Shown here: positions 1-64,000 of the stretch, one piece after another
How the letters are laid out: the number at the start of each line of letters is the position of its first letter
How positions within the stretch are numbered: position 1 is the stretch's first letter
Source of the DNA: Tessaracoccus palaemonis
GTDB taxonomy: Bacteria > Actinomycetota > Actinomycetes > Propionibacteriales > Propionibacteriaceae
Length of the DNA: 64,000 nt
Assembly (NCBI RefSeq): GCF_019316905.1
Contig: NZ_CP079216.1
Coordinates: 310,001 to 374,000 of the forward strand
Reading direction: 5' to 3'
Translations under genes and position numbers: made by a program
Notes under the pieces: model-generated
What the model was told of the DNA's origin: nothing
Databases searched by the model: none
Seen by the model: the letters and a program-made list of their open reading frames with translations, nothing else

Positions 1-1980
1 GGTCGCCGTCTTCGTGGCGGTGGCGGTCTTGCTCTTGGTCGCGGTCGCGGACGAGCTGGTGGAGGGCTTCGCCGACGACGTCTTCTTGGGCGTGATCGCC
101 TTCTTCACGGCCGCCTGCATGGCGTCGAAGTCCGGGTCGGCGTAGGAGTAGCCGTTCTTGCCGTTGGTGAATACCAGCCGGCTGACCGTGGCGTCCTTGA
201 CCCGGAAGGCCAGGTCGATGAAGGCGCTCAGATCCTGCTGCGGGATGTCGGTCGTCAGCAGGTCGGCCGAGGCCGCGGCGATCGGCTCGAAGCTCGTCAG
301 CAGCGTCTGTGGATTCGCCTGGGCGATGATCGCGTCCACGAGGCAGGACTGGCGGGCCATGCGGTTGTAGTCGTCGGTGTTGAAGCGGCTGCGGGCGTAC
401 CACATGGCCTTGTAGCCGCCGAGCTTCTGGTTCGGGCCGGGGGTGAGGTAGCCGCTGGGCTCGCGATAGGGCTCGTGCGAGCCGCCGATCGCCAATTCCT
501 GGTTGATGTTGACCGTGACGCCACCCATCGCGTCGATGAGCTCCCTGAGCCCGTCGATGTTGAGCATCACGAAGTAGTCCATCTTCAGGCCGGTGATGCC
601 CTCGACGCCCTGCTTCAGGCCCTCCGCGCCCGGGTAGGTCGCGTCCCCGAACAGGTCCGGGTACTGCTTCTCGACGGTCTCCCAGATGCCGTTGACCCAG
701 AAGTCGGACTCGGGTGTACCCCTGAAACCGTCGGGGAACACCGATGCCATCTCGGATCCCTCGGGGAACGGCGTGTACTGCACGTTGCGGGGGATCTGGA
801 TGAGCGTGGTGTCGCCCGTGGCGGTGTCGATCGAGGCCACCATGATGGTGTCGGTGCGGATGCCGTAGTCGTCGATCCGGTCCGCTCGGGAGGCATCACC
901 GTCGGCGCCGAGAAGCAGGACGTTGACCCGCTCGATGCCGGCCCACGGGTCGGCCTCCTGGGTGGCGAGGGTCGGGCGGCTGGTGGCCTTCACGTCGCTC
1001 GCGTCGGGAAGGACCTGGTTAACCAGGAGATAGGCATCGCGGGCGTAGCGGGCGCCGACGGCCGACGGTGCGGACGCGGTGAACGCCAGCGCGGTCACTA
1101 CGACGGCGCCGAGGATCTTGCGGCCGCCCCTGGTGCCGGCCGGGCGGGTCACGATGTGGGTCGTGGCGATCAGCCCGACCCACACGACGGCGAAGGCGGC
1201 GAGCGCGAAGCTGAGGAACGTCAGGCGGGAGCTGGAGGCGGCGAACTTAGCCAGCGCGACCTGGTTGTTGAGCGCATACCAGCCGCCGACGACGGCGACG
1301 ACGATCATCAGCAGCGCGACGGTGCCGCCGAGGACCCTGAGCCACGTCCTCCTCGCGCCCAGCAGTCCGGATCCGGGCAGCACCAGCGAGGCGAGGGTCA
1401 GGAGGATCGATGCCCGGAGACTGCGTCGGCCGTCGTCCTCGACGGCAGCTGCGTGCTCGGGCGCCAGCCAGGTCGTGTCCGGCGTCGGCAAGGCGGCGGC
1501 GTCCGTGGCGGCGATCAGGGCGGCGACGTCGACGGGGCGCTCCTCCGCCTGCTCCTCGACGATCGCCTCGCCCTCCGCCACCTCGGCGTCCGCCTCCACA
1601 TCGGAGGGGATCGTCGGGCCGACGGGTGCTTCCGGCTCGTCGCGCGTCGCATCGGTGGGGGAGGACTGCGCCTCCCAGGCACCGACGGCCGTGTGGCGAC
1701 CGAGGTGGATGCCGCGTGCCGGGGTCAGGTCGGGGTCGGGTGCTTCCGGGTTGGCGGTGCCTCCGGCGGAGCGGCTTCCGTTCGCCGGATCCTCGGGGCG
1801 CCGGGACTCGGCGCGGAACCAGCTGTCGGCCAGGTCGAGGACGGGGCGGGGTCGGTCGGCCTCATCCACAGAGGGCTCGGAGGACCCGTCGGCCCCTCCC
1901 ATCGCCGGGTAGCTCGCCTCTGCCGGACTCGGTGCGTCCGGGGGGAGCCCGCGGCGGGGCCGCTGGTGGTCTTCGCTCAT
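1..1980 (-). CDS. LCP (LytR-CpsA-Psr) family cell-wall protein, C-terminus outside window
   Basis: Enzymes of this family transfer undecaprenyl-linked glycopolymers to peptidoglycan on the outer face of the membrane. Reading leftwards from ATG 1980, 660 codons are open to the edge. Residues 1-165 are acidic, Pro-rich and probably cytoplasmic. Several hydrophobic segments follow (about 200-330). The LCP domain then begins near VNVLLLGADGD and continues through RTDTIMVASID, LIQIPRN, the DAMGGVTVNIN stretch and YARSRFNTDDYNRMARQ. The last visible residues are a Lys/Ser/Thr-rich tail. The start is supported by AGGAGG six bases upstream and a TAGACT hexamer further up. The family call is firm; which glycopolymer is transferred is unknown. 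Confidence 0.9.
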   Translation of the reverse strand, partial: MSEDHQRPRRGLPPDAPSPAEASYPAMGGADGSSEPSVDEADRPRPVLDLADSWFRAESRRPEDPANGSRSAGGTANPEAPDPDLTPARGIHLGRHTAVGAWEAQSSPTDATRDEPEAPVGPTIPSDVEADAEVAEGEAIVEEQAEERPVDVAALIAATDAAALPTPDTTWLAPEHAAAVEDDGRRSLRASILLTLASLVLPGSGLLGARRTWLRVLGGTVALLMIVVAVVGGWYALNNQVALAKFAASSSRLTFLSFALAAFAVVWVGLIATTHIVTRPAGTRGGRKILGAVVVTALAFTASAPSAVGARYARDAYLLVNQVLPDASDVKATSRPTLATQEADPWAGIERVNVLLLGADGDASRADRIDDYGIRTDTIMVASIDTATGDTTLIQIPRNVQYTPFPEGSEMASVFPDGFRGTPESDFWVNGIWETVEKQYPDLFGDATYPGAEGLKQGVEGITGLKMDYFVMLNIDGLRELIDAMGGVTVNINQELAIGGSHEPYREPSGYLTPGPNQKLGGYKAMWYARSRFNTDDYNRMARQSCLVDAIIAQANPQTLLTSFEPIAAASADLLTTDIPQQDLSAFIDLAFRVKDATVSRLVFTNGKNGYSYADPDFDAMQAAVKKAITPKKTSSAKPSTSSSATATKSKTATATKTAT

Positions 1981-2061
1981 CAGTGTCCTCCTGCGCCGAT
2001 GAGTCTACCCGCGGGCTCGTTTGGCGGCATCCGTCGCGCTCGGCTAGGCTAGAGCGGCACT

Positions 2062-2155
2062 GGAGGTGTCGCCTAGTACGGTCTATGGCGCCCGCCTGCT
2101 AAGCGGGTTTGGGGCTTCAACCCCATCGCGGGTTCAAATCCCGCCACCTCCGCCA
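2062..2155 (+). tRNA. tRNA-Ser (anticodon GCT)
   Basis: The acceptor stem GGAGGTG pairs with CACCTCC and is followed by discriminator G and an encoded CCA (2153-2155). The anticodon loop reads CTGCTAA, giving GCT. A long variable arm (class II tRNA) and a GGTTCAAATC T-loop are present. Confidence 0.95.
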
Positions 2156-2163
2156 GTTGAGAC

Positions 2164-2188
2164 GAGCCCCGGCCATCGGCCGGGGCTC
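2164..2188 (+). terminator. Hairpin after tRNA-Ser(GCT)
   Basis: An 11-bp perfect stem (GAGCCCCGGCC with its complement) closes a 3-nt ATC loop directly after the tRNA. No T-tract follows, as is usual in high-GC actinobacteria, so termination is inferred. It also lies in the gap before the convergent gene ending at 2222. Confidence 0.6.
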
Positions 2189-2221
2189 GAGTCATGTGCG
2201 GACCTCCGACGGGTGGAGTGC

Positions 2222-2698
2222 TCAGCCTGCGGCAGGTTCCTCGGCGGTCACCTTGTCGCCGCCCAGGGCCTTCGTGGCCGCATCCACCGTGTCCTTGACG
2301 GTCTTGAAGCCCGCGGTGATGACCTCCGAGATCCACTTCTCCGCCGAGTCGGGCAGATCCTTCACGTCGACGGTCACCTTGCCGCCGTCGGTCGGGAACG
2401 TGACGATGTATCCGAAGGGGACGTCACGGTCGCGGTAGAGCGGGTCCTTGACGTCCTTGCGAAGGTCGATGACCAGCCCGCCCTTCCGGCGCTCCCACCA
2501 GTCGAGGATCATCTTGACACCGGCGACCACGCCGGCGCCGATGAGGATGGCGGTCACCGGCTCGAAGGCCTCCTGGAGGCCGCCGCTCGGCGGCGGCGTC
2601 TCGGCCTGGACGGGCACGCCCGTCTTCTCGCTGGCCGCGAGGGCGGCGGCCAGGTCCTCCTCGTCGTCGATCCGGATCGAGAGTCGGATGTCGGTCAT
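2222..2698 (-). CDS. EACC1-like small membrane-anchored protein
   Basis: This 158-aa protein has a short beta-rich N-terminal part (MTDIRLSIRIDDEEDLAAAL) and a hydrophobic segment near residues 46-66, followed by WWERRKGG. A second beta-rich domain with DVKDLP follows. This N-domain/helix/C-domain layout resembles 'effector-associated constant component' (EACC1) proteins of actinobacterial conflict systems. That comparison is from memory and unverified. Its ATG overlaps the stop of the subtilase gene by four bases (ATGA), so the two are translationally coupled with the protease first. It probably anchors or signals to the protease; the molecular role is unknown. Confidence 0.6.
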   Translation of the reverse strand: MTDIRLSIRIDDEEDLAAALAASEKTGVPVQAETPPPSGGLQEAFEPVTAILIGAGVVAGVKMILDWWERRKGGLVIDLRKDVKDPLYRDRDVPFGYIVTFPTDGGKVTVDVKDLPDSAEKWISEVITAGFKTVKDTVDAATKALGGDKVTAEEPAAG

Positions 2699-4113
2699 GG
2701 TGTCTCCCCTTCGTTAGGCGTCCGCGGCGCTGCGGACTGTTGTGCGGCGAGTGCCAGCCTGAACTCCGTCAGGCGTTGTGCGTACGGCTGATGCTCGGGG
2801 CGGAGCGCGACGGCGTTGCCCATGTGTCCGACGGCGAGTTCGTAGAGCCACGCCGCCTCCCCGTGGTTCCCCGTCTCGGCGGCGTGGCGGGCCTGCTCGG
2901 AGAACGCGACCCCGAGGTTGGCCGCCGCCGCGCTGTTCGTCGGCGCGATCTGTCGAAGCGTGGCGAAGAGCCTGACCGCGACGTCGAGGCGGCCGGTGGC
3001 CATGGCGAACAGCCCGAAGTCGTTGTAGGCCGGGGCAGCGAAGAGCGCGCACTCGGGGCACTCCGGCACCGCGTAGACGTCGCCGTCGTAGTGGGGATGC
3101 GGGCTGCTGCGCAGCGCCTCCTTGAAGAGGGAGTCGACAAGGTTCAGGAATTCGTTGTCCCCGTCGCCCTGTTCGAGCAGCAGCATGGCGCCGGAGGCGT
3201 TCGCCGCGCGTCGGGCGCAACGGGCGAAGTCGGGCAGCTCCATGCGGTCGGTCATGAGCGCGGCGAAGCCGGCGAGCAGGGGGGAGGCGAAGCTCGAGCC
3301 GAGCACTCCCGCCGGCTGAACGATCAGCAGGTCCGCGAAGTGGGACTGGACGAAGGTCGGCTGCTTCGACACGGCCTCCTCCATCCCCGTGGTGATCGTC
3401 CTCGCCACGAGCTGGAAGCCGACCGCCATGACGCCGGGCACCACCGCCGGGACGTAGACAGCGGTGTCGCTGTTGCCCGTCGAACAGATCACCGAGACCC
3501 CGCCGGCCGCCGCCGCACGGGCCGCCAGCCACAGCGGCGAGTGGGGAACGTTGATGATCCTGCGCCAGTCATCGACGTCGAGGTTCTCGGCGGGGTCGTC
3601 GACGTCGGGGCGGGCGGCCGAGGGAGTCGCGTCGTCGGCCGCCAGCGCGGGGGAGGCGTCCGCCATGGGGATTCCCAGCCCGAGGCTCAGGTTCACGACG
3701 TCGACCCGACGGTCGAGGCAGTCCCGCAGTGCCGCGAGGACGCGGTCGAGGCTGAGGCGCCCGTCGGCCGACGCCGGGTAAAGGAGCAGCTGGGCTTCGG
3801 GTGCGACCTGGTGGGTCAGCAGCGCGACGACCGTGCCGTGGGTTGTCCCGGCGTACGGGTCCTGGTCCCAGGCCATTGGGTGCCGCGCGATGGCGGGGAG
3901 GGTCGCGTCGAATCCTCCGTCGATGATGGCGATGACCCGACCGGCGCCCCGGCGCCCGAGGCCGTGCGCCGAACGGACCGCCTCCCAGAACTCGCCCCCC
4001 ATGGGGAGGTCCCAGGAGTCCGTGGCCGGTGCGTAGCGCCCCAGGAGCGCGCCGGTCGCGTCCGCGCCGCCGCCCTCGAGGAGTTGCAACTCCCCGCCCC
4101 CACCAGCGTTCAT
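2695..4113 (-). CDS. S8 family (subtilisin-like) serine peptidase with C-terminal TPR region
   Basis: Subtilase of 472 aa without a signal peptide, so probably cytoplasmic. Catalytic residues are visible: Asp65 in IIDGGFD, His92 in THGT, Asn214 in CSTGN (oxyanion hole) and Ser274 in GSSFASP. Residues about 350-465 form helical TPR-like repeats (FAMATGRLDVAVRLF, AAAANLGVAFSEQA, ELAVGHMGNAVALRP), preceded by a CPEC pair. Start at ATG 4113 is preceded by GGGGGAG. It is co-transcribed with the EACC1-like gene. Intracellular subtilases fused to TPRs occur in bacterial conflict systems as activated effectors; whether this one is an effector is inference. Confidence 0.85.
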   Translation of the reverse strand: MNAGGGGELQLLEGGGADATGALLGRYAPATDSWDLPMGGEFWEAVRSAHGLGRRGAGRVIAIIDGGFDATLPAIARHPMAWDQDPYAGTTHGTVVALLTHQVAPEAQLLLYPASADGRLSLDRVLAALRDCLDRRVDVVNLSLGLGIPMADASPALAADDATPSAARPDVDDPAENLDVDDWRRIINVPHSPLWLAARAAAAGGVSVICSTGNSDTAVYVPAVVPGVMAVGFQLVARTITTGMEEAVSKQPTFVQSHFADLLIVQPAGVLGSSFASPLLAGFAALMTDRMELPDFARCARRAANASGAMLLLEQGDGDNEFLNLVDSLFKEALRSSPHPHYDGDVYAVPECPECALFAAPAYNDFGLFAMATGRLDVAVRLFATLRQIAPTNSAAAANLGVAFSEQARHAAETGNHGEAAWLYELAVGHMGNAVALRPEHQPYAQRLTEFRLALAAQQSAAPRTPNEGETP

Positions 4114-4209
4114 GTCCAGGCTCCCCCTCGAGTCCCAGTCAGTGCACTCAGGGTATTGCGAGGTGGGGTCCTTGCGGCACGTAGGCAGCCGCCGATGCCA
4201 GGTGGAGCG

Positions 4210-4458
4210 TCAGTCCGCGTCGCGCCCGAGGATCAGGTAGGCGAGCGGGAGGATGCCCACCGAGTTCACGACGGTGAGGGCGACGGCCCAGCCGGCCTTG
4301 CTGCCCTTGACCTCCTTCTGGGGTCGGTTCACCAGGTCCGCCAGGGCGACGGCGCGCAGGGCCACGTCGGCTCCCGCCAGCGCGGTCAGCGCGAACCTGC
4401 CCGCCCGCGACTTCGGGAGATGCCCGTGGTGCTTGTCGTGTCCGATCTCATGATGCAT
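4210..4458 (-). CDS. Small PLDc_N-like membrane protein
   Basis: 82 aa. A His-rich N-terminus (MHHEIGHDKHHGH) is followed by two hydrophobic helices. The second, near residues 55-78 and ending ILPLAYLILGR, resembles the PLDc_N domain found as a stand-alone membrane protein in actinobacteria. The His-rich start could bind metal. GAGAGGA lies about nine bases upstream of ATG. It stands between the subtilase gene and AIM24 on the same strand; function unknown. Confidence 0.6.
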   Translation of the reverse strand: MHHEIGHDKHHGHLPKSRAGRFALTALAGADVALRAVALADLVNRPQKEVKGSKAGWAVALTVVNSVGILPLAYLILGRDAD

Positions 4459-4524
4459 GGCTCAGCATCCTCTCTCGTGTGGTGGAAGCCTAGTTCGGCG
4501 GTGGTAGTGCGGCTTGGGGTCGCC

Positions 4525-5199
4525 TCAGCTGCTGCGCTGCGGGTTGACCTCTCGGATGAAGCTGATCAGGTCGTTGGTGGAGCGGGTCTGGAGCCACACG
4601 CGGCCGGGGCCGACGAAGTCGGTGACCAGTCCCTCGCCGCCGAGGATGGTGGACTTCCAGTTGCCGGCCTTCCGGACGGAGTACCTGACGGTCTCGTCGA
4701 ACGCGACGATGTGCCCGGTGTCGATGGTCATCGTCTCGCCCGGTGCGAGGCTGAACCCGTGGATCGCGCCGTAGGAGGCGAGCAGCACCTCGCCGACCCC
4801 CGTGCAGCGGAGGAGGATCAGTCCCGCCCCGGAGAAGAATCCGCGGCCGCCACCCCACTTGGAATCTACCTGGATCGTCGTGTCGGAGGCGATCCACGAG
4901 CCCGACTGCACCAGCAGCGCCTGCCGTCCGTCGAGGGTCACCTCGACCATGTCGCCGGGCAGCGCGGCGGCGACGCCGACCTGCCCGCCGGTGCCGGAGT
5001 GGAAGTCGTTGACGAAGAAGCTCTCCCCGCCCAGGGATCGCTTGAGGCCGCTCATGAAGCCGCCACGCGTCGAGGTCTCCATGCCGATGTCGCCGCGGGT
5101 CATGGCCATGGCGCCGGCCTCGACGCGGACCGCGCCACCCGGAGGAATCGTGATGGTGCCCATCGCGAAGGCGGGACCTGAGGTGATCGAGACGTCCAT
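4525..5199 (-). CDS. AIM24 / TIGR00266 family protein
   Basis: 224 aa, full length for the family, with the typical Gly-rich beta-sheet pattern: PGGAVRVEAGAMAMTRGDI near residues 20-38, GGFMSGLKRSLGGESFFVNDF, then repeated beta strands to the end. Bacterial members have no established reaction; the fold is a trimeric beta prism related to mitochondrial Aim24. Start ATG 5199 has GGGGAG three to eight bases upstream. No partner is evident nearby. Confidence 0.85.
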   Translation of the reverse strand: MDVSITSGPAFAMGTITIPPGGAVRVEAGAMAMTRGDIGMETSTRGGFMSGLKRSLGGESFFVNDFHSGTGGQVGVAAALPGDMVEVTLDGRQALLVQSGSWIASDTTIQVDSKWGGGRGFFSGAGLILLRCTGVGEVLLASYGAIHGFSLAPGETMTIDTGHIVAFDETVRYSVRKAGNWKSTILGGEGLVTDFVGPGRVWLQTRSTNDLISFIREVNPQRSS

Positions 5200-5327
5200 G
5201 GGCTCCCCTGTGTGGTGGACTGGCCTCGACGCTGAGGCCAGCTGGGGGTCACGTTAGCGTGGCCGGGGCTCGACGTCGATGGCGGGTCGGAGACTGTGCA
5301 TCCGGGCGGCGGCGGGTCGTCGGATAA

Positions 5328-5333
5328 TAGGCT
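5328..5333 (+). promoter_or_regulatory. -10 hexamer TAGGCT, leaderless start of ACT-domain gene
   Basis: TAGGCT lies six bases before ATG 5340 and no Shine-Dalgarno sequence is present. It is one of a recurrent TANNNT/N6-7/start pattern in this window. Confidence 0.55.
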
Positions 5334-5339
5334 CCCGGC

Positions 5340-5762
5340 ATGGCAGAGACCGACCTCAGCATCCTGCTCCGCGACCTCGACCCCAGCGTCCGGGAGGGGA
5401 CCTTCGTGTTCGTCGTCTCGGACCGGAACCTGCCCGCGCACGCCCGGATCGTCGAGCGCGAGGGTGCGACGCTGGTCATGGCGAAGTCCGACGCCGACGA
5501 GGCCGGCCTCGAGTACGAGGGGCAGTGGGCCTGGCTAACGCTGGAGGTCAACTCGTCGCTCGAGGCCGTCGGGCTGACGGCCGAGGTGGCGACGGCGCTG
5601 GCTGAGGCCGGCGTCTCCTGCAACGTGCTGGCCGGCTTCCACCACGACCACCTACTGGTGCCCGCCGACCGCCTGGTCGACGCGATGAGCACCCTCACCC
5701 GGCTGAAGAAACCGAGGTCGCGGATGCGGAAGATCCTCTCCGCGCTCGGCTTCTACGACTGA
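5340..5762 (+). CDS. ACT domain-containing protein
   Basis: 140 aa with two ACT-like halves. The second shows LEVNSSLEAVGLTAEVATALAEAGVSCN followed by GFHHDHLLVPADR, typical of small single-copy ACT proteins in actinobacteria that may sense amino acids. No catalytic domain is attached. Apparently leaderless. The C-terminus is basic (KKPRSRMRK). It converges on the aldo/keto reductase gene with only three bases between stops. Confidence 0.75.
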   Translation: MAETDLSILLRDLDPSVREGTFVFVVSDRNLPAHARIVEREGATLVMAKSDADEAGLEYEGQWAWLTLEVNSSLEAVGLTAEVATALAEAGVSCNVLAGFHHDHLLVPADRLVDAMSTLTRLKKPRSRMRKILSALGFYD

Positions 5763-5765
5763 GGC

Positions 5766-6602
5766 TCAGAACTCCTCCCAGGTCAGCGGGTCCTGACCGG
5801 TGGTGCGACCGTCGGGGCGGGCGAGGGTCGCGATCTGGGTCAGGTCGTCGTCGCTCAGCACCAGCGACGTCGCGAGGTTGGCCAGTTGGCGTTCCCGGTT
5901 ACCGGATTTCGGCAGCGGAAGCACGCCGTGTGCCCGGTGCCACGCCAGGACGACGGCGGCGGGGTCGCTCCCGAGCCGCTCCGCGATGCCGACGATCACC
6001 GGCTCCTGCAGCAGCTGGGTGCCCCGCCCGAGCGGCGACCAGCCCTCGGTGATGATGCCGTGGTCGCGGTTCCAGGCGATGGCCTCGAGGTTCGGGAAGT
6101 ACGGGTGGACCTCGATCTGGTTGACCGACGGCAGGACGCCCGTCTCGGCCAGCAGGGTCTCGAGGTGCTCGGGCTCGAAGTTGCAGACTCCGATGTGCCG
6201 GACCAGTCCCGCTTCGCGGGCGTCGATCATGGCGCGCCAGGCCTCGACGTACTTCCCGACCTTCGGGTTGGGCCAGTGGATGAGGTGCAGGTCGAGGTAG
6301 CCGAGCCCGGTGCGGAAGACGCTCTCGGCGATGGACTGCGTCGCCGGCTCGTAGGCGTGGTGGCGGCCCGGCAGCTTCGAGGTCACGATCAGTTCCTTGC
6401 GCGGCACGCCGGTGCGGCGCACGGCCTCGCCGACGGTCCCCTCGTTCTCGTAGTTGAACGCGGAGTCCAGCAGGCGGTAGCCGACGTCGATGGCGTCGAG
6501 GACGGAGCCGACGCCCGCCTCCCCCTTTAGGAGGTAGGTGCCGAAGCCGACCGCGGGGAGGGTGAGCCCGTCGTGGGAGGTGAGGTACGAGGAATCCGTC
6601 AT
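5766..6602 (-). CDS. Aldo/keto reductase
   Basis: 278-aa NADPH-dependent oxidoreductase. The catalytic tetrad is intact: Asp46 (LLDSAFNY), Tyr51, Lys76 (TSKLPG) and His109 (LIHWPNP). Family signatures include the VRHIGVCNF stretch and VLPLPKSGN near the C-terminus, which binds the 2'-phosphate of NADPH. Length and motifs fit the 2,5-diketo-gluconate reductase group. Substrate cannot be read from sequence. Confidence 0.92.
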   Translation of the reverse strand: MTDSSYLTSHDGLTLPAVGFGTYLLKGEAGVGSVLDAIDVGYRLLDSAFNYENEGTVGEAVRRTGVPRKELIVTSKLPGRHHAYEPATQSIAESVFRTGLGYLDLHLIHWPNPKVGKYVEAWRAMIDAREAGLVRHIGVCNFEPEHLETLLAETGVLPSVNQIEVHPYFPNLEAIAWNRDHGIITEGWSPLGRGTQLLQEPVIVGIAERLGSDPAAVVLAWHRAHGVLPLPKSGNRERQLANLATSLVLSDDDLTQIATLARPDGRTTGQDPLTWEEF

Positions 6603-6740
6603 GTCGCCAGCCTGCCACCGCCGCGGGGCCCTCCGAGGTTGGTTCGCCGGGCGAGAACGGGGCTGCGACCCCTGGCCTGGACCGCGTTACGCTCGGGTCG
6701 ACGAGTGGGTCACCCGGCCCGCGGGGGAGGTGCTCAGGCC

Positions 6741-7268
6741 ATGGCGGTCATCACATTCGACGCAGCGGTCGAGCGGATCCAGGACACCGATCTTGTCCGC
6801 CTGCCAGGCGAGGCGAGCGCCGAGCTCCCGTCGCGCGGCCAGGTCGCCGTGACCGCGACCGTGGACGGCCGCGACCTCGACACCGTCGTGGAGCCGGACG
6901 GACGCCGCGGGCACTGGCTGCGTCTCACCCCGGAGCTTCTCGGGAGCGCGGCGGTCGGTGACCGGGTGGCGGTGACGCTCGCGGTGCGCAGCGACTGGCC
7001 CGAGCCCGAGGTGCCCGACGACCTGGCCGCCGCACTCGACGGCGCCCCTGCCGACGTGCAGGCGGTCTGGCAGGACATCACCCCGATGGCCCGGTGGGAG
7101 TGGGTCCGGTGGGTGGGCGCCACCCGGAACCCGGCGACCCGGGAGAAGCGCGTCGCGGTGAGCATCTCCAAGCTGGACAACGGCAAGCGTCGCCCGTGCT
7201 GCTTCGACCTGTCCTCCTGCACCGACCCGGAGCTGTCGCGCAGCGGCAAGCTCATGACAGGCGAGTAG
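6741..7268 (+). CDS. DUF1905 / YdeI-OmpD-associated family protein
   Basis: 175 aa. The N-terminal half is DUF1905-like, with the VDGRDLDTVVEPDGRRGHWLRL stretch and then the VGDRVAVTL strand. The C-terminal YdeI/OmpD-associated helical part contains DDLAAALDG, WVGATRNPATREKRVAVSISKLDNG. Families of this type are linked to envelope stress or bacteriocin resistance, but no biochemical role is proven. ATG 6741 is chosen because GGGGGAGGTG lies about ten bases upstream; earlier in-frame starts lack an RBS. The Cys pair RRPCC near the end is notable. Confidence 0.75.
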   Translation: MAVITFDAAVERIQDTDLVRLPGEASAELPSRGQVAVTATVDGRDLDTVVEPDGRRGHWLRLTPELLGSAAVGDRVAVTLAVRSDWPEPEVPDDLAAALDGAPADVQAVWQDITPMARWEWVRWVGATRNPATREKRVAVSISKLDNGKRRPCCFDLSSCTDPELSRSGKLMTGE

Positions 7269-7322
7269 CTGGACGGGCGGGAAGAGCATCGCTCGGGTGC
7301 CCGGTTGGCCGGCGGTCGCACC

Positions 7323-7328
7323 TAGCGT
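7323..7328 (+). promoter_or_regulatory. -10 hexamer TAGCGT, leaderless start of ABM protein gene
   Basis: TAGCGT is followed by six bases (GGGCGC) and ATG 7335; no RBS is visible. Confidence 0.5.
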
Positions 7329-7334
7329 GGGCGC

Positions 7335-7616
7335 ATGTTCATCCTCATGTCCGTGCACCATCCCCGGCCGGAGCATCGCGGTGCGCTCATCGAGTCGATG
7401 CACCGCTACGGAGCGGCGATCCGGGGACGCGAGGGTCTGGTCGCCATCCACACGCTGGAGGACGCAGACTCCGACAGGCTCGTCGGTCTCGCGGTGTTCG
7501 CCTCGCGCGACGCCTTCGAGCGGCTCGCCCCCGTCGCACGCGCGGCCGTCTCCGAGGATCCCTTCGACGAGTGGGAGAGCGTCCCCATCGACGGGTTCCG
7601 GCTCACGGAGGTGTAG
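7335..7616 (+). CDS. Antibiotic biosynthesis monooxygenase (ABM) domain protein
   Basis: 93 aa, the size of a single dimeric alpha+beta barrel (ABM) domain. It starts MFILMSVHHPRPEHRGALIESM and contains GREGLVAIHTLED and the VGLAVFASRDAFERL helix typical of the fold. Such proteins act as cofactor-free monooxygenases or haem-handling proteins, but no specific substrate is indicated. Apparently leaderless. Confidence 0.7.
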   Translation: MFILMSVHHPRPEHRGALIESMHRYGAAIRGREGLVAIHTLEDADSDRLVGLAVFASRDAFERLAPVARAAVSEDPFDEWESVPIDGFRLTEV

Positions 7617-7628
7617 GGGTGGCGTCGG

Positions 7629-8111
7629 TCAGCTGGTGATGATGCTGATGGCCAGGATGGAGGTCGCGAGCATCGCGCAGCCCAGCTCGACCAGGATCCC
7701 GACGCCCAACGCCTTGATCGTGGCCCAGCTGGTCGACGCCGCCTGAGGCAGGTCGCGCAGCCGCCACCACTCGGCGAGCAGCAGGCCGACGGCGAAGCCG
7801 ATCGGCAGCCCGAAACCGGGCAGCACGAAGACCCCGACGATGCCGACGACGATGCCGACGGTGACGGGCCAGCCAGGCACCTCCCGCTCCCGCAGCGAGC
7901 GCCCGGTCAGCAGCCAGCTGCTGCCCGCACCGATGGCGAGCAGCGTCACGGCGAACCCGAAGGCGATCCAACCCCAGCTGGACCCGCCCCACACTGCCCA
8001 CACGAGGGCGCCCGCGCCGACGAGGAGGCTGCCGGGCAGCACGGGGAAGACGATGCCCACGAGCCCCGCGAGGGCCAGCAGGATGGCGGCGATCGCCACG
8101 AGGAACTCCAT
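7629..8111 (-). CDS. DUF456 family membrane protein
   Basis: 160 aa, nearly all hydrophobic, with about five membrane segments. The family pattern is clear: a first helix followed by GIVFPVLPGSLLVGAGAL, then GRSLREREVPGWPV and FVLPGFGLPIGFAVGLLLAEWW. Function is unknown across the family. Its start lies just after the terminator hairpin of the upstream ScyD-like gene. Confidence 0.85.
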   Translation of the reverse strand: MEFLVAIAAILLALAGLVGIVFPVLPGSLLVGAGALVWAVWGGSSWGWIAFGFAVTLLAIGAGSSWLLTGRSLREREVPGWPVTVGIVVGIVGVFVLPGFGLPIGFAVGLLLAEWWRLRDLPQAASTSWATIKALGVGILVELGCAMLATSILAISIITS

Positions 8112-8150
8112 GGCTCAACCTTACGGACCGCGCCAGCAGCGGACGCAACG

Positions 8151-8180
8151 ACGCCGCCCCGCGCTGAAGCGGGGCGGCGT
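8151..8180 (-). terminator. Rho-independent-like terminator of ScyD-like gene
   Basis: A 12-bp perfect GC stem (8151-8162 with 8169-8180) with a 6-nt loop lies 18 bases after the stop of the gene ending at 8198. No T-tract. Confidence 0.65.
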
Positions 8181-8197
8181 CGCGTCGGCCGTGCGGC

Positions 8198-9328
8198 TCA
8201 GCGTCGCAACGTGAACTTCACCACGCTGCCGGGGGAGAGGACCTCTCCGGTGGAGAAGTCGATCTCGCCCATGGTGCTCACGTAGAGCTTCCTGCCGCTG
8301 ACCTCGACGGCCAGCGGGCTGTCGATCTTCACTACCGTGGTGACCTTCTTGCCCTTCACCGCGGCGACCCGGCCGTTGTACAACTCGGTGACGTAGATCG
8401 TGCCGTCGGAGCCGAGCGCCAGGTCCGTCGCGCCCAGGAAGCCGGACGCCACCTTGGTGGCCTGACCCGACCGACCGATGCGGTACACCGCCCCGCGCGC
8501 TCCGAGCGAATCGTCCTCGGGCCCTCCGGGGAGCACGGTCACGTAGGCGGTGCCCTTCCGGTCCACCTCGACGTCGGTCGGCACCGGCTCGAAGGCGTAG
8601 GAGACGCCCGCCAGGCAGGAGAAAGAACCCGCGGGTGCCCCGAACGACTCCTCCAGACCAGTGGCCATGGCGGCCGTGATCTTGACCACCTGCGGCGGCA
8701 GCACGGCGTAGGTGGACACCTTGCCGGCGCGGCTGACAGAGAAGATCGCGTTGGCCCCCGCGTCGGCGACGAGCCAGCTGCTCCCGACGTTCGCCACCGC
8801 GTACGGGTGGGCGTCGATGATGCCCGGGTAGGTCGCCGCGCCGCCCGTCAGGCCGCCGAGGATCTCCTCGGCGCAGGCGTTGCTCCCGCCCACGATGCCG
8901 TAGGTGGACGCGCCGTCGGGGTTGTTCGCCGCCTCGTAGCCAGCGATGTCGGCCACCACGTCCGCCTTGCCGCGTGCGGTGATGGTCAGCCCTGCCTCCG
9001 TGTGGTCGCCGTTGGTGAAGGTGTAGGCCAGCGACTTGTTCCTGGCGGACACGTCGACGCCCGCGACGTCATAGCCCGGCTTCGACACGATCGTCTTCCC
9101 CGACGTCGTCGTCACCGTGCCGGCCATGCCGTCGGCCACGTAGACCTTCTTCCCGCTGACCGCCAGCCCGAAGGGCGCGGCGACCGCGGTCGTGAGTACC
9201 TGGCCCCGCAGGTTGTGGTGGGGTTGTTGGTGCCCCTTGTGCGCCCATGCCGGTTGGGCGACGGCGCCCAGTGCCAGCAGGGCGAGTCCGACGGCCGCGG
9301 CCGCCGATTTTCGCGCTCGTGATCCCAT
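8198..9328 (-). CDS. ScyD/ScyE family secreted beta-propeller protein
   Basis: Exported protein with a signal peptide (MGSRARKSAAAAVGLALL ending at AWA-HK) followed by a His-rich HKGHQQPHH and NHL-like propeller repeats such as PFGLAVSGKKVYVADG, PYAVANVGSSWLVADAGANAIF and PTDVEVDRKGTAYVTVLPG. The family takes its name from cyanobacterial scytonemin-cluster proteins, but actinobacterial members have unknown roles. Start 9328 is preferred over an ATG five codons earlier because GGGAGGA sits six bases upstream of it. The mature form is probably extracellular and may bind metal. Confidence 0.8.
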   Translation of the reverse strand: MGSRARKSAAAAVGLALLALGAVAQPAWAHKGHQQPHHNLRGQVLTTAVAAPFGLAVSGKKVYVADGMAGTVTTTSGKTIVSKPGYDVAGVDVSARNKSLAYTFTNGDHTEAGLTITARGKADVVADIAGYEAANNPDGASTYGIVGGSNACAEEILGGLTGGAATYPGIIDAHPYAVANVGSSWLVADAGANAIFSVSRAGKVSTYAVLPPQVVKITAAMATGLEESFGAPAGSFSCLAGVSYAFEPVPTDVEVDRKGTAYVTVLPGGPEDDSLGARGAVYRIGRSGQATKVASGFLGATDLALGSDGTIYVTELYNGRVAAVKGKKVTTVVKIDSPLAVEVSGRKLYVSTMGEIDFSTGEVLSPGSVVKFTLRR

Positions 9329-9540
9329 GAGGATTCCTCCCACATCGTCGTGGGGGCACGGATCGGCCCGCGTCCCCCGTCGCGAGCTCGGAATGAGCCC
9401 ATTGCGACGACGCTAGAGGTCGGAATGGGCACGCCTCGCGCCGACGGGGGTTGGAAATGTTCTCACCGCGGCGACAGGATTCTCACAGAGTCGCGGACGC
9501 GACGTCCTTCCTTTCATCGGCGTCGCAGCTGTGCCCTCTC

Positions 9541-9673
9541 GCTTCGCTTCGAGGCGTTTCGACAGGCCTGTGCTGAGCTTGTCGAAGTGCTCAACGAACC
9601 GGTTCCCTGAGCCTGTCGCCGGTTCCCTGAGCACTTCGACAAGCTCAGCACAGGCCTTGATGTCGAAGGGCGC
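9541..9673. repeat. Family A palindromic repeats (CTTCGACAAGCTCAG type)
   Basis: Fills the gene-free stretch 9329-9690. Alternating inverted copies of TTCGACAAGCTCAGCACAGG and GGTTCCCTGAGC units lie between two divergently ended genes. Related arrays occur at 15369-15735, 35570-35648, 48337-48430 and inside the gene at 58982. The remaining 9344-9540 holds the promoter region of the ScyD-like gene and nothing else I can identify. Confidence 0.75.
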
Positions 9674-9690
9674 CGAGCGGAGCGAGGCGA

Positions 9691-11343
9691 CTATCTGGGC
9701 GGCAGCGTCGTCACCTCGACGGGCGAGACCCGCAGCGTCACGCCGACCTCGCGGCCCAGCTGCTCGGCCAGCTCGGCCTGCAGGACCGCCGCGTCCGGCG
9801 GGGATCCCTCGCCGCCCAGCTCGACCGTCACGTCGTCGCTCGTGACCGAGATCCCGTCGACGGAGAACCCCGAGTCGTCACCCAGCCACGTCGCGACCGA
9901 ACGCTCGGCAGCGCGCACGTCAGAGGCGCCCGAGGTGATGCCCTGCGCGCTGAGAGTCAGCGGGATCATGATCAGGGCGGCGATGACGAGGAACGGCGCG
10001 ACGGTGACGGCCACCTGGCGGGGCCGGTGCCGGAGCAGCTTCCAGGACGCGAAGCCGGTCACGACGAACGTGAAGGCCGCGGACAGGACGATCGCGACGA
10101 AGTTCGTCAGGAACAGCAGCATGGCGCCCGCCGCGTCGGACAGATTGCCCGCGCTGAGGCTGATGCCGACGACCGACAGAGGCGGGACCAGCGCGACGGC
10201 GATCGCGACGCCCGCGATCGACGACGACACCCTGGGACTCACCGTCGCCACGGCACCGGCCGCGCCTGCGGCCAGCGCGATGAGCATGTCGAGCGTGTTG
10301 GGGTGGATGCGCGACAGGATCTGCGTGTTCGCCGTGTAGCTCACGATCACGGGCGCCCACGACGACAGCGCGAAGGACAACCCGACGGCGGCCGCGACGC
10401 CGCCGCAGACCAGGATCAGGGATCCGGTGGCGCGGCGGCCCCAGCCGTTGACGATGGCCCCGGCCAGACCGAGGATCGGCACCATGAGCGGGGCGACGAG
10501 CATCGCGCCGATCACCACGGCGGTCGAGTCGGCCAGCACGGCGTAGGTGGCGATCGCGACCGACAGCACGAGCATCGCCCACCAGGAGGCGACCTTCGTC
10601 ATCAGGGACGGCCGCTCGAAGTACAGCGTCTCCGCCAGTTCCTCGCGCCGCTGCCGTCCGACGTCGACGATCCGGAGCCAGTCCCACAACACGGCGGACA
10701 CGCTGGCGGTCTGCGGGTCGAGGTCCGAGCCGCGTCGCTCCCGGGCCAGCCCCCAGGCGATCACGAGGATCCCGATGAGCACCAGCGCCACGGCCCCGGC
10801 CACGATCGCGGCGTGGCTGAAGGAGTCGGGCATGGTGAAGGCCAGCGCGCCGAACGCGATGAGGACGGCCTCGGCAGCCAGCCGGAAGGGGAGGTCGCCG
10901 CGGTGCTTGACGATGGACATGACCGCCGCCATCAGCCCGCGGGCCACGACGTAGGCGCCCAGCACCCCGACGACGAGCGAGAGACTCACCGACGACCCGG
11001 CGCCCGCCGCCCAGGTCAGCAGGGCGAGGATCGCCGCGGCCGCCAGCCCGGCGAGGGCGCGGAACAGCGCGAGGACGCGGTTCACCCGCCGCCCGATCCA
11101 CCGTCGGCCGGTCGCGGCGTAGACGAGGTCCTGCACCCCGAGGAACGCGAGCGCGACGATCACGATCACCTGCGCGACCGACGTCGTCGCCGTGGGGGTG
11201 AGGAGGACGGTCAGCCCGGCGAGTACGAACGCGACGGCGCGCAGCGACGACGGGTTGCTGGTGGCCCGGAGGAACTCCCGCCCGGTCAGTCCGCCTGGGA
11301 CGGGCAGCCTGGCGTCGGGCGGTACGGATGCGGGCGTGGGCAT
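9691..11343 (-). CDS. DUF389 family membrane protein with N-terminal DUF308/HdeD-like region
   Basis: 550 aa. The first ~200 residues form six hydrophobic helices with the VLAGLTVLLTPTAT and GILVIAWGL patterns seen in HdeD/DUF308 proteins. Residues about 230-470 are the DUF389 core (TVVIGAMLVAPLMVPILGLAGAI, the AVALVPPLSVVGI stretch). A soluble C-terminal domain (ERSVATWLGDD...VTLRVSPVEV) follows. Start ATG 11343 has TAGCAT six bases upstream, so it is probably leaderless; a GTG two codons earlier overlaps that hexamer and is less likely. Role unknown. Confidence 0.8.
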   Translation of the reverse strand: MPTPASVPPDARLPVPGGLTGREFLRATSNPSSLRAVAFVLAGLTVLLTPTATTSVAQVIVIVALAFLGVQDLVYAATGRRWIGRRVNRVLALFRALAGLAAAAILALLTWAAGAGSSVSLSLVVGVLGAYVVARGLMAAVMSIVKHRGDLPFRLAAEAVLIAFGALAFTMPDSFSHAAIVAGAVALVLIGILVIAWGLARERRGSDLDPQTASVSAVLWDWLRIVDVGRQRREELAETLYFERPSLMTKVASWWAMLVLSVAIATYAVLADSTAVVIGAMLVAPLMVPILGLAGAIVNGWGRRATGSLILVCGGVAAAVGLSFALSSWAPVIVSYTANTQILSRIHPNTLDMLIALAAGAAGAVATVSPRVSSSIAGVAIAVALVPPLSVVGISLSAGNLSDAAGAMLLFLTNFVAIVLSAAFTFVVTGFASWKLLRHRPRQVAVTVAPFLVIAALIMIPLTLSAQGITSGASDVRAAERSVATWLGDDSGFSVDGISVTSDDVTVELGGEGSPPDAAVLQAELAEQLGREVGVTLRVSPVEVTTLPPR

Positions 11344-11349
11344 GGGCAC

Positions 11350-11355
11350 ATGCTA
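11350..11355 (-). promoter_or_regulatory. -10 hexamer TAGCAT, leaderless start of DUF389 gene
   Basis: TAGCAT, then GTGCCC, then ATG 11343 on the minus strand. Confidence 0.5.
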
Positions 11356-11414
11356 GGACCGCAGTTCGTCCGGGTCCTTGCGCCGCGCCCCAGGAGGGGA
11401 ATCGTGGCTGTGTC

Positions 11415-12650
11415 TCAGGCCGGCAGCGTCGGCCACCCGCTGGTCAGGTAGGCCTCGACGGCGCGGTGCCTAAACGTGTAGCGGCGGCCGCGGTCGATGA
11501 CCCCGCGGATCGTGTCGAGCCGCTGCGCCGTCGTGCCCGCCTGCGTCCCGGAGGTCAGGCCCAGCCGCTGGGCGATCCGCTTCAGGGTCCGGTCGTCGGG
11601 ATCGAGCTCCGCCATCGCCTCGACGAACTGGCGCTCCCGGGCGGGGAGCCGCTCCAGGATGCGCTCGACGTGGGCCGCGGCCTCGCGGGACGCGGCCCGC
11701 CACCCGGCGGCCGCCTCGGCGGCCGTGATGGTGGCGCCCGTCCCGGCGTACCAGGCCTGCTCGCCGGCGAGCTGGAACAGGAACGGCTCGCCCTTGCAGG
11801 CGTCGACGATCGTGACCGCGGCCTCCGGCTCCATGGTGACCCGCGACGTCCCGCCCTCGCCGTCCGGGACTGCCCAGCCGTGCACGACGAACTCCCACAG
11901 CGCGGCGGTGAGGTCCTCGTCGCTGATGGCCTCGAGCACGGAGACCTTGAACCGGCGCGCGAACGTGGCGCCGCGTCGGGCGTCGACGGCGTCGGCGAAG
12001 TCGGGCAGGCCGGTGAGGTAGACGGCGATCGGGAGCGTTCGCGCGATCCTGACGCCGCCGGGGGCGTCTACCTCGACCTCGTGCACGATGGCGTCGCCCA
12101 GGGCGACGAGCAGCTGGGACAGGACGTTCGCGTCGGAGATGTTCTGCATCTCGTCCAGGTGGATGAGGACGACGTTGCCCCGGTCGATGGCCGCCCTTCC
12201 GATCTCGAGCAGGAGGTCGAACAGCGCGCGGTACGGCTCCGGGCCGTCGGCTCGGCCCAGGGTCAGCCCCGTGCCCGAGACGGACACCGACTCCACGCGC
12301 GCCAGCACCCGCCCGATCCGCGCCTCCCTCCCCGCGGTCAGCCCGGCCGTATCGGCCAGCTGGAGCAGCGCCTCGGCCACCCGCTTGAGAGGGTCGGTCC
12401 CCGCGGGGATCCGGAGCTGCGGCGTGACCCAGTCCCCGGCCGCGGCGGCGTCGCGGGCGATGCGCCGGGCGAGCGATGACTTGCCCAGGCCTGGCTCGCC
12501 CAGGAAGATCCGGCCGCGCTCGGGGAGACCGGCGATGAGGCGCGGACGCACGACGTCGCGCCAGTCGGACAGGTGCTCGATCCGGCCGGCCCACACCTGG
12601 GGGACGGTGTCGGACCCGGGGCTGAACGGGCTGGTGACCGGCGATCTCAT
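11415..12650 (-). CDS. AAA ATPase (AAA_16-like) with C-terminal winged-helix region
   Basis: 411 aa. Walker A GEPGLGKSS lies near residue 39 after a 'WAGRIEHLSDW' linker. Walker B is VVLIHLDEMQ. A helical lid and a C-terminal part with RTLKRIAQRLGLTSGTQAGTTAQRL, an HTH-like pattern, follow. The architecture resembles STAND-like or Orc1/Cdc6-like ATPases. ATG 12650 is chosen because the repeated GATAAxxTTATC operator sits directly upstream; a longer frame would run through it. No partner on the same strand. It may be a regulator or a conflict-system ATPase; function unresolved. Confidence 0.75.
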   Translation of the reverse strand: MRSPVTSPFSPGSDTVPQVWAGRIEHLSDWRDVVRPRLIAGLPERGRIFLGEPGLGKSSLARRIARDAAAAGDWVTPQLRIPAGTDPLKRVAEALLQLADTAGLTAGREARIGRVLARVESVSVSGTGLTLGRADGPEPYRALFDLLLEIGRAAIDRGNVVLIHLDEMQNISDANVLSQLLVALGDAIVHEVEVDAPGGVRIARTLPIAVYLTGLPDFADAVDARRGATFARRFKVSVLEAISDEDLTAALWEFVVHGWAVPDGEGGTSRVTMEPEAAVTIVDACKGEPFLFQLAGEQAWYAGTGATITAAEAAAGWRAASREAAAHVERILERLPARERQFVEAMAELDPDDRTLKRIAQRLGLTSGTQAGTTAQRLDTIRGVIDRGRRYTFRHRAVEAYLTSGWPTLPA

Positions 12651-12653
12651 GTT

Positions 12654-12693
12654 GATAACTTTATCGACGGTGCGGGTCGCCGGTAAAGTTATC
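12654..12693. promoter_or_regulatory. Twin operator GATAACTTTATC / GGTAAAGTTATC
   Basis: Two 12-bp near-palindromes (12654-12665 and 12682-12693), centres 28 bp apart, form a perfect 10-bp inverted pair. They lie between the divergent ATPase (ATG 12650) and permease (ATG 12803) genes. AT-rich against a GC-rich background. Likely binding sites for a dimeric repressor, identity unknown. Confidence 0.6.
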
Positions 12694-12802
12694 GGACTCG
12701 GCGGGGGCCCGCTGTCGCGGGCGGCCGGCCAGGGTGATAGAACCGTGCAGTCACACAACGAGCCGAGGCTGCCGCCGGGCAGGGCCCGGTCGAGGAGAAG
12801 CC

Positions 12803-14236
12803 ATGACTGAAGCCACGGGAACGACCGTCCCGACGAGCTCGAAGGTCGGCGTGTTCTCGCTGACCGCGCTCGTGGTCGGGTCGATGATCGGCGGCGGCGT
12901 GTACAGCCTGCCCGGCCGGTTCGCGTCGCAGACCGGCGTCGTCGGCAGCGTGATCGCCTGGGCCGTCGCCTGCACCGGCATGCTGATGCTTGCCCTCGTG
13001 TTCCAGTTCCTGGCCGTGGCGCGGCCGAAGCTCGACTCCGGCCTGTACGCCTACGCCAAGCACGGCTTCGGCGACTACGTCGGCTTCCTGTCGGCCATCG
13101 GCTACTGGGCCTCGCTGTGCGCGTCGCTGGTGACGTTCTGGATCCTCATCACGTCCACGCTCGGCCTCGCCTTCCCGGCGTTCGGCGAGGGCGACACGGT
13201 CCCGTCGCTCCTGCTGGGGTCGGCCGGGCTGTGGCTCTGCGACCTGCTCGTCCGACGGGGCGTGGGCAAGGCCGCCGACCTCAACCGGTTCGTCACCGTC
13301 GCCAAGGTCCTGCCGGTGATCGTGTTCATCGTGCTCGTCCTGTTCGCGTTCGACCCGGAGGTCTTCCGGGCGAACCTCCTGGCCGGCGGGGACGCGGCGC
13401 CGTTCCCGGAGCAGGTGCGCGCCACGATGCTGTCGACGGTGTTCGTGTTCCTGGGGGTCGAGGCGGCGAGCGTCTTCTCCCGTCACGCGCGCCGACGCGA
13501 GGACGTCGGCCGGGCGACCGTGCTCGGGTTCGTCGGCGTCGCCGCCGTGTTCGCGTCGGTGACCATCGTGTCCTACGGGGTGCTGCCCCGGGAGGAGATC
13601 GCCGCGCTGCCGCAGCCGTCCATGGCGGGGGTGCTGGCCTCGGCTGTCGGGCCGTGGGCCGGGGTCTTCGTGTCCGTCGCGCTCTGCGTCTCGGTGCTCG
13701 GCGCCTACCTCGCCCTGGTGCTGACCGCGTCGGAGACGCTGTACGCCGCCGCGGCCGACGGCGACATGCCCCGGTTCCTGGCGAAGGTGTCGCGGCGGGA
13801 CGTGCCGACCCGCGGCCTGGCGCTGACCAGCGTGTTCGTCCAGATCCTGCTGGTGGTCGCACTGTTCGCGCAGAACACGCTCGACTTCGCGATCGAGGGC
13901 ACCGCGACCCTCGCCCTGATCCCCTTCTTCCTCGTCGCCGCCTATGCGCTGATGGTGCTGCTGGACCGTCGCGCGCGGATGCCCCGACAGGGTCGGCTGC
14001 TGGCGGTGGCCGTGATCGCGACGGCGTACGCCGTCGGCCTGGTCTTCGCGGCGGGGTTCACGCAGCTGCTGCTGTCGTGCGTGGTGTTCGCCCCTGCCAC
14101 CGTCCTGTTCGCGATGACGCGGCGAGAGCAGCACCGTCGCACGTTCACGCCGTTCGAGTGGGCCGTGTTCGGTGTGGTCGTCGTGGCCGCGGTCGCCGTC
14201 GTCGTCGGGCTGGCGGCAGGCTGGCTGACCCTCTGA
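12803..14236 (+). CDS. APC-superfamily basic amino acid / polyamine antiporter
   Basis: 477 aa with about 12 membrane helices. The first helix carries the substrate-site pattern VGSMIGGGVYSLP. Other family features are RPKLDSGLYAYAKHGFGDYVGFLSAIGYW and the GVEAASVFSRHARRREDVG stretch. It is closest in pattern to arginine/ornithine (ArcD-type) and lysine exchangers of the APA family. GAGGAG lies seven bases upstream of ATG 12803. Divergent from the AAA ATPase and may share its operator region. Confidence 0.85.
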   Translation: MTEATGTTVPTSSKVGVFSLTALVVGSMIGGGVYSLPGRFASQTGVVGSVIAWAVACTGMLMLALVFQFLAVARPKLDSGLYAYAKHGFGDYVGFLSAIGYWASLCASLVTFWILITSTLGLAFPAFGEGDTVPSLLLGSAGLWLCDLLVRRGVGKAADLNRFVTVAKVLPVIVFIVLVLFAFDPEVFRANLLAGGDAAPFPEQVRATMLSTVFVFLGVEAASVFSRHARRREDVGRATVLGFVGVAAVFASVTIVSYGVLPREEIAALPQPSMAGVLASAVGPWAGVFVSVALCVSVLGAYLALVLTASETLYAAAADGDMPRFLAKVSRRDVPTRGLALTSVFVQILLVVALFAQNTLDFAIEGTATLALIPFFLVAAYALMVLLDRRARMPRQGRLLAVAVIATAYAVGLVFAAGFTQLLLSCVVFAPATVLFAMTRREQHRRTFTPFEWAVFGVVVVAAVAVVVGLAAGWLTL

Positions 14237-14374
14237 GCTGTTCGCGCGGCGACGGAGTGCGCCCGTTCCAGGCGCGAATGCCTCCGCGGGGAGTGTCCAG
14301 TGGGCTGCCGAGGGCTGTTGACCGATGCGGAGTTGGCGCCTGACCTCGACAGCCGCGGCAGCTGGGAAACAAGG

Positions 14375-14405
14375 AAGCCGCCGACCGGTTCCGGTCTGGC
14401 GGCTT
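14375..14405 (-). terminator. Terminator hairpin after tRNA-Arg
   Basis: AAGCCGCC and GACCGG arms pair with CCGGTC and GGCGGCTT (one bulged base, 2-nt loop), immediately 3' of the tRNA on the minus strand. Confidence 0.7.
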
Positions 14406-14411
14406 CACACC

Positions 14412-14487
14412 TGGCGCGCTCGGAGGGACTCGAACCCCCAACCTTCTGATCCGTAGTCAGATGCTCTATCCATTGAGCCACGAGCGC
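14412..14487 (-). tRNA. tRNA-Arg (anticodon ACG)
   Basis: On the minus strand the acceptor GCGCTCG pairs with CGAGCGC, with an encoded CCA (14412-14414). The anticodon loop is CTACGGA, giving ACG. T-loop is GGTTCGAGTCC. Confidence 0.95.
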
Positions 14488-14618
14488 TTGGGCAAGATGA
14501 AACTATACGCAGATTCGGGCGACGGGGCAAAACGGGACCCGCCGCGCAGCACCAGGCTGGGGGTCGTGTGCCCATGGTGGGCGCGCTGGCTGCTCTCGAC
14601 AGTGGTTGTATATACCGT

Positions 14619-15350
14619 GTGACAGAAACCTGGGCCCACCGAGGAGCAAGCGCCTACGCGCCGGAGAACACGCTGCCTGCGTTCGAGGAGGTGGTCCGGC
14701 TCGGCCTACCCGGTGTCGAGTTCGACGTCCAGCGAAGCGCCGACGGCGCCATCGTGTGCATCCATGACGAGACGGTCAACCGCACGTCGAACGGCTTCGG
14801 GCGCGTGGTCGACCTGCCCCTGGAGGAGCTTCGCCGGTGCGACTTCAGCAATGGCTTTCCGGGGCGCCACGGCGTGAAGATCCCGACGCTCCGTGAGGCG
14901 CTGGAGGTCTTCCAGGGCACCAACGTCACTGTCAACATCGAACTCAAGAACGGCATCGAGCTGTACCCGGGGATGGAGGATCAGGTGGTGCGGATCGTCC
15001 GTGACGCCGGTCTTCTCGACCAGGTCGTGATCAGTTCCTTGAACCACTACTCGATCGCGAACCTGCGCGGACACCTCGCGGCGTCACAGATGGCGCTGAT
15101 ACTGACTGACGGCATCGTCGACCCGTGGCGCTACGCCTCATGGTTCGGGGCCGGCGCCGTCCACCCGCACCGCCTCGCCCTCCGCATCCCCGACTACGTC
15201 TGGTTGGCCCACGAAGCCGGCATCAAGGTCCGCGCCTGGACGATCGACGACGATGCCGAGGCCATCCGCCTTGCCAGCCTCGGCGTCGACGCGATCATCT
15301 CGAATCTCCCGGATCGCGTCCGCGACGCGTTGCGCCACCCGGTGTACTGA
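14619..15350 (+). CDS. Glycerophosphodiester phosphodiesterase family protein
   Basis: 243 aa. Catalytic HRGA (His7) and PENT motifs, EFDVQ (metal-binding Glu34/Asp36) and the second catalytic His49 in CIHDE are all present. KVRAWTIDD and GVDAIISNLPD close the TIM barrel. It hydrolyses glycerophosphodiesters to glycerol-3-phosphate and an alcohol. No signal peptide, so cytosolic. GTG 14619 gives the usual N-terminus (VTETWAHRGASAYAPENT). An earlier in-frame ATG 14574 or GTG 14568 would add 15-17 residues unlike the family. TATATA just upstream may be its -10 box. Confidence 0.88.
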   Translation: MTETWAHRGASAYAPENTLPAFEEVVRLGLPGVEFDVQRSADGAIVCIHDETVNRTSNGFGRVVDLPLEELRRCDFSNGFPGRHGVKIPTLREALEVFQGTNVTVNIELKNGIELYPGMEDQVVRIVRDAGLLDQVVISSLNHYSIANLRGHLAASQMALILTDGIVDPWRYASWFGAGAVHPHRLALRIPDYVWLAHEAGIKVRAWTIDDDAEAIRLASLGVDAIISNLPDRVRDALRHPVY

Positions 15351-15368
15351 GGGGCTGGCTGGGTCCTC

Positions 15369-15735
15369 TCGCTTCGCTTCGAGGCGTTTCGACAGGCTCA
15401 ACGACCCGGTTCCCTGAGCTTGTCCCTCGGGTCCCTGAGCTTGTCGAAGGGCGCCGAGCGCAGCGAGGTGGCTGGCTAGGCCCTCTCGCTTCGCTTCGAG
15501 GGGTTTCGACAGGCCTGTGCTGAGCTTGTCGAAGTGCTCAACGATCCGGGTCCCTGAGCTTGTCTTCTCGGTCCCTGAGCTTGTCGAAGGGCGCCGAGCG
15601 CAGCGAGGTGGCTGGCTAGGCCCTCTCACTTCGTTTCGAGGCGTTTCGACAGGCCTGTGCTGAGCTTGTCGAAGTGCTCAACGATCCGGTTCCCTGAGCA
15701 TGCCTTCCCCGGTTCCCTGAGCTCGTCGAAGGGCG
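15369..15735. repeat. Triplicated family A repeat array
   Basis: Occupies the gene-free stretch 15351-15808. About three tandem 115-125 bp units each run from TCGCTTCGCTTCGAGG through TTTCGACAGGC, a TTGTCGAAGTGCTCAACGA segment and TTCCCTGAGCTTGTC to GCCGAGCGCAGCGAGGTGGC. Units differ by short deletions. No coding sense; each unit can fold back on itself. Confidence 0.8.
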
Positions 15736-15795
15736 TTGAGGCGGCGCCCCTGCGCCGACGAAACGTGCGACGCCCGAGGCTTGGTGGGCTGTCGA

Positions 15796-15801
15796 TAGGC
15801 T
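15796..15801 (+). promoter_or_regulatory. -10 hexamer TAGGCT before menB
   Basis: TAGGCT is followed by seven bases and ATG 15809; no RBS. The promoter lies just after the repeat array. Confidence 0.55.
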
Positions 15802-15808
15802 CTGGTCC

Positions 15809-16705
15809 ATGAGCAATCCCTTCCGTCCGGAGCTGTGGATGCCCGTCGAGGGCTTCGAGTTCACCGACATCACGTACCACCGCGCCAAGGACGTGCCGGC
15901 GGTTCGCATCGCCTTCGACCGGCCCGAGGTGCGCAACGCGTTCCGGCCTCACACCGTCGACGAGCTGTACACGGCGCTGGAGCACGCGCGCACGTCGTCG
16001 GACATCGGCTGCGTGCTGCTGACGGGCAACGGGCCGAGTGAGAAGGACGGCGGCTGGGCGTTCTGCTCGGGCGGCGACCAGCGAATCCGCGGCCGCGCCG
16101 GCTACCAGTACGCCGAGGGGGAGACGTCCGAGAGCGTCGACGCTGCCAAGCTCGGCCGGCTGCACATCCTCGAGGTGCAGCGGCTGATCCGGTTCATGCC
16201 GAAGGTGGTGATCGCCCTGGTCAACGGCTGGGCTGCGGGAGGCGGACACTCGCTGCACGTCGTCTCGGACCTCACGCTTGCGTCCCGCGAGCACGCGAAG
16301 TTCAAGCAGACCGACGCCGACGTCGGCTCGTTCGACGCTGGCTACGGGTCGGCATACCTCGCCCGCCAGGTAGGGCAGAAGTTCGCGCGCGAGATCTTCT
16401 TCCTCGGCGACGTGCACGACGCCGAGGACGCCCACCGCATGGGCATGGTCAACCGCGTCGTGCCGCACGAGCAGCTCGAGGACATCGGCCTGGAGTGGGC
16501 AGCGAAGATCTGCGGCAAGTCCCCGACGGCGCAGCGGATGCTGAAGTACGCGTTCAACGCCATCGACGACGGGCTGGTCGGCCAGCAGATCTTCGCCGGC
16601 GAGACCACCCGCCTGGCGTATATGACCGACGAGGCCGTCGAGGGTCGCGACTCGTTCCTGGAGAAGCGGGCCCCCGACTGGTCGAAGTTCCCCTACTACT
16701 ACTAG
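15809..16705 (+). CDS. menB: 1,4-dihydroxy-2-naphthoyl-CoA synthase (naphthoate synthase)
   Basis: 298-aa crotonase-fold enzyme that closes the second ring of the menaquinone head group (succinylbenzoyl-CoA to dihydroxynaphthoyl-CoA). Signatures: FDRPEVRNAFRPHTVDEL, WAFCSGGDQRIRG, the NGWAAGGGHSLHVVSDLTLAS oxyanion-hole region, DVGSFDAGYGSAYLARQVGQK and the C-terminal WSKFPYYY. Length is normal for actinobacterial MenB. Its last codons (TTC CCC TAC TAC TAC TAG) coincide with an att-like core used by the adjacent integrative elements. No other men gene is in the window. Confidence 0.95.
   Translation: MSNPFRPELWMPVEGFEFTDITYHRAKDVPAVRIAFDRPEVRNAFRPHTVDELYTALEHARTSSDIGCVLLTGNGPSEKDGGWAFCSGGDQRIRGRAGYQYAEGETSESVDAAKLGRLHILEVQRLIRFMPKVVIALVNGWAAGGGHSLHVVSDLTLASREHAKFKQTDADVGSFDAGYGSAYLARQVGQKFAREIFFLGDVHDAEDAHRMGMVNRVVPHEQLEDIGLEWAAKICGKSPTAQRMLKYAFNAIDDGLVGQQIFAGETTRLAYMTDEAVEGRDSFLEKRAPDWSKFPYYY
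16688..16704 (+). other. att-like core 1 (menB 3' end)
   Basis: GTTCCCCTACTACTACT at the end of menB recurs as GTTCCCGTACTACTACT (18615-18631) and GTTCCCCTGGTACTACT (22108-22124). Read as attL of the first of two tandem integrative elements; inference from spacing and neighbours. Confidence 0.6.
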
Positions 16706-16710
16706 AGGCC

Positions 16711-17031
16711 CTAGTGGGAGCGTGATTCGAGCGGGTTAGTCCGCAGGGAGTCCGCAGAAACGACCGAGGACCGCATCAGATCCGCAGCTGCGGACCGGGT
16801 GCGGTCCTCTGCTGTCGGCCACAGATGGGCGTAGGTGTTCAGCGTCGTGGTGGCCGATGCGTGACCGAGAGCGCGCTGCACGGTCACGACGTCGCAGCCG
16901 GCCGCGATCAGCCCCGAGGCGTAGAAGTGCCGCATGTCGTGAGGTGTCACGCTGAGCCCTGCGGCCTCCCGGGCGCCGCTGAACAGGTGTGGACCCCAGG
17001 CGACGCCGGCGGGCCCTCGCCCGCTGAATCG
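16711..17031 (-). pseudogene. Truncated tyrosine recombinase (integrase), element 1
   Basis: Only the C-terminal catalytic part survives. The frame opens after a TGA at 17032-17034 and reads GAREAAGLSVTPHDMRHFYASGLI, then VVTVQRALGHASATTTLNTYAHLWP. The HxxR pair, LGH and nucleophile Tyr (NTYAHL) are present, but the N-terminal DNA-binding domain and first catalytic Arg are gone. It sits six bases after menB, at the att core, as integrases of site-specific elements usually do. Compare the second fragment at 19500-19745. The stretch 17035-17262 upstream of it shows nothing I can identify. Confidence 0.8.
16738..16757 (+). repeat. Arm-type direct repeats AGTCCGCAG x2 (element 1, left)
   Basis: Two AGTCCGCAG copies 11 bp apart (16738, 16749), 34 bp from core 1. 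The same pair with the same 11-bp period recurs at 18491. Probable integrase arm sites. Confidence 0.55.
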
Positions 17032-17262
17032 TCAGCCCGCGAGCGAACCTGTGACCGCACGCTGAGGCCCGACAATCCGACCACCCCGGACCTGCTCGGG
17101 ATCCTGGAACACCTCTACCGGCCGTGCGTCCATCCGGTTCAGATGGCGTCTGTGAGCTCGTCGGCGCTCCTGGTGCGGTGCCGCTGCCAGGGCGATCAAG
17201 CCAACCTTCGGCGTCTGGGCAGGACGCCGCTACGGACCACACATCAACCAGGAGTGAACCCC

Positions 17263-17580
17263 ATGCCCATCAACCACACACGCACATGCCGACAGCACCT
17301 TTCCCGGATCGCGGAGAAGGACGGGAAGAACGGAGACCCGCTGCTGCACTGCTCGGACTGCCATCACTACGAAGTGCTCCGCGAAGCCAAGGATCGACCG
17401 GCCGTCGACGAGTCCGAGGCGGCCCAACCCCGAACCCTCTACTTCTGCCGTGCGCACTACAACCCCGTGACCTTCCAGGGTCGCGGGTGCCGGGAGTGCG
17501 GCGCGGAGAAGTGCAAGAGACAGACCCCCAAACGTCGACCTGACGGCGACGACAACGACTACCGAAGGAGGATCAAGTGA
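17263..17580 (+). CDS. Cys/His-rich putative zinc-binding protein
   Basis: 105 aa, unrecognised. Cys and His residues are arranged in three clusters: HCSDCHHYE, FCRAHYN and CRECGAEKCKR, suggesting one or two zinc sites. The tail is strongly basic then acidic (KRRPDGDDNDYRRR). The start ATG 17263 is set by AGGAG eight bases upstream. It overlaps a following short frame by GTGA. It lies within the first menB-linked element. No HNH catalytic pattern is present, so I do not call it a nuclease. Confidence 0.55.
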   Translation: MPINHTRTCRQHLSRIAEKDGKNGDPLLHCSDCHHYEVLREAKDRPAVDESEAAQPRTLYFCRAHYNPVTFQGRGCRECGAEKCKRQTPKRRPDGDDNDYRRRIK

Positions 17581-17657
17581 CCGACGACCAGGAAGCCAGG
17601 GAGAGGGAACCACGTCGTCGTCGGTCAACGCCGAGCCGTCGGGCCTCGTCGACCTGA
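17577..17657 (+). CDS. Short basic peptide or remnant of a coupled gene
   Basis: GTG 17577 overlaps the previous stop (GTGA) and has a strong AAGGAGG five bases upstream, so translation re-initiation is expected. The frame ends after 26 residues (VTDDQEAREREPRRRR then Ser/Arg-rich), just inside the following hairpin. It may be a decayed gene or a leader peptide. Confidence 0.3.
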   Translation: MTDDQEAREREPRRRRSTPSRRASST

Positions 17658-17696
17658 CCCAGGGGGGGGGGAGACCCCTACCCCCTGGTCAGGTCG
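17650..17696. repeat. Long inverted repeat with a ten-G run
   Basis: A 10-bp perfect stem (CGACCTGACC with its complement at 17687-17696) plus an inner CAGGGG/CCCCTG. It encloses a run of ten G (17662-17671) and ACCCCTACCCCC. It is placed before a terminase-small-subunit-like gene, where actinophages often keep G-rich cohesive-end or packaging sequences. That role is a guess; a terminator is the simpler reading. Confidence 0.45.
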
Positions 17697-17742
17697 CCGC
17701 TCCGGCATTAGCGCCATTCTCTCTCGTAAGAAACAGGTCACC

Positions 17743-18016
17743 ATGACATCACCCAGGAAACCCTCTACGAAGCCCGCTGCGGGGCGTCTGAGCGTCGCTG
17801 CACGCGGCACACGCAAGGAGCTGGAGGCTGCCCGCGAGACCCTGGCGTCCGCTCTGGACGGGGGGGGAGATCCCGCCCTACAAGATCGGGCAGGCGCTCC
17901 GCGAGCTGCTCGAGCTGCACGATGAGCTGTCCCGCGCTGATCCGCTCGACGAGATCACCGAGGCGGCCGCGACGACGGACGAGCCTTTCAGCCTTGACGG
18001 TATTGCCTGGCCCTGA
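17743..18016 (+). pseudogene. Frameshifted phage terminase small subunit-like gene
   Basis: ATG 17743 starts MTSPRKPSTKPAAGRLSVAARGTRKELEAARETLASALDG, but a run of eight G (17860-17867) shifts the frame. Removing one G restores EIPPYKIGQALRELLELHDELSR and a tail ending in GIAWP with TGA at 18014-18016. The short basic N-terminus plus helical Arg/Glu-rich body resembles small terminase subunits of actinophages, by pattern only. Either a decayed gene or a slippage-controlled one. It is the only phage-like cargo left in element 1. Confidence 0.4.
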
Positions 18017-18281
18017 TGGGCACGTGCTGGGCCCGCGCATCGCATAGAAACACGTAAGGTGGAGTCCTTGCGGGTCTGGCGATGGCGCTGCTGTCGTTTA
18101 GCGGTGCTGGGCCAAAGCGCGGCCCAGCTGCACGACGAACTCGCGCCGGCGACGAGGTGGTGAACAACAACAGGGGGTATCCTCGACGCGAGGACGGCAG
18201 CCAGCCCCCCAGGCCCATAAGCCACGGGCAGGCCCAGCCGTCCTTCTTGTTTGTTTCGACGCACATCGCCGCGCCGCCTTC

Positions 18282-18287
18282 TACCAT
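18282..18287 (+). promoter_or_regulatory. -10 hexamer TACCAT, leaderless start
   Basis: TACCAT, seven bases, then ATG 18295. The preceding 18017-18281 shows no gene I can support. Confidence 0.45.
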
Positions 18288-18294
18288 CAATGGC

Positions 18295-18492
18295 ATGGAT
18301 CTTGACCTAGATTGCCCAGAGTGCGGACGCCCGCTCAAAGTGACTCTCGACGACGTGGCCAAAGGCCGCACAAAGAACTGCCCCAGTGGTCACCAGGTCA
18401 AGCTTGTCGACAAGTCGGGAGGGGCACGAGATGCCCAACGATCGCTCGACAAGCTTGACGATGCCCTCAAGCGACTGGGACGCTCGCGATAG
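18295..18492 (+). CDS. Small zinc-ribbon-like protein
   Basis: 65 aa. CPECGRPLKV and CPSGHQVKL give a CxxC...CxxxH set suited to one zinc ion, followed by a Lys/Asp-rich amphipathic helix (SLDKLDDALKRLGRSR). ATG 18295 is chosen because the ribbon begins six residues later and a TACCAT hexamer precedes it; an upstream extension has no composition like a protein. Function unknown. It ends one base before the right-arm repeats of element 1. Confidence 0.55.
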   Translation: MDLDLDCPECGRPLKVTLDDVAKGRTKNCPSGHQVKLVDKSGGARDAQRSLDKLDDALKRLGRSR

Positions 18493-18510
18493 TCCGCAGA
18501 AAGTCCGCCA
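18491..18510 (+). repeat. Arm-type direct repeats (element 1, right)
   Basis: AGTCCGCAG (18491) and AGTCCGCCA (18502), 11 bp apart, match the pair at 16738-16757 and lie about 105 bp from core 2. Confidence 0.55.
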
Positions 18511-18614
18511 GAGCACTCAAACAGAACTGATCTGACCAACGGTGCTCACGGCATACGGGCTTGCCAACTCATGGTTCTCGCAGTGCTCAACCCCACCTCA
18601 ACCCAGGGGCAGGG

Positions 18615-18631
18615 TTCCCGTACTACTACTG
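18615..18631 (+). other. att-like core 2 (junction of two elements)
   Basis: GTTCCCGTACTACTACT differs from the menB core by one base. It would be attR of element 1 and attL of element 2. Confidence 0.55.
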
Positions 18632-18674
18632 ATCTGGCATGTTCTCGAAGATCAGAGGCGGTATTGGTCGCCAG

Positions 18675-18693
18675 GTGTGGCAGAGAGGTCGCA
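18675..18693 (+). repeat. Arm-type repeats (element 2, left)
   Basis: GTGTGGCA (18675) and AGGTCGCA (18686), again 11 bp apart and 43 bp from core 2. They match ATGTGGCA x2 at 21985-22003, though the second copy is weak. Confidence 0.4.
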
Positions 18694-18754
18694 AGAACAG
18701 CGACCCGGCGAGAGGGGCAGCAGTTCGGTTGGCGGTTTTGTCGGTGGTGCCGCC

Positions 18755-18760
18755 TACGGT
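18755..18760 (+). promoter_or_regulatory. -10 hexamer TACGGT, leaderless start of TIR gene
   Basis: TACGGT, then CTTGCCT, then ATG 18768; no RBS. Confidence 0.45.
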
Positions 18761-18767
18761 CTTGCCT

Positions 18768-19490
18768 ATGAGTAGATGCACGGCGCCGGTCCAGGGCCAT
18801 CGAACTTCCAGTGGTGCTGCCGCCTGCCCGGTCCACGGTGGCAGGGGGTACGGTTACTATTCGCCGACGCCGTCCTACTACTCCCCGCCGAGTTATTCGG
18901 CGCGAAGCGGAGGCGGCGGCACAGGTAGCAGCGGGGGGTCAGGCAGCGGTAGGACTCGGCCGAAGTGGTCGCCGAGCAGTTCGCCCCTCACCTACAGCCC
19001 TGAGCAGGTACGGGCGCTGACGCCGTACCGACGCGCGGTGGAGTCGGTGGGCTTGCAGCCTGAACTTCGCGACATCTTCCTGTGCCATGCCTGGGATGAC
19101 CGGCGAGGTGCCGCGGCAGAGCTGAACGACCTGCTCGAAGCCGCGGGGGTCTCGGTGTGGTTCAGCGAGAAGGACATTCTGCTCGGCCAGCCATTCATGC
19201 GCGAGATTGACCGTGGTCTCGCAAAGTCGCGGGTTGGCGTCGTGCTCATCACCCCTGCGCTGTTAGAGCGCGTCAACAACCGAGGGGTCTCGGACAAGGA
19301 GCTCTCTGAACTTCTGGCCCGCGACCTACTGATCCCGGTCGTGCATGAGACGACCTACGACGAGGTCCGGCGGATCAGTCCGCTACTCGGCTCGCGGAAC
19401 GGGTTGGACACATCGGCAGACTCGATGGAGTCCATCGCGACCAAGATCGCTGAGCTGGTGGCTCTGGATGACGAGCTTGAGCGCGTCTGA
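18768..19490 (+). CDS. TIR domain protein with Cys/His N-terminal motif and Gly/Ser/Tyr-rich linker
   Basis: 240 aa. Residues 1-26 carry CTAPVQGHR...CPVHGGR, a possible small metal site. Residues 27-75 are low-complexity Tyr/Ser/Gly/Pro. The TIR domain spans about 101-232: RDIFLCHAWDD (box 1), GVSVWFSEKDILLGQPF (BB-loop region), VGVVLITPALL and a KELSELL segment. Glu178 or Glu181 in that segment could be the NADase glutamate. TIR proteins in bacteria commonly cleave or convert NAD in anti-phage defence. Located on the second menB-linked element, just inside core 2. Start by leaderless promoter; longer frame rejected. Confidence 0.85.
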   Translation: MSRCTAPVQGHRTSSGAAACPVHGGRGYGYYSPTPSYYSPPSYSARSGGGGTGSSGGSGSGRTRPKWSPSSSPLTYSPEQVRALTPYRRAVESVGLQPELRDIFLCHAWDDRRGAAAELNDLLEAAGVSVWFSEKDILLGQPFMREIDRGLAKSRVGVVLITPALLERVNNRGVSDKELSELLARDLLIPVVHETTYDEVRRISPLLGSRNGLDTSADSMESIATKIAELVALDDELERV

Positions 19491-19499
19491 CCGGACGTT

Positions 19500-19745
19500 T
19501 CGCGACCGACCTTCGTCGCAAGAACCGCTGCCGCTGTTCCCCGATGCAGTCGCCCGGGGCTTGTCCTCGGCGCTCGGCCACAGGTGGGCGTAGGTGCTCA
19601 GCGTGGTAGTCGCGGAGGGGTGACCCATCGCTCGCTGGACGGTAACGGCGTCGCAGCCGGCTGCGATCGATCAGTCCGCTGGCGAAGTAGTGCCGCAGTT
19701 CATGGAGCTTGAAGTCCAAGCCGGCGCCGATGCGGGTGCGGGAAG
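19500..19745 (-). pseudogene. Truncated, frameshifted tyrosine recombinase, element 2
   Basis: LDFKLHELRHYFASGLI is in one frame and GCDAVTVQRAMGHPSATTTLSTYAHLWPSAEDK in another. They are separated by a duplicated GATC (GATCGATC at 19665-19672); removing four bases rejoins them into the same pattern as the fragment at 16711-17031. The N-terminal domain is missing. It occupies most of the gap 19491-19841; the rest (19746-19841) is the promoter region of the next cassette. Confidence 0.75.
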
Positions 19746-19841
19746 CCGGCGCGGAGGTTTGCTGAGAGTTGCAGCCCCGGTGTCGATTTTGGTACGTGTT
19801 TGGGTAACATCGTTGGTGTGAAGGCAGTAGGTTGATTCCCC

Positions 19842-20654
19842 ATGTACCCGAAGCGTGAAGTCTTCCCCAAATCCCCGCTGGCACTTGTCGCAGCAGAGAT
19901 CCGGTTCAGCGACGCCCCTCGTCTGCGCCAGTCGGAGACGCTCGACGCCGTCGCAGTCGCTGTGGAGTCCCTTCTGCCTGTCCACGAGCAGGTCCAGGGT
20001 GCGGTCAACATCCAGGTGGTCAACGGGCAGCCGCAGGTGCAGGTGGTTACCGGCCGGGTCATGAAGAACGTAGACAGCACGGCGGCCTTGTCGATCTTCC
20101 CCGACAGGCTCTCCTTCGAGACTACCGCCTACGCCGAGTACGAGACGTTCAAAGCGAACGTCGTGGCCTGCGCTCAAGCGCTGGTGAGTGCCGGTGTCGC
20201 TCCAGCCGTCCAGCGGATTGGTCTGCGGTACTTGGATGAGATCCGCGTGCCTGATGCGAAGGTTGTCGACGCTCGGCTGTGGAGTGATTGGGTCGACCAA
20301 CGCCTCGTGGACCACTTGCAGTTGGGTCCTGACGGCGCTCCGGTCGCCCGGGCGGACGGCACGATCTCGTACGACCTCGGGCATCACAAGGGTCTCAACT
20401 TCAGGTTCGCCGCCCTGCCGGGCGGAGCCGTCGTGGTGACCGGCAACCTCGTACGCCGACCGTTCGTGGAGAACGTGCCGGTCTTCGTCCTAGACTTCGA
20501 CGGCTATCAAGACTTCTCCGGGCAGAAGGCGATGCTGCTGAGCACTGATGCGGTAGCACTAACTCTTGACGCCGTTCATGGACCTGCCGGCGAGACGTTC
20601 CAGAACGCAATCACCGACCAAGCTCGCGAGCTCTTCCGAGGGGAGAAACCATGA
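19842..20654 (+). CDS. TIGR04255 family protein
   Basis: 270 aa, the usual length of this sporadically distributed family. N-terminal FPKSPLALVAAEIRF and central QRIGLRYLDEIRVPD, DHLQLGP and FRFAALPGGAVVVTGNL match the family's beta-rich pattern. C-terminal LDFDGYQDF and HGPAGETFQNAITDQARELF. No enzymatic residues are recognised. It is first gene of a tight three-gene set: its stop overlaps the next ATG. Codon use is less GC-biased than the core genes, in keeping with transfer. Biochemical role unknown in the whole family. Confidence 0.8.
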   Translation: MYPKREVFPKSPLALVAAEIRFSDAPRLRQSETLDAVAVAVESLLPVHEQVQGAVNIQVVNGQPQVQVVTGRVMKNVDSTAALSIFPDRLSFETTAYAEYETFKANVVACAQALVSAGVAPAVQRIGLRYLDEIRVPDAKVVDARLWSDWVDQRLVDHLQLGPDGAPVARADGTISYDLGHHKGLNFRFAALPGGAVVVTGNLVRRPFVENVPVFVLDFDGYQDFSGQKAMLLSTDAVALTLDAVHGPAGETFQNAITDQARELFRGEKP

Positions 20655-21286
20655 TGAAGACTGTGGCACGGGCCGTTGGTGTGAGTCGCAGCGAGAACAT
20701 CAGGGCTTACGAACCGCCGACATCGACGAGCGCGCTCTCGATCAGTGCCGACTGGCTCCGCACTGATATTGACTCACTCCATGACGGGATGCGTGATCTC
20801 CACGAGAAGACCCGTTCGCTCGACCTTGACGAGCGCGCTCACCAGAAGGCCACCGCGAGCGATGTGCCAGCACTGCTGGACGAGCTCGCGTTCACACGAG
20901 GCATGTCGTGGTCGGACATCGCCGCTGCAGCGCACGTCAGCGTTTCGGCAATCCGGAAGTGGCGCAAGGGGGGAACCGCCACAGCGGACAATCGCGAGCG
21001 ACTGGCGCGAATCGCATCCTTCCTCGACCTCATGGAGGAGAAGGGCGTGGCCGATCCGGCTCAGTGGATGGAGATGGCTCTGCCGCTCGGGCCGGGCTAC
21101 TACATTCGCCCGATCGACCTGTTCGTCGCAGGGCACGCTGAGTCACTCATTGAGTGGTTCGAGCAGCGGAGCAGGTTGGAGACCATCCTGGACGCCGTTC
21201 TCCCGGGGTGGCGTGATCGCCGAAGCGACGTCGAGGTCTTTGTGGACACGGATGGGCAGAGGTCCCTTCGAATGCGAGCTGAGTGA
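20651..21286 (+). CDS. HTH (Xre-like) protein, partner of TIGR04255 gene
   Basis: 211 aa. Residues about 68-115 form an HTH: LLDELAFTRGMSWSDIAAAAHVSVSAIRKWRKG. The C-terminal half contains MALPLGPGYYIRPIDLFVAGHAESLIEWFEQR, a helical pattern that recalls the toxin-binding region of Xre/ParS-type antitoxins. It overlaps the TIGR04255 stop (ATGATGA), so expression is coupled. Could be the cassette's regulator or antitoxin; not proven. Ten bases separate it from the third gene. Confidence 0.65.
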   Translation: MMKTVARAVGVSRSENIRAYEPPTSTSALSISADWLRTDIDSLHDGMRDLHEKTRSLDLDERAHQKATASDVPALLDELAFTRGMSWSDIAAAAHVSVSAIRKWRKGGTATADNRERLARIASFLDLMEEKGVADPAQWMEMALPLGPGYYIRPIDLFVAGHAESLIEWFEQRSRLETILDAVLPGWRDRRSDVEVFVDTDGQRSLRMRAE

Positions 21287-21295
21287 CACCTGCAC

Positions 21296-21961
21296 ATGGA
21301 TTCGATCGAAGCCGACGACCTCTACGAAGAGCGGGGCGCGGTTAGTTTTAGTCGGCCGATCCTCCAGGGCGACATCTTCGAGGGCGTTGTGTTGCCTGGC
21401 TTCGGTGACGAGCCGAAGCGAGTTCAGATCGTTACGCACCCATGTTCGATGCGACGAGGACCTGTCAGCAACGAACGTATCCAGGTCGCCCCGGTGGACT
21501 CGTACCAGAAGGTCGGCGACTGGAACGGCCACGGCCGAGTCATGCCGTTGCCGGATCTGCTAAGCGACGGAAAGTGGCACGCTACCAAGTTCGTCGACCT
21601 GACGGCGGTGGCCGCGCCCGAACTTACGCTGGATCGTCGCATCGCTTCGCTCTCCCACCCTGGGATTCACGTTCTTCAGCAGCGGCTGGTCTGGCACAAC
21701 ACGCGGCTCACACTGGACCTCGCCAAGTTCCGGCAGCAGTCCGCGCCGATCCTCGCCGAGGCCGAGATGCAGGAGCTCTGGATCGACGCAGTCCTTGACG
21801 AGGGCGCTCGCACTGCCGACGCCGTTGAGGCGGCTGGCGTCCAGTTCCAGGCGTGGCTCAGTGAGGACGACAACCGCCGCCGTGCAGAACTCGATGCCGA
21901 AGCCAACCATGCGAAGCTCCGACGCGAGACGCGAGCAGCAGCTCTCGAACGTCGCGGTTAG
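21296..21961 (+). CDS. Uncharacterised protein, third gene of TIGR04255 cassette
   Basis: 221 aa, not recognised. Residues 24-28 QGDIF, then VQIVTHPCSMRRG (His48, Cys50) and IQVAPVDSY form a compact beta pattern. From memory this resembles small proteins with a 'GDIF...SxxCD...APV' layout of unknown function. The C-terminal third is a long charged helix (DDNRRRAELDAEANHAKLRRETRAAALERRG), probably coiled coil. Invariant-looking His/Cys could be catalytic or metal-binding. Co-transcribed with the HTH and TIGR04255 genes. Confidence 0.55.
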   Translation: MDSIEADDLYEERGAVSFSRPILQGDIFEGVVLPGFGDEPKRVQIVTHPCSMRRGPVSNERIQVAPVDSYQKVGDWNGHGRVMPLPDLLSDGKWHATKFVDLTAVAAPELTLDRRIASLSHPGIHVLQQRLVWHNTRLTLDLAKFRQQSAPILAEAEMQELWIDAVLDEGARTADAVEAAGVQFQAWLSEDDNRRRAELDAEANHAKLRRETRAAALERRG

Positions 21962-21984
21962 GCGGCCTAGTGATGGGCGTTCTG

Positions 21985-22003
21985 ATGTGGCAAAAATGTG
22001 GCA
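21985..22003 (+). repeat. Arm-type direct repeats ATGTGGCA x2 (element 2, right)
   Basis: Two exact ATGTGGCA copies with an 11-bp period (21985, 21996), about 105 bp before core 3, mirroring the layout of element 1. No gene in 21962-22232. Confidence 0.55.
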
Positions 22004-22107
22004 GGCCAGCACGTAGCGGCAGATGACGCCCGAGGTGTTTGCGCAGGTCAAGCCAGCAATCCCAACAGCGACCAACACCGACCGGTCACCTCAAACGACC
22101 GTGACGG

Positions 22108-22124
22108 TGTTCCCCTGGTACTAC
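22108..22124 (+). other. att-like core 3 (right end of element 2)
   Basis: GTTCCCCTGGTACTACT, 15 of 17 identical to the menB core and followed by GAGG as menB is by AGAGG. Proposed right boundary of the island. Confidence 0.5.
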
Positions 22125-22232
22125 TGAGGCGGGGCCCCAAGGCCAGGGCGCAGCGGAATGTGGTCGCGACCACCAGCAGGTTGAGCACCCTGCCCGGTCG
22201 ACGTTGCCCCCGGGACCTCTCCCTGCGTCGGA

Positions 22233-23780
22233 CTACTTCCCGGGTATCTCGATGCGGGTGACATCCGTCGCGTTGCCGGCGGAGTCCAGGCCGTAGAGGC
22301 AGTACGTCGCGGGCAGGTCGGACGCCTCAAGCGTGAGGGGGACGATGAAGAAGTCCTGGAACGTGGTCGGGTCGTCGCAGTCCACCTCGTCAGGTGCCCC
22401 CCACGTGAAGCGGACGGTCTGGATCTCGGGCGGCACCAGGTGCGGCCGGACGATCATCGTGCCACCACCGATGTCCTCCACGTCGGCGGCCGCGGCGAAG
22501 ATGGGCGGCGTCCGGTCGACGTCGAAGAGGACCGAGGCGGCCCCGGCGTAGTCATTGCCGGAGACCGCGCAGAAGAGGAACCGCCCCTCTGTTTCGGGAA
22601 GGTCGACACTGATCTTCGCGCCGACCAGATCCCACTCCCCGGCGGCCTCGGGCAGCTCCTGAGGTTCCGCCGAGGCATAGGTCGTCGCCGAGGTGCAGGC
22701 GGAGCCGTCGCCGAGCGGTACGAGGGCTGTGCGGACCGTGCCGGCCGTCCGACCGACCAGGCTGACCTGCGGGGTGGCTCCGGTCGCGTCGGGAACGTCC
22801 CCGCCCTGGAACGTGCCGCCTCCGGTCTCGGCCCAGACGCTGGAGTCGGGCAGCGGGCACGCCCCGCCCGTCCGGAACACGCCGGCGTCGTCGAAGCACT
22901 TGCCCAGCCCGGCCACGCTCTGGGCGTAGCTGGTCTCCTCGACCATTGACGCGCCGTCAGCGGTCACCTCGCAGGGATGGTTCATCGAGCACGCGCCGCC
23001 GTTGGCTGCGGTACCGCCCCAGGTGGTGGTGTTGATCATGGCCACGACCCCGGTCGGGTTGCCGTCGGTATCCACGCTGAGAACGGGCGAGCCGCTGGAG
23101 CCCTGGATGATGCCGGGGCAGTCGTTGGACCAGGCGTCGAACCACAGCCAGCGTCCCTCGATCAGGGTGTGCTGCGCGCCGAGGGTGCAGTCACCGCGGC
23201 GAAGGACCCACTCCTCCTGGTCGAGGTCCTGGACGGGGACGCCGACGTTGACGACATCCTGCCCCGCGAGCGGCTCAGCGTCCGCGATCTTCACCGGGCG
23301 GATGCCGAGGTCCTCCAGCTCGCCGAGGGTGGCGTCGAGCCGGACGATGCCGGTGTCGGTATGCCGCATGGTGGAGTACTCCAGCTTCACGACATCGACG
23401 CTGAGCGTGGCGTCCAGGTTTCCCTCGGCGGCAAGGAATTCCGCGGTGCCGAACCAATCGAGCTCGTGGGTGGTGGTCTGCGGGGAGCGGCCGACATCCC
23501 CGATGCAGTGACCGTTGGTGAGGACGTAGGCCGGGCCCGCCGTGGCGCCGGTGTCGATCAGGGTGCCCGAACAGTTGGAACCGGCGTTCAGGGAGACCAC
23601 GCCACTGAAGGCCGCCAGGTCTGCCAGCGGCAGCGGGTCCGCCGGGGTGGCTGCGACCGGGGTGACCGGGGTCGCCGACGGTGCCGGCGTGATGGGTGCT
23701 GGGGGTGTGACGCCGGTGCACCCCGCGAGCAGGAGGAGGGCGGCTGCGGCTGCGCTGCCGCACACGGACTTCAAGGCCAT
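22233..23780 (-). CDS. Secreted trypsin-like serine protease lipoprotein
   Basis: 515 aa. The signal peptide ends in a lipobox LLAGC (Cys21), followed by a Pro/Thr-rich spacer. The S1-type triad is visible: His91 (LTNGHCIG), Asp142 (HTDTGIV), Ser229 (GSSGSP). Eight or more Cys in the second half suggest disulfides. Residues about 340-515 form beta-rich domains resembling extracellular sandwich modules. ATG 23780 is chosen for the signal peptide; the open frame upstream is noncoding. Surface-anchored protease, perhaps sensing or degrading extracellular proteins. No inhibitor or substrate gene adjacent. Confidence 0.85.
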   Translation of the reverse strand: MALKSVCGSAAAAALLLLAGCTGVTPPAPITPAPSATPVTPVAATPADPLPLADLAAFSGVVSLNAGSNCSGTLIDTGATAGPAYVLTNGHCIGDVGRSPQTTTHELDWFGTAEFLAAEGNLDATLSVDVVKLEYSTMRHTDTGIVRLDATLGELEDLGIRPVKIADAEPLAGQDVVNVGVPVQDLDQEEWVLRRGDCTLGAQHTLIEGRWLWFDAWSNDCPGIIQGSSGSPVLSVDTDGNPTGVVAMINTTTWGGTAANGGACSMNHPCEVTADGASMVEETSYAQSVAGLGKCFDDAGVFRTGGACPLPDSSVWAETGGGTFQGGDVPDATGATPQVSLVGRTAGTVRTALVPLGDGSACTSATTYASAEPQELPEAAGEWDLVGAKISVDLPETEGRFLFCAVSGNDYAGAASVLFDVDRTPPIFAAAADVEDIGGGTMIVRPHLVPPEIQTVRFTWGAPDEVDCDDPTTFQDFFIVPLTLEASDLPATYCLYGLDSAGNATDVTRIEIPGK

Positions 23781-23950
23781 GCCTGAGAGTAGTGAGTCCG
23801 GGCCACGGGCCGCTACGAATCGCCGAGACCGGCCTCGCGCGGGACGTCGCCGGACAGCCGGACGGCTCGCAGAAGGCTGACCGGTGCTGCCGATCCGGCG
23901 TGGCGCCCTGTCGTCCAGGCAGCCGGCGCAGTCATGCGAGACTGGGCTGC

Positions 23951-24367
23951 GTGACAGCTCCTCATTCCCGCCTGCGGACCAGCTGGGCCACGTTGTGCGG
24001 GTGGGTGCTCTGGCTGGCGTTCGTGCTGCTGATGGCCGCGGGCGCCGACCATCCCCTCCCGCCGTCGTTCTGGATCGCGCCCGCCGCGGGCCTGGTCCTG
24101 GTCGCGGGCGCGCGGTGGATCCTGCCCGCCAGCCTGGAGCTCTGGGCGACGGGGCGACTCGGGGCGGCACTCGCCACCGCGGCCCTGACGGGCGCCGGCT
24201 GTGCCGCGGTCGTGTGGACGGCGTTGGCGGTGGTGGGCGGCAATCTGGCGCTGGCCGGACCCCGGGCGGTCGCGACGGGATACGTCGTGGTGATGGCGGT
24301 CGGTGCGCTCGGCTGGCTGGCGATGCTGGCCGTCGCCCGCCTTGTCGAACGGCGATCGGCCCGCTGA
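23951..24367 (+). CDS. Four-helix integral membrane protein, unknown
   Basis: 138 aa from GTG 23951 with four hydrophobic segments (TLCGWVLWLAFVLLMAAGA, FWIAPAAGLVLVAGARWIL, ALATAALTGAGCAAVVWTALAVVGG, VATGYVVVMAVGALGWLAMLAVARL) and basic tails. No family recognised. A GAGACT hexamer seven bases upstream may be its -10 box. It precedes the CPBP cluster on the same strand and could belong with it, but a 155-bp gap separates them. Confidence 0.5.
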   Translation: MTAPHSRLRTSWATLCGWVLWLAFVLLMAAGADHPLPPSFWIAPAAGLVLVAGARWILPASLELWATGRLGAALATAALTGAGCAAVVWTALAVVGGNLALAGPRAVATGYVVVMAVGALGWLAMLAVARLVERRSAR

Positions 24368-24522
24368 TGCCCGCCACAGCGTGATCATGCGGACGTGGCA
24401 CCTTGTCAACGTGGTGTTACAGGTTCCAGACACCCATCCGCACGGACCGTCCTGCCGCTAACGTTGCGGCGCATTCGTATACGCAGTTCGAGGCCAGCAT
24501 GGCCTCAGAAACGGGGAGACCG

Positions 24523-25281
24523 ATGACCGCCAGCCCGGAGCAGGTTCAGGACATCAACACCGGCCGTGACTTCCCGTTCTACAGCGGCGTCCCGGTCCTG
24601 ATCAAGGGCGGCGGCTGGCTGATCGTGGCGGCGGCCTGCCTCGTGTCCTTCCTCGTCCTGATCCTGCTGCCCGTCCCCGGCATGGTCGGCATGTGGGTGC
24701 GCGCGATCCTGTTCCCGGTGATCCCGCTGGTCGCGTTGGCCTTCGTCGCACCGAAGGGATGGACCGCCATCTTCCGGAGGGTCCGCGTCCGCGACGTCGG
24801 CGCGATGTTCCTCTTCGCGATCATCAACATCGCCGTGTCGTTCGCGGTTGCTGCGCCGCTCAAGGACGCGCTGGGTGCGGAGGCCAACCCGGCCGGGGGA
24901 ATCCTCGCGGGCCTCGACATGCCGGGCCGTGTCTCCTTCTACCTGGCGACCGCGCCGCAGCTGCTCGGTGAGGAGCTCGTCACGATCCTGCCGTTCCTGG
25001 CGCTGCTCTACGTCTTCGTCGCGAAGTTCAACTGGCCGCGCTGGGTCGCGGTGCTGGTCTCCTGGCTGGCGACGGCGCTGATCTTCGGGGCCCTGCACCT
25101 GCCGACCTACGACTGGAACTTCCTCCAGTGCTTCCTCATCATCGGTTCGGCGCGACTGATCCTCAGTCTCGCCTTCCTGGTCACCAAGAACGTGTGGGTC
25201 TCCGCCGGCGCCCACATCATCAATGACTGGGTGCTGTTCACCATCCCGCTTGCGCTGGCCGGCGCCTCCCTCATCTCCTGA
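24523..25281 (+). CDS. CPBP-family intramembrane metalloprotease-like protein 1
   Basis: 252 aa, about seven membrane helices. CPBP (CAAX/Abi) catalytic motifs: Glu150-Glu151 in GEELVTILPFLAL, FGALH (His192) in helix, and HIIND (His231, Asn234). Motif 1 lacks the Arg of the canonical EExxxR and has ILP instead, shared with paralogues 2 and 3 here. The block GWTAIFRRVRVRDVG is also shared. ATG 24523 is set by GGGGAG six bases upstream. It lies 46 bp before the histidine kinase gene and is likely in one transcript with it. Substrate unknown; relatives process prenylated proteins or bacteriocin-related peptides. Confidence 0.8.
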   Translation: MTASPEQVQDINTGRDFPFYSGVPVLIKGGGWLIVAAACLVSFLVLILLPVPGMVGMWVRAILFPVIPLVALAFVAPKGWTAIFRRVRVRDVGAMFLFAIINIAVSFAVAAPLKDALGAEANPAGGILAGLDMPGRVSFYLATAPQLLGEELVTILPFLALLYVFVAKFNWPRWVAVLVSWLATALIFGALHLPTYDWNFLQCFLIIGSARLILSLAFLVTKNVWVSAGAHIINDWVLFTIPLALAGASLIS

Positions 25282-25327
25282 GCTATCGTCGCGGTGACCG
25301 ACGGGTGACTCGAGGAGGCCGACGCGC

Positions 25328-26503
25328 ATGGCCGAAGGGCTCGCACGACTCCCGCGACCTGCCACCGAACGGGGCAGGGACGCGGCGGGGGCCGTCGCGC
25401 TCGCCGTCGCGTTGGGCGTCCTTCAGGTCGTCGACGACGGTCCGGCGGGGCTGTTCGGCTGGGAGTACGCGGGGGTCCTGCTGGCGTGCGCGGCCCTCGT
25501 CTGGCGGCGCGCGGCGCCCGTGATCACGCTGGTGGTCGCTTTCGTGGCGTGCGTGGCCTCCGCGATCCTGACCGGAGGCATTCCGGGCGCGTTCGTCCCG
25601 CTCGCGGTGGCCGTCTACACGGCCGTGAGCCGCACGTCGCCCCTCCCGAAGGCCCTCGCGATCGGTGCGCTCGCCCTGGTGGGTGTGGGCGTGTCCCTCG
25701 TGGTGGGGACGGGAAGGTCGGCCTCCGACCCGGAGGTCACGTCGGCGGAGGTGTGGATCGGACTGATCATCGCGGTCGGGGCCGCGATCAGCCTCTACCG
25801 CCGGTCGCTGGCGCAGGAACGGGAGCGGGCGCTCGCCGCCGAGGCGACGAAGGACGCGTTGGCGAGCCGGAAGGTCGCGGAGGAGAGGCTGCGGATCGCG
25901 CGGGAGCTGCACGACGCCGTCGGCCACCACATCGCGGTGATGAACGTGCAGGCGGGTGTCGCCGAGGCCCTGCTCCAGTCGTCGCCGGACGCCGCGGCCG
26001 CCGCGCTCGAGCGCGTCCAGGAGGCCGGCGCCAGGGTGCTGGAGGAGTTGCCGGTGATGCTCCGGGTGCTGCGGACCGACGGCGAGGCCGAGACCAGGCC
26101 CAGCGCGGGCCTGGCCGACCTCCCCGAACTCATCGAGCACGCCACCGCCTCCGGGCTCCACGTCGACCTGCGCGAGAGCGGCAGCCATCCGGAGCTGCCG
26201 GCCGCGACCTACCTCTCCGCCTACCGGATCGTCCAGGAGGCGCTGACGAATGCCGCCCGCCACGGCGACGGCGCGGCCAGCGTGCGTGTGGACTACAGAG
26301 GCCCAAGCCTGATCCTGGAGGTGCGCAACGCCGTCGGTGGCGGCACCTCGTCAGGCTCGGGATTCGGGCTCGTCGGCATGCGGGAACGGGCCCTGGCGGC
26401 CGGGGGCGACGTCACCGTCGCGCGGGACGGCGACACCTTCGTCGTACGGGCCGAGCTGCCGACCAGGGGCGCAAGCAACAGACAAGGGGAGGGGCAGCCA
26501 TGA
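25328..26503 (+). CDS. Sensor histidine kinase, NarL/LiaS-type (HisKA_3)
   Basis: 391 aa. About six N-terminal hydrophobic segments (20-155) with no large extracellular domain, so it may sense the membrane itself. Dimerisation domain RIARELHDAVGHHIAVMNVQAG with phospho-acceptor His195. ATPase domain with LSAYRIVQEALTNAARHG (N box) and SGFGLVGMRERALAAGG (G box). GAGGAGG precedes the ATG. The stop overlaps the response regulator start (ATGA). Flanked by CPBP protease genes, which probably belong to its regulon. Confidence 0.92.
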   Translation: MAEGLARLPRPATERGRDAAGAVALAVALGVLQVVDDGPAGLFGWEYAGVLLACAALVWRRAAPVITLVVAFVACVASAILTGGIPGAFVPLAVAVYTAVSRTSPLPKALAIGALALVGVGVSLVVGTGRSASDPEVTSAEVWIGLIIAVGAAISLYRRSLAQERERALAAEATKDALASRKVAEERLRIARELHDAVGHHIAVMNVQAGVAEALLQSSPDAAAAALERVQEAGARVLEELPVMLRVLRTDGEAETRPSAGLADLPELIEHATASGLHVDLRESGSHPELPAATYLSAYRIVQEALTNAARHGDGAASVRVDYRGPSLILEVRNAVGGGTSSGSGFGLVGMRERALAAGGDVTVARDGDTFVVRAELPTRGASNRQGEGQP

Positions 26504-27159
26504 CGGTACGCGTCGTCGTCGTCGACGACCAGGATCTGATCCGCGGGGGATTCGTCGCGATCATCGGCACCGCGGAGGACATGGAGGTCGTCGGTGAGGC
26601 CGCGAACGGTCTCGATGCGATCGAGGTCGTCCGCGAGACGGTCCCCGACGTGGTCCTGATGGATATCCGGATGCCCGGCATGGATGGTCTGGAGGCCACC
26701 GAGCAGCTGGCGGCCGACCCCGATCTCGGAGGCGTCAGGATCATCGTCCTCACGACCTTCGAGGAGGACGCCTACGTGCTGCGCGCCATCCACGGAGGGG
26801 CCAGCGGATTCCTGGGCAAGAGCGTCCGGCCCGCAGCGCTGCTCGACGCGATCCGGACCGTCGCCGCCGGGGAGTCGCTGCTGTCGCCGGGGGCGACGCG
26901 AGCGCTCATCGCCCACGTGACCAGCGACATTCCGCAGCCCAGCGCCGTTGGGGAGCGGTTCCGGTACCTGACCGACCGGGAACGCGAGGTCGTGCTGCTG
27001 GTCGCACAGGGGCTCAGCAACGAGGAGATCGCACAGAAGCTGTTCGTCACCCCGCTCACTGCGAAGACGCACGTGAACAGGGCCATGACGAAGGTGGGCG
27101 CGCGGGACCGCGCCCAGCTCGTCGTCGCGGCGTACCAGTCCGGGCTGGCCGGCGGTTGA
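26500..27159 (+). CDS. LuxR/NarL-family response regulator
   Basis: 219 aa. Receiver domain 1-120 with Asp9-Asp10, phospho-acceptor Asp55 (LMDIRMPG), Thr in VLTTFEED and Lys in GKSVRP. C-terminal HTH (YLTDREREVVLLVAQGLSNEEIAQKLFVTPLTAKTHVNRAMTKVG) at about 150-212. ATG 26500 overlaps the kinase stop. Candidate binder of the GTAC-N10-GTAC palindromes found before the next three genes; this link is inference from position. Confidence 0.93.
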   Translation: MTVRVVVVDDQDLIRGGFVAIIGTAEDMEVVGEAANGLDAIEVVRETVPDVVLMDIRMPGMDGLEATEQLAADPDLGGVRIIVLTTFEEDAYVLRAIHGGASGFLGKSVRPAALLDAIRTVAAGESLLSPGATRALIAHVTSDIPQPSAVGERFRYLTDREREVVLLVAQGLSNEEIAQKLFVTPLTAKTHVNRAMTKVGARDRAQLVVAAYQSGLAGG

Positions 27160-27172
27160 CAGCGGATCCCTC

Positions 27173-27190
27173 GTACCGCGGGCGCAGTAC
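27173..27190. promoter_or_regulatory. Palindromic operator GTACCGCGGGCGCAGTAC before CPBP gene 2
   Basis: 18-bp inverted repeat; with flanks CCTCGTAC/GTACGAGG it extends to 27169-27194. Second half-site begins 84 bp before GTG 27271, exactly as in the copy at 28540. A shared GTGTCTGCG(T/C)CTGC follows at 74 bp in both. Confidence 0.65.
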
Positions 27191-27270
27191 GAGGAAGTGT
27201 CTGCGTCTGCCAGATGGCGGATCGGGCCGATCTTGAGAGGCTCTTCTCATCACCACATGAGGAGTTGGAA

Positions 27271-28044
27271 GTGTCCACCGAGACCGTCACCGAAACCGAA
27301 ACAGCAGCCCCCCGACGCGCCGCGTCCGACCTGCCCTTCTACAACGACCTGCCCACCGCGATCAGTGGGACCAAGTGGCTCGTCATCGTCGCCGCCTGCG
27401 CGCTCGCCTATGCGCAGCTCGTCCTGCTGCCCCTTCCCGGAAGCGCCCAGGCCCAGCAGTGGATGCACGCGATCCTGTTCCCGGTCATTCCCCTGGCCGC
27501 GCTCGCGTGGGCCGCGCCCCAGGGGTGGACCGCGATCTTCCGCAGGGTGCGGGTGCGCGACATCGGCGCGATGATCGGCTTCGGACTGCTCTGCCTCACT
27601 GCCTCGTGCGCGCTGGCGATGCCGCTTGCCAAGGTCATCGGCGCCTCGGCAAACCCGTCGGCCCACATCCTCGCGGAAGCCTCCACCGGGCAGCAGATCT
27701 CCTTCTTCCTCGCCACCCTTCCGCAGCTGCTGGGTGAGGAACTGATCACCATTCTGCCCATGCTCGCGCTGATGTCGCTGCTGGTCCGGTGGGGATGGAG
27801 CCGCAGGGCTTCGCTGGCCACGGCCTGGATCGGAACCGCCGTGCTCTTCGGGCTCCTGCACCTGCCCACCTACAACTGGAACGTCCTCCAGTGCCTGGCG
27901 CTGATCGGGGTCGCGCGGCTGTTCCTGACGCTGGCCTTCGTCGTGACGAGGAACCTGTGGGTCTCGACCGGCGCGCACATCCTCAACGACTGGATCATGT
28001 TCTCCGTCCCGATCCTGCTGAGCGCCGCCGCGATCACGCTCTGA
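27271..28044 (+). CDS. CPBP-family intramembrane protease-like protein 2
   Basis: 257 aa, close paralogue of protein 1: DLPFYNDLPTAISGTKW opening, GWTAIFRRVRVRDIG block, motif 1 GEELITILPMLAL, motif 2 FGLLH within LFGLLHLPTYNWNVLQC, motif 3 HILND. GTG 27271 is chosen because GAGGAG lies seven bases upstream and because it places the upstream element at the same distance as in paralogue 3; an ATG 57 bases earlier would translate the conserved leader. Probably regulated by the preceding two-component system through the operator at 27173. Confidence 0.78.
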   Translation: MSTETVTETETAAPRRAASDLPFYNDLPTAISGTKWLVIVAACALAYAQLVLLPLPGSAQAQQWMHAILFPVIPLAALAWAAPQGWTAIFRRVRVRDIGAMIGFGLLCLTASCALAMPLAKVIGASANPSAHILAEASTGQQISFFLATLPQLLGEELITILPMLALMSLLVRWGWSRRASLATAWIGTAVLFGLLHLPTYNWNVLQCLALIGVARLFLTLAFVVTRNLWVSTGAHILNDWIMFSVPILLSAAAITL

Positions 28045-28058
28045 GGGGGACGAGGCCG

Positions 28059-28077
28059 CATCGGCGCTGCGCCGATG
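28059..28077 (+). terminator. Hairpin after CPBP gene 2
   Basis: CATCGGCGC and GCGCCGATG pair around one base, 15 bp after the stop. An 18-bp perfect palindrome GGCCGATCCGGATCGGCC follows at 28089-28106. Confidence 0.45.
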
Positions 28078-28088
28078 GCCGACAAGCT

Positions 28089-28106
28089 GGCCGATCCGGA
28101 TCGGCC
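28089..28106. repeat. Perfect 18-bp palindrome GGCCGATCCGGATCGGCC
   Basis: No central gap, so suited to a dimeric DNA-binding protein rather than a terminator. Lies between CPBP gene 2 and the small gene at 28246. Confidence 0.4.
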
Positions 28107-28145
28107 GTCACGACGCCAGGCCAGTGGCCCTCCGGCCACCGCCTG

Positions 28146-28163
28146 GTACTCGCGCCCGACTAC
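28146..28163. promoter_or_regulatory. Third operator-like site GTACTCGCGCCCGACTAC
   Basis: GTAC-N10-CTAC, one base off the palindrome ends, 86 bp from half-site to ATG 28246. Weaker in the centre than the other two. Confidence 0.4.
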
Positions 28164-28245
28164 CGCAGGAACCGCTGGGGGGCGGCTCCTTCGGTAGTCT
28201 GGGTGCATCCGCCGACGCCGGTCGGCGCCGTCAGGAGGGGTGGCG

Positions 28246-28524
28246 ATGCAGCTGACCCGTGCGGAGTTCGCATCGCTGATTGAGCAGGCCATGTGTGGGG
28301 CCACGGTCGACGACGACCGGCTCACTCCGGAGGAGCAGGCAGCCCTGACGGCGCTGAACGGCGCGCGCCCCAGCAGCCGGCGCGACCTGATCGGCGCCGC
28401 CTGGGGTGTGTACGCCCAGCGGGACCCGGACCGGGCCAGGCGACGTGAGCGACGAGCCGCCGCGTCACACCACCACCCCGTCGATCCGGACGAGAACCCG
28501 ACGACGAAGACGTCGGCGGACTAG
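28246..28524 (+). CDS. Small hydrophilic protein in CPBP cluster
   Basis: 92 aa, unrecognised. An N-terminal helical part (MQLTRAEFASLIEQAM) is followed by acidic and then Arg-rich segments (RDPDRARRRERRAAASHHH) and an Asp/Asn/Thr-rich tail. No signal peptide or membrane helix. AGGAGG seven bases before ATG 28246 fixes the start. It stands between CPBP genes 2 and 3, each preceded by an operator-like site, so it is probably co-regulated with them. Confidence 0.55.
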   Translation: MQLTRAEFASLIEQAMCGATVDDDRLTPEEQAALTALNGARPSSRRDLIGAAWGVYAQRDPDRARRRERRAAASHHHPVDPDENPTTKTSAD

Positions 28525-28539
28525 CCCCGTCGGCGGCGG

Positions 28540-28557
28540 ATACTGCGGTCGCGGTAC
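28540..28557. promoter_or_regulatory. Palindromic operator ATACTGCGGTCGCGGTAC before CPBP gene 3
   Basis: Matches the 27173 site as (G/A)TAC-(C/T)GCG-GK-CGC(A/G)-GTAC, with the same 84-bp distance to the start codon and the same GTGTCTGCG element ten bases on. Confidence 0.65.
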
Positions 28558-28637
28558 GCGCAGGTGTCTGCGCCTGCACGATGGCCGCGCGGGCCTTTCC
28601 TGGAACGCTGGAATCATCACCGAGCAAGGAGATGATC

Positions 28638-29384
28638 GTGACGACCCAGGTCGTGCCGAGCAGACCGGCAGCCCACCGCCCCACCCGCGCCGAAGTGCCC
28701 TTTGACGGGCTCGGGCGGGGCGCTATCAGCGGACCCCGCTGGGTCGTGATCCTGGCGGCGTGCGCCGTCGAGTTCGACCAGTTCGCCCTGCTTCCGGCGA
28801 CCGGCACGGTCGGCCACTGGGCCGGCCTGGCGTTGTTCCCGATCATCCCGCTCGCCGCTCTCATGTGGGCGACCCCGACGGGGTGGACGGCGCTCGTGAG
28901 GGGCATCGGTCCGCGCGACCTCGGCGTGCTGCTCGGCGTGGCGCTTGCCTGCCTGGCGACGGTGACGATCGGCTCGCTGGCCTTGTCGGAGGCAGGTCCG
29001 CTCGGTCACCTGCCCGGGCCGGTGACGGGCCACGGCCTCTACAGCTTCCTGCTCGAGGGCGTCCCCCACATCCTGGGGGAGGAACTGGTCGCCGTCCTCC
29101 CGATGCTCGCCCTGGCCTCCGGCCTGCGTCGCCTCAGCTGGTCTCGCAGCGTTGCGCAGACCGTCGCATCGGTCGTGGTCGCCGGTGTTTTCGTCCTGCT
29201 CCACCTCCCGACATCCAACTGGAACGTCGTCGAGTGCGTCGTGCTGGTCGGCGTCATGAGACTCGTGCTCGCCTTCGGGTTCTTCACCACCAGGAGCCTC
29301 TGGGTGCCGATCGGGGCGCACCTGCTGAGCGACCTCGCCCTGTTCACCATGCCGCTGCTTGTCAGCGCGGCCTACCTGATCTGA
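28638..29384 (+). CDS. CPBP-family intramembrane protease-like protein 3
   Basis: 248 aa, more diverged third paralogue: GWTALVRGIGPRDLG block, motif 1 GEELVAVLPMLAL, motif 2 near VLLHLPTSNWNVVEC, motif 3 HLLSD in place of HxxxN. GTG 28638 has AAGGAG six bases upstream; an ATG at 28632 would touch the RBS. The third motif has Asp where paralogues 1 and 2 have Asn-Asp, so activity may differ. Twelve bases separate it from the fourth CPBP gene, forming an operon. Confidence 0.75.
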   Translation: MTTQVVPSRPAAHRPTRAEVPFDGLGRGAISGPRWVVILAACAVEFDQFALLPATGTVGHWAGLALFPIIPLAALMWATPTGWTALVRGIGPRDLGVLLGVALACLATVTIGSLALSEAGPLGHLPGPVTGHGLYSFLLEGVPHILGEELVAVLPMLALASGLRRLSWSRSVAQTVASVVVAGVFVLLHLPTSNWNVVECVVLVGVMRLVLAFGFFTTRSLWVPIGAHLLSDLALFTMPLLVSAAYLI

Positions 29385-29396
29385 GAGAAGAAGCAC

Positions 29397-30098
29397 ATGA
29401 CTGCACCTGTCCCTGACGCGACCCCCATGCGAGGAACGGACGCGTGGCGCGTGGCGCCGCGACCCTGGATCGGCCTGGTGATCTGGGCCGTCTACATCAT
29501 CGTCGTCTACTCGCTCGAGGCGTTCTCCGGTGTGCGGTACGACGCGCTGAGCGACTCGGCCGGGAATCTCGTCCGGTTCGGGATCATTCCTCTGGCGGTA
29601 GGCTCGGCGCTTCTGATCGCGACGGTGACCGCTCTCGGCTGGTGGCGTCCGGTTCTGGTCGACGACCGGCCGGTGACGCGCAGGTGGTTGTGGGCGTTGC
29701 CCGCGCTCATGACCGTGGTCATGATCTCCAACCTGTTCGCGACCCGGTGGGCCGGGATCCAGTTCGACTATCTGGTCCTCGCCCTCGCGCTGGGTGTGTG
29801 CGTCGGGTTCGCGGAGGAGGTCCTCGCACGCGGGCTGCTGATCACCGCGCTTCGCGCCCGGCTCGGTGAGCCGTGGGTGTGGTTCATCAGCTCGGCGCTC
29901 TTCGGGATCATGCACGCGTTCAACGCGGTGCTCGGATCGCCCCTCGGAACGTCGCTGCTGCAGGCCGCACTCGCCTTCGCGTCCGGCTCCGTCTTCTACC
30001 TGCTCCGCCGCCTCACCGGCTGGCTCTGGCCCGCGATCCTGCTCCACGCCATCTGGGACTTCTCGCAGTTCACGTCGGGACTCTCGCCGATCGGCTGA
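29397..30098 (+). CDS. CPBP-family intramembrane glutamic endopeptidase 4 (canonical motifs)
   Basis: 233 aa, about seven membrane helices. Unlike its neighbours it has the canonical motif 1 AEEVLARGLL (EExxxR with Glu-Glu, Arg), motif 2 FGIMH and motif 3 HAIWD. It is therefore the best candidate for an active protease in the cluster. Start ATG 29397 follows AGAGAAGAAG. Co-transcribed with paralogue 3. It could process a product of the cluster or provide immunity, as Abi proteins do in bacteriocin loci; no bacteriocin precursor was found. Confidence 0.85.
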   Translation: MTAPVPDATPMRGTDAWRVAPRPWIGLVIWAVYIIVVYSLEAFSGVRYDALSDSAGNLVRFGIIPLAVGSALLIATVTALGWWRPVLVDDRPVTRRWLWALPALMTVVMISNLFATRWAGIQFDYLVLALALGVCVGFAEEVLARGLLITALRARLGEPWVWFISSALFGIMHAFNAVLGSPLGTSLLQAALAFASGSVFYLLRRLTGWLWPAILLHAIWDFSQFTSGLSPIG

Positions 30099-30132
30099 CG
30101 GCGACCTCGCGCTGATCGCGACGGCGGTGCCG

Positions 30133-30891
30133 CTAGGCCCACACGGCCAGGGCGAGCAGCGCGACCGACAGCGCCACCTCCAGCAGCCCGATCTGCATCG
30201 GTCGCCGGGGCGCACGCGGCATCCACCAGGCCCTGGCCGGCAGCGCGACGGCGAACAGGATCCACGGCCAGCCGAGCCAGCCGACGGCGATGGCCGCAAC
30301 GATGAGCGCCGCGACGGTGGCGTGGTAGGCCACCGACCGGCGGGCGGACGTCGGGTCGTTGCGCTCCCTGATCAGCGCCTTGACGTGCAGCACGGTACCG
30401 ACGAAGTACAGCGTCACGATCGCCATGAGGGCCCACTCGGAGGCCGTCGGCTGCGGGGCGCCCGGGACGAGGCGGAGCACGGCCATCAGCCCACACGACG
30501 CGAGCACCGTCGTCACACCGGACGCCAGCGAACGCTCGCGCCTCGTCGCGGCCCACCACAGGGCCGGGCCGAGGAGCAGGGCGTAGACGGGCACCCACCA
30601 CAGCAGGGTCGGGCCCCGGAGGATGAGCGTCGCGACGCCGAGAGCTGCGGCGGCGACCCCGTACGTCGCCAGGGCGGAGTAGTGGCGTCCCCGCCGCTTC
30701 GGAGTCGACTTGAGCACCAGCACTGCGGCGCTGAACGCGAAGTACCCGACCAGCCAGGTCAGGCACAGCGTCAGGTCCGCCCAGCCGAGCGGTCGCACGC
30801 GCGAGGCGAGTGCCACCCCGACGATCGACGGCACGAGGAGCATCGCCCACGCGCCGTGCTGTCGGGGCACCCAGGAGGAAGATTTCGCCAC
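30133..30891 (-). CDS. YwiC-like family membrane protein
   Basis: 252 aa with eight to ten membrane helices. The diagnostic N-terminus WVPRQHGAWAML is present, along with FAFSAAVLVLKSTPKRRGRHYSAL and the VGTVLHVKALIRERND loop. Family function unknown; in Bacillus the gene lies by nitrate-respiration genes. GTG 30891 with TAGCGT six bases upstream: leaderless. Confidence 0.85.
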   Translation of the reverse strand: MAKSSSWVPRQHGAWAMLLVPSIVGVALASRVRPLGWADLTLCLTWLVGYFAFSAAVLVLKSTPKRRGRHYSALATYGVAAAALGVATLILRGPTLLWWVPVYALLLGPALWWAATRRERSLASGVTTVLASCGLMAVLRLVPGAPQPTASEWALMAIVTLYFVGTVLHVKALIRERNDPTSARRSVAYHATVAALIVAAIAVGWLGWPWILFAVALPARAWWMPRAPRRPMQIGLLEVALSVALLALAVWA

Positions 30892-30897
30892 CCGGCC

Positions 30898-30903
30898 ACG
30901 CTA
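30898..30903 (-). promoter_or_regulatory. -10 hexamer TAGCGT, leaderless start of YwiC-like gene
   Basis: TAGCGT, then GGCCGG, then GTG 30891. Confidence 0.5.
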
Positions 30904-31010
30904 GCCGACGGGGCTCGGCCCGTTTCCCGCGCCCCGGGGCCACCTCGCACTCCCGGAGCGACCGCGCCGTCGGCCGCCCCCGCCGTCGACCTCCGCCGCC
31001 GCCCTCTGCG

Positions 31011-31110
31011 CAGACGCCAACGGTATTTCCCAGGCGCCAACGGTATGCACGGACGCCAACGGTATTCGCGTGTTTTTCGTTGGCGTCTGTGCATTTCGTT
31101 GGCGTCCGCG
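31011..31110. repeat. Family B repeat cluster (ACGCCAACGGTAT)
   Basis: Three direct GCCAACGGTAT copies (31016, 31036, 31054 region) followed by two inverted CGTTGGCGTC copies, able to form hairpins. A second cluster with the same order lies at 45511-45606. Sits between divergent genes. Confidence 0.7.
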
Positions 31111-31185
31111 AGGGGGCGCGGGTCATCCTCGTGACTGACCGACGGCTGACCTCCGACGCGCGACGTCGATGCACTCACCGGCGAC

Positions 31186-31191
31186 TAGCGT
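31186..31191 (+). promoter_or_regulatory. -10 hexamer TAGCGT, leaderless start
   Basis: TAGCGT, CGCCCC, ATG 31198. Confidence 0.5.
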
Positions 31192-31197
31192 CGCCCC

Positions 31198-32151
31198 ATG
31201 GACACGCTGCAGTGGATGCTCGACTCCGACCCGGCGCTGCGCTGGCAGGTGGAGCGCGATCTGGCCGGAGCCCCGCCCGAGGTGTGGGAAGCGACGCGGG
31301 CCAGGATCGCGACGGAGGGGTTCGGCGCGGAACTCCTCTCCCACCAGGGCGACGACGGGCAGTGGGCGGGCGGCGCGTTCTTCCCCGCGGAGTTCGACCA
31401 GAACGCCGACGGCCAGCCGTGGACCGCGACGACCCCGACGCTCACGATGCTGCGGGAGTTCGGCCTCGACGCGGCCGTCCTTGCCGGCACCGCGGAGAAG
31501 CTGCGCGCCAACTCGAGGTGGGAGTACGACGATCTGCCCTACTGGGACGGCGAGGTCGACGTCTGCATCAACGGGTCGACGCTGGCCAACGGCGCCTGGC
31601 TGGGCACGGACGTCGCGATGCTCCGGCAGTGGTTCCTCGACCACCAGCTCGACGACGGCGGCTGGAACTGTGAGTGGGTCGAGGGCTCGACGCGCTCGTC
31701 GTTCCACTCGACCCTCAACGCCCTCAAGGGGATGCTCGCCTACGAGCAGTACGAGGGCCCGGATCCGGAGCTCGCGGCGTCACGTCGACGCGGCGAGGAG
31801 TACCTGCTGAAGCGACGGCTGCTCTTCCGGCTCTCCGACGGCGAACTCGTCGGGCCGTGGGTGGACAAGTTCGCCTGGCCCTTCCGCTGGTTCTACAGCG
31901 CGCTCAACGCCCTGGACTACTTCCGGGAATCGGCGCTCTATGCCGGGACCGGTCCAGACCCGCGACTCACGCAGGCCATCGACGTCGTGCTGGGCGACCG
32001 CGCCGACGACGGCACCTGGGTCCAGGGTCGCCGCCATCCGGGCGAGGTGTGGATCGAGGTCGACGTCGACGCCGGCGAGCCGTCGAAGTGGCTCACGTTC
32101 TACGCCACCCGGGTGCTGAACTGGTGGGCCGAGGCCGGCCGCCAGCCCTGA
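31198..32151 (+). CDS. Alpha-alpha toroid (squalene-cyclase/prenyltransferase-like) protein
   Basis: 317 aa. QW-like repeats recur: GDDGQWAGGAF, DDGGWNCEW and DDGTWVQGRRH, spaced as in terpenoid-cyclase toroids. The catalytic DxDD motif of squalene-hopene cyclases is not seen, so enzymatic cyclisation is doubtful. Cys-containing GGWNCEWVEGSTRSSFHSTLNAL is conserved-looking. Soluble, no signal. Leaderless start. Such proteins are common singletons in actinobacteria with unknown function. Confidence 0.7.
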   Translation: MDTLQWMLDSDPALRWQVERDLAGAPPEVWEATRARIATEGFGAELLSHQGDDGQWAGGAFFPAEFDQNADGQPWTATTPTLTMLREFGLDAAVLAGTAEKLRANSRWEYDDLPYWDGEVDVCINGSTLANGAWLGTDVAMLRQWFLDHQLDDGGWNCEWVEGSTRSSFHSTLNALKGMLAYEQYEGPDPELAASRRRGEEYLLKRRLLFRLSDGELVGPWVDKFAWPFRWFYSALNALDYFRESALYAGTGPDPRLTQAIDVVLGDRADDGTWVQGRRHPGEVWIEVDVDAGEPSKWLTFYATRVLNWWAEAGRQP

Positions 32152-32273
32152 CCCGTCTGTCGCGCCCCGTTTCGCCGGCCCCGGACCCGTCGGCTGCCTC
32201 CGGACCCGCCGGCCATCCCCCGTCCGCGAGAAGGCGAGCCGGCGCAGCGGGGCAGCGCAGCTGGCCGACGGGG

Positions 32274-32915
32274 TTACTGCGCCAGGCCGTACAGGCGGTC
32301 GCCGGCGTCGCCGAGGCCCGGCACGATATAGCCGACCTCGTTGAGTTTCTCGTCGACGGCCGCCACGACCAGGTTGCACGGCACCTTCAGGTCCGCGAGC
32401 AGGTCGTGCAGGCGCTCGATGCCCTCCGGGGCAGCCAGGATGCAGATGCAGGTGATGTCGTCCGCGCCGCGGTCGACGAGGTACTGCACCGCCCCACCCA
32501 GCGATCCGCCGGTGGCGAGCATCGGGTCGAGGACGTAGCACTGGCGACCGGACAGGTCCGCGGGCAGCCGCTCCGCGTAGGTCATCGGCTGCAGCGTCTC
32601 CTCGTCGCGGATCATCCCGAGGAAGCCCACCTCGGCCGTCGGTACGAGGCGCAGCATGCCCTCGAGCATGCCGAGGCCGGCGCGCAGGATCGGCACGACG
32701 AGCGGCGCGGGATCGGCGAGCTTGGTGCCGGTCATGGGAGCGACCGGCGTCTCGATGTCGACGGGGTTGACCCGGACACCGCGCGTCGCCTCGTAGGCGA
32801 GAAGGGTGACGAGCTCATCCACGAGCTTGCGGAACACCGGCTGGTCGGTGTTCTTGTTCCGCAGGTGGGTGAGCTTGTGATCGACGAGGGGATGGTTCAC
32901 GACGCGTACTTCCAC
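32274..32915 (-). CDS. upp: Uracil phosphoribosyltransferase
   Basis: 213 aa, normal length. It converts uracil and PRPP to UMP in pyrimidine salvage. Signatures: [24 protein letters not shown] at the N-terminus, [12 protein letters not shown], and the PRPP-binding [18 protein letters not shown], then the C-terminal [14 protein letters not shown] uracil-binding segment. GTG 32915 gives the family's usual [10 protein letters not shown] start; the longer frame upstream is not conserved-looking. Divergent from the tadA-associated gene. Confidence 0.96.
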
Positions 32916-33051
32916 GGTCCAACTGTCCCACATCCACCCTCCCTCGCGAACGTGCGGGGGCGAGACCGCCGGAAGACACCCCGGCCGGTGTCGCCGGACG
33001 GGCCGACGTGCAAGGATGGTTACCGGGTCACCGGTCGGGAGGAGTGGGCAA

Positions 33052-33621
33052 GTGGACGTGTTCGACGAGGATGCTGAGCCCTTCAACCTGAAGGGGAACG
33101 ACGAGGACGAGTTCGACGACGACGATGACTACGACCTCGACGACGCCACCGAGGACGACGTGGACCTGGTCGTCGCGCTGTACCGCGAGGACGGCAAGGC
33201 GACGGCCGTGCCGCTGGACTTCGACCTCGCCAATGACCTCGATGAGCTGATCAACCAGCTCACCCGACTCCCGGGCGACTCCGGCGCCGACGGGTGGGTC
33301 TCGATCGGCGGCGAGTTCTTCGTCATCTGCCGGGCCCGCGGCCGCACCGTCGAGGTGCTGCTGTCTGACTCCCAGGCCGCGCTGGAATGGCCGATCGCCC
33401 GCGACGTCGTCGACTTCCTCGGCGTCGACGTGCCGGAGGAGGACGACGACTCCGAGCCCGTCGGGGACCTCGAGATGTACTCGGCCAGCGGTCTGCACGC
33501 CTTCGAGATGGAGGCCATCGCGACGGACTACGACGAGGACTCCGACGAGTTGCTGTCGCGCATCGCCGACAAGCTCAAGGTCGGCGACGAGTTCCACCGC
33601 GCCGCCGAATCCTTCGACTGA
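33052..33621 (+). CDS. tRNA adenosine deaminase-associated protein
   Basis: 189 aa, very acidic ([15 protein letters not shown] near residues 15-32). It matches the actinobacterial family always placed before tadA; features include [40 protein letters not shown] and [17 protein letters not shown]. Possible modulator of TadA; no direct evidence. GTG 33052 with GGGAGGAG upstream is chosen over an earlier frame start. Seven bases separate it from tadA. Confidence 0.88.
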
Positions 33622-33628
33622 GGTCGAG

Positions 33629-34189
33629 TTGGGTACCCGCTGGCACGCGCCGATGCGGCTCGCGCTGGCCGAGGCCGACCGGGCCGGGCAGCACGGCGAC
33701 GTACCCATCGGCGCCGTGCTCCTCGGGCCCGACGGCGCGGTTCTTGCCGCCGGCGGCAACGAGCGCGAACTGACCGGCGACCCCACCGCCCACGCGGAGG
33801 TCGTCGCCCTCCGTCGTGCCGCAGCGGCCGTCGGCGAGTGGCGCCTGACCGGCTGCACGCTGGTCGTCACGCTCGAGCCCTGCACCATGTGCGCGGGAGC
33901 GATCGTCGCCTCGCGCGTCGAACGGCTCGTCTTCGGGGCCTTCGACGAGAAGGCCGGCGCCGTCGCCTCCCTGTGGGACGTGGTGCGCGACCCTCGCCTC
34001 AACCACCGGCCGCAGGTCGTCTCCGGCGTACTGGCCGACGAGTGCGCAGCCCGACTCGACGCGTTCTTCGCGGGGCGCCGCTCAGTGGGCTTCGATGATC
34101 TCGACGAGGGAACTCAGGTCGGGCTGCGCGCGGCGGAACAGCGCTGCGATCACCGCAGCGACCGCGACAATCCCGAAGCTGACCAGTAG
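33629..34189 (+). CDS. tadA: tRNA(Arg) adenosine-34 deaminase
   Basis: 186 aa from TTG 33629 (GAGG five bases upstream). It deaminates A34 to inosine in tRNA-Arg(ACG); that tRNA is encoded at 14412-14487. Zinc-site motifs HAE (His55, catalytic Glu57) and PCTMC (Cys85, Cys88) are intact. The usual C-terminus would be near FFAGRR; here the frame continues about 35 residues (SVGFDDLDEGTQ...) overlapping the convergent MFS gene by 108 bp. Confidence 0.93.
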   Translation: MGTRWHAPMRLALAEADRAGQHGDVPIGAVLLGPDGAVLAAGGNERELTGDPTAHAEVVALRRAAAAVGEWRLTGCTLVVTLEPCTMCAGAIVASRVERLVFGAFDEKAGAVASLWDVVRDPRLNHRPQVVSGVLADECAARLDAFFAGRRSVGFDDLDEGTQVGLRAAEQRCDHRSDRDNPEADQ

Positions 34190-35263
34190 ACCGCCCTGGC
34201 CGCCCGCGTGGTCGATCGCCACACCGGCCAGTGCCGAGCCGACCGATGCGCCGAGCAGCTGCCCGGTTCCGATCCAGCCGTACGCCTCGGCGGTGTCGGA
34301 GAAGTCGACGCTGCCGGCGATGACCGACGACACCGCGGCCAGTGCCGGCGCGCAGCCCAGCCCCGCGATGAACAGCGCGATCGACAGCGCCCAGAACCCC
34401 GAGGTGGCCGCCGCGATACCGAAGCCCGCCGTCACGACCACGAGCCGCAGCGCCATGGACCACCTGGTCAGCGGACGCTGCCCCGAGATGAGTCCGCCGA
34501 GCAGCGACCCGATCGAGCAGATGCCGAGCACGAGCCCCGCGTTGAGGGAACCCTCGCCGAACGACGCGACGATCGCCGCCTCGACCGCGGCGAAGCCGCC
34601 GATCAGGAACATCGACGTGACGAACATCAACACGACCGACGAGTTCCGCAGCACCTTGCCGAATCCGCTCGATGTCGCGGGGATGCGGAGCCTGCGCACG
34701 TGCGGCGCGAACGTGAAGATCAGCCCGCCGACGACCTGGATCGTCGCGACGATCAGCAGCGCCGTCGAGCTGCCGAGCAGAGTCACCAGCAGCGTGATCG
34801 CGACGGGGCCGATGACCCAGATGATCTCCTGCAGCGCCGCGTCGAGCGAGAAAAGCCGCGTCAGCTGGTTCTGCGGGACGAGTTGCGGATACAGCGACCG
34901 CACGGCCGGGATGATCGGGGGAGTGGCCGCGCCGCCGAGCGCGCCGAGGATCATCATGGCCGGCAGCGACAGGGGGACGACCGCGAGGATCACGACCGAG
35001 GACACGGCCAGGATGAGCGTCACCAGCAGCACCGGCATCGTGCCGAACCGGCTCAGCTGCCGCGAGACGACCGGGCCCGCGACCGCGGTGCCGATCGAGA
35101 ACGCCGCGAGCACCAGTCCGGCCGAGGTGTAGTTGCCCTGCGAGTGCTCGACGTGCATGAGGATGCCGAGCGAGTACATGCCTGCGGGGAAGCGTGCGAG
35201 GAGCTGCGCGGTGATGACCAGCGCGAGCCCGGGAAGCTTGAGGAGATCCGCGAATTGACGCAC
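34082..35263 (-). CDS. MFS transporter
   Basis: 393 aa with about 12 membrane helices. MFS loop features: GPVVSRQLSRFGTMPVLL between helices 2 and 3 and LLGGLISGQRPLTRWS between helices 8 and 9. The N-terminal ARFPAGMYSLGILMHVE is typical of the sugar-efflux/unknown-substrate MFS_1 group. Its last ~35 codons overlap tadA in antisense. GTG 35263 follows TAGAGT by six bases (leaderless). Confidence 0.88.
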   Translation of the reverse strand: MRQFADLLKLPGLALVITAQLLARFPAGMYSLGILMHVEHSQGNYTSAGLVLAAFSIGTAVAGPVVSRQLSRFGTMPVLLVTLILAVSSVVILAVVPLSLPAMMILGALGGAATPPIIPAVRSLYPQLVPQNQLTRLFSLDAALQEIIWVIGPVAITLLVTLLGSSTALLIVATIQVVGGLIFTFAPHVRRLRIPATSSGFGKVLRNSSVVLMFVTSMFLIGGFAAVEAAIVASFGEGSLNAGLVLGICSIGSLLGGLISGQRPLTRWSMALRLVVVTAGFGIAAATSGFWALSIALFIAGLGCAPALAAVSSVIAGSVDFSDTAEAYGWIGTGQLLGASVGSALAGVAIDHAGGQGGLLVSFGIVAVAAVIAALFRRAQPDLSSLVEIIEAH

Positions 35264-35269
35264 CGGCTC

Positions 35270-35275
35270 ACTCTA
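35270..35275 (-). promoter_or_regulatory. -10 hexamer TAGAGT, leaderless start of MFS gene
   Basis: TAGAGT, GAGCCG, GTG 35263. Confidence 0.5.
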
Positions 35276-35389
35276 CGGCTCGCGGCCGTGGCGACCAACT
35301 CCTCCTGCCGGTGCCTGGGTGCCGGTCCATCGGCACCCAGACCCGCCTCGATTGGCGAATCCGTTGCCTGATCCGGTAAATTAGCTCGC

Positions 35390-35476
35390 GGTGATGTGTC
35401 TGAGCGGCCGAAAGAGCTCGCCTCGAAAGCGAGAGTGGGGTCAAACCCACCGGGGGTTCAAATCCCTCCATCACCG
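35390..35476 (+). tRNA. tRNA-Ser (anticodon CGA)
   Basis: Acceptor GGTGATG pairs with CATCACC, discriminator G; CCA is not encoded. The anticodon stem-loop CTCGC-CTCGAAA-GCGAG gives CGA. Long variable arm and GGTTCAAATCC T-loop. Confidence 0.95.
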
Positions 35477-35480
35477 CTGA

Positions 35481-35518
35481 AGTTCAGCCCGATCCGGATC
35501 TCCGGGTCGGGCTGAACT
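35481..35518 (+). terminator. Terminator after tRNA-Ser(CGA)
   Basis: AGTTCAGCCCGA pairs with TCGGGCTGAACT, with an inner CCGG/CCGG stem, four bases past the tRNA. Confidence 0.7.
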
Positions 35519-35569
35519 GGTTATTGCGACGATTGACGTTGCTCGTCATGGGGGTGCGGGTTGGACCTT

Positions 35570-35648
35570 TCGCTTCGCTCAAGGCGCTTCGACAAGCTCA
35601 GCGACCCGGTTCCCTGAGCTTGTCGAAGGGCGCCGAGCGAAGCGAGGT
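35570..35648. repeat. Family A repeat, single unit
   Basis: CGCTTCGACAAGCTCAGCGA, GGTTCCCTGAGCTTGTCG and GCCGAGCGAAGCGAGG in inverted order. Gap 35477-35844 contains only this unit, the terminator and the family C hairpin. Confidence 0.75.
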
Positions 35649-35718
35649 GGATTCGGGCGTCGTCGGCAGGGGCTGTTCGCGCCGGTGCCGGGTCTTCCTC
35701 CCAACTCCGTCCCGGCGT

Positions 35719-35787
35719 GCATAACTGTGGCCTGGTCCGGAGCACTCGGACATAGGGCGCGTGCCGGGGCTCTGGCCACAGTTGTGC
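35719..35787. repeat. Family C 69-bp hairpin repeat, copy 1
   Basis: Terminal inverted repeats GCATAACTGTGGCC / GGCCACAGTTGTGC enclose 41 bp. Ungapped alignment to an equal-length copy at 48250-48318. Confidence 0.7.
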
Positions 35788-35844
35788 TCGGGTGTGAGCG
35801 GTTCGGGTCACTTCGAACCTGACGAAACGTCGACTGGGCGAGGC

Positions 35845-36384
35845 TCAGGCCTCCGGGCTGGCCGACGGCGACGGGGACGGGCTGGGGGAGGCGCTGGGGG
35901 CGGGGACGCAGACCTCGCCGCTCGCGACCTTGACCTTCTTCTGCGGCTTCTCGCCCTCGCCCTGGAAGTCGGTTCCGAGGAGGATGTCGATGGTGCCGTC
36001 GACCCTGCCGTCGTTCTCGATGGTGGCGTCCTTGTAGTAGGAGGCGACCATCGCGAGCATCTCGGGATTCTGGGTCTGGTTGCCGCGGATGACGGTGCCG
36101 CGGACGGCCTCGTCGGTGTTGGTGGTCTTCAGCACCTTGAAGCCGGCGTTCTTGAGGCGGGTGGCCTCACGTGTGGCCAGGCCCGTCGTGAACCCGCCGT
36201 TCATCACGTTGACCCGGACGTTCTTCGGCTGCAGCGTCGTCAGGGGTTTGACGACGCAGGGCGTGGGGGTCGGCGTAGGGAAGGGGGCCGTGAGTTCCTT
36301 CCAGCCCCAGGTCGCGCCCCAGATCAGCACCCCGAGGAGAGCCAGCAGGATGACGGGGGTCGCGATGAGCCGGAACGTTTTCAC
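35845..36384 (-). CDS. LytR C-terminal domain (LytR_C) envelope protein
   Basis: 179 aa. One N-terminal transmembrane helix (ATPVILLALLGVLIWGATWGW), Thr/Pro linker, then a LytR_C domain: VRVNVMNGGFTTGLATREATRLKNAGFKV, TVIRGNQTQNPEM, DILLGTDF. Ser/Pro repeats end the chain. Extracytoplasmic, similar to actinobacterial envelope-integrity proteins. GTG start with GGAG upstream. It follows the VapB-like gene by 36 bp. Confidence 0.82.
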   Translation of the reverse strand: MKTFRLIATPVILLALLGVLIWGATWGWKELTAPFPTPTPTPCVVKPLTTLQPKNVRVNVMNGGFTTGLATREATRLKNAGFKVLKTTNTDEAVRGTVIRGNQTQNPEMLAMVASYYKDATIENDGRVDGTIDILLGTDFQGEGEKPQKKVKVASGEVCVPAPSASPSPSPSPSASPEA

Positions 36385-36420
36385 GGGGTGTCTCCGCCTT
36401 CGTTGGTGGGTGGACCGGGG

Positions 36421-36714
36421 TCAGTTCAGCTCGAGCACGCGGGCGTGCATCGTCTGGCGCTGCTGCAGGGCCGCGCGCAGCGCGCGGTGGAGGCCATCCT
36501 CAAGGTACAGCTCACCCCGGTAGGCGACGACATGCGCGAAGAGGTCCCCGTAGAAGGTGGAGTCCTCCTCGAGGAGGGCCTCGAGGTCGAGGGTCCGCTT
36601 GGTCGTCACCAGCTCATCCAGGCGCACCTGGTGGGGCGCGATCGCGATCCACTGCTTCTGGGTGTAGCCGTGGTCGGGGTACGGGCGTGAGTCGCCAACT
36701 CGCTTGAAGATCAC
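36421..36714 (-). CDS. Conserved actinobacterial small protein (annotated VapB-like)
   Basis: 97 aa: MIFKRVGDSRPYPDHGYTQKQW, QVRLDELVTTKRTLDLEALL, FYGDLFAHVVAYRGELYLEDGLHRALRAAL. The family is near-universal in actinobacteria and often labelled VapB-type antitoxin, but no toxin is adjacent and the ubiquity argues for a housekeeping role. GTG 36714 with TAGGCT six bases upstream, leaderless. Confidence 0.7.
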   Translation of the reverse strand: MIFKRVGDSRPYPDHGYTQKQWIAIAPHQVRLDELVTTKRTLDLEALLEEDSTFYGDLFAHVVAYRGELYLEDGLHRALRAALQQRQTMHARVLELN

Positions 36715-36720
36715 CCCCTT

Positions 36721-36726
36721 AGCCTA
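36721..36726 (-). promoter_or_regulatory. -10 hexamer TAGGCT, leaderless start
   Basis: TAGGCT, AAGGGG, GTG 36714. Confidence 0.5.
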
Positions 36727-36870
36727 CCCAGGGGCGACGCCGATCGGTCCACGGGCACGCCCAGCGAGCCTGCGATGAGCTGTCTGCTGGGCGTCGCCGC
36801 AGGGCGGCCGGTCGCGAGAAGTGGCCGTGACTACCTGTTGAGGGGCCCTGAGGTGTGAAAGAGTCGCCCT

Positions 36871-38502
36871 GTGACCGATACTCAGCCGTCGCTTCGCGAC
36901 ACGATCATCGCCGGGTACACCTTCGACGCGCCCGCCGCGACGCTCGGCGTGCTGATCGACGCGGGCGCGCCTGTCCCCGACGCCCCGATCCGCATCCCCT
37001 TGGCGATGTTCAACCGGCACGGGCTCGTCGCCGGGGCGACCGGCACCGGCAAGACCAAGACCCTGCAGGTGATGGCCGAGGCGCTCAGCTCCGCGGGCGT
37101 GCCGGTGTTTGCGGCCGACATCAAGGGAGACCTGTCCGGCCTGGCGTCGCCAGGCGAGGTCAGCGAGAAGCTGACCGCGCGCGTCGAGGCGCAGGGGCAG
37201 CCGTGGGCGGCCGCCGGCTTCCCGACCGAGCTGTACGCGCTCGGCGGCGAGGGCATCGGCGTCCCCGTCCGGGCGACCATCTCGTCGTTCGGGCCGATCC
37301 TGCTGGCGAAGGTGCTGGAGCTGAACCAGGTGCAGGAGTCGTCGCTGGGGCTCGTGTTCCACTTCGCCGACCAGGCCGGCCTGCCGCTGCTGGACCTGAA
37401 GGACCTCGTCGAGCTGCTGAAGTACCTCACCGGCGACGAGGGCAAGGCCGAACTCAAGGGCATCGGCGGGGTCTCGTCGGCGACGGCAGGCGTCATCCTC
37501 CGGGCTCTCGTCGGCCTGTCGAGCCAGGGCGCGGACGCGTTCTTCGGGGAGCCGGAGTTCGACTCCTCCGAGCTGCTCCGCGTCGCGCCGGACGGCCGGG
37601 GGATCGTGTCGTTGCTCGAGCTCCCTCAACTTGCCAGCCGCCCTGCCCTGTTCTCGACGTTCCTCATGTGGCTGCTCGCCGATCTGTACGAGGCGCTGCC
37701 CGAAGTCGGCGACCTCGACAAACCGAAGCTCGTGTTCTTCTTCGACGAGGCGCACCTCCTGTTCGACGGCGCCTCCAAGGGCTTCCTGGACGCCATCGAG
37801 CAGACCGTGCGACTCATCCGCTCCAAGGGCGTCGGCGTGTTCTTCGTGACTCAGACACCCAAGGACGTGCCCGACGACGTGCTCGCCCAGCTGGGCTCGC
37901 GCGTGCAGCACCAGCTGAGGGCACACACGCCGAACGACGCGAAGGCGTTGCGGGCGACGGTGGCGACCTATCCGAGGTCCGGCTACGACCTGGAGCAGTT
38001 GCTGCAGCAGCTCGGCACGGGCGAGGCGATCGTCACTGTGATGAGCGAGAAGGGTGCCCCCACGCCCGTCGCGCACACCCGCATCTGGGCGCCGACGTCG
38101 CTGATGGCGCCCACGCCAGAGCCGCAGCTGCAGGCGATCGTCGCCGCGTCGCCGTTGACGGAGCGCTACGGGGCGGCGATCGATCGCGAGTCGGCCTACG
38201 AGATCCTGAGCCGCAAGCTCGCCGCCGGAGCGGCGAAGGCGGCGGCGGAGGAGCAGGCCAAGGCGCAGGCGGCCGCCGCGAAGGAGGCCGAGAAGGAGCA
38301 GGCCGCCGCCGCGAGGGAGGCCGCCAGAGCGCAGGCCGCCGCCGAGAAGGAGGCCCGCGCGGCCGAGGCAGCCAGGCGGAAGTACGAGAGGGAGCACCCG
38401 AGCCTCATCGACCAGGTGACCAGCTCGAGCACCTTCCGGTCGCTTGTCAGGTCCGCGGGCCGCGAGATCATCCGCGGCATCTTCGGGACCGGAAGGAAGT
38501 AG
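36871..38502 (+). CDS. HerA-like helicase/ATPase (DUF853, YjgR-type)
   Basis: 543 aa. Walker A GATGTGKT at residues 55-62, Walker B LVFFFDEAHLL near 287-297, and downstream GVGVFFVTQTPKDVPDDVLAQLGSRVQHQLRA with the arginine finger region. The C-terminal 90 residues are an Ala/Glu/Lys-rich coiled coil ending in a basic segment. Family members form hexameric rings; the cellular role of YjgR-type proteins is unknown. GTG 36871. The next gene starts 23 bp downstream on the same strand, suggesting an operon. Confidence 0.88.
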   Translation: MTDTQPSLRDTIIAGYTFDAPAATLGVLIDAGAPVPDAPIRIPLAMFNRHGLVAGATGTGKTKTLQVMAEALSSAGVPVFAADIKGDLSGLASPGEVSEKLTARVEAQGQPWAAAGFPTELYALGGEGIGVPVRATISSFGPILLAKVLELNQVQESSLGLVFHFADQAGLPLLDLKDLVELLKYLTGDEGKAELKGIGGVSSATAGVILRALVGLSSQGADAFFGEPEFDSSELLRVAPDGRGIVSLLELPQLASRPALFSTFLMWLLADLYEALPEVGDLDKPKLVFFFDEAHLLFDGASKGFLDAIEQTVRLIRSKGVGVFFVTQTPKDVPDDVLAQLGSRVQHQLRAHTPNDAKALRATVATYPRSGYDLEQLLQQLGTGEAIVTVMSEKGAPTPVAHTRIWAPTSLMAPTPEPQLQAIVAASPLTERYGAAIDRESAYEILSRKLAAGAAKAAAEEQAKAQAAAAKEAEKEQAAAAREAARAQAAAEKEARAAEAARRKYEREHPSLIDQVTSSSTFRSLVRSAGREIIRGIFGTGRK

Positions 38503-38525
38503 TCGTCGCGTGGGCCGGGGGGACC

Positions 38526-41057
38526 ATGACAGATGAGCAGGCACTAGCGGTCGACCCGCTCGCCTCCGAGGCGTGGGCGCCGGTGCGCCGCGACCTGCGC
38601 CGCCGCGATGCCACGGCGCTCCGGGTCATGCTGGGCCGGGAGCTGGACCACGTCGTCGGGCCCGACGGCGAACCCGTCGACGTCAGCGGCCTGCTCCGGT
38701 TCTGGGCAAGGTTCTGCCAGGCCGTCTACGACGAACAGGCCGACCAGCTGGCCGACGAGCTCGGCCTACCGCCTACCCCGGCGGGTTCCCGGATCGACTG
38801 GGACACGGTCATCGACGGCGTGTTCGCGGAGGTGACCGGGCAGTTTCCGGCGGCAGACACGGACCTCGGGGCGCGGTGCCGCGCCACCTTCGCCGTCTTT
38901 GCGCAGGCCGAGACCATCGTGTTCTGGGAGTACGCCGTCGTGTCGAGTGAGGTGGCGGCGACCAGACGCGCGCTGGCGCGACTGGCGGGCGAGGGCATCG
39001 TCGGCACGACGCCCGCGGCCGACGCATGCCGTGAGGTCGTGCACCTGTGCGCCCGCATGCTCGGCTGCCTCGAGGACGAACTGAGGGTGGAGGCGGCGAT
39101 GACCGCGTGCGCGGTCGACTCCGTCGGGCTTCGTGCCTCGGTGGCGAGCACGGGCCTCGGGGACCTCGACGATGACGTCGCCGCGCTGCGGGCCCGGATC
39201 GTCGAGGACCAGGGAATGGACGCCGATGTGACGGGGCACCTCGACGCGTTGCTCGCGCTGATCGCCGACGACATCGCCGGGACCCGGCCCTACTTCGAGC
39301 TGCTGTCCGACGCCATCGCGCCGGCCTCCGCAGCCTTCCTGGCGAACCTGCCGGAACGCAGAGCCGACGCGGGGGTCGCGGCCGCGCTCCGACGGGCGGC
39401 CGACCGTTGCCGCGACTTCGAGCACGGGCCGACGGGCCGCTGGTCCGTCTTCGGCACGGAGATCCGCGCGCAGCGGATCCCGCTGGAGACTGCGGCGGTC
39501 GCGTTGGAGTCCGGGCAGGAGACTTTGGAACTGACCGGGGCCGAGGTCACCTACCTGTACCCGTTCGGGCTGCCGGTTGCCGCCACCGGCACCGACGTGC
39601 TGCCCGAACTGGTGGCTGGCGAACGGCCGCATGACGACGCCTGGCATCCTGTCGACATGCTCGCCGGAGCCCGCATCGTGATCGACGACGCGCCCCGCTC
39701 CGACGGCTGGTTGGCCTCCTCGTCGGTTCAGGAGAAGGACTACCGGGCCTTCCGTGCCGTGTTCCCCGACCATGAGCTCGTCCTGACGACGGCGGATGGC
39801 CTGACCTACGTCGGTCTGGACCTCGACGTGCTGCTGAGCGGAATGGGCAATCACATCGTCCGAGTGAAGGTCGAGACCAACACCAAGGGGTCGGGTTCGG
39901 GTGGCAGCTCCGGCGCCTGGAGCCCGCACGATCTCGAACAGGCGGTGCGGCGCGGCGGTCAGTTCGCCGGGGCGGAGGGCGTCCTGCTCAGGGCCCGCAC
40001 CCCCGGCGTCTCCGACGGTGTGGAGTGCGGCTCGCTGCTGGAACTCGCCACCCGCATCGTCGCGGACCTCGCCCGCGCCGCTCACGAGCACGGGGCGAGC
40101 CCGGAGGAGGAACTCGATCGCGATCTCGCCGTCGTGGAGGGGTTCCTGGCCCGCTACTGCCAGGTGCTGGTGACCGTCTCGCGCGCCGACGCGGTGTCGC
40201 CGGGCGGCGGGCGTCGGTCGCTGCTTGACGAGTCGGATCTGGAGGGTGTGCTGGGCGTGCAGACGGCGCTGACCGCGCAGCGCTCGCTCGCGCAGAGCGC
40301 GCTCGAGTGGGTGGCCTACCCCCGCGCCGACGCCGAGCTCCGCCGACGGCGCACGCTCGGCGGCCGCATCCAGCGTGAGGTGATCTGGTGCGCCGGCGAC
40401 CTGACCGCGCTGTTCGTGCCGACCGCCCCGCACTGGAGATCCGTCGCCACGCAGGCGGACGTCCACTACGCCTCCAGCCTGATCGGCGTCTACTGGCGCC
40501 GCCAGCAGTGGCTGCGGCGCGTCGTCGACGAGGTGGGGGAGTCCCTCGAGGCCGATCAGGGCGCCTCGCTGCAGGTGCTGCGCGCCGCGGCGAAGCGTCT
40601 CGGCGAGGCGATCCGTCACGTCCAGCTGCTGGTCGACCGGGCGAACGAGCACACGCTGTCTCAGGACCAGCAGGGTCGGGAGGTGCTGCAGCACCTGATG
40701 GGTCTCAACGGCGTCGCAGAGCTGCGGCAGTCGCTGGACGCCACGGTCGAGGCGGCACAGAGCACGCTCCGGGCTCTCACGGAGCGCGTCGCCGACGCCC
40801 GCGCGGACGCCGAGGAGGAGGCGCAGCGCGGCAGGGAGCGGCCGTTGCAGATCCTGCTTGCGGTGCTGGCCGTCGCCGGGATCATCGACGTGCTCGGCTG
40901 GTTCAACGAGGGACTCGGGCGCACCGGTGACCGCACCTGGTGGCTCGGGGAGACGGTGCTGCTGGTGGCGACCGCGGGCGTGCTGTGGTGGCTGGGCACC
41001 CGCGCCTGGCAGCGGCGGGACAGCCGTCGGCGGAAGGACCCTCAGGAGACGGTGTAG
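38526..41057 (+). CDS. Large membrane-anchored protein of unknown function
   Basis: 843 aa, unrecognised. Mostly soluble helical and beta segments; no catalytic motif found. A Gly/Ser-rich insert (NTKGSGSGGSSGAW) lies near residue 460. Residues about 680-780 form long helices (VQLLVDRANEHTLSQDQQG, LDATVEAAQSTLRAL) followed by two C-terminal transmembrane segments (ILLAVLAVAGIIDVLGWF, GETVLLVATAGVLWWLG). This helical-stalk-plus-two-TM end recalls CorA-like membrane ends used in conflict-system proteins. ATG 38526. Its last 16 bases overlap the convergent lipoprotein gene. Confidence 0.6.
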   Translation: MTDEQALAVDPLASEAWAPVRRDLRRRDATALRVMLGRELDHVVGPDGEPVDVSGLLRFWARFCQAVYDEQADQLADELGLPPTPAGSRIDWDTVIDGVFAEVTGQFPAADTDLGARCRATFAVFAQAETIVFWEYAVVSSEVAATRRALARLAGEGIVGTTPAADACREVVHLCARMLGCLEDELRVEAAMTACAVDSVGLRASVASTGLGDLDDDVAALRARIVEDQGMDADVTGHLDALLALIADDIAGTRPYFELLSDAIAPASAAFLANLPERRADAGVAAALRRAADRCRDFEHGPTGRWSVFGTEIRAQRIPLETAAVALESGQETLELTGAEVTYLYPFGLPVAATGTDVLPELVAGERPHDDAWHPVDMLAGARIVIDDAPRSDGWLASSSVQEKDYRAFRAVFPDHELVLTTADGLTYVGLDLDVLLSGMGNHIVRVKVETNTKGSGSGGSSGAWSPHDLEQAVRRGGQFAGAEGVLLRARTPGVSDGVECGSLLELATRIVADLARAAHEHGASPEEELDRDLAVVEGFLARYCQVLVTVSRADAVSPGGGRRSLLDESDLEGVLGVQTALTAQRSLAQSALEWVAYPRADAELRRRRTLGGRIQREVIWCAGDLTALFVPTAPHWRSVATQADVHYASSLIGVYWRRQQWLRRVVDEVGESLEADQGASLQVLRAAAKRLGEAIRHVQLLVDRANEHTLSQDQQGREVLQHLMGLNGVAELRQSLDATVEAAQSTLRALTERVADARADAEEEAQRGRERPLQILLAVLAVAGIIDVLGWFNEGLGRTGDRTWWLGETVLLVATAGVLWWLGTRAWQRRDSRRRKDPQETV

Positions 41058-42424
41058 CGCTCGAAGGCTGGGTCGGCGGCGGCCTTGTCGCTGAGGGCCT
41101 GCAGGTGCTCAGCCAGGGTCGCCGCGGTCAGGCTGCCGGAGAAGAAGCGGTTCCACAGAACGTTCTGCTGGGTGTTCAGCCCGTAGTAGGAAGGGAATCG
41201 CCACGTGAAGATGGCGTCGCCTGCGTCGGCGATCACGCGCGTCTGCGACGTCAGCGCCGACGAGGTGAGGTCGGCGGGCACGGAGCTGCGCACCACGGTG
41301 GGGGTCAGGTTCGCCCGGACGAAGCTCTCGGCAACCGGCAGCGACAACAGGGACCGCAGCAGCTCCTTGCCGCCCTCGGGATTGGCGGAGTTCGTCGGGA
41401 CGACGAAGGCCTCGGTGGGCGTGAGGTGCGCGGCGGCCGGAGGCAGCGCCGGTGATGAGGTGAGCGTCGGGACGGGCGAGACGGTCATCTCGAAGTCGGC
41501 GGCCGTGCGGCCCTCCATCTCGCGCGCGATCCAGGAGCCCGCCGGGTACAGCAGCGCCCGGTCCTGCTGAGACCACTGGGACTGGGCGGCGACGTGGCCC
41601 GCGCCTCCGTCGAGCACATAGCCCTCGGCGACGCAGGCCTCCAGCTGCGCGAGCACGCCCGTGACGGCGGGGTGGTGCCAGGCACCGTCGGCGAGGTTGT
41701 CGAGGGCGATCCTGACCTCGTGGCCGCCCTCCTTGATGGCCGACGTGATCGCCAACTCCTGGTAGTAGTCGGCCGAGTCCTCCCCGTAGACGAACAGGTA
41801 CGTGTCGCTCGACCTGGCCTCTTCGGCGAGCGCGAGCATCGTATCCCAGGTGGCCGGCATCGTCCACCCCTCGGCGGCGAACCGGGTTGCAGAATGCCAC
41901 AGGCCGTAGACGCTGAGCGCGTAGTTGATCGCCACCTGCTTCTGGCCGATGAGGCCGGGGGCGGTTGCGTTCTCGGTGAGGGTATCGCCCAGGACTGTGC
42001 CGTCGGCCGAGGCGGTCAGCAGGAGCGCGGTGAGGTCCTCGAAGTCGTCGACCATCGAGGCGAGCGGGAAGGCGCCGGGCCCGGAGTTGTCGAGCAGGTC
42101 CGGCGGGGTGCCCCCGTCGGCGAAGCGGTCGGCCAGCTCGCCGGACACGCTGGTCACGGGCGTGATCGTGACCGAGATCCCGGGGTACTGCGTGGCCAGA
42201 GCGTCGCCGGCCTCGCGGACGTAGTCCGTGCCGAAGGCCCCGTCGAAGACGGCGGCCTCGACCTCGAGGGAGTCGCCCGGCCGGGACGGGAACGCCGTCG
42301 GGGTCGCGCTGCCCGGAGACGGGACCGGGGTGGGGATGATGGGGTCGTCGGCGCAGCCCGAGAGCGCGGCGACAGCACCGACGCCGAGTCCCTGCAGGAC
42401 CCGACGTCGGCTGAGCGTCCCCAT
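41042..42424 (-). CDS. ABC transporter sugar-binding lipoprotein (Tat-type signal)
   Basis: 460 aa. Signal: SRRRVLQGLGVGAVAALSGC, with twin arginines and a lipobox Cys, pointing to Tat export and lipid anchoring. It is a family-1 extracellular solute-binding protein: PDLLDNSGPGAF, the RALLYPAGSWIAREM stretch (binding-site Trp) and TPTEAFVVPTNSANPEGGKELLRSLLS. Closest in pattern to N-acetylglucosamine/chitobiose binders. No permease or ATPase is adjacent, so it must work with proteins encoded elsewhere. Adjacent to lysC without obvious connection. Confidence 0.82.
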   Translation of the reverse strand: MGTLSRRRVLQGLGVGAVAALSGCADDPIIPTPVPSPGSATPTAFPSRPGDSLEVEAAVFDGAFGTDYVREAGDALATQYPGISVTITPVTSVSGELADRFADGGTPPDLLDNSGPGAFPLASMVDDFEDLTALLLTASADGTVLGDTLTENATAPGLIGQKQVAINYALSVYGLWHSATRFAAEGWTMPATWDTMLALAEEARSSDTYLFVYGEDSADYYQELAITSAIKEGGHEVRIALDNLADGAWHHPAVTGVLAQLEACVAEGYVLDGGAGHVAAQSQWSQQDRALLYPAGSWIAREMEGRTAADFEMTVSPVPTLTSSPALPPAAAHLTPTEAFVVPTNSANPEGGKELLRSLLSLPVAESFVRANLTPTVVRSSVPADLTSSALTSQTRVIADAGDAIFTWRFPSYYGLNTQQNVLWNRFFSGSLTAATLAEHLQALSDKAAADPAFERYTVS

Positions 42425-42435
42425 GTCGGGCCCTG

Positions 42436-43710
42436 TCAGCGCCCGGTGCCCGCGTAGACCGTGGCGGTCTCGTCGGCGTCGAGGCCGAAGGCGGTGTGGG
42501 CGGATCGGACGGCGGCCTCCACGTCGTGCAGGCCGACGATGACGGAGATGCGGATCTCGGAGGTGGAGATCATCTGGATGTTCACGCCAGCGGTGGCCAG
42601 GGACTCGAAGAACGTCGCGGACACGCCCGGGTGGGAGCGCATTCCGACGCCGACGACGGAGACCTTGCCGATCTGGTCGTCGTAGAGGAGCTCGTCGAAG
42701 CCGATCTCGGCCTTGACCGCGTCCAGCGCGGCGATGGCCTTGGCGCCGTCGCCGGAGGGGAGTGTGAAGGAGATGTCGGTCTTGGTGTCCGACAGGCGCG
42801 AGATGTTCTGGACGATCATGTCGATGTTCAGGTCCTGGTCAGCCACGGTCTTGAAGATCCGGGCGGCCTCGCCGACCTTGTCCGGCACGCCGACGACGGT
42901 GATCTTCGCCTCGCCGCGGTCGTGGGCGATGCCGCTGATGATGGCTTCTTCCATGGTGGGGTCCTTGTCGATCTCGTCCTGGTTTCGCAGCCAGGTGCCG
43001 GGCTTGTCACTGAAGGAGGAGCGGACGTGCACCGGCACGTTCTCGCGGCGCGCGTACTCGACGCAGCGCAGATGGAGGATCTTGGCGCCGGAGGCGGCCA
43101 GCTCCATCATGTCGTCGTAGCCGATCTGGTCGATGTGGCGCGCGCTCGGCACGATCCGGGGGTCGGCGGTGTAGACGCCGTCGACATCGGAGTAGATCTC
43201 GCAGTAGTCGGCGCCCAGCGAGGCGGCCAGCGCGACGGCGGTGGTGTCGGAGGCGCCGCGGCCCAGTGTCGTGACGTCCTTGGTGGTCTGCGACACTCCC
43301 TGGAAGCCTGCGACGATCGCGACCTTGCCCTCGTCGAGCGCCTTCTCGACGCGGCCGGGGGTGATGTCGATGATGCGCGCGTTGCCGTGCGTCGGGGTCG
43401 TCAGGACGCCGGCCTGCGAGCCGGTGTAGGACACGGCCTCGACGCCGAGGTCGGACAGGGCCATCGCCAGCAGCGCGGCCGACTGCCGCTCGCCGGTGGT
43501 CAGGAGCATGTCGAGCTCGCGCGACTTGGGTCTGGGGGACACCTTCAGCGCGAGATCCATCAGCTCATCCGTGGTGTCGCCCATGGCCGAGATGACGATG
43601 ATGACGTCGTTCCCTGCGCCGCGGGTGCGGGCGATCCGACGTGCGACACGCTTGATGGACTCGGCGTCCTCGACGGACGACCCGCCGAACTTCTGAACGA
43701 TGCGACCCAT
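42436..43710 (-). CDS. lysC: Aspartate kinase
   Basis: 424 aa, normal for actinobacteria. It phosphorylates aspartate at the start of the lysine, threonine, methionine and diaminopimelate branch. N-terminal [19 protein letters not shown], the [15 protein letters not shown] loop, [16 protein letters not shown] and [15 protein letters not shown]. Two ACT regulatory domains follow ([17 protein letters not shown] and [19 protein letters not shown]). ATG 43710 has AGGAGGTGG upstream. The usual asd neighbour is not downstream. In related species an internal start in the ACT region gives a beta subunit; not tested here. Confidence 0.95.
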
Positions 43711-43919
43711 GCGCAACCACCTCCTGGTCAACCTCGTCGAGTCTAGTTGCCCGGTGCGGACGCCGCGACCATGCCAGCGCGCCTTGGACGCGGTGGTCGG
43801 GGTCGCCGTCGTCCTGCCCGGACCCCAGCCCACCCCGTTGTCGATGCGTCGCAGGTCGCCACTCCAGGATCCAGCCCACACCGTCGTCGATGCGTCGTCC
43901 CGGTCCCGCGCCGCTCCCG

Positions 43920-44144
43920 AAAATCGTTCAGTGGTCGATTCTCCCCGGTCCGGTCACGACTTTCGCCCACTGCCTGGCCGTTGGTGGCCGGAGTCTCGCT
44001 GCGAAAAGCGGGCAGTGGTCGATTCTCCCTGGTCCAGTGACGACTTTCGCCCACTGCCTGGCGACGATGTTGGATCGGTGGCTGCGAAAAGCGGGAAGTG
44101 GTCGATTCTCCCCGGTCCGGTGACGAGAATCGCCCACCGCCTGG
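43920..44144. repeat. Family D palindromic repeats, three copies
   Basis: Copies at 43920-43979, 44002-44062 and 44084-44144 share CAGTGGTCGATTCTCC, CCGGTCCGGTGACGA and GCCCACTGCCTGGC. Core CGATTCTC...GAGAATCG is a hairpin in the third. Fills most of the gene-free 43711-44150; the rest is the lysC promoter region. Confidence 0.8.
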
Positions 44145-44150
44145 CTAGGG

Positions 44151-44492
44151 TCAGCCTTTCTCGCGCTCGGAGAGGACCTTGCGGTGCGTCTCACGCTCGT
44201 CGACGAGCCACGACGGCGGGTCGGCGAGCAGTGCGCCGATCTCGTCGGCGGTCATTGCGTCGGCGACGCCAGCGCGGGCGAGGCCGGAGCGGGAGATGCC
44301 CAGCTTGGCCGCGACGACGTCGCGGGGGAACGGGCCGTTCTTCCTCAGCTCCACCAGCCACGCAGGCGGATCGGCGCGCAGCTCGTCGAGCGCCTCCCGC
44401 GTGATCGGCGAGTTGCGGAACTCCTCCGGGGCGGCGGGCAGGTAGATGCCCAGTTTGTTGGCTGCCGTGATCGGCTTCATGGTCTGGCTCAC
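44151..44492 (-). CDS. DUF5997 family protein
   Basis: 113 aa, soluble and helical: MKPITAANKLGIYLPAAPEEF, NSPITREALDELRADPPAWL, then a second copy-like block NGPFPRDVVAAKLGISRSGLARAGV (HTH-like) and MTADEIGALLADPPSWL. The duplicated 'DPPxWL' suggests two related halves. Conserved in actinobacteria next to a LysR-substrate-domain protein, as here (divergent neighbour at 44598). Function unknown. Confidence 0.85.
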   Translation of the reverse strand: MSQTMKPITAANKLGIYLPAAPEEFRNSPITREALDELRADPPAWLVELRKNGPFPRDVVAAKLGISRSGLARAGVADAMTADEIGALLADPPSWLVDERETHRKVLSEREKG

Positions 44493-44554
44493 CGGGCAAG
44501 CCTAACCCGGTACCATGCGGCAGTCCGTCCGCGGTGGTCGGCCGAAAGGTGCGA

Positions 44555-44612
44555 GGCGGTGGGCGCTTTTCGTCGTCGGACCGGGGAGAATCGACCAATG
44601 ACCGATTTTCGT
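44555..44612. repeat. Family D repeat, inverted copy overlapping a start codon
   Basis: GGTGGGCGCTTTTCGTCG, ACCGGGGAGAATCGACCAAT and GACCGATTTTCG; the ATG at 44598 of the LysR-like gene lies within it. Confidence 0.7.
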
Positions 44613-45440
44613 GAGGGTGCCGGACGCGGTGACAAGGCTGTTCCCGAGGGGGGCTCCGGCTCCGCCGGCGACGAGGGAGGCGCCCGTCCCGTCGTCGACG
44701 ACTGGGCTCTGGGCGGGTCGGCCCGGCCGGCCGGGTCCGGGCTGCGGGTCGGCTACGTGCCCGGCGTGATCCTGACGAAGTGGCGGCGCACCTGGGCGGA
44801 GCGGTTCCCCGACGTCCCGTTGGAGGCCGTCGGGGTCGAGGAGAGCGAGGTGAGGCGCGCTCTGTCCGACGGCGTCGTCGACCTGTGCTTCGTGCGGCTG
44901 CCCGTCGAGCCCGACGGCCTCCACCTCATCCAGCTGTACGAGGAGCAGCCCGTCGTGTGGGTCGCCAAGGAGCACGCGATTGCCGCCGTCGACGAGGTGA
45001 GTGTCGCCGACCTCGCCGACGAGGAGGTCCTCACGGACGTCTCGGCGGTCAACATCGACAGGGTCGTGGCCGAGGTGGCTGTGCTGCGGGTGCCGTTGTC
45101 CGTCGCCCGGTCGAACAACCGTCGCGATCTGGTACACCGCCCCGTCGTCGATGCTCCGACCACCACCGTCGCGCTGGCCTGGCCCCGAGACGTCGACAGC
45201 GACCTGATCCAGGAGTTCATCGGCGTGGTGCGCGGCCGATCGGTCAACAGCTCTCGGTCGGCGCGGGAGCGAGCCGACCGTGATGGCGGGGCCGCGGGAG
45301 ATGGGGCGCGGAAGCGGGATGGCGAAGGGGCACAGCGAGACGGGTCTCGGAAGCGAGACGCCCGCGGGGCCGGGAAGCAGCCCGCGTCGCGGAAGCCCCG
45401 GAAGCCTGCCCCGCGGGGTGGCCGCGGTCGCCGTCGCTGA
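44598..45440 (+). CDS. LysR substrate-binding-domain protein without HTH
   Basis: 280 aa. The periplasmic-binding-like effector domain of LysR regulators is present (LRVGYVPGVILTKWRRTW, VDLCFVRLPVEPDGLHLIQLYEEQPVVWVAKEHAI), but no N-terminal winged helix. The C-terminal 60 residues are Arg/Gly/Lys-rich and disordered, possibly nucleic-acid binding. The annotated start lies in a family D repeat, so the first ~45 residues are low-confidence. Divergent from DUF5997; the pair is conserved in actinobacteria and may act together. Confidence 0.75.
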   Translation: MTDFREGAGRGDKAVPEGGSGSAGDEGGARPVVDDWALGGSARPAGSGLRVGYVPGVILTKWRRTWAERFPDVPLEAVGVEESEVRRALSDGVVDLCFVRLPVEPDGLHLIQLYEEQPVVWVAKEHAIAAVDEVSVADLADEEVLTDVSAVNIDRVVAEVAVLRVPLSVARSNNRRDLVHRPVVDAPTTTVALAWPRDVDSDLIQEFIGVVRGRSVNSSRSARERADRDGGAAGDGARKRDGEGAQRDGSRKRDARGAGKQPASRKPRKPAPRGGRGRRR

Positions 45441-45510
45441 TCCGCTCAGACCCGCCCCGCGGGCACGGGAGCTGCGTCGGCCCCTCCCGTCGAGAGGCCC
45501 CTCCCCGCGA

Positions 45511-45606
45511 CCCCAACGAAAAATCCCGGGCGCCAACGGTATGCACGGACGCCAACGATATTCGCGCGAGTATCGTTGGCGTCCGCGTATTTCGTTGGCG
45601 TCTGCG
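45511..45606. repeat. Family B repeat cluster, second copy
   Basis: GCGCCAACGGTATGCACGG and GACGCCAACGATATTCGCG then inverted TATCGTTGGCGTCCGCG and TTTCGTTGGCGTCTGCG. Same order as 31011-31110. Confidence 0.7.
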
Positions 45607-45704
45607 GGAGTGGGGACCCCGGGCTGGGAATCGGGTGGACGACGGGGGTGACGGGGACTGTCGGGAGTGTTGGCCGCTGGGCCACGGCCGCGCGACCCGG
45701 AGGG

Positions 45705-45710
45705 TAACGT
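45705..45710 (+). promoter_or_regulatory. -10 hexamer TAACGT, leaderless start
   Basis: TAACGT, CGACGGC, GTG 45718. Confidence 0.45.
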
Positions 45711-45717
45711 CGACGGC

Positions 45718-46902
45718 GTGAGCGAGCTTCCTGTGCTGACCCCCGAAGAGCAACGAGTCCTCGGCTGCCTCCTGGAGAAGGAGGTGACGGTCCCGGCGAG
45801 TTACCCGCTGACCCTGAACGCGCTGCGCACCGCGTGCAACCAGACCAGCTCCCGGACACCCGTCGTCGACTACGACGAGCGCACCATCCAGGACGCGATG
45901 CGCGGGCTCAAGGAGAAGTCGCTGGGTCGCGTGACGTGGATGGACTACGGGCGGCGCACGCTCAAGTACGCGCAGTCCGCGACGCAGGAGCTCGACCTGG
46001 CCGACGACGAGCGGGCGCTGCTGACCGTGCTCCTGCTCCGTGGCCCGCAGGCGCCGGGTGAACTGAAGACCCGCACCGACCGCCTTTTCGGGTTCGCAGA
46101 CCGAGAGGCCGTCGAGGAGTGCCTGGCAAGGATGGCGGCACGCGCACTACCGCTGGTGAGCGAACTCGGCCGCAGGCCCGGGCAGCAGGACTCGCGCTGG
46201 GCGCACCTGCTCGGCCGAGCCCCCTCAGCGGTGGCCGACGGCTCGGTCGTCGTCGAGCGTGAGGGGATTCTGTCCGCCGGCCCGCCGGCCCGCGACCGCG
46301 CGTTGGACGAGGCGTTCGAGGTGCTCGCCGACGAGTACGCCGACGAGCGTGAGCTGGCGCTGGCGCAGGCCCCGTTCGAATGGTGGCTGCTCACCCGCGC
46401 GGTCGAACTGGCCGACGGAGCCCCCGTCGCCGACGTCGGCTGTGGGGCGGGCGCGGTGGCGTCGTACCTGGCCGACATCGGCGCCGACGTGACCGGCTTC
46501 GACCGCGTCCCCGCCCAGGTGCAGCTCGCCCGTCGTCGCCACCCGGACGTGCTGTTCGAGGAGGGCGACCTGCGTCGCCTGCTCCGGCCCGCCACGGCCG
46601 CCGGCTGGGGCGCCGTCGTCGCGTGGGACGTGCTGAACCACTATGCACCCAGCGAGTTGCCCGCCGTACTTGCGTCGCTGGTCGCGCCGTTGACGGTCGG
46701 CGGGGTGCTGGTCGTGGCCGTCGAGACAGGGGCGTCGTCGAAGACGACGAGAGTACTCGGCGGCGTCGAGGTGCCGTGGGTGCAGCACGACCCCTCGCAG
46801 CTTCGCGGGCTGTTCGCTGCGGCGGGGCTGGGCGACATCGAGGCGTACCACGTGCTTGTTGAGGGCGACGACCGGCTGTACCTGCTCGGTCGTCGCGGCT
46901 GA
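45718..46902 (+). CDS. DUF480 (UPF0502) domain fused to class I SAM methyltransferase
   Basis: 394 aa. Residues 1-170 are DUF480, two winged-helix-like modules: LTPEEQRVLGCLLEKEVTVP, YPLTLNALRTACNQTSSR, then LLLRGPQAPGELKTRTDRL. Residues about 205-390 are a Rossmann methyltransferase: VADVGCGAGAVASYLADIGADVTGFD (SAM-binding motif I), VVAWDVLNHYAPSELPAVL. DUF480 usually stands alone, as in E. coli YceH; here it is joined to an enzyme. GTG 45718 gives the standard DUF480 N-terminus. Substrate unknown. Confidence 0.82.
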   Translation: MSELPVLTPEEQRVLGCLLEKEVTVPASYPLTLNALRTACNQTSSRTPVVDYDERTIQDAMRGLKEKSLGRVTWMDYGRRTLKYAQSATQELDLADDERALLTVLLLRGPQAPGELKTRTDRLFGFADREAVEECLARMAARALPLVSELGRRPGQQDSRWAHLLGRAPSAVADGSVVVEREGILSAGPPARDRALDEAFEVLADEYADERELALAQAPFEWWLLTRAVELADGAPVADVGCGAGAVASYLADIGADVTGFDRVPAQVQLARRRHPDVLFEEGDLRRLLRPATAAGWGAVVAWDVLNHYAPSELPAVLASLVAPLTVGGVLVVAVETGASSKTTRVLGGVEVPWVQHDPSQLRGLFAAAGLGDIEAYHVLVEGDDRLYLLGRRG

Positions 46903-46992
46903 CCTCCGCTCCTGCGGGGGTGGCGGACAGGTCGGAACGCCTGCCTGGCCAGAGTTGGTGCCGCTGCTGCTTCTGCTGGGTGGTCGTCGCGA

Positions 46993-47052
46993 CCAGGCAG
47001 TGGGCGATTCTCGTCACCGGACCGGGGAGAATCGACCACTGAACGATTTTCG
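46993..47052. repeat. Family D repeat, inverted copy
   Basis: CCAGGCAGTGGGCGATTCTC, CACCGGACCGG, GAGAATCGACCACTGAACG. Clearest copy: AGTGGGCGATTCTC pairs with GAGAATCGACCACT. Confidence 0.75.
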
Positions 47053-47163
47053 GGTGGGGGTGGGCGGCCAGCACCGCAGCAGTACCGCAGCAGTAGGGGT
47101 GAGGTGGCCGGGACGCTTCGCGATGTCTGGAACAAACCCGGGTCAAAGGTGGATTGGGCCGGA

Positions 47164-47169
47164 TAGGCT
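47164..47169 (+). promoter_or_regulatory. -10 hexamer TAGGCT, leaderless start
   Basis: TAGGCT, CGGAGT, ATG 47176. Confidence 0.5.
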
Positions 47170-47175
47170 CGGAGT

Positions 47176-48171
47176 ATGAGCACCGTGCGCTGGGGAATCG
47201 TTGGGACCGGTGAGATCGCACACGCGGTGGCCGGTGACTTCCAGTTCGTGCCCGAGGCCGAACTTGCGGCCGTCGCGTCGCGCACACAGGACAAGGCCGA
47301 CCAGTTCGCAGCCCGGTTCGCCGTACCGAGGGCCTACGGCAGCTACCGGGAGCTGCTCGAGGCGCCCGACATCGACGTCGTCTACATCGCCACACCGCAT
47401 CCGATGCACCGCGACATCGCGCTCGCGGCCATCGCGAACGGCAAGTCCGTCCTCGTCGAGAAGGCATTCACCGCCACGCAGGCGGGGGCAAAGGCGGTCG
47501 TCGATGCGGCGAGGGCGGGTGGCGTGTTCTGCATGGAGGCCATGTGGACACGGTTCCAGCCTGTCGTCGCGGCGGCCCGCGAGGTCGTCGCCTGGGGACG
47601 GATCGGGGACGTGATCGCCGTGCAGGGCGACCTCTACGCCCAGCGCGACTTCGAGCCCGGCCATCGACTCTTCGAGAAGGACCTCGGCGGCGGCGCGATC
47701 CTCGACCTCGGGGTCTACGTCGTGAACTTCGCGCAGGCGTTCCTCGGCGACGTCAAGGCGATCGATTGCATGACCCGCCTCTATGGCACCGGCGTCGAGA
47801 AGGCAGCCAGCATCAATCTGACGCACAGCGCGGGAGGGCTCTCGTCGCTGACCTGCGGTTTCGACGGGCCCGGGCCCGGGAGGATGTCGGTCATCGGGAC
47901 GAAGGGGTGGATCGAGGTGGAACCCCGGTTCCACCATCCGACGAAGATCTCCATCCACCGCGCCGGGGTGCTGCCGCGGATCATCGAGGCCCGACCGATG
48001 GGGCGTGGCTACAGCCACGAGATCGCCGAGGTGACAGCCTGCATCGACGAGGGCCTCACCGAGTCGACCATCATGCCGCTGCAGGACACCCTTGAGGTCA
48101 TGCGCGTGCTGGAGACCTGCCTGCGGCAGTCGGGCATCTACCACCACGAGGCGCACGTCGCGCTGGCCTGA
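47176..48171 (+). CDS. Gfo/Idh/MocA family oxidoreductase
   Basis: 331 aa. N-terminal Rossmann fold WGIVGTGEIAHAVAGDF, then VYIATPHPMHRDIALAAIANGKSVLVEKAFT containing the catalytic EK(x) Lys, and the C-terminal alpha/beta substrate domain beginning near GRIGDVIAVQGDLY with GGAILDLGVYVVNFAQAFLG. NAD(P)-dependent sugar or trans-dihydrodiol dehydrogenase type; substrate unknown. Leaderless start. Single gene with repeats on both sides. Confidence 0.92.
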   Translation: MSTVRWGIVGTGEIAHAVAGDFQFVPEAELAAVASRTQDKADQFAARFAVPRAYGSYRELLEAPDIDVVYIATPHPMHRDIALAAIANGKSVLVEKAFTATQAGAKAVVDAARAGGVFCMEAMWTRFQPVVAAAREVVAWGRIGDVIAVQGDLYAQRDFEPGHRLFEKDLGGGAILDLGVYVVNFAQAFLGDVKAIDCMTRLYGTGVEKAASINLTHSAGGLSSLTCGFDGPGPGRMSVIGTKGWIEVEPRFHHPTKISIHRAGVLPRIIEARPMGRGYSHEIAEVTACIDEGLTESTIMPLQDTLEVMRVLETCLRQSGIYHHEAHVALA

Positions 48172-48249
48172 CCCGTCGGCCGCGTCGCGTCGGGTCGCTC
48201 GTCGTCGGATACCTGATCTCGTTGAGCGTGTCGGCGCGTGGTCTTTCGC

Positions 48250-48318
48250 GCACAACTGTGGCCAGAGCCGCAGCACGCGCGCATATGGGGAGTGCTTCGG
48301 CCCTGGCCACAGTTGTGC
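48250..48318. repeat. Family C 69-bp hairpin repeat, copy 2
   Basis: GCACAACTGTGGCC / GGCCACAGTTGTGC ends, 41-bp centre sharing AGCAC, CATA and AGTGC blocks with copy 1. Confidence 0.7.
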
Positions 48319-48336
48319 ACAGGGAGGGTTGGTCCC

Positions 48337-48430
48337 TTCGCTGCGCTCAGGGCGCTTCGACAAGCTCAGCGAACCGGGTTCGGCTCAGCGATCCGGGTTC
48401 GGCTCAGCGAATCGGGGTTGGCTCGGCGGT
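48337..48430. repeat. Family A repeat fragment with ~20-bp tandem iterations
   Basis: GCTTCGACAAGCTCAGCGA followed by three GGGTTCGGCTCAGCGA-type iterations. With the family C copy it fills the gap 48172-48467. Confidence 0.6.
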
Positions 48431-48467
48431 CGGGGGCTGGGTCGCCGACTCGGCCACCAGCAACTGC

Positions 48468-48510
48468 AGACGCCACCCTTCTTGACCGACGCTACCTTTC
48501 GCGACACATG
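48468..48510. repeat. Left arm of palindromic repeat split by the IS
   Basis: CAGACGCCACCC here is the exact complement of GGGTGGCGTCTG at 50027-50038, and CTTGACCGACGCTACC resembles the inverse of the tandem units there. The two arms were joined before the IS insertion. Confidence 0.6.
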
Positions 48511-49948
48511 GGTCAAGTCCCGTGGTGTGGTGTCATTCCGTTGCTTCCTGTTGGTGGGTGATGGTCAGGCGGTGAGGTAGAGCTCGTGGTGGGCGGGTTC
48601 GGTGTGTTCGTGGAGGGTGTGGACGAGTTTGCGCATGGAGATGTCGGAGAAGTAGCGGCGTTCGCCGTAAGACCATTCCTCGTGCTGCTCCTGGAGGACG
48701 GCGCCGATGAGGCGGGTCACGGAGTCGCGGTCGGGGAAGATCTGGACGACGTCGGCGCGTCGTTTGATCTCCCGGTTGAGGCGCTCGATGGGGTTGTTCG
48801 ACCAGACCTTTTGCCAGTGCTCGCGCGGCAGCGTCGCGAACCCGGTCAGGTCCGCTTCGGCGGCCTCGAGCATCGCGGTGACCTCGGGAAACGCGGAGCG
48901 GAGGCTGTCGGTGACGGCCTTGTATTGCGCGATCACGGTTTGGGTCGTGGTCTGCGCGAAGATCGTGGAGATCAGCGCGTTGACCGGTTTCGAGTGGGCC
49001 GATCCGAGGCGTTGAGTTACGTTGCGGGCGAAGTGGACCCGGCATCTCTGCCACCCCGCTCCGGGCAGGATCGCTTTCACTGCCGCTTTCAGTCCGGCGT
49101 GCGCGTCGCTGGTGACCAGGGTCACCCCGAGCGGGTCCGCATCGGTGGCGACCTTGAGGCCACGGTCGCGCAGCGAGCGGAGGAACTCGGTCCAGAAGTC
49201 GGTGGTCTCCGCGTCACCGAGCGCCATCCCGAGGATCTCGCGTCGGCCCTCACCAGAGACTCCGGTCGCGACGACCAGTGCTTGGGAGACGACCCGGCCG
49301 CGGTGGCGGACGTCGAGGTAGGTGGCGTCGAGGAACAGGTACGGGAACCAGGTGTGATCGAGTCTGCGGTGCAGGAACTCGTGGACTGCCTCGTCGATCT
49401 CGCCGCAGATCCGCGACACCGTCGAGCGGGAGATGCCGGTGTCGTTGCCGAGCGCACGGATCAGGTGCTCGACCTTCCGGGTCGAGACCCCGTCGATCCA
49501 GGCCTGGCAGATCACCGCGTAGAGGGCCTTATCGACCCGCCGCCGCGGGTGCAACAGAGACGGGAAGAACGACCCTTCCCGCAGCTTCGGGATCTGCAGG
49601 TCGACCTCCCCGGCCGGGGTCGCGAGGACCTTCGGGCGCGTGCCGTTGCGGCGGGTGGTCCGTTCCGGGGTGCGCTCGTAACGGGCGGCGCCGATCTTCG
49701 CGGTCGCTTCCGCGTCGACAAGGTCTTGCAGGCCGGCCTGCAGCATCCGGCGGAACACGTCCTGATGCGCGAGGTCGGGATCGGCGAGAACTTCACCGAT
49801 CAGGGTCGAAAGGGCAGACTGGTACTGGGTCATCGTGGGATCTCTGCTTTGCTTCTTGCCGGAAACAACTGGTCATCCCACGATGGCCCTTCAACGTCCA
49901 CGACGACGAGAACCCCCACAGGATTGACACCACGCTATGGGACTCACC
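48511..49948 (-). mobile_element. IS256-family insertion sequence, apparently intact
   Basis: 1438 bp. Imperfect terminal inverted repeats: left GGTCAAGTCCCGTGGTGTGG..., right (reverse) GGTGAGTCCCATAGCGTGG..., about 22 of 29 matched. Flanked by direct repeats CGACACATG (48502-48510 and 49949-49957), matching the 8-9 bp duplications of this family. One transposase gene fills it. The duplication being exact points to recent insertion. Confidence 0.85.
48565..49833 (-). CDS. IS256 family transposase
   Basis: 422-aa DDE transposase, full length. Catalytic Asp169 (FLDATYLDV), Asp243 (TSDAHAGLK) and Glu350 (NNPIERLNREIKRR) are intact. N-terminal HTH region LQAGLQDLVDAEATAKIGA, zinc-like C(x)8H between the second Asp and Glu (QRCRVHFARNV). 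Start ATG 49833 inside the terminal repeats. No frameshift, so the element may be active. Confidence 0.95.
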   Translation of the reverse strand: MTQYQSALSTLIGEVLADPDLAHQDVFRRMLQAGLQDLVDAEATAKIGAARYERTPERTTRRNGTRPKVLATPAGEVDLQIPKLREGSFFPSLLHPRRRVDKALYAVICQAWIDGVSTRKVEHLIRALGNDTGISRSTVSRICGEIDEAVHEFLHRRLDHTWFPYLFLDATYLDVRHRGRVVSQALVVATGVSGEGRREILGMALGDAETTDFWTEFLRSLRDRGLKVATDADPLGVTLVTSDAHAGLKAAVKAILPGAGWQRCRVHFARNVTQRLGSAHSKPVNALISTIFAQTTTQTVIAQYKAVTDSLRSAFPEVTAMLEAAEADLTGFATLPREHWQKVWSNNPIERLNREIKRRADVVQIFPDRDSVTRLIGAVLQEQHEEWSYGERRYFSDISMRKLVHTLHEHTEPAHHELYLTA

Positions 49949-49951
49949 CGA

Positions 49952-49981
49952 CACATGCCACCGCCATGGCGGTGGCATGTG
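49952..49981. repeat. Perfect 30-bp palindrome at IS target
   Basis: The arms read CACATGCCACCGCC outward from a CATG-centred axis; the target duplication overlaps its left edge. Restored without the IS, it is the tip of a larger hairpin whose outer arms are 48468-48497 and 49989-50038. Confidence 0.6.
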
Positions 49982-49988
49982 CTGAAAC

Positions 49989-50038
49989 GGGTGGCGTCGG
50001 TCGGTGAGGGTGGCGTCGGTCGGTAAGGGTGGCGTCTG
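49989..50038 (+). repeat. 19-bp tandem repeats GGGTGGCGTCGGTCGGTGA
   Basis: Units at 49989-50007, 50008-50026 (one base different) and a partial 50027-50038 (GGGTGGCGTCTG), just after the mtnN stop on the other strand. Confidence 0.7.
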
Positions 50039-50049
50039 GGGACTGGCGA

Positions 50050-50790
50050 TCAGTCGAGGAGTTCCAGCGTGCCGACGACGAGGTCGTGGGCATAGGGGGC
50101 CGCGACCTTCTCCAGGAAGGTCGGGAAGTCCAGCGACGTCCGGTCGTCCGCACCGTCCGAGATCGTCCGGGCGACGGCGAACGGCACCCCCGCCTGGTGG
50201 CAGATCTGCGCGACGGCCGCGCCCTCCATCTCCACGGCCAGCGCGTCGGGCAGGTCCGCCTTCAGCGCCGTCGACACCGCCGACGACGTGATGAACAGGT
50301 CGCCCGACACGATCAGCCCGCGGTGGACCGACGGTGCGGCAAGACCCAGCTCGGCGAGGTCGGGCCGGTGGACGGCGCACACCTTCGACGCAGACGCGGC
50401 GAGCGCAGCTGTCAGCAGTTGGTCGGCGGGCACCCGCGACAGGCCGATCGACGGCGTGACCCACCGGTCCCACACGGGCCGGGCGTCGAAGTCGTGCTGC
50501 AGCAGCTCCGTGGCCACGACCACGTCGCCGGGCTTGACGCCCTCGCCGAGGGCGCCGGCAGTGCCCACCATCACGACGGCGTCTGCGCGCTCGCACAGCA
50601 CGGCGGCGGTGGCCGCCGCGGCGACCTTCCCGACGCCGGACTGTGCGATCAGGACCTCGCGGCCGGCCAGCGTGCCGTGGTGCACCTCGACCCCGACCAG
50701 CTGCGCCGTCAGGACCGGGCCCTCGAGGCGCGCGGCCTCGAGGACCGCGGACAGCTCCTCCGCGAGGGCTGCGATGATTGCGACCCTCAT
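50050..50790 (-). CDS. mtnN: 5'-methylthioadenosine/S-adenosylhomocysteine nucleosidase
   Basis: 246 aa. It hydrolyses MTA or SAH to adenine plus the thioribosyl product in methionine salvage. N-terminus VAIIAALAEELSAVL with catalytic Glu, SGVGKVAAA, VVMVGTAGAL, then AVEMEGAAVAQICHQAGVPFAVARTISDGAD, containing the Glu for ribose binding and the catalytic Asp. ATG 50790 overlaps the ileS stop (ATGA), so it is co-translated with ileS and under the same T-box leader; an unusual pairing. Confidence 0.9.
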   Translation of the reverse strand: MRVAIIAALAEELSAVLEAARLEGPVLTAQLVGVEVHHGTLAGREVLIAQSGVGKVAAAATAAVLCERADAVVMVGTAGALGEGVKPGDVVVATELLQHDFDARPVWDRWVTPSIGLSRVPADQLLTAALAASASKVCAVHRPDLAELGLAAPSVHRGLIVSGDLFITSSAVSTALKADLPDALAVEMEGAAVAQICHQAGVPFAVARTISDGADDRTSLDFPTFLEKVAAPYAHDLVVGTLELLD

Positions 50791-53700
50791 GCCTTCACCA
50801 CCGAGACCTTCAGGCCGAGCTCGTCGTCGGTCGCGGTCGGCTCGGCGACGGGGCCGTGCGTCAGCGACGTGGCCAGCACCTCGCCGGCGATCAGCGCCGA
50901 GTGCACGTCGACGGCCTCGCCGATCGGCCCGTCGGCCTCGATCACCAGCGTGATGCGGTCCGAGACGTCCAGGCCGGCGTGCTTGCGCGCGTCCTGCACG
51001 AAGCGGATGACCTCGCGGGCCAGGCCCGACTGGATCAGCGCGGGCGTCAGCTCGAGGTCGAGCGCGACGGTCTCGCCCTGCTCGTTGACCACGGACCAGC
51101 CCTCGCGCGGCCGCTCGGTGACGATGACGTCGTCGGGGGTCAGGTCGATGTCCTCACCCTCGAAGCTGAACACCGCGTGGCCGAGGTCGCGCAGCTGCCC
51201 GGCGAGCCAGCGCGCGTCGAGCTCACCGATCGCCTTCGCGACCAGCGGCGTCCGCTTCGCGAACCGCTTGCCCAGGTTGCGGAAGTTGCCCTTCGCGAGG
51301 AAGTCGACGACGTCGCCCGCCGAGGTGAACGACTCCACCGACTCGACGTTCAGCTCGGAGCGGATCTCGCCCTGCAGCTCGGGGGACAGCTTCTCGAAGA
51401 TCGCCGACGGGATCAGCATCCGGCTGAGCGCCTGACGGATCTTCACCTTCGACTCGGCGCGCGCCGCGCGACCCAGCTCGACGGTGCGGCGGGTCAGCTC
51501 CATCGCCTCGCTGAGCTCGGGGATGATCAGCGACTCGTCGGCCACCGGCCACGAGGCCAGGTGCACCGACTGCGGGCCCTCCGGAGCGGTCACGGCGAAC
51601 AGGTCCTGCCACACGCGCTCGGTGACGAACGGCATGATCGGGGCCAGCAGGCGCGTGACGACGTCGAGCGTCTCGTGCAGCGTCCACAGCGCGCCCTCCT
51701 CACCCGTCCAGAAGCGGCGACGCGAGCGGCGCACGTACCAGTTGCTGAGCGCGTCGACGAAGCCGGCGAGGGCCTGCCCGTAGCGCTGCGTGTCGAACTT
51801 CTCCAGCGACTCCGTGGTGTCGAGGATCAGCTGCTGCGTCGCGGAGACGAGCCACTGGTCGAGCACGTGCCGCTCGGCGACCGTCGGCGCGGTGCCGGTG
51901 GGCTCCCAGTTCGCGGCACGCGCGTACAGCGACTGGAAGGCGACGGTGTTCCAGTACGTCAGCAGCACCTTGCGGACCGTCTCGCCGATGGCCTGGTGGC
52001 CGACGCGGCGGGCGGACCACGGCGAGCCGGAGCACGCCATGAACCAGCGCACCGCGTCCGCGCCGTGCTGGTCCATCAGCGGGATGGGCTCCAGCACGTT
52101 GCCCAGGTGCTTGCTCATCTTGCGGCCGTCGTCGGCGAGGATGTGGCCGAGGCACACGACGTTGCGGTAGGCCGACTCGTCGAACACCAGCGTGCCGACG
52201 GCCATCAGCGAGTAGAACCAGCCGCGGGTCTGGTCGATGGCCTCGCAGATGAAGTCGGCGGGGTAGCGCTTGGCGAACTGCTCCTTCGAGCCCTCGACGT
52301 GGGGGTAGCCCCACTGCGCGAACGGCATCGAGCCGGAGTCGAACCACGCGTCGATGACCTCGGGCACGCGGTGCGAAACCTTGCCGCACGTCGGGCACGC
52401 GAAGGTCACGTCGTCGACGAACGGGCGGTGCGGGTCCAGGTCGCTCAGATCGCGCCCGGCCAGCTCACCCAGCTCCGCACGGGAGCCGACGCACACCTGG
52501 TGGTCGTCCTCGCATCGCCAGATCGGCAGCGGCGTTCCCCAATAGCGGGTCCGCGACAGCGCCCAGTCGATGTTGTTGTTCAGCCAGTCACCGTAGCGGC
52601 CGTTCTTGATCGAGTCGGGGTGCCAGGCGGTGTCCTGGTTCTCCGCGATCAGCTTGTCCTTGACCTTGGTGGTTCGGATGTACCACGACGGCATCGCGTA
52701 GTAGAGCAGCGCGGTGTGGCAGCGCCAGCAGTGCGGGTAGGAGTGTTCGTAGTCGAGCTTGCGGAACAGGATGCCGCGCGCCTTCAGGTCCTCGACGATG
52801 ATCGGGTCGGCGTCCTTGAAGAAGGCGCAGCCGACGAGGTCCAGCTCCGGGTCGAACGTGCCGTCGGGGCGGACCGGATTCACGAACGGCAGCCCGTAGG
52901 CGCGGCAGACCAGCATGTCGTCCTCGCCGAAGGCGGGAGCCTGGTGGACCAGGCCCGTGCCGTCCTCGGTGGTGACGTAGTCGGCGAGCGCGACGAAGTG
53001 CGCGGGCTCGGGGAACTCGACCAGGTCGAGCGGACGCTGGTAGTTCCAGCGCTCCATCTCGGCACCCGTGAACGTCTCGGTGAGCGTCCACTCGTCGCCC
53101 AGCACCTTCGCGGCCAGCGGCTCGGCGATCACGACGGGCTTCTGGTCGGGGTGCGTCGCGACGCGGTAGGTCACCTCGGGGTGCACGGCGACGGCGGTGT
53201 TCGACACCAGCGTCCAGGGGGTGGTGGTCCACACCAGCAGATCGACGGTGCCGGCGTGCGGGCCGGACGTGAGCGGGAAGCGCACGAAGATCGACGGGTC
53301 GACGACGTCCTCGTAGCCCTGCGCCAGCTCGTGGTCGGACAGCGCGGTGCCGCAGCGGGGGCAGTACGGGGCGACGCGGTAGTCCTCCTCGAGCAGGCCC
53401 TTGGAGTGGATCTGCTTGAGCGCCCACCACAGCGACTCGACGTACTGCGTGCTCATGGTGACGAAGGCCTCGTCCATGTTGACCCAGTAGCCCATGCGCT
53501 CGGTCAGGTCGCTGAACGCGTCGACGTGGCGCAGCACGGACTCGCGGCACTTCTCGTTGAACGCCTCGATGCCGTACGCCTCGATGTCGGGCTTGCCGGA
53601 GAAGCCGAGCTCCTTCTCGACGGCGAGCTCGACGGGCAGGCCGTGGCAGTCCCAGCCGGCCTTCCGCTCGACGTGCATGCCGCGCATCGTCTTGTAGCGG

Positions 53701-53912
53701 GGGAACAGGTCCTTGAACACGCGCGCCTCGATGTGGTGCGTGCCGGGCATGCCGTTGGCGGTGGGCGGGCCCTCGTAGAAGGTCCACGGCTCGCCGCCGG
53801 CGGTCTGCGTCAGGGACTTCTCGAACGTGTCGTTCGCGGCCCACAGCTTGAGGATGTCGTGCTCAAGGGCAGGGAAGTCGACCTGCGCGGGTACGGCTCG
53901 GTAGGTGGTCAT
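50787..53912 (-). CDS. ileS: Isoleucyl-tRNA synthetase
   Basis: 1041 aa, class I synthetase. HIGH-type motif PPTANGMPGTHH near residue 50 (as GTHH), editing domain with TTPWTLVSNTAVAVHPEV, then KMSKHLGN near residue 597 in place of KMSKS. The long C-terminal region (ELGRAARAESKVKIRQ) is of the eukaryotic-like IleS type common in actinobacteria, often linked to mupirocin insensitivity. ATG 53912 is preceded by GAAGGAA, which is inside the T-box sequestering hairpin. mtnN follows in the same transcript. Confidence 0.97.
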   Translation of the reverse strand: MTTYRAVPAQVDFPALEHDILKLWAANDTFEKSLTQTAGGEPWTFYEGPPTANGMPGTHHIEARVFKDLFPRYKTMRGMHVERKAGWDCHGLPVELAVEKELGFSGKPDIEAYGIEAFNEKCRESVLRHVDAFSDLTERMGYWVNMDEAFVTMSTQYVESLWWALKQIHSKGLLEEDYRVAPYCPRCGTALSDHELAQGYEDVVDPSIFVRFPLTSGPHAGTVDLLVWTTTPWTLVSNTAVAVHPEVTYRVATHPDQKPVVIAEPLAAKVLGDEWTLTETFTGAEMERWNYQRPLDLVEFPEPAHFVALADYVTTEDGTGLVHQAPAFGEDDMLVCRAYGLPFVNPVRPDGTFDPELDLVGCAFFKDADPIIVEDLKARGILFRKLDYEHSYPHCWRCHTALLYYAMPSWYIRTTKVKDKLIAENQDTAWHPDSIKNGRYGDWLNNNIDWALSRTRYWGTPLPIWRCEDDHQVCVGSRAELGELAGRDLSDLDPHRPFVDDVTFACPTCGKVSHRVPEVIDAWFDSGSMPFAQWGYPHVEGSKEQFAKRYPADFICEAIDQTRGWFYSLMAVGTLVFDESAYRNVVCLGHILADDGRKMSKHLGNVLEPIPLMDQHGADAVRWFMACSGSPWSARRVGHQAIGETVRKVLLTYWNTVAFQSLYARAANWEPTGTAPTVAERHVLDQWLVSATQQLILDTTESLEKFDTQRYGQALAGFVDALSNWYVRRSRRRFWTGEEGALWTLHETLDVVTRLLAPIMPFVTERVWQDLFAVTAPEGPQSVHLASWPVADESLIIPELSEAMELTRRTVELGRAARAESKVKIRQALSRMLIPSAIFEKLSPELQGEIRSELNVESVESFTSAGDVVDFLAKGNFRNLGKRFAKRTPLVAKAIGELDARWLAGQLRDLGHAVFSFEGEDIDLTPDDVIVTERPREGWSVVNEQGETVALDLELTPALIQSGLAREVIRFVQDARKHAGLDVSDRITLVIEADGPIGEAVDVHSALIAGEVLATSLTHGPVAEPTATDDELGLKVSVVKA

Positions 53913-54092
53913 CCAGGGTTCCTTCGTCCAGACGTCGGTCCGAAGGGACGAGCCGGGGCCCGCGGTACCACCCTCCTTGGGCGCATCGGGTGCGCCCCTC
54001 TCAATGCCGCCGCGGCCGGGTCTAGTGAGCGGATCTCTCCGCCGTTCTTCCGGCAGCTCCGAGGTGATGGCCTCATCAACGCCTTGCGATCG
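53913..54092 (-). promoter_or_regulatory. T-box riboswitch of ileS, translational type
   Basis: On the minus strand a canonical T-box core AAGGAGGGTGGTACCGCG lies at 53961-53978, following a stem with ATGCGCCC/GGGCGCA. Downstream, CCTTCG (53941-53946) pairs with CGAAGG (53921-53926), hiding the ileS Shine-Dalgarno. A short stem I contains ATC (54066-54068) as likely Ile specifier. Uncharged tRNA-Ile would free the RBS. No T-run, so regulation is of translation. Leader length is about 180 nt. Confidence 0.85.
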
Positions 54093-54098
54093 GGCTCC

Positions 54099-54128
54099 AT
54101 TATGCGCCGTGGTGGGCGCGTCGCCCAA
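54099..54128 (-). promoter_or_regulatory. Promoter of the ileS T-box leader
   Basis: -35 TTGGGC (54123-54128), 18-bp spacer, -10 CATAAT (54099-54104); transcription would start near 54092. Confidence 0.5.
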
Positions 54129-54196
54129 ACCCTGCGACGCAGATCCCAACGCGTGCCCGTCGCGGTCTATTCCCCTGTGACAGACCATTTCTTTCG

Positions 54197-54208
54197 ATGT
54201 CGAGACAT
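54197..54208. promoter_or_regulatory. Inverted repeat ATGTCGAGACAT before ABC operon
   Basis: Five-base arms (ATGTC/GACAT) around GA, about 95 bp before ATG 54302 and between divergent operons. Candidate operator of an unknown regulator. Confidence 0.35.
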
Positions 54209-54256
54209 TTCACCCGGCCTTGAGGCCGTCGGCCGACCCGCCTGAGACTCGGTGCA

Positions 54257-54277
54257 CCGCGACCGGCCAGGTCGCGG
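54257..54277 (+). other. Leader hairpin before ABC operon
   Basis: CCGCGACC pairs with GGTCGCGG around a 5-nt loop, 12 bases before the GGGAG ribosome site. It does not match a riboswitch I know. Confidence 0.35.
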
Positions 54278-54301
54278 CCCATCGACACAGGGAGAAAGAT
54301 C

Positions 54302-55963
54302 ATGGCTCCGATCGGGCGCAGGCTCGCTTCGCTTCTGCTCACCACACTGACCGTCGCATCCCTGGCCGCCTGCTCCAACCAGACCTCGGAGCCGGCCGCC
54401 ACCTCGTCCACGTCGGGCGAGGCCAAGACCGGCGGGACCCTGACCTACCTCGAGCCGCAGACGTGGGGCTCGCTCTACCCGCCGTCGGGTGGCTTCTACC
54501 CGAACGGCGGCCTGCTGAACAACCTCACCGACCGGCTGCTCTACCAGAACCCCGACACGCTCGAGCTGGAGCCGTGGATCGCCACGGAGCTGCCGGAGGT
54601 GAACGACGACGCCACCGAGTACACCTTCACCCTGCGCGACGACGTCACCTTCTCCGACGGCACCCCGCTGACGGCCGAGACGGTCGTGAAGAACATCGAC
54701 CTGTTCGGTAAGGGCGACACCGACCGCGCGCTGCCCGTCTCGGAGGCCATCAACAACTACGAGGGCGGCGAGGTCGTCGACGAGCACACCGTCGCCTTCC
54801 ACTTCAGCGCCCCGTCGCCCGGCTTCGCGCAGGCCGTCTCCACCATCAACTCCGGCCTCGTCTCCGACGCAACGCTCGACCTCGACTCCGACGGCTTCGG
54901 CCCCGGCAACGCCGAGAACTTCGTCGCCAGCGGCCCGTTCGTCGTGGAGAAGGAGGAGATCGGCACGAAGATCTCGCTGAAGGCGCGCGAGGACTACGAC
55001 TGGGCGCCCCCGTCGCTCCAACACCAGGGCCGGGCGTACCTCGACGGGATCGACTACGTCGTCGCCGGCGAGAACAGCGTCCGCGTCGGCTCGCTCACCG
55101 CCGGCCAGGCCGACATCGCGCGCCAGATCGAGGCGCCGGACGAGGCGGTGGTGACGGCGGCCGGGCTGAGCATCGTCTCCGACCCGACCAACGGCGTGAC
55201 CAACTCGCTCAGCATCCGGTTCCCGAGCGAGAAGCTCTCCGACATCCGGGTGCGGCAGGCGATCATCGCCGGCATCGACCGCGAGGCCATCATCGAGGCC
55301 CTGTTCTCCGACTCCTACCCGCTCGCCACGTCGTCGCTGGCCAAGGGCGCGAAGGGCTACAGGGACCAGTCGGCCAACTACGTCTACGACCAGGCCAAGG
55401 CCAACTCGCTCCTCGACGAGGCAGGCTGGGTCGCCGGCTCCGACGGCATCCGCGCCAAGGACGGGGTGAAGCTCTCGCTGGCCTTCAACATCGCGCTGCC
55501 GCAGCCCCGGTCGGCGGATGTGCTGACGATCATCCAGGAGCAGCTGCGCGAGATCGGCATCGAGGTCACGATCATCTCCGGCGACCAGGCCGCCCAGACC
55601 GCCGCCTCGGCCGACATCGACCAGGTGCAGATCTACCACTCGATGGTCGCCCGCGCCGACTACGACGTCATCAAGTCGCAGTACTACTCGGCCAACCGCA
55701 ACACGCTGCAGAACCTGAGCTCCGCCACGGGCGAGGTCACGGATCCGAAGCTCGACGAGCTGCTGCTCGCCGTCGCGTCCAGCCCGGAGGAGGCCGACCG
55801 CGCCGCGGCCAGCGCCGCCGTGCAGGACTACCTCAGCGAGCAGGCCTACGTGCTGCCGCTGTTCGAGGAGCCGCAGGTCTACGGCCTCGCGACCCACGTG
55901 AAGGGCTTCTCCACCGAGTCGGTGGCGCGACCCAGCTTCTACTCCACCTGGCTCGACAGGTAA
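54302..55963 (+). CDS. ABC transporter substrate-binding lipoprotein (peptide/nickel family; TIGR04028-like)
   Basis: 553 aa. Signal peptide with lipobox SLAACS, then a family-5 solute-binding domain: GGTLTYLEPQTWGSLYP, LLYQNPDTLELEPWIATELPEV, FTLRDDVTFSDGTPLTAETVVKNI, VRQAIIAGIDREAIIEALF. The company of a KPN_01858-type luciferase-like enzyme and Avi_7169/7170-type CMD proteins identifies the TIGR04028 (KPN_01854) system. Substrate unknown, thought to be an organic compound oxidised by the flavin enzyme. GGGAG eight bases before ATG 54302. Confidence 0.82.
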   Translation: MAPIGRRLASLLLTTLTVASLAACSNQTSEPAATSSTSGEAKTGGTLTYLEPQTWGSLYPPSGGFYPNGGLLNNLTDRLLYQNPDTLELEPWIATELPEVNDDATEYTFTLRDDVTFSDGTPLTAETVVKNIDLFGKGDTDRALPVSEAINNYEGGEVVDEHTVAFHFSAPSPGFAQAVSTINSGLVSDATLDLDSDGFGPGNAENFVASGPFVVEKEEIGTKISLKAREDYDWAPPSLQHQGRAYLDGIDYVVAGENSVRVGSLTAGQADIARQIEAPDEAVVTAAGLSIVSDPTNGVTNSLSIRFPSEKLSDIRVRQAIIAGIDREAIIEALFSDSYPLATSSLAKGAKGYRDQSANYVYDQAKANSLLDEAGWVAGSDGIRAKDGVKLSLAFNIALPQPRSADVLTIIQEQLREIGIEVTIISGDQAAQTAASADIDQVQIYHSMVARADYDVIKSQYYSANRNTLQNLSSATGEVTDPKLDELLLAVASSPEEADRAAASAAVQDYLSEQAYVLPLFEEPQVYGLATHVKGFSTESVARPSFYSTWLDR

Positions 55964-56030
55964 CCGTCCACCGCGCGGGCGGGCCCTGCGCCCGCCCGCG
56001 GCCCGGCACCACCCCGAAGGAGGTCTCACC

Positions 56031-56963
56031 GTGCCGATCGTCCGCCGCATCGCCCAGGCGCTGCTGGTCATCCTGCTGGCCTTCACCGCCACCTTCATCC
56101 TCATGCAGGCTCTCCCCGGCGACGGGGTGCTCGCCCGCTACCAGAACCCGGAGCTCGGGCTGACGCCCGAGCAGATCGAGCAGCTGCGCGTCGTCTACGG
56201 CGTCGACCAGCCGGTGTGGAGCCAGTTCCTCACCAGCGTCGGGAACTACCTGGCCGGCAACTTCGGCACGTCGCTGCAGAGCGGTGCCCGCGTCGCCGAC
56301 CTGATCGTCACCGCGCTGCCCGAGACCCTCGTGCTCGCCGCGGCCGGCTTCACGCTCGCGGTGATCGTGGCCGTCGCCATCGCGTTCCTGGCCTCGTTCC
56401 CGTCCATGCGGTGGCTGCGGAACGCCGTCCGATCCCTGCCCCCGCTGTTCGTGTCGGTGCCCGCCTTCTGGGTCGGCATCCTGCTGATCCAGGTCTTCTC
56501 CTTTGGGCTCGGCTGGGTCCGGGTGATCGGGGCCGACGGCCTCGAGGCGCTGATCCTGCCCGCCATCACGCTCAGCGTGCCCATCTCGGCGCCGCTCAGC
56601 CAGGTCCTCATCCAGAGCCTCGACGAGGTGGGCGAGAGCCCGTATGTCGCCATCGTCCGCTCCCGCGGCGCCGGCGAGTGGTGGGTGCTGACCCGCAACG
56701 TCGCCAAGAACGCGCTGCTCCCCACCATCACCATCGCGGGCCTGCTGTTCGGCGAGCTCGTGGCCGGGGCCGTCGTCACCGAGGCCGTGTTCGGCCGCGC
56801 CGGCATCGGCACCCTGACGGAGCAGGCGGTCGCCAACCGCGACCTGCCGGTCATCCAGGCCGTCGTGCTGCTCGCCGCCATCGGGTTCGTCGTCATCAAC
56901 CTCGTCGTCGACCTTCTCTACCCGGTCATCGACCCCCGACTCCGAAGGGAGCGCACCGCATGA
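56031..56963 (+). CDS. ABC transporter permease (DppB-type)
   Basis: 310 aa with six membrane helices and the inner-membrane EAA loop (YVAIVRSRGAGEWWVLTRNVAKNALLPTITIAG). Starts at GTG 56031 after AAGGAGG. Signature LPGDGVLARYQNPELGLTPEQIEQLRVVYGVDQPVWSQF is typical of the DppB group. Its stop overlaps the next permease start (ATGA). Confidence 0.92.
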   Translation: MPIVRRIAQALLVILLAFTATFILMQALPGDGVLARYQNPELGLTPEQIEQLRVVYGVDQPVWSQFLTSVGNYLAGNFGTSLQSGARVADLIVTALPETLVLAAAGFTLAVIVAVAIAFLASFPSMRWLRNAVRSLPPLFVSVPAFWVGILLIQVFSFGLGWVRVIGADGLEALILPAITLSVPISAPLSQVLIQSLDEVGESPYVAIVRSRGAGEWWVLTRNVAKNALLPTITIAGLLFGELVAGAVVTEAVFGRAGIGTLTEQAVANRDLPVIQAVVLLAAIGFVVINLVVDLLYPVIDPRLRRERTA

Positions 56964-57832
56964 CGGTCAGATCCTTCGCCCGCGTCGTCGCCCGCCCCGC
57001 GGCGCCGGCCCGCGTCTCCCGGCTCGCCCGGTGGCGGCCCCTGACCCGGCCCGGCTCCGTCGTCGCGCTCGTCGTGCTCGCCGTCGCGTTCGCCTTCGCG
57101 CTGTTCCCCGGCCTGTTCACCGGGTACGACCCGCTGGCCGGCGTCGCGGCCGAGACACTCAAGGCGCCGTCGGCCGCCCACTGGTTCGGCACGGACGCCA
57201 CCGGCCGCGACCTGTTCTCCCGCGTCGTCCACGGCGCCCGCCACTCGCTGACGGCGGGGGCGGCGGCAGTGGGCATCGGCTTCGTCCTCGGCACGCTGCT
57301 CGGCGTCGTCGCCGGGGCGCGGCCCGGCGTCGTCGACGACGCGATCATGCGGTTCGTCGACGTGCTGCTCGCCATCCCCGGGCTGCTTCTGGCGCTCAGC
57401 GTCGTGATCCTGCTCGGCTTCGGCACCACCAACGCTGCGATCGCCGTCGGCCTGACGTCGGTGGCGATGTTCGCCCGCGTGGCCCGCTCGCAGGTCGTCA
57501 GCGTCAGCGCCACCGACTACGTCGAGGCGGCCTACGGCTCCGGCGGGACCTTCTGGCGGGTGCTGGCCCGCCACGTCCTGCCCAACTCGCTGGGCCCGGT
57601 GCTCGCGCTTGTCGCGCTGCAGTTCGGCAGCGCGATCCTGCAGATCGCCACCCTCGGGTTTCTCGGCTACGGCGCCCCGCCGCCCACGCCCGAATGGGGG
57701 CTGCTGATCTCCGAGGGCCGCAACTACATGGCCACCGCCTGGTGGCTCACGACGCTGCCCGGCGTCGTCGTCGTGGCCGTCGTGCTCGCCACCAACAAGC
57801 TGAGCTCCGCCATCCGGGAGGTGACCCGATGA
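56960..57832 (+). CDS. ABC transporter permease (DppC-type)
   Basis: 290 aa, six helices, with the WFGTDATGRDLFSRVVHGAR motif diagnostic of DppC/OppC proteins. EAA loop is YVEAAYGSGGTFWRVLARHVLPNSLGPVL. Overlaps both neighbours by four bases, so the operon is translationally coupled. Confidence 0.92.
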   Translation: MTVRSFARVVARPAAPARVSRLARWRPLTRPGSVVALVVLAVAFAFALFPGLFTGYDPLAGVAAETLKAPSAAHWFGTDATGRDLFSRVVHGARHSLTAGAAAVGIGFVLGTLLGVVAGARPGVVDDAIMRFVDVLLAIPGLLLALSVVILLGFGTTNAAIAVGLTSVAMFARVARSQVVSVSATDYVEAAYGSGGTFWRVLARHVLPNSLGPVLALVALQFGSAILQIATLGFLGYGAPPPTPEWGLLISEGRNYMATAWWLTTLPGVVVVAVVLATNKLSSAIREVTR

Positions 57833-59442
57833 GTTCCGTCCTGAGCGTCGACGACCTCGTCATCGACTACGAGACCCGCGAGGGCCGCAGCCGCGCTGTC
57901 GACGGCGTGTCCTTCGACCTGCGCCGCGGGGAGATGCTTGGCATCGTCGGCGAGTCCGGCTCCGGCAAGACGACCATCGCGCAGACGATCATCGGCCTCC
58001 AGGCCGACAACGCCCGCATCGCAGGCGGCAGCGTCCGGCTCGGCGACCTCGACCTGTTGAACGCCTCCCGCCGCGAGTGGCGGCAGGTCCGCGGCTCCCG
58101 CATCGGGCTCATCCCGCAGGATCCGGGCAACTCGCTCAACCCGCTGCGCCGCATCGGCGCGAGCATCGCCGAGCCGCTCCTGCTCCACGGAGTCGGCCGC
58201 GCCGAGGCCGACCGACGCGTCCTCGAGCTCCTCGACCTCGTCGGGATCCCGGAGCCGAAGCGCCGCGCCCGCCAGTACCCGCACGAGCTGTCCGGCGGCA
58301 TGCGCCAGCGCGTCCTGATCGCCGCCGCCGTGGCCCTGGAACCCGAGGTGATCATCGCCGACGAGCCCACCAGCGCGCTCGACGTGACGGTCCAGCGCCG
58401 CATCCTCGACCTGATCGACGAGCTCCGCGCCCGCATCGAGGCCTCCGTGCTGTTCATCACGCACGACGTCGGCGTCGCCGGCGAACGCGCCGACCGGCTG
58501 CTCGTGATGCGCAGCGGCGCCCTCGAGGAGATCGGCCCGACCCCGCGCGTGCTGGCCAGCCCGCGCCAGGAGTACACGAAGCGGCTCATCGCCGACGCCC
58601 CGTCGTTCTCGGCCCGCACCCGGGAGCGCGTCGACGTGACGGGCGCCCCGCTCGTCACGGTCACGGGACTCGTGCGCGAGTTCGGCGACTTCCGCGCCGT
58701 CGACAAGGTGAGCTTCACCGTCGCCCGCGGCACCACGCACGCGCTGGTGGGGGAGTCGGGCTCCGGCAAGACCACCACCGGGCGCATCGTCGCCGGGCTG
58801 GACCGTCCCACGTCGGGCCACGTCCAGATCGGGGGCGACGAGGTGCTCGTCGGCAGGGGCGCCGCGGCGCGCCGGCAGCGGCGCACCGTGCAGCTGGTCT
58901 ACCAGAACCCCTTCGGGTCGCTCGACCCGCGGCGCACCGTCGGCGAGACCATCGCGGAGCCGCTGCTGAACTTCCGGTCGACCCTTCGACAGGCTCAGGG
59001 AACCGGAGGGGCTCAGGGGGCGCGCGAGCGGAGCCGACGCGTGGCCGAGCTGCTCGACGCCGTCGCGTTGCCCCGCGACTACGCGACCCGGCTGCCGCGT
59101 GAGCTGTCCGGCGGCCAGCGGCAGCGCGTCGCCATCGCCCGCGCCCTGGTCCTCGACCCGCAGGTCGTCGTCCTCGACGAGGCCGTCTCCGCACTCGACG
59201 TCACGGTGCAGGCGCAGATCCTCGAGCTGCTCGCCGAGCTGCAGCGCGAGCGCGGCCTGACCTACCTGTTCATCTCGCACGACCTCGCGGTCGTGCGTCA
59301 GATCTCCGACACCGTCTCGGTGCTCCGCGCAGGGGTGCAGGTCGAGTCGGGGCCCACCGAAACCGTTTTCCACCGACCCGAGCACGAGTACACCCTGGCG
59401 CTGCTCGACGCCATCCCCGGCCGGCACTTCGCCACCATCTGA
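57829..59442 (+). CDS. Tandem ABC transporter ATPase with a repeat-derived in-frame insert
   Basis: 537 aa, two complete ABC domains. Domain 1 (about 1-265): Walker A GESGSGKTT near 44, LSGGMRQR, Walker B VIIADEPTS. Domain 2 (about 275-535): GESGSGKTT near 308, QLVYQNPFGSLDPR, LSGGQRQR, VVVLDEAVS. Equivalent to DppD-DppF joined. Residues 384-398 (STLRQAQGTGGAQGA) are translated from a family A chromosomal repeat. The insert lies between Q-loop and signature motif of domain 2, in a helical subdomain loop, and leaves all motifs intact. Confidence 0.93.
   Translation: MSSVLSVDDLVIDYETREGRSRAVDGVSFDLRRGEMLGIVGESGSGKTTIAQTIIGLQADNARIAGGSVRLGDLDLLNASRREWRQVRGSRIGLIPQDPGNSLNPLRRIGASIAEPLLLHGVGRAEADRRVLELLDLVGIPEPKRRARQYPHELSGGMRQRVLIAAAVALEPEVIIADEPTSALDVTVQRRILDLIDELRARIEASVLFITHDVGVAGERADRLLVMRSGALEEIGPTPRVLASPRQEYTKRLIADAPSFSARTRERVDVTGAPLVTVTGLVREFGDFRAVDKVSFTVARGTTHALVGESGSGKTTTGRIVAGLDRPTSGHVQIGGDEVLVGRGAAARRQRRTVQLVYQNPFGSLDPRRTVGETIAEPLLNFRSTLRQAQGTGGAQGARERSRRVAELLDAVALPRDYATRLPRELSGGQRQRVAIARALVLDPQVVVLDEAVSALDVTVQAQILELLAELQRERGLTYLFISHDLAVVRQISDTVSVLRAGVQVESGPTETVFHRPEHEYTLALLDAIPGRHFATI
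58982..59031 (+). repeat. Family A repeat inside the ATPase gene
   Basis: CCCTTCGACAGGCTCAGGGA plus a partial second GGGGCTCAGGGGGCGCGCGA. Inserted in frame without a stop. Same sequence as intergenic copies at 9541, 15369 and 35570. Confidence 0.8.
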
Positions 59443-59454
59443 AGGAGGAGACCC

Positions 59455-60456
59455 ATGACAACACCCAACATCGGCCTGTTCACGCGGCTGCTGGAGGACG
59501 CGAGTCCATCAGACCGGTACCGCTTCGCCCTCGAGCAGATCCGCGCCGCCGAGGACCTCGGCTTCACCAGCGCCTGGGTCGCGCAACACCACTTCCACGC
59601 CGACGAGGGCGGCCTGCCGTCGCCCTGGGTCCTGCTCGGCGCCGCCGCCGCGGTGACCTCGCGAGTCCGGCTCGGCACCGGCATCGTCACCCTCCCGCTC
59701 GAGGACCCGATCCGCGTCGCGGAGGACGCCGCCGTCGTCGACGCGATCAGCGGGGGTCGCGTGGAGCTCGGCGTCGGCACGGGCGGCACGCCGTCGAGCT
59801 TCACGACGTTCGGGCTGCGCTCCGACGACCGCCGACAGCTGTTCGCCGACAAGTTCGCCACCCTGATCGACGCGCTGTCGGGTCGCGAGCTGGCCGGCAC
59901 TGACAACCACCTGTACCCGGAGGCCCCTGGCCTCGAGCGTCGGCTGTGGCAGGCGACGTTCTCCAGCAACGGCGGGGCTCTCGCGGGGCAGCGGGGCGAC
60001 GGCCTGCTGCTGTCCCGCTCGCAGCCGCGCCCCGCCGACCGGCCCGACGCCTCGCTGACGGAGATCCAGACGCCCATCGTCGAGGCCTACCTCGCCGCGC
60101 TCGACGGCCGACCCGCGCGCCTGCTCGCGTCCCGCACGATCGTGGTGGTCGACGAGGAGAACCGGACCCGCGTCCTGGAGGCCGCGCTGCCGTCCCTGCG
60201 CCGGTTCGCCGCCGGCTTCGGGGGACGTGACGCCGGCGACCTCTCCGCCGACGAGGTGCTGCGTGTCACCGACTCCTACTTCGGCACCGCGGACGAGGTC
60301 ATCGACGCGCTGCGCCGCGATGCCGTCGCGCTGGGCGCCACCGAGATCGCCGCCCAGGTGCACTCGCTGGAGCCCGGGCATGAGATCACGCTGCGCTCCC
60401 TGGAGCTGCTCGCCACCCGGGTCGCCCCGGCGCTGGGCTGGGGGCTCGCGGCATGA
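59455..60456 (+). CDS. Luciferase-like FMN-dependent monooxygenase (KPN_01858 type)
   Basis: 333 aa, bacterial-luciferase fold: NIGLFTRLLEDASPSDRYRFALEQIRAAEDLGF, WVAQHHFHADEGG, LGTGIVTLPLEDPIRVAEDAAVVDAISGGRVELGVGTGG, NHLYPEAPGLERRLWQATFSSNG. FMNH2-dependent oxidation of a small organic substrate imported by the ABC system is likely. Sulfonate or thioether compounds are a guess. GGAGGAG precedes the ATG. Overlaps the CMD gene by four bases. Confidence 0.88.
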   Translation: MTTPNIGLFTRLLEDASPSDRYRFALEQIRAAEDLGFTSAWVAQHHFHADEGGLPSPWVLLGAAAAVTSRVRLGTGIVTLPLEDPIRVAEDAAVVDAISGGRVELGVGTGGTPSSFTTFGLRSDDRRQLFADKFATLIDALSGRELAGTDNHLYPEAPGLERRLWQATFSSNGGALAGQRGDGLLLSRSQPRPADRPDASLTEIQTPIVEAYLAALDGRPARLLASRTIVVVDEENRTRVLEAALPSLRRFAAGFGGRDAGDLSADEVLRVTDSYFGTADEVIDALRRDAVALGATEIAAQVHSLEPGHEITLRSLELLATRVAPALGWGLAA

Positions 60457-61040
60457 GCGACATCATCGACCTGATCTCCGGCGCCGGTCCGGACGTCCAT
60501 GCCCTGCGCGACGCCCGACCCCAGGCCAGGGAGAACGCGCAACTCAGCTTCGAGGCGCTCTTCGAGCCGGCCGAGCCCGGCACCTTCGCGCCCGAGGAAC
60601 GCCTGGCCGTCGCCGCCTTCGTGTCGGCCCTGCACGGGGACGAGGACGCCGCGGCGTTCTACGGGGACCTCCTCGCCGACGTCGCAGACCCTGCATTCGT
60701 CGCCGCCGTCGCCGAGTCCGCCGCCGCGCTGTGCTCGCAGGGACCGACGGGCACCTACCGGGAGCCTGCCCTCGCACCCGAGTCGACGCCGACCGTCGAC
60801 GCCGTCCTGCCCCCGGCCCAGGCCGAGCTGCTGGGCCGCCGCCTGGCGGCGGGCCTCGAGCACGCGCACGTGCTCGTCTTCCACCCCCGCGACTCCCGCC
60901 AGGAGCGCCTCGAGACGCTGATCCTGGCGGGCTGGAGCCTCGAGGACATCGTCTCGCTGTCGCAGGCCGTCGCCTTCCTCTCCTTCCAACTTCGAGCCGC
61001 GGCCGGCCTCCGGGCACTGGCCGCCGAGGAGGCCTCATGA
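60453..61040 (+). CDS. CMD domain protein (Avi_7170 type)
   Basis: 195 aa, carboxymuconolactone-decarboxylase/AhpD fold but without the CxxC pair of AhpD enzymes. Features: DIIDLISGAGPDVHALRDARPQ, LAVAAFVSALHGDEDAAAFYGDLLA, GWSLEDIVSLSQAVAFLSFQLRAAAGL. Overlaps its neighbours at both ends. Probably acts with the CxxC-bearing partner encoded next. Confidence 0.82.
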   Translation: MSDIIDLISGAGPDVHALRDARPQARENAQLSFEALFEPAEPGTFAPEERLAVAAFVSALHGDEDAAAFYGDLLADVADPAFVAAVAESAAALCSQGPTGTYREPALAPESTPTVDAVLPPAQAELLGRRLAAGLEHAHVLVFHPRDSRQERLETLILAGWSLEDIVSLSQAVAFLSFQLRAAAGLRALAAEEAS

Positions 61041-61687
61041 CCACCATCACCGCGGGCATCACTCCCGTCGAACCCGACCTGTTCCCCGACGGCTTCGTCG
61101 TCGGCGGACTCGGCTGGCAGCCCTGGATCGAGCCCGTCCCGGTCGACGAGCTGACCGACGTCCAGCGCGACGCGCTGATCGAGCCCGAGCGCTCCGAGAG
61201 CCCCTACTTCCGGCTGCTCGCCCGCGACCCCGCCATTCTCAAGGCGCGCACCCTGACGGATCTCGACATCTTCTACAACGCGGCCGACGGGCTCCCGCGG
61301 GCGGAGCGTGAGCTCGGGGCCGCCGCCGCGTCGCGGCTCAACGGCTGCACGTTCTGCGCATCGGTGCACAGCAGCTTCGCCATCCGGCAGGACCCGAACC
61401 GCGCCGCCCAGGTCGAGCAGCTGCTGGCCGACGGGGTCGGGGCGGACCTCGGCGACGAGCGGACCAACGCCATCGTCGACGCCGTGGCGGCGCTCACCGC
61501 CACCCCGGTGCGCTTCGACGCCGGGCATGTCGCGCGGCTGCGGGAGGTCGGTCTCGACGACCTCGCGATCGTCGACCTCGTCAACTCGGGGGCCTTCTTC
61601 AGCTGGGCGAACCGCCTCATGCTGAGCCTCGGCGAGCCGACCGACGCCGCGCGTCGCCGAGCCCGACGCCGGGCTCAGCCCGACTGA
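61037..61687 (+). CDS. Alkylhydroperoxidase/CMD domain protein (Avi_7169 type)
   Basis: 216 aa. Residues near 107-115 have NGCTFCASVHSSF, the redox CxxCxxxH of AhpD. N-terminus VEPDLFPDGFVVGGLGWQPWIEPVPVDELTDVQRDALIEPER is long for AhpD. Last gene of the seven-gene operon. It may detoxify a peroxide formed by the flavin enzyme or take part in the oxidation. No terminator was found before the convergent HNH gene. Confidence 0.85.
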   Translation: MTTITAGITPVEPDLFPDGFVVGGLGWQPWIEPVPVDELTDVQRDALIEPERSESPYFRLLARDPAILKARTLTDLDIFYNAADGLPRAERELGAAAASRLNGCTFCASVHSSFAIRQDPNRAAQVEQLLADGVGADLGDERTNAIVDAVAALTATPVRFDAGHVARLREVGLDDLAIVDLVNSGAFFSWANRLMLSLGEPTDAARRRARRRAQPD

Positions 61688-61730
61688 ATGAAAGCGGATC
61701 CGACGGATGGGGGAGGCTCCGGTCGGTTGT

Positions 61731-62936
61731 TCAGCCGGTGGGGCGGAAGTTGATGGAGGTGGTGTCCATGATCCAGCCGCGGATCGGTTGTTTCTCGGGT
61801 GGCGGATGAGTCGGCGGGGGTATCTGGTCGGGGATGTCGCGTTCGATGGCCAGTCCGTGGCGGTTGGTGAACCGCAGCCCGGCCGGGGCACCGGGGTCGC
61901 CGTCGATGGTGAACTCTCCCTGGTGGTGTTCCCGGTGATGCCTGGAACACAACGAGATCAACGTGTCGATGTCGGTGGGGCCACCCTCGGACCAGTGATA
62001 GAGGTGGTGATTCTCCAGGAACCCGGCGACGGTGCAGCCCGGGAACCGGCAGCCGCCGTCGCGGTCCTCGATGAGCCGCCTGGTGCGTTCGGGCACGATC
62101 CGCATGCTCCGTCCCACGGAGACGGGTTTCGCATCCTTGGTCCAGACGGGTTTCAGGGTCCCGTCGCAGGTCAGCTTCTTCATCAGCCGTGACGGCAACG
62201 AGCCACGTTTGTTGATCCACCCGTTCCCGTCGGCATCCAGATGCACCAGCACTCGGTAATGCTCCCGGCGGGACGCCGGCGAAGCCTGATGCAGACTCCG
62301 CGACGCGCACTCCACCAGCCCGTCGGCCAGGGTCGCTTCGGTGTCGCCGGCGGTGAACAGCGCGTCCTTGGCCTCCCGGATGGCCTGCTCCACCAGCGCC
62401 CCGTCCAGCGGGTTCGCGTCGAACCGCAACACGAACCGCCCCTCCTGGAGGCTCATCTGCAGTCTGGGTGCGTCATCGACCGGCGCCACGGGCTCGGGAG
62501 GATCGGCCACCGGCCCCGGCGTGCCGGGTTCGAACAGGTACTTCGGCAACACGCGGCGTAGCTGTGACACGGTCGCGGCCTGCACGAACTCGGTCACCGA
62601 TTCGGCATACTCGGTGGGCACGTGGCGGGCGACGACGACCATCTGATCCAGACTCACCGTCCCCCGGGCCAGGCGGGCCTCCAACTCGGGGAAGTCGCCC
62701 TTCCTGCGAGCGACGGCCACGATGTCGGCGGCGCGGGAGGGGGAGACGGCGGTCATCAACTGCAGCCAGTGCTCAGGGGACCTGATCCCGCCACCGGACC
62801 AGCAGTTGGTCTCCAGCACCTCGACCATCAGGTCCACCAGATCGGCGTTGAGTTGCGCGGCCTGGCCCGCGATGACGCCCGCACGGCGGGAGGCGACCTC
62901 CCACGCATCGGCTCCGGCGTCCCTCAACGAATCCAT
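61731..62936 (-). CDS. DUF222 / 13E12-type HNH endonuclease-domain protein
   Basis: 401 aa. N-terminal DUF222 (RSPEHWLQLMTAVSPSRAADIVAVARR, RGTVSLDQMVVVARHVP). C-terminal HNH: RDGGCRFPGCTVAGFLENHHLYHWSEGGPTDIDTLISLCSRHHREHHQGEF. Multicopy family in actinobacteria with unknown role, often mobile or repeat-associated. ATG 62936 is followed upstream by a good promoter. A Pro-rich tail ends the chain. Confidence 0.92.
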   Translation of the reverse strand: MDSLRDAGADAWEVASRRAGVIAGQAAQLNADLVDLMVEVLETNCWSGGGIRSPEHWLQLMTAVSPSRAADIVAVARRKGDFPELEARLARGTVSLDQMVVVARHVPTEYAESVTEFVQAATVSQLRRVLPKYLFEPGTPGPVADPPEPVAPVDDAPRLQMSLQEGRFVLRFDANPLDGALVEQAIREAKDALFTAGDTEATLADGLVECASRSLHQASPASRREHYRVLVHLDADGNGWINKRGSLPSRLMKKLTCDGTLKPVWTKDAKPVSVGRSMRIVPERTRRLIEDRDGGCRFPGCTVAGFLENHHLYHWSEGGPTDIDTLISLCSRHHREHHQGEFTIDGDPGAPAGLRFTNRHGLAIERDIPDQIPPPTHPPPEKQPIRGWIMDTTSINFRPTG

Positions 62937-62941
62937 ATCTA

Positions 62942-62970
62942 ATCATACACCCGTACGAATCCAGGAACAA
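62942..62970 (-). promoter_or_regulatory. Promoter of DUF222-HNH gene
   Basis: -35 TTGTTC (62965-62970), 17-bp spacer, -10 TATGAT (62942-62947), five bases before ATG 62936; near-leaderless. Confidence 0.55.
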
Positions 62971-63117
62971 GGGTTCCCACCCCCGAAAACCGTTCAAAGT
63001 CCCGCCGGTCCGCCCTCGGCATCCGCGACCTCGCCGACCGGGTCGCGAGATCACCACTCGAACCCGGAGGACCTAGACCCCCACACCCTCAAGTGCGATG
63101 GGCCCGCAATCCTCCGG

Positions 63118-64000
63118 CTACTTCGCTCCGCTGAAGTGCTCGTAGAGCATGGCGGGCAGGGCCTTGGACAGCTCGGCCAGCAGCGCAGCGTCATGGAAGA
63201 TGTCGTCGACCAGTAGCGGGGTCTGCTCGCGGACGTCCATGAGGACGTCCATGAACACCTTGCCGAGGGTAGGGGATTCGGCGAACTGCTGCGGGGTGTT
63301 GGCGGCTGCCTGTTGCGCGAGTCCCTGGTGGTGGGCGAGGTTGACGACGATGTTGGACATGGCGCCTGCGACGACGTCGGTGCCGTAGGTGTCGCCGAAG
63401 CGTTCGTTGAGTTTGACGATGATGGCTTCGAGTTCGCTGCGGTGCTTCTCGTGGATGGTGCCGGAGCCGACGGCGGTGATGGGGTCGAGGCCCGCTCCCT
63501 GCTCAAGGTTCAGCTTCACGGCTGCGCCTTTGCTGATGGTGTAGTCGGTGAGCTGGACCTGGGAGATGTCGATGGGATCTTCGTAGGTGGCGGTCGACAG
63601 TTGCGGGAGGATCCGGCGGAGGAAGTAGTACAGGCGGGGCAGTGAGGTGTCTTCCAGGTTGCGGGCCTGGGAGATGAAGTCGTAGAACTTCACGAAGGCG
63701 GCCGCGTCGGACTTGAACAGTTTCAGTTCGTCCTGCTCTGGCTGGTCGTCGTCGAGGACGGCGTTGGTCCACCTCTTGGAGAACCGGTCGACGGCGGGCG
63801 CGGTGGCCGCGGTGATGGCACTGTTCGCGTTGGCGCCACCCTTGTGGACGGCCTCGATGGCCTGCTCGACCTCGGAGGTGTCGTAGATGCCGGAGGCATC
63901 GAGCTTGGTCTTGAGGTCGTAGACGAGGTTCGGGTCGGTGGTGGCGGTGAGGGTGGCCTTGCGGTAGTACGGTTTGAACGCCTCGAGGACATCCTCGGGG
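63118..64000 (-). CDS. hsdR: Type I restriction enzyme R subunit, C-terminal part
   Basis: About 294 codons lie in the window; the 5' part (nuclease and helicase domains) is beyond the right edge. Visible text: EDVLEAFKPYYRKATL, TSEVEQAIEAVHKGG, FYDFISQARNLEDTSLPRLYYFLRRILPQL, FMDVLMDVREQTPLLVDDIF and YEHFSGAK, the helical C-terminal domain that binds the HsdM/HsdS core. It would cleave unmodified DNA as part of HsdRMS. HsdM and HsdS must lie outside the window, if present. Confidence 0.85.
   Translation of the reverse strand, partial: PEDVLEAFKPYYRKATLTATTDPNLVYDLKTKLDASGIYDTSEVEQAIEAVHKGGANANSAITAATAPAVDRFSKRWTNAVLDDDQPEQDELKLFKSDAAAFVKFYDFISQARNLEDTSLPRLYYFLRRILPQLSTATYEDPIDISQVQLTDYTISKGAAVKLNLEQGAGLDPITAVGSGTIHEKHRSELEAIIVKLNERFGDTYGTDVVAGAMSNIVVNLAHHQGLAQQAAANTPQQFAESPTLGKVFMDVLMDVREQTPLLVDDIFHDAALLAELSKALPAMLYEHFSGAK

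Follow-up and report, generated by a model that had tools for sequence, protein, structure and literature searches.

The window, a stretch of 64,000 nucleotides from Tessaracoccus palaemonis, carries menB on its forward strand (15809..16705), and the product was assigned as 1,4-dihydroxy-2-naphthoyl-CoA synthase by NCBIfam NF006186 (575 bits against a cut-off of 378). The reading frame is open and the final codons, FPYYY plus stop, are kept, leaving the gene whole. Two islands with core-to-core lengths of 1927 bp (island 1) and 3495 bp (island 2) lie directly 3′ of menB and are bounded by three forward-strand cores. Island 1 runs from core 1 (GTTCCCCTACTACTACT, 16687-16703), which is also the end of menB, to core 2 (GTTCCCGTACTACTACT, 18614-18630), and island 2 runs from core 2 to core 3 (GTTCCCCTGGTACTACT, 22109-22125). 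These att-like 17-mers had been pointed out in a first-pass annotation; they are present and unique in the genome, and only the coordinates given for them were off by one. The pattern GTTCCCNTRSTACTACT, with up to two mismatches, matched the window three times against 0.01 matches expected, and at least three matches were seen in none of 100 shuffles. When up to one mismatch was allowed in the 3,204,344-base genome, the same three cores were the only matches, and the control gave none. The GC content of the island stretch is 0.62-0.67 versus 0.65-0.76 in the surroundings. No tRNA lies beside the cores of the window, the nearest being 2.2 kb away.

The interval common to all cores is the 7-bp sequence TACTACT, to which the crossover is confined (16697-16703 in core 1). 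Core 1 reads CCCCTAC TACTACT AG and core 3 reads CCCCTGG TACTACT GAGGCGG; the left part of core 3, with its TGG variant, matches menB genes of the FPWYY type, and its right part is host flank of the kind seen in G010, the closest relative. A PWYY ending was found in all 30 loci from Nocardioides, the genus of genome G403. The TGG of core 3, where the related host G010 has TAC, helps to confine the exchange to TACTACT. The first-pass annotation had suggested comparing menB flanks across relatives, and an uninterrupted site was indeed found in G010, another species whose menB is 96% identical. There, menB runs straight into TGAGGCGGG..., the sequence that follows core 3 in the window, in a match that spans the junction (108 bp at 91.7%) and ends at 22216; window positions 22217-23570 are not aligned in this genome. 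The attB target is the 3′ end of menB.

We then surveyed menB flanks more widely. Of the 39 genomes in the genus, 37 gave a menB match, one of them being that of the window; the flanks of the 36 others contained one forward near-match to the core (G033, three mismatches, 11.3 kb away). The exact core pattern is present in 124 of 198 family genomes (flanks of 113 were taken in and 11 left out), with two exact copies only in G000, G097 and G151. In G151 the two copies are on separate contigs, and G097 was rejected as an island since the last part of menB stands in front of its second core, a partial duplication. Island-free relatives with three cores, which had been named beforehand as an observation that would speak against tandem islands, were not seen among the 36 same-genus flanks and 198 family genomes. 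Among 114 family menB flanks scanned (37 from the same genus and 77 others, of varying length and some shorter than 3 kb), integrase relatives no more than 3.1 kb from menB were found in three, namely G000 (twice), G139 and G140. An integrase 4.8-6.1 kb from menB in G090 was set aside, being only 25% identical.

Each island holds the C-terminal remnant of a tyrosine integrase on the reverse strand, with the N-terminal part absent, in agreement with the two truncated integrases initially described. Both remnants are short (about 87 and 43 amino acids). Remnant 1 (16711..16989) matches Pfam PF00589 (Phage_integrase, 5.4e-10). When used as a query against the 198 family genomes, its best foreign match was in G140, at 76% identity (over residues 2-77; 71% over 87 amino acids) and ending 26 bp from the menB core. 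Its top scores, at 120-121 bits, were nevertheless to integrases sited at ychF and yajQ, versus 116 bits for the G140 protein, and its placing in the menB group therefore rests on its location and its arm repeats. Remnant 2 (19533..19720, upper end approximate) lies in two frames and was picked up through the similarity of 19533-19673 to remnant 1; its best-scoring match is the integrase of Nocardioides sp. PW10 (L257), 86% identical over 43 amino acids. The source genome has four Phage_integrase matches: two full-length proteins elsewhere that are not near menB, remnant 1, and one other fragment.

The remaining genes of island 2 are all on the forward strand. Between the left att site and remnant 2 is a ThsB-like TIR protein (18768..19490; PADLOC PDLC00424, 6.8e-102, profile positions 1-234 of 234; Pfam TIR_2, 2.3e-17). 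PADLOC found one ThsB and no ThsA, and so no Thoeris pair, among six island proteins. Beyond remnant 2 lie cargo gene A of the TIGR04255 family (19842..20654; NCBIfam, 5.8e-35), cargo gene B for a helix-turn-helix protein (20651..21286; Pfam HTH_3, 2.6e-5) and cargo gene C (21296..21961), which had no match in Pfam, PADLOC or NCBIfam. The three form a conserved cassette, C being next to A and B at 11 of the 12 other family loci. No relative of a TrwC relaxase or of an excisionase was found in the two islands, and no relaxase family was detected with Pfam among the chosen island ORFs.

An att site of the lambda type is made up of a core and arm sites, and the islands have the same plan, with a core and, on both sides, paired repeats that would act as arms. 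As the first-pass annotation had noted, island 1 has a left pair of forward repeats 11 bp apart beginning 35 bp past the core (AGTCCGCAG twice, 16738-16746 and 16749-16757) and a right pair (AGTCCGCA, 18491-18498, and AGTCCGCC, 18502-18509). The right pair of island 2, also forward and 11 bp apart, is ATGTGGCA at 21985-21992 and 21996-22003. Its left pair (GTGTGGCA, 18675-18682, and AGGTCGCA, 18686-18693, forward) is degenerate, as claimed, with 5 of 8 matches; at 6 of 9 matches it is within background when taken alone, and it resembles the left arms of L257 at a similar distance. The sequences of the arms differ between the islands and the geometry is the same, as had been proposed, with both right pairs about 140-143 bp before the core end. 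A further 8/8 pair with 11-bp spacing in island 1 (CTCAACCC, 45 bp before the core end) is unrelated to its arms, which indicates that single arm-like pairs can arise by chance. A feature unlike lambda-type sites is a fixed GCAGGTCAG-like motif at +16; in 7 of the 11 elements, an GCAGGTCAGAG-like motif (up to two mismatches) begins 16 bp past the core, towards the element.

Intact relatives were identified at the same position in other genomes. The G140 locus, also recovered as L208, is in the metagenome-assembled genome of Propionibacteriaceae bacterium UBA7704 (DLGC01000015.1), and its integrase of 367 amino acids, in an open frame of 382 codons, is arranged tail-to-tail with menB. A scan of named genomes with this integrase yielded 312 relatives, from which 80 loci were retained, and five of these have menB downstream: L208, L209 (Intrasporangium calvum), L226 (Nocardioides sp. 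TRM66260-LWL), L243 (Gordonia spumicola) and L257, where menB is 2 kb from the integrase. An order-level search of 391 genomes gave 30 loci, and those with menB, besides G140, are L289 in G246 (L318), L302 in G324 (L319) and L307 in G403 (L320). The resulting eight menB-sited integrases (L208, L209, L226, L243, L257, L318, L319 and L320) are about full length; the C-terminal end of the L319 frame runs on. Complete elements between repeated cores were delimited for L243 (9142 bp), L257 (10378 bp) and L318 (16590 bp); for L208, L209, L226, L319 and L320 the sequence examined showed no right end. Given these relatives at the same spot in other actinobacteria, the menB 3′ end is repeatedly used by mobile DNA as a docking site, and the idea that a menaquinone gene end was the target is borne out by both the menB assignment and the integrases beside it. 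Phage records gave no match of at least 60% to the G140 integrase (those listed reached at most 31%), and neither did the 5000 plasmid records covered (at most 32% among the matches listed).

The arm geometry recurs in these elements. We counted 9-mer pairs with at least 8 matches lying 15-100 bp after the core, dropping one flank shorter than 200 nt. Pairs spaced by 11 bp were present in 8 of 11 element flanks versus 3 of 110 integrase-free menB flanks, where the element flanks come from several families and include related, non-independent elements and the controls come from one family. Spacings of 8-10 and 12-15 bp gave no pairs in the 11 element flanks, and the three flanks that did not score were those of L257, G139 and island 2 of the window. 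Left pairs start at +35 in island 1, at +43 to +47 in most elements and at +56 in L318, steps that we read as approximately one helical turn. On the right, the distance from the start of the pair to the core end is about 137-143 bp in the two window islands as well as in L243 and L257; in L318 it is about 160 bp.

A tree of 79 integrases, from which four proteins shorter than 290 amino acids (L212, L228, L280 and L283) had been dropped, placed the eight menB-sited integrases in one group together with L237 (95/90), in whose locus neither menB nor another target was found. Arms of the (A/G)GTCCGCA class occur in G140 (L208), L209, L318 and L319, the last two being joined at 100/99, and GTGGCA arms occur in L257 and L320 (100/100); the expected intact integrases beside menB with the arm repeats of the two islands were thus recovered. 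L226, which is beside L209 in the tree, has TGTGCAC arms and L243 has GTCGGCAG, so that arm class tracks integrase branch in part. Other members of the integrase family use other targets. Within 4 kb of the 80 named loci, the convergent gene was ychF in 27, yajQ in 21 and menB in 5, the remaining 27 being classed as other; a single ychF and a single yajQ were submitted to NCBIfam, and each scored above its cut-off. The yajQ integrases and one other form a group (100/100), and the ychF integrases are spread over several branches. The occurrence of related integrases at unrelated sites, suggested at the outset as a counter-argument, was therefore observed, but the ychF and yajQ integrases fall outside the menB group.

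Relatives of the TrwC relaxase, which we take to be MobF, were found within the sequence examined in five of the eight intact menB elements (in L208 at only 34% identity), which makes these elements probably mobilizable; they would move by conjugation with a helper. In L208, L319 and L320, for which no right end was located, TrwC may lie outside the element, above all in L208. It is not specific to menB, as it occurs at 25 of the 80 named loci. A relative of an excisionase-like helix-turn-helix protein is present in six of the eight menB elements, the query's own included. The ORFs scanned encode a TrwC relaxase-helicase, an N6 methylase and a MamI-type nuclease in L257, a TrwC protein, a transposase-type rve protein, two P450 matches and an AraC regulator in L318, and a Toprim/AAA protein in L243. 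No type IV secretion system gene was among the 17 ORFs scanned of these three elements.

Island 2 and L257 are alike in arms, integrase and layout: L257 has a 2-kb gap with genes between its att site and integrase, the position of the TIR cargo in island 2. Past the right core of L257 we found an GCAGGTCAGAG-like motif and an AGTCCGCAAG pair, and the core therefore seems to be followed by the left end of a second element of the other arm class in tandem.

Taken together, the two stretches are very probably mobile islands that arrived by successive tyrosine-integrase insertions at the 7-bp TACTACT of the menB 3′ end. The crossover sequence corresponds to the last two Tyr codons plus the T of the stop codon, and the attP of each island would have supplied the same last codons with its own stop, which would leave the MenB protein unchanged. 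Each integrase would have bound the shared core and its own arm repeats, which form pairs with 11-bp spacing within either end of the island, an arrangement that would enable two arm classes to share one site in tandem. Either order of insertion would yield the same sequence. Both islands would subsequently have lost most of the integrase gene, and presumably any transfer genes, and kept both att sites.

A single island spanning 16704-22125, with the core at 18614 a chance or secondary match and the second integrase piece a duplicated fragment, would fit the DNA similarity of the two remnants (135 bp at 78.5%) and the fact that no genome with only one of the two islands was seen. We regard it as improbable because core 2 has right arms of the AGTCCGCA class on its left and degenerate left arms of the TGTGGCA class on its right, both arm classes occur as separate elements elsewhere, and L257 shows a similar tandem. 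Ordinary recombination could also have duplicated part of the menB 3′ end together with nearby genes. This does have a precedent in G097 but is highly improbable here, as cores 2 and 3 share with the menB end only the 17-mer and not the preceding codons, and have arms and integrase remnants beside them. Beyond the two successive insertions, we tentatively suggest that menB is a widespread att site of one actinomycete integrase group, many members of which are MobF-mobilizable, and that one crossover combined with differing arms might let unlike elements stack without mutual excision. Both tandems seen, in the window and at L257, join unlike arm classes.

The islands resemble those of Islander/TIGER and SGI1 in thdF (the latter described in the review PMC5704250) in their direct repeats at a gene 3′ end, terminal integrase, restored gene and sporadic presence, and differ in that the target is menB. 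The tandem decayed elements described in the same review, formed by CIME accretion, likewise have lost or broken integration genes, an attL and attR that are kept, and a shared target; both islands retain their att sites, have truncated integrases and would once have had transfer genes. What differs is that both members are decayed and that two arm classes occur within one integrase group. The relaxase gene in five of the eight intact elements is a likeness to IMEs, none having been found in the window islands themselves, and the TrwC type is a difference, as the review states that, in 2017, canonical IMEs were not known to carry a MobF relaxase. In the papers covered, searches for menB or naphthoate synthase together with integrases returned no att report, and earlier island listings are possible. 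The main text of PMC12884075 and PMC10111431, as excerpted, mentions none of menB, ychF and yajQ; the excerpts of PMC5704250 mention neither menB nor ychF, and those of PMC11389934 do not mention menB. The TIGER/Islander database holds about 1.75 million islands (PMC12424338) and may contain menB islands unremarked. The kind of element is therefore known, and the menB site and the family appear to be undescribed. The finding adds a protein-coding attachment site, the breadth of which would be explained by a crossover on codons of the conserved Tyr-Tyr end. It also provides integrases that share one core but differ in arm class, with which arm control of tandem insertion and cross-excision can be studied, and it draws attention to elements with a relaxase in actinomycetes, a phylum with many relaxases but few type IV secretion systems reported (PMC3158045, in excerpt).

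Some menB flanks may hold further traces of such elements. An GCAGGTCAGAG-like motif within about 50 bp was found in 2 of 114 family flanks (G154 and G006) and in 8 of 30 Nocardioides flanks, the latter being the best-scoring 30 of 182 genomes with menB and not a random sample; arm-like pairs were also present in six of these 30 (L322, L329, which is weak, L341, L342, L344 and L346). The menB flanks of G385 and G154 look like left ends, with no integrase within 9.7 and 5.0 kb, respectively. Of five flanks of this kind taken at greater length, two had no integrase remnant and three (L371, L374 and L375) contained C-terminal integrase remnants 0.3-1.8 kb from menB. Among the 80 named loci, ARAGORN called a tRNA-Lys within the L223 integrase match, and a tRNA-Tyr lies 610-1150 bp beyond the integrase in eight.

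In five of the eight relatives that carry an approximately full-length tyrosine integrase at menB (L257, L318, L319, L320 and L208), the integrase is adjoined by a TrwC relaxase gene. According to a 2017 review (PMC5704250), MobF relaxases were not known from any canonical IME. In the menB flanks, a fixed motif resembling GCAGGTCAG is found on the element side, 16 bp past the core, the 17-bp att-like sequence at the menB 3' end. The left att site and the integrase or its remnant are separated by roughly 0.3-2 kb of DNA, which frequently contains genes, in L257 and L318, in three longer flanks with C-terminal remnants (L371, L374 and L375) and in the window (18695-19490).

The second island of the window encodes a ThsB-like TIR gene (18768-19490); ThsA was absent among the six island proteins scanned with PADLOC. 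The same island holds a three-gene cassette (19842-21961) in the order TIGR04255, HTH and unknown, which is kept in 11 of the 12 other family loci. PADLOC gave none of the three genes a name, save for a weak mad1 match on the HTH gene, and TIGR04255 was not named in any paper found by literature search.

At L130, the locus of genome G097, the 3' part of menB is duplicated, with 2.26 kb between its two cores. In the window, a tandem array of 2.4 copies of a 140-bp unit (15396-15735) lies immediately upstream of menB.
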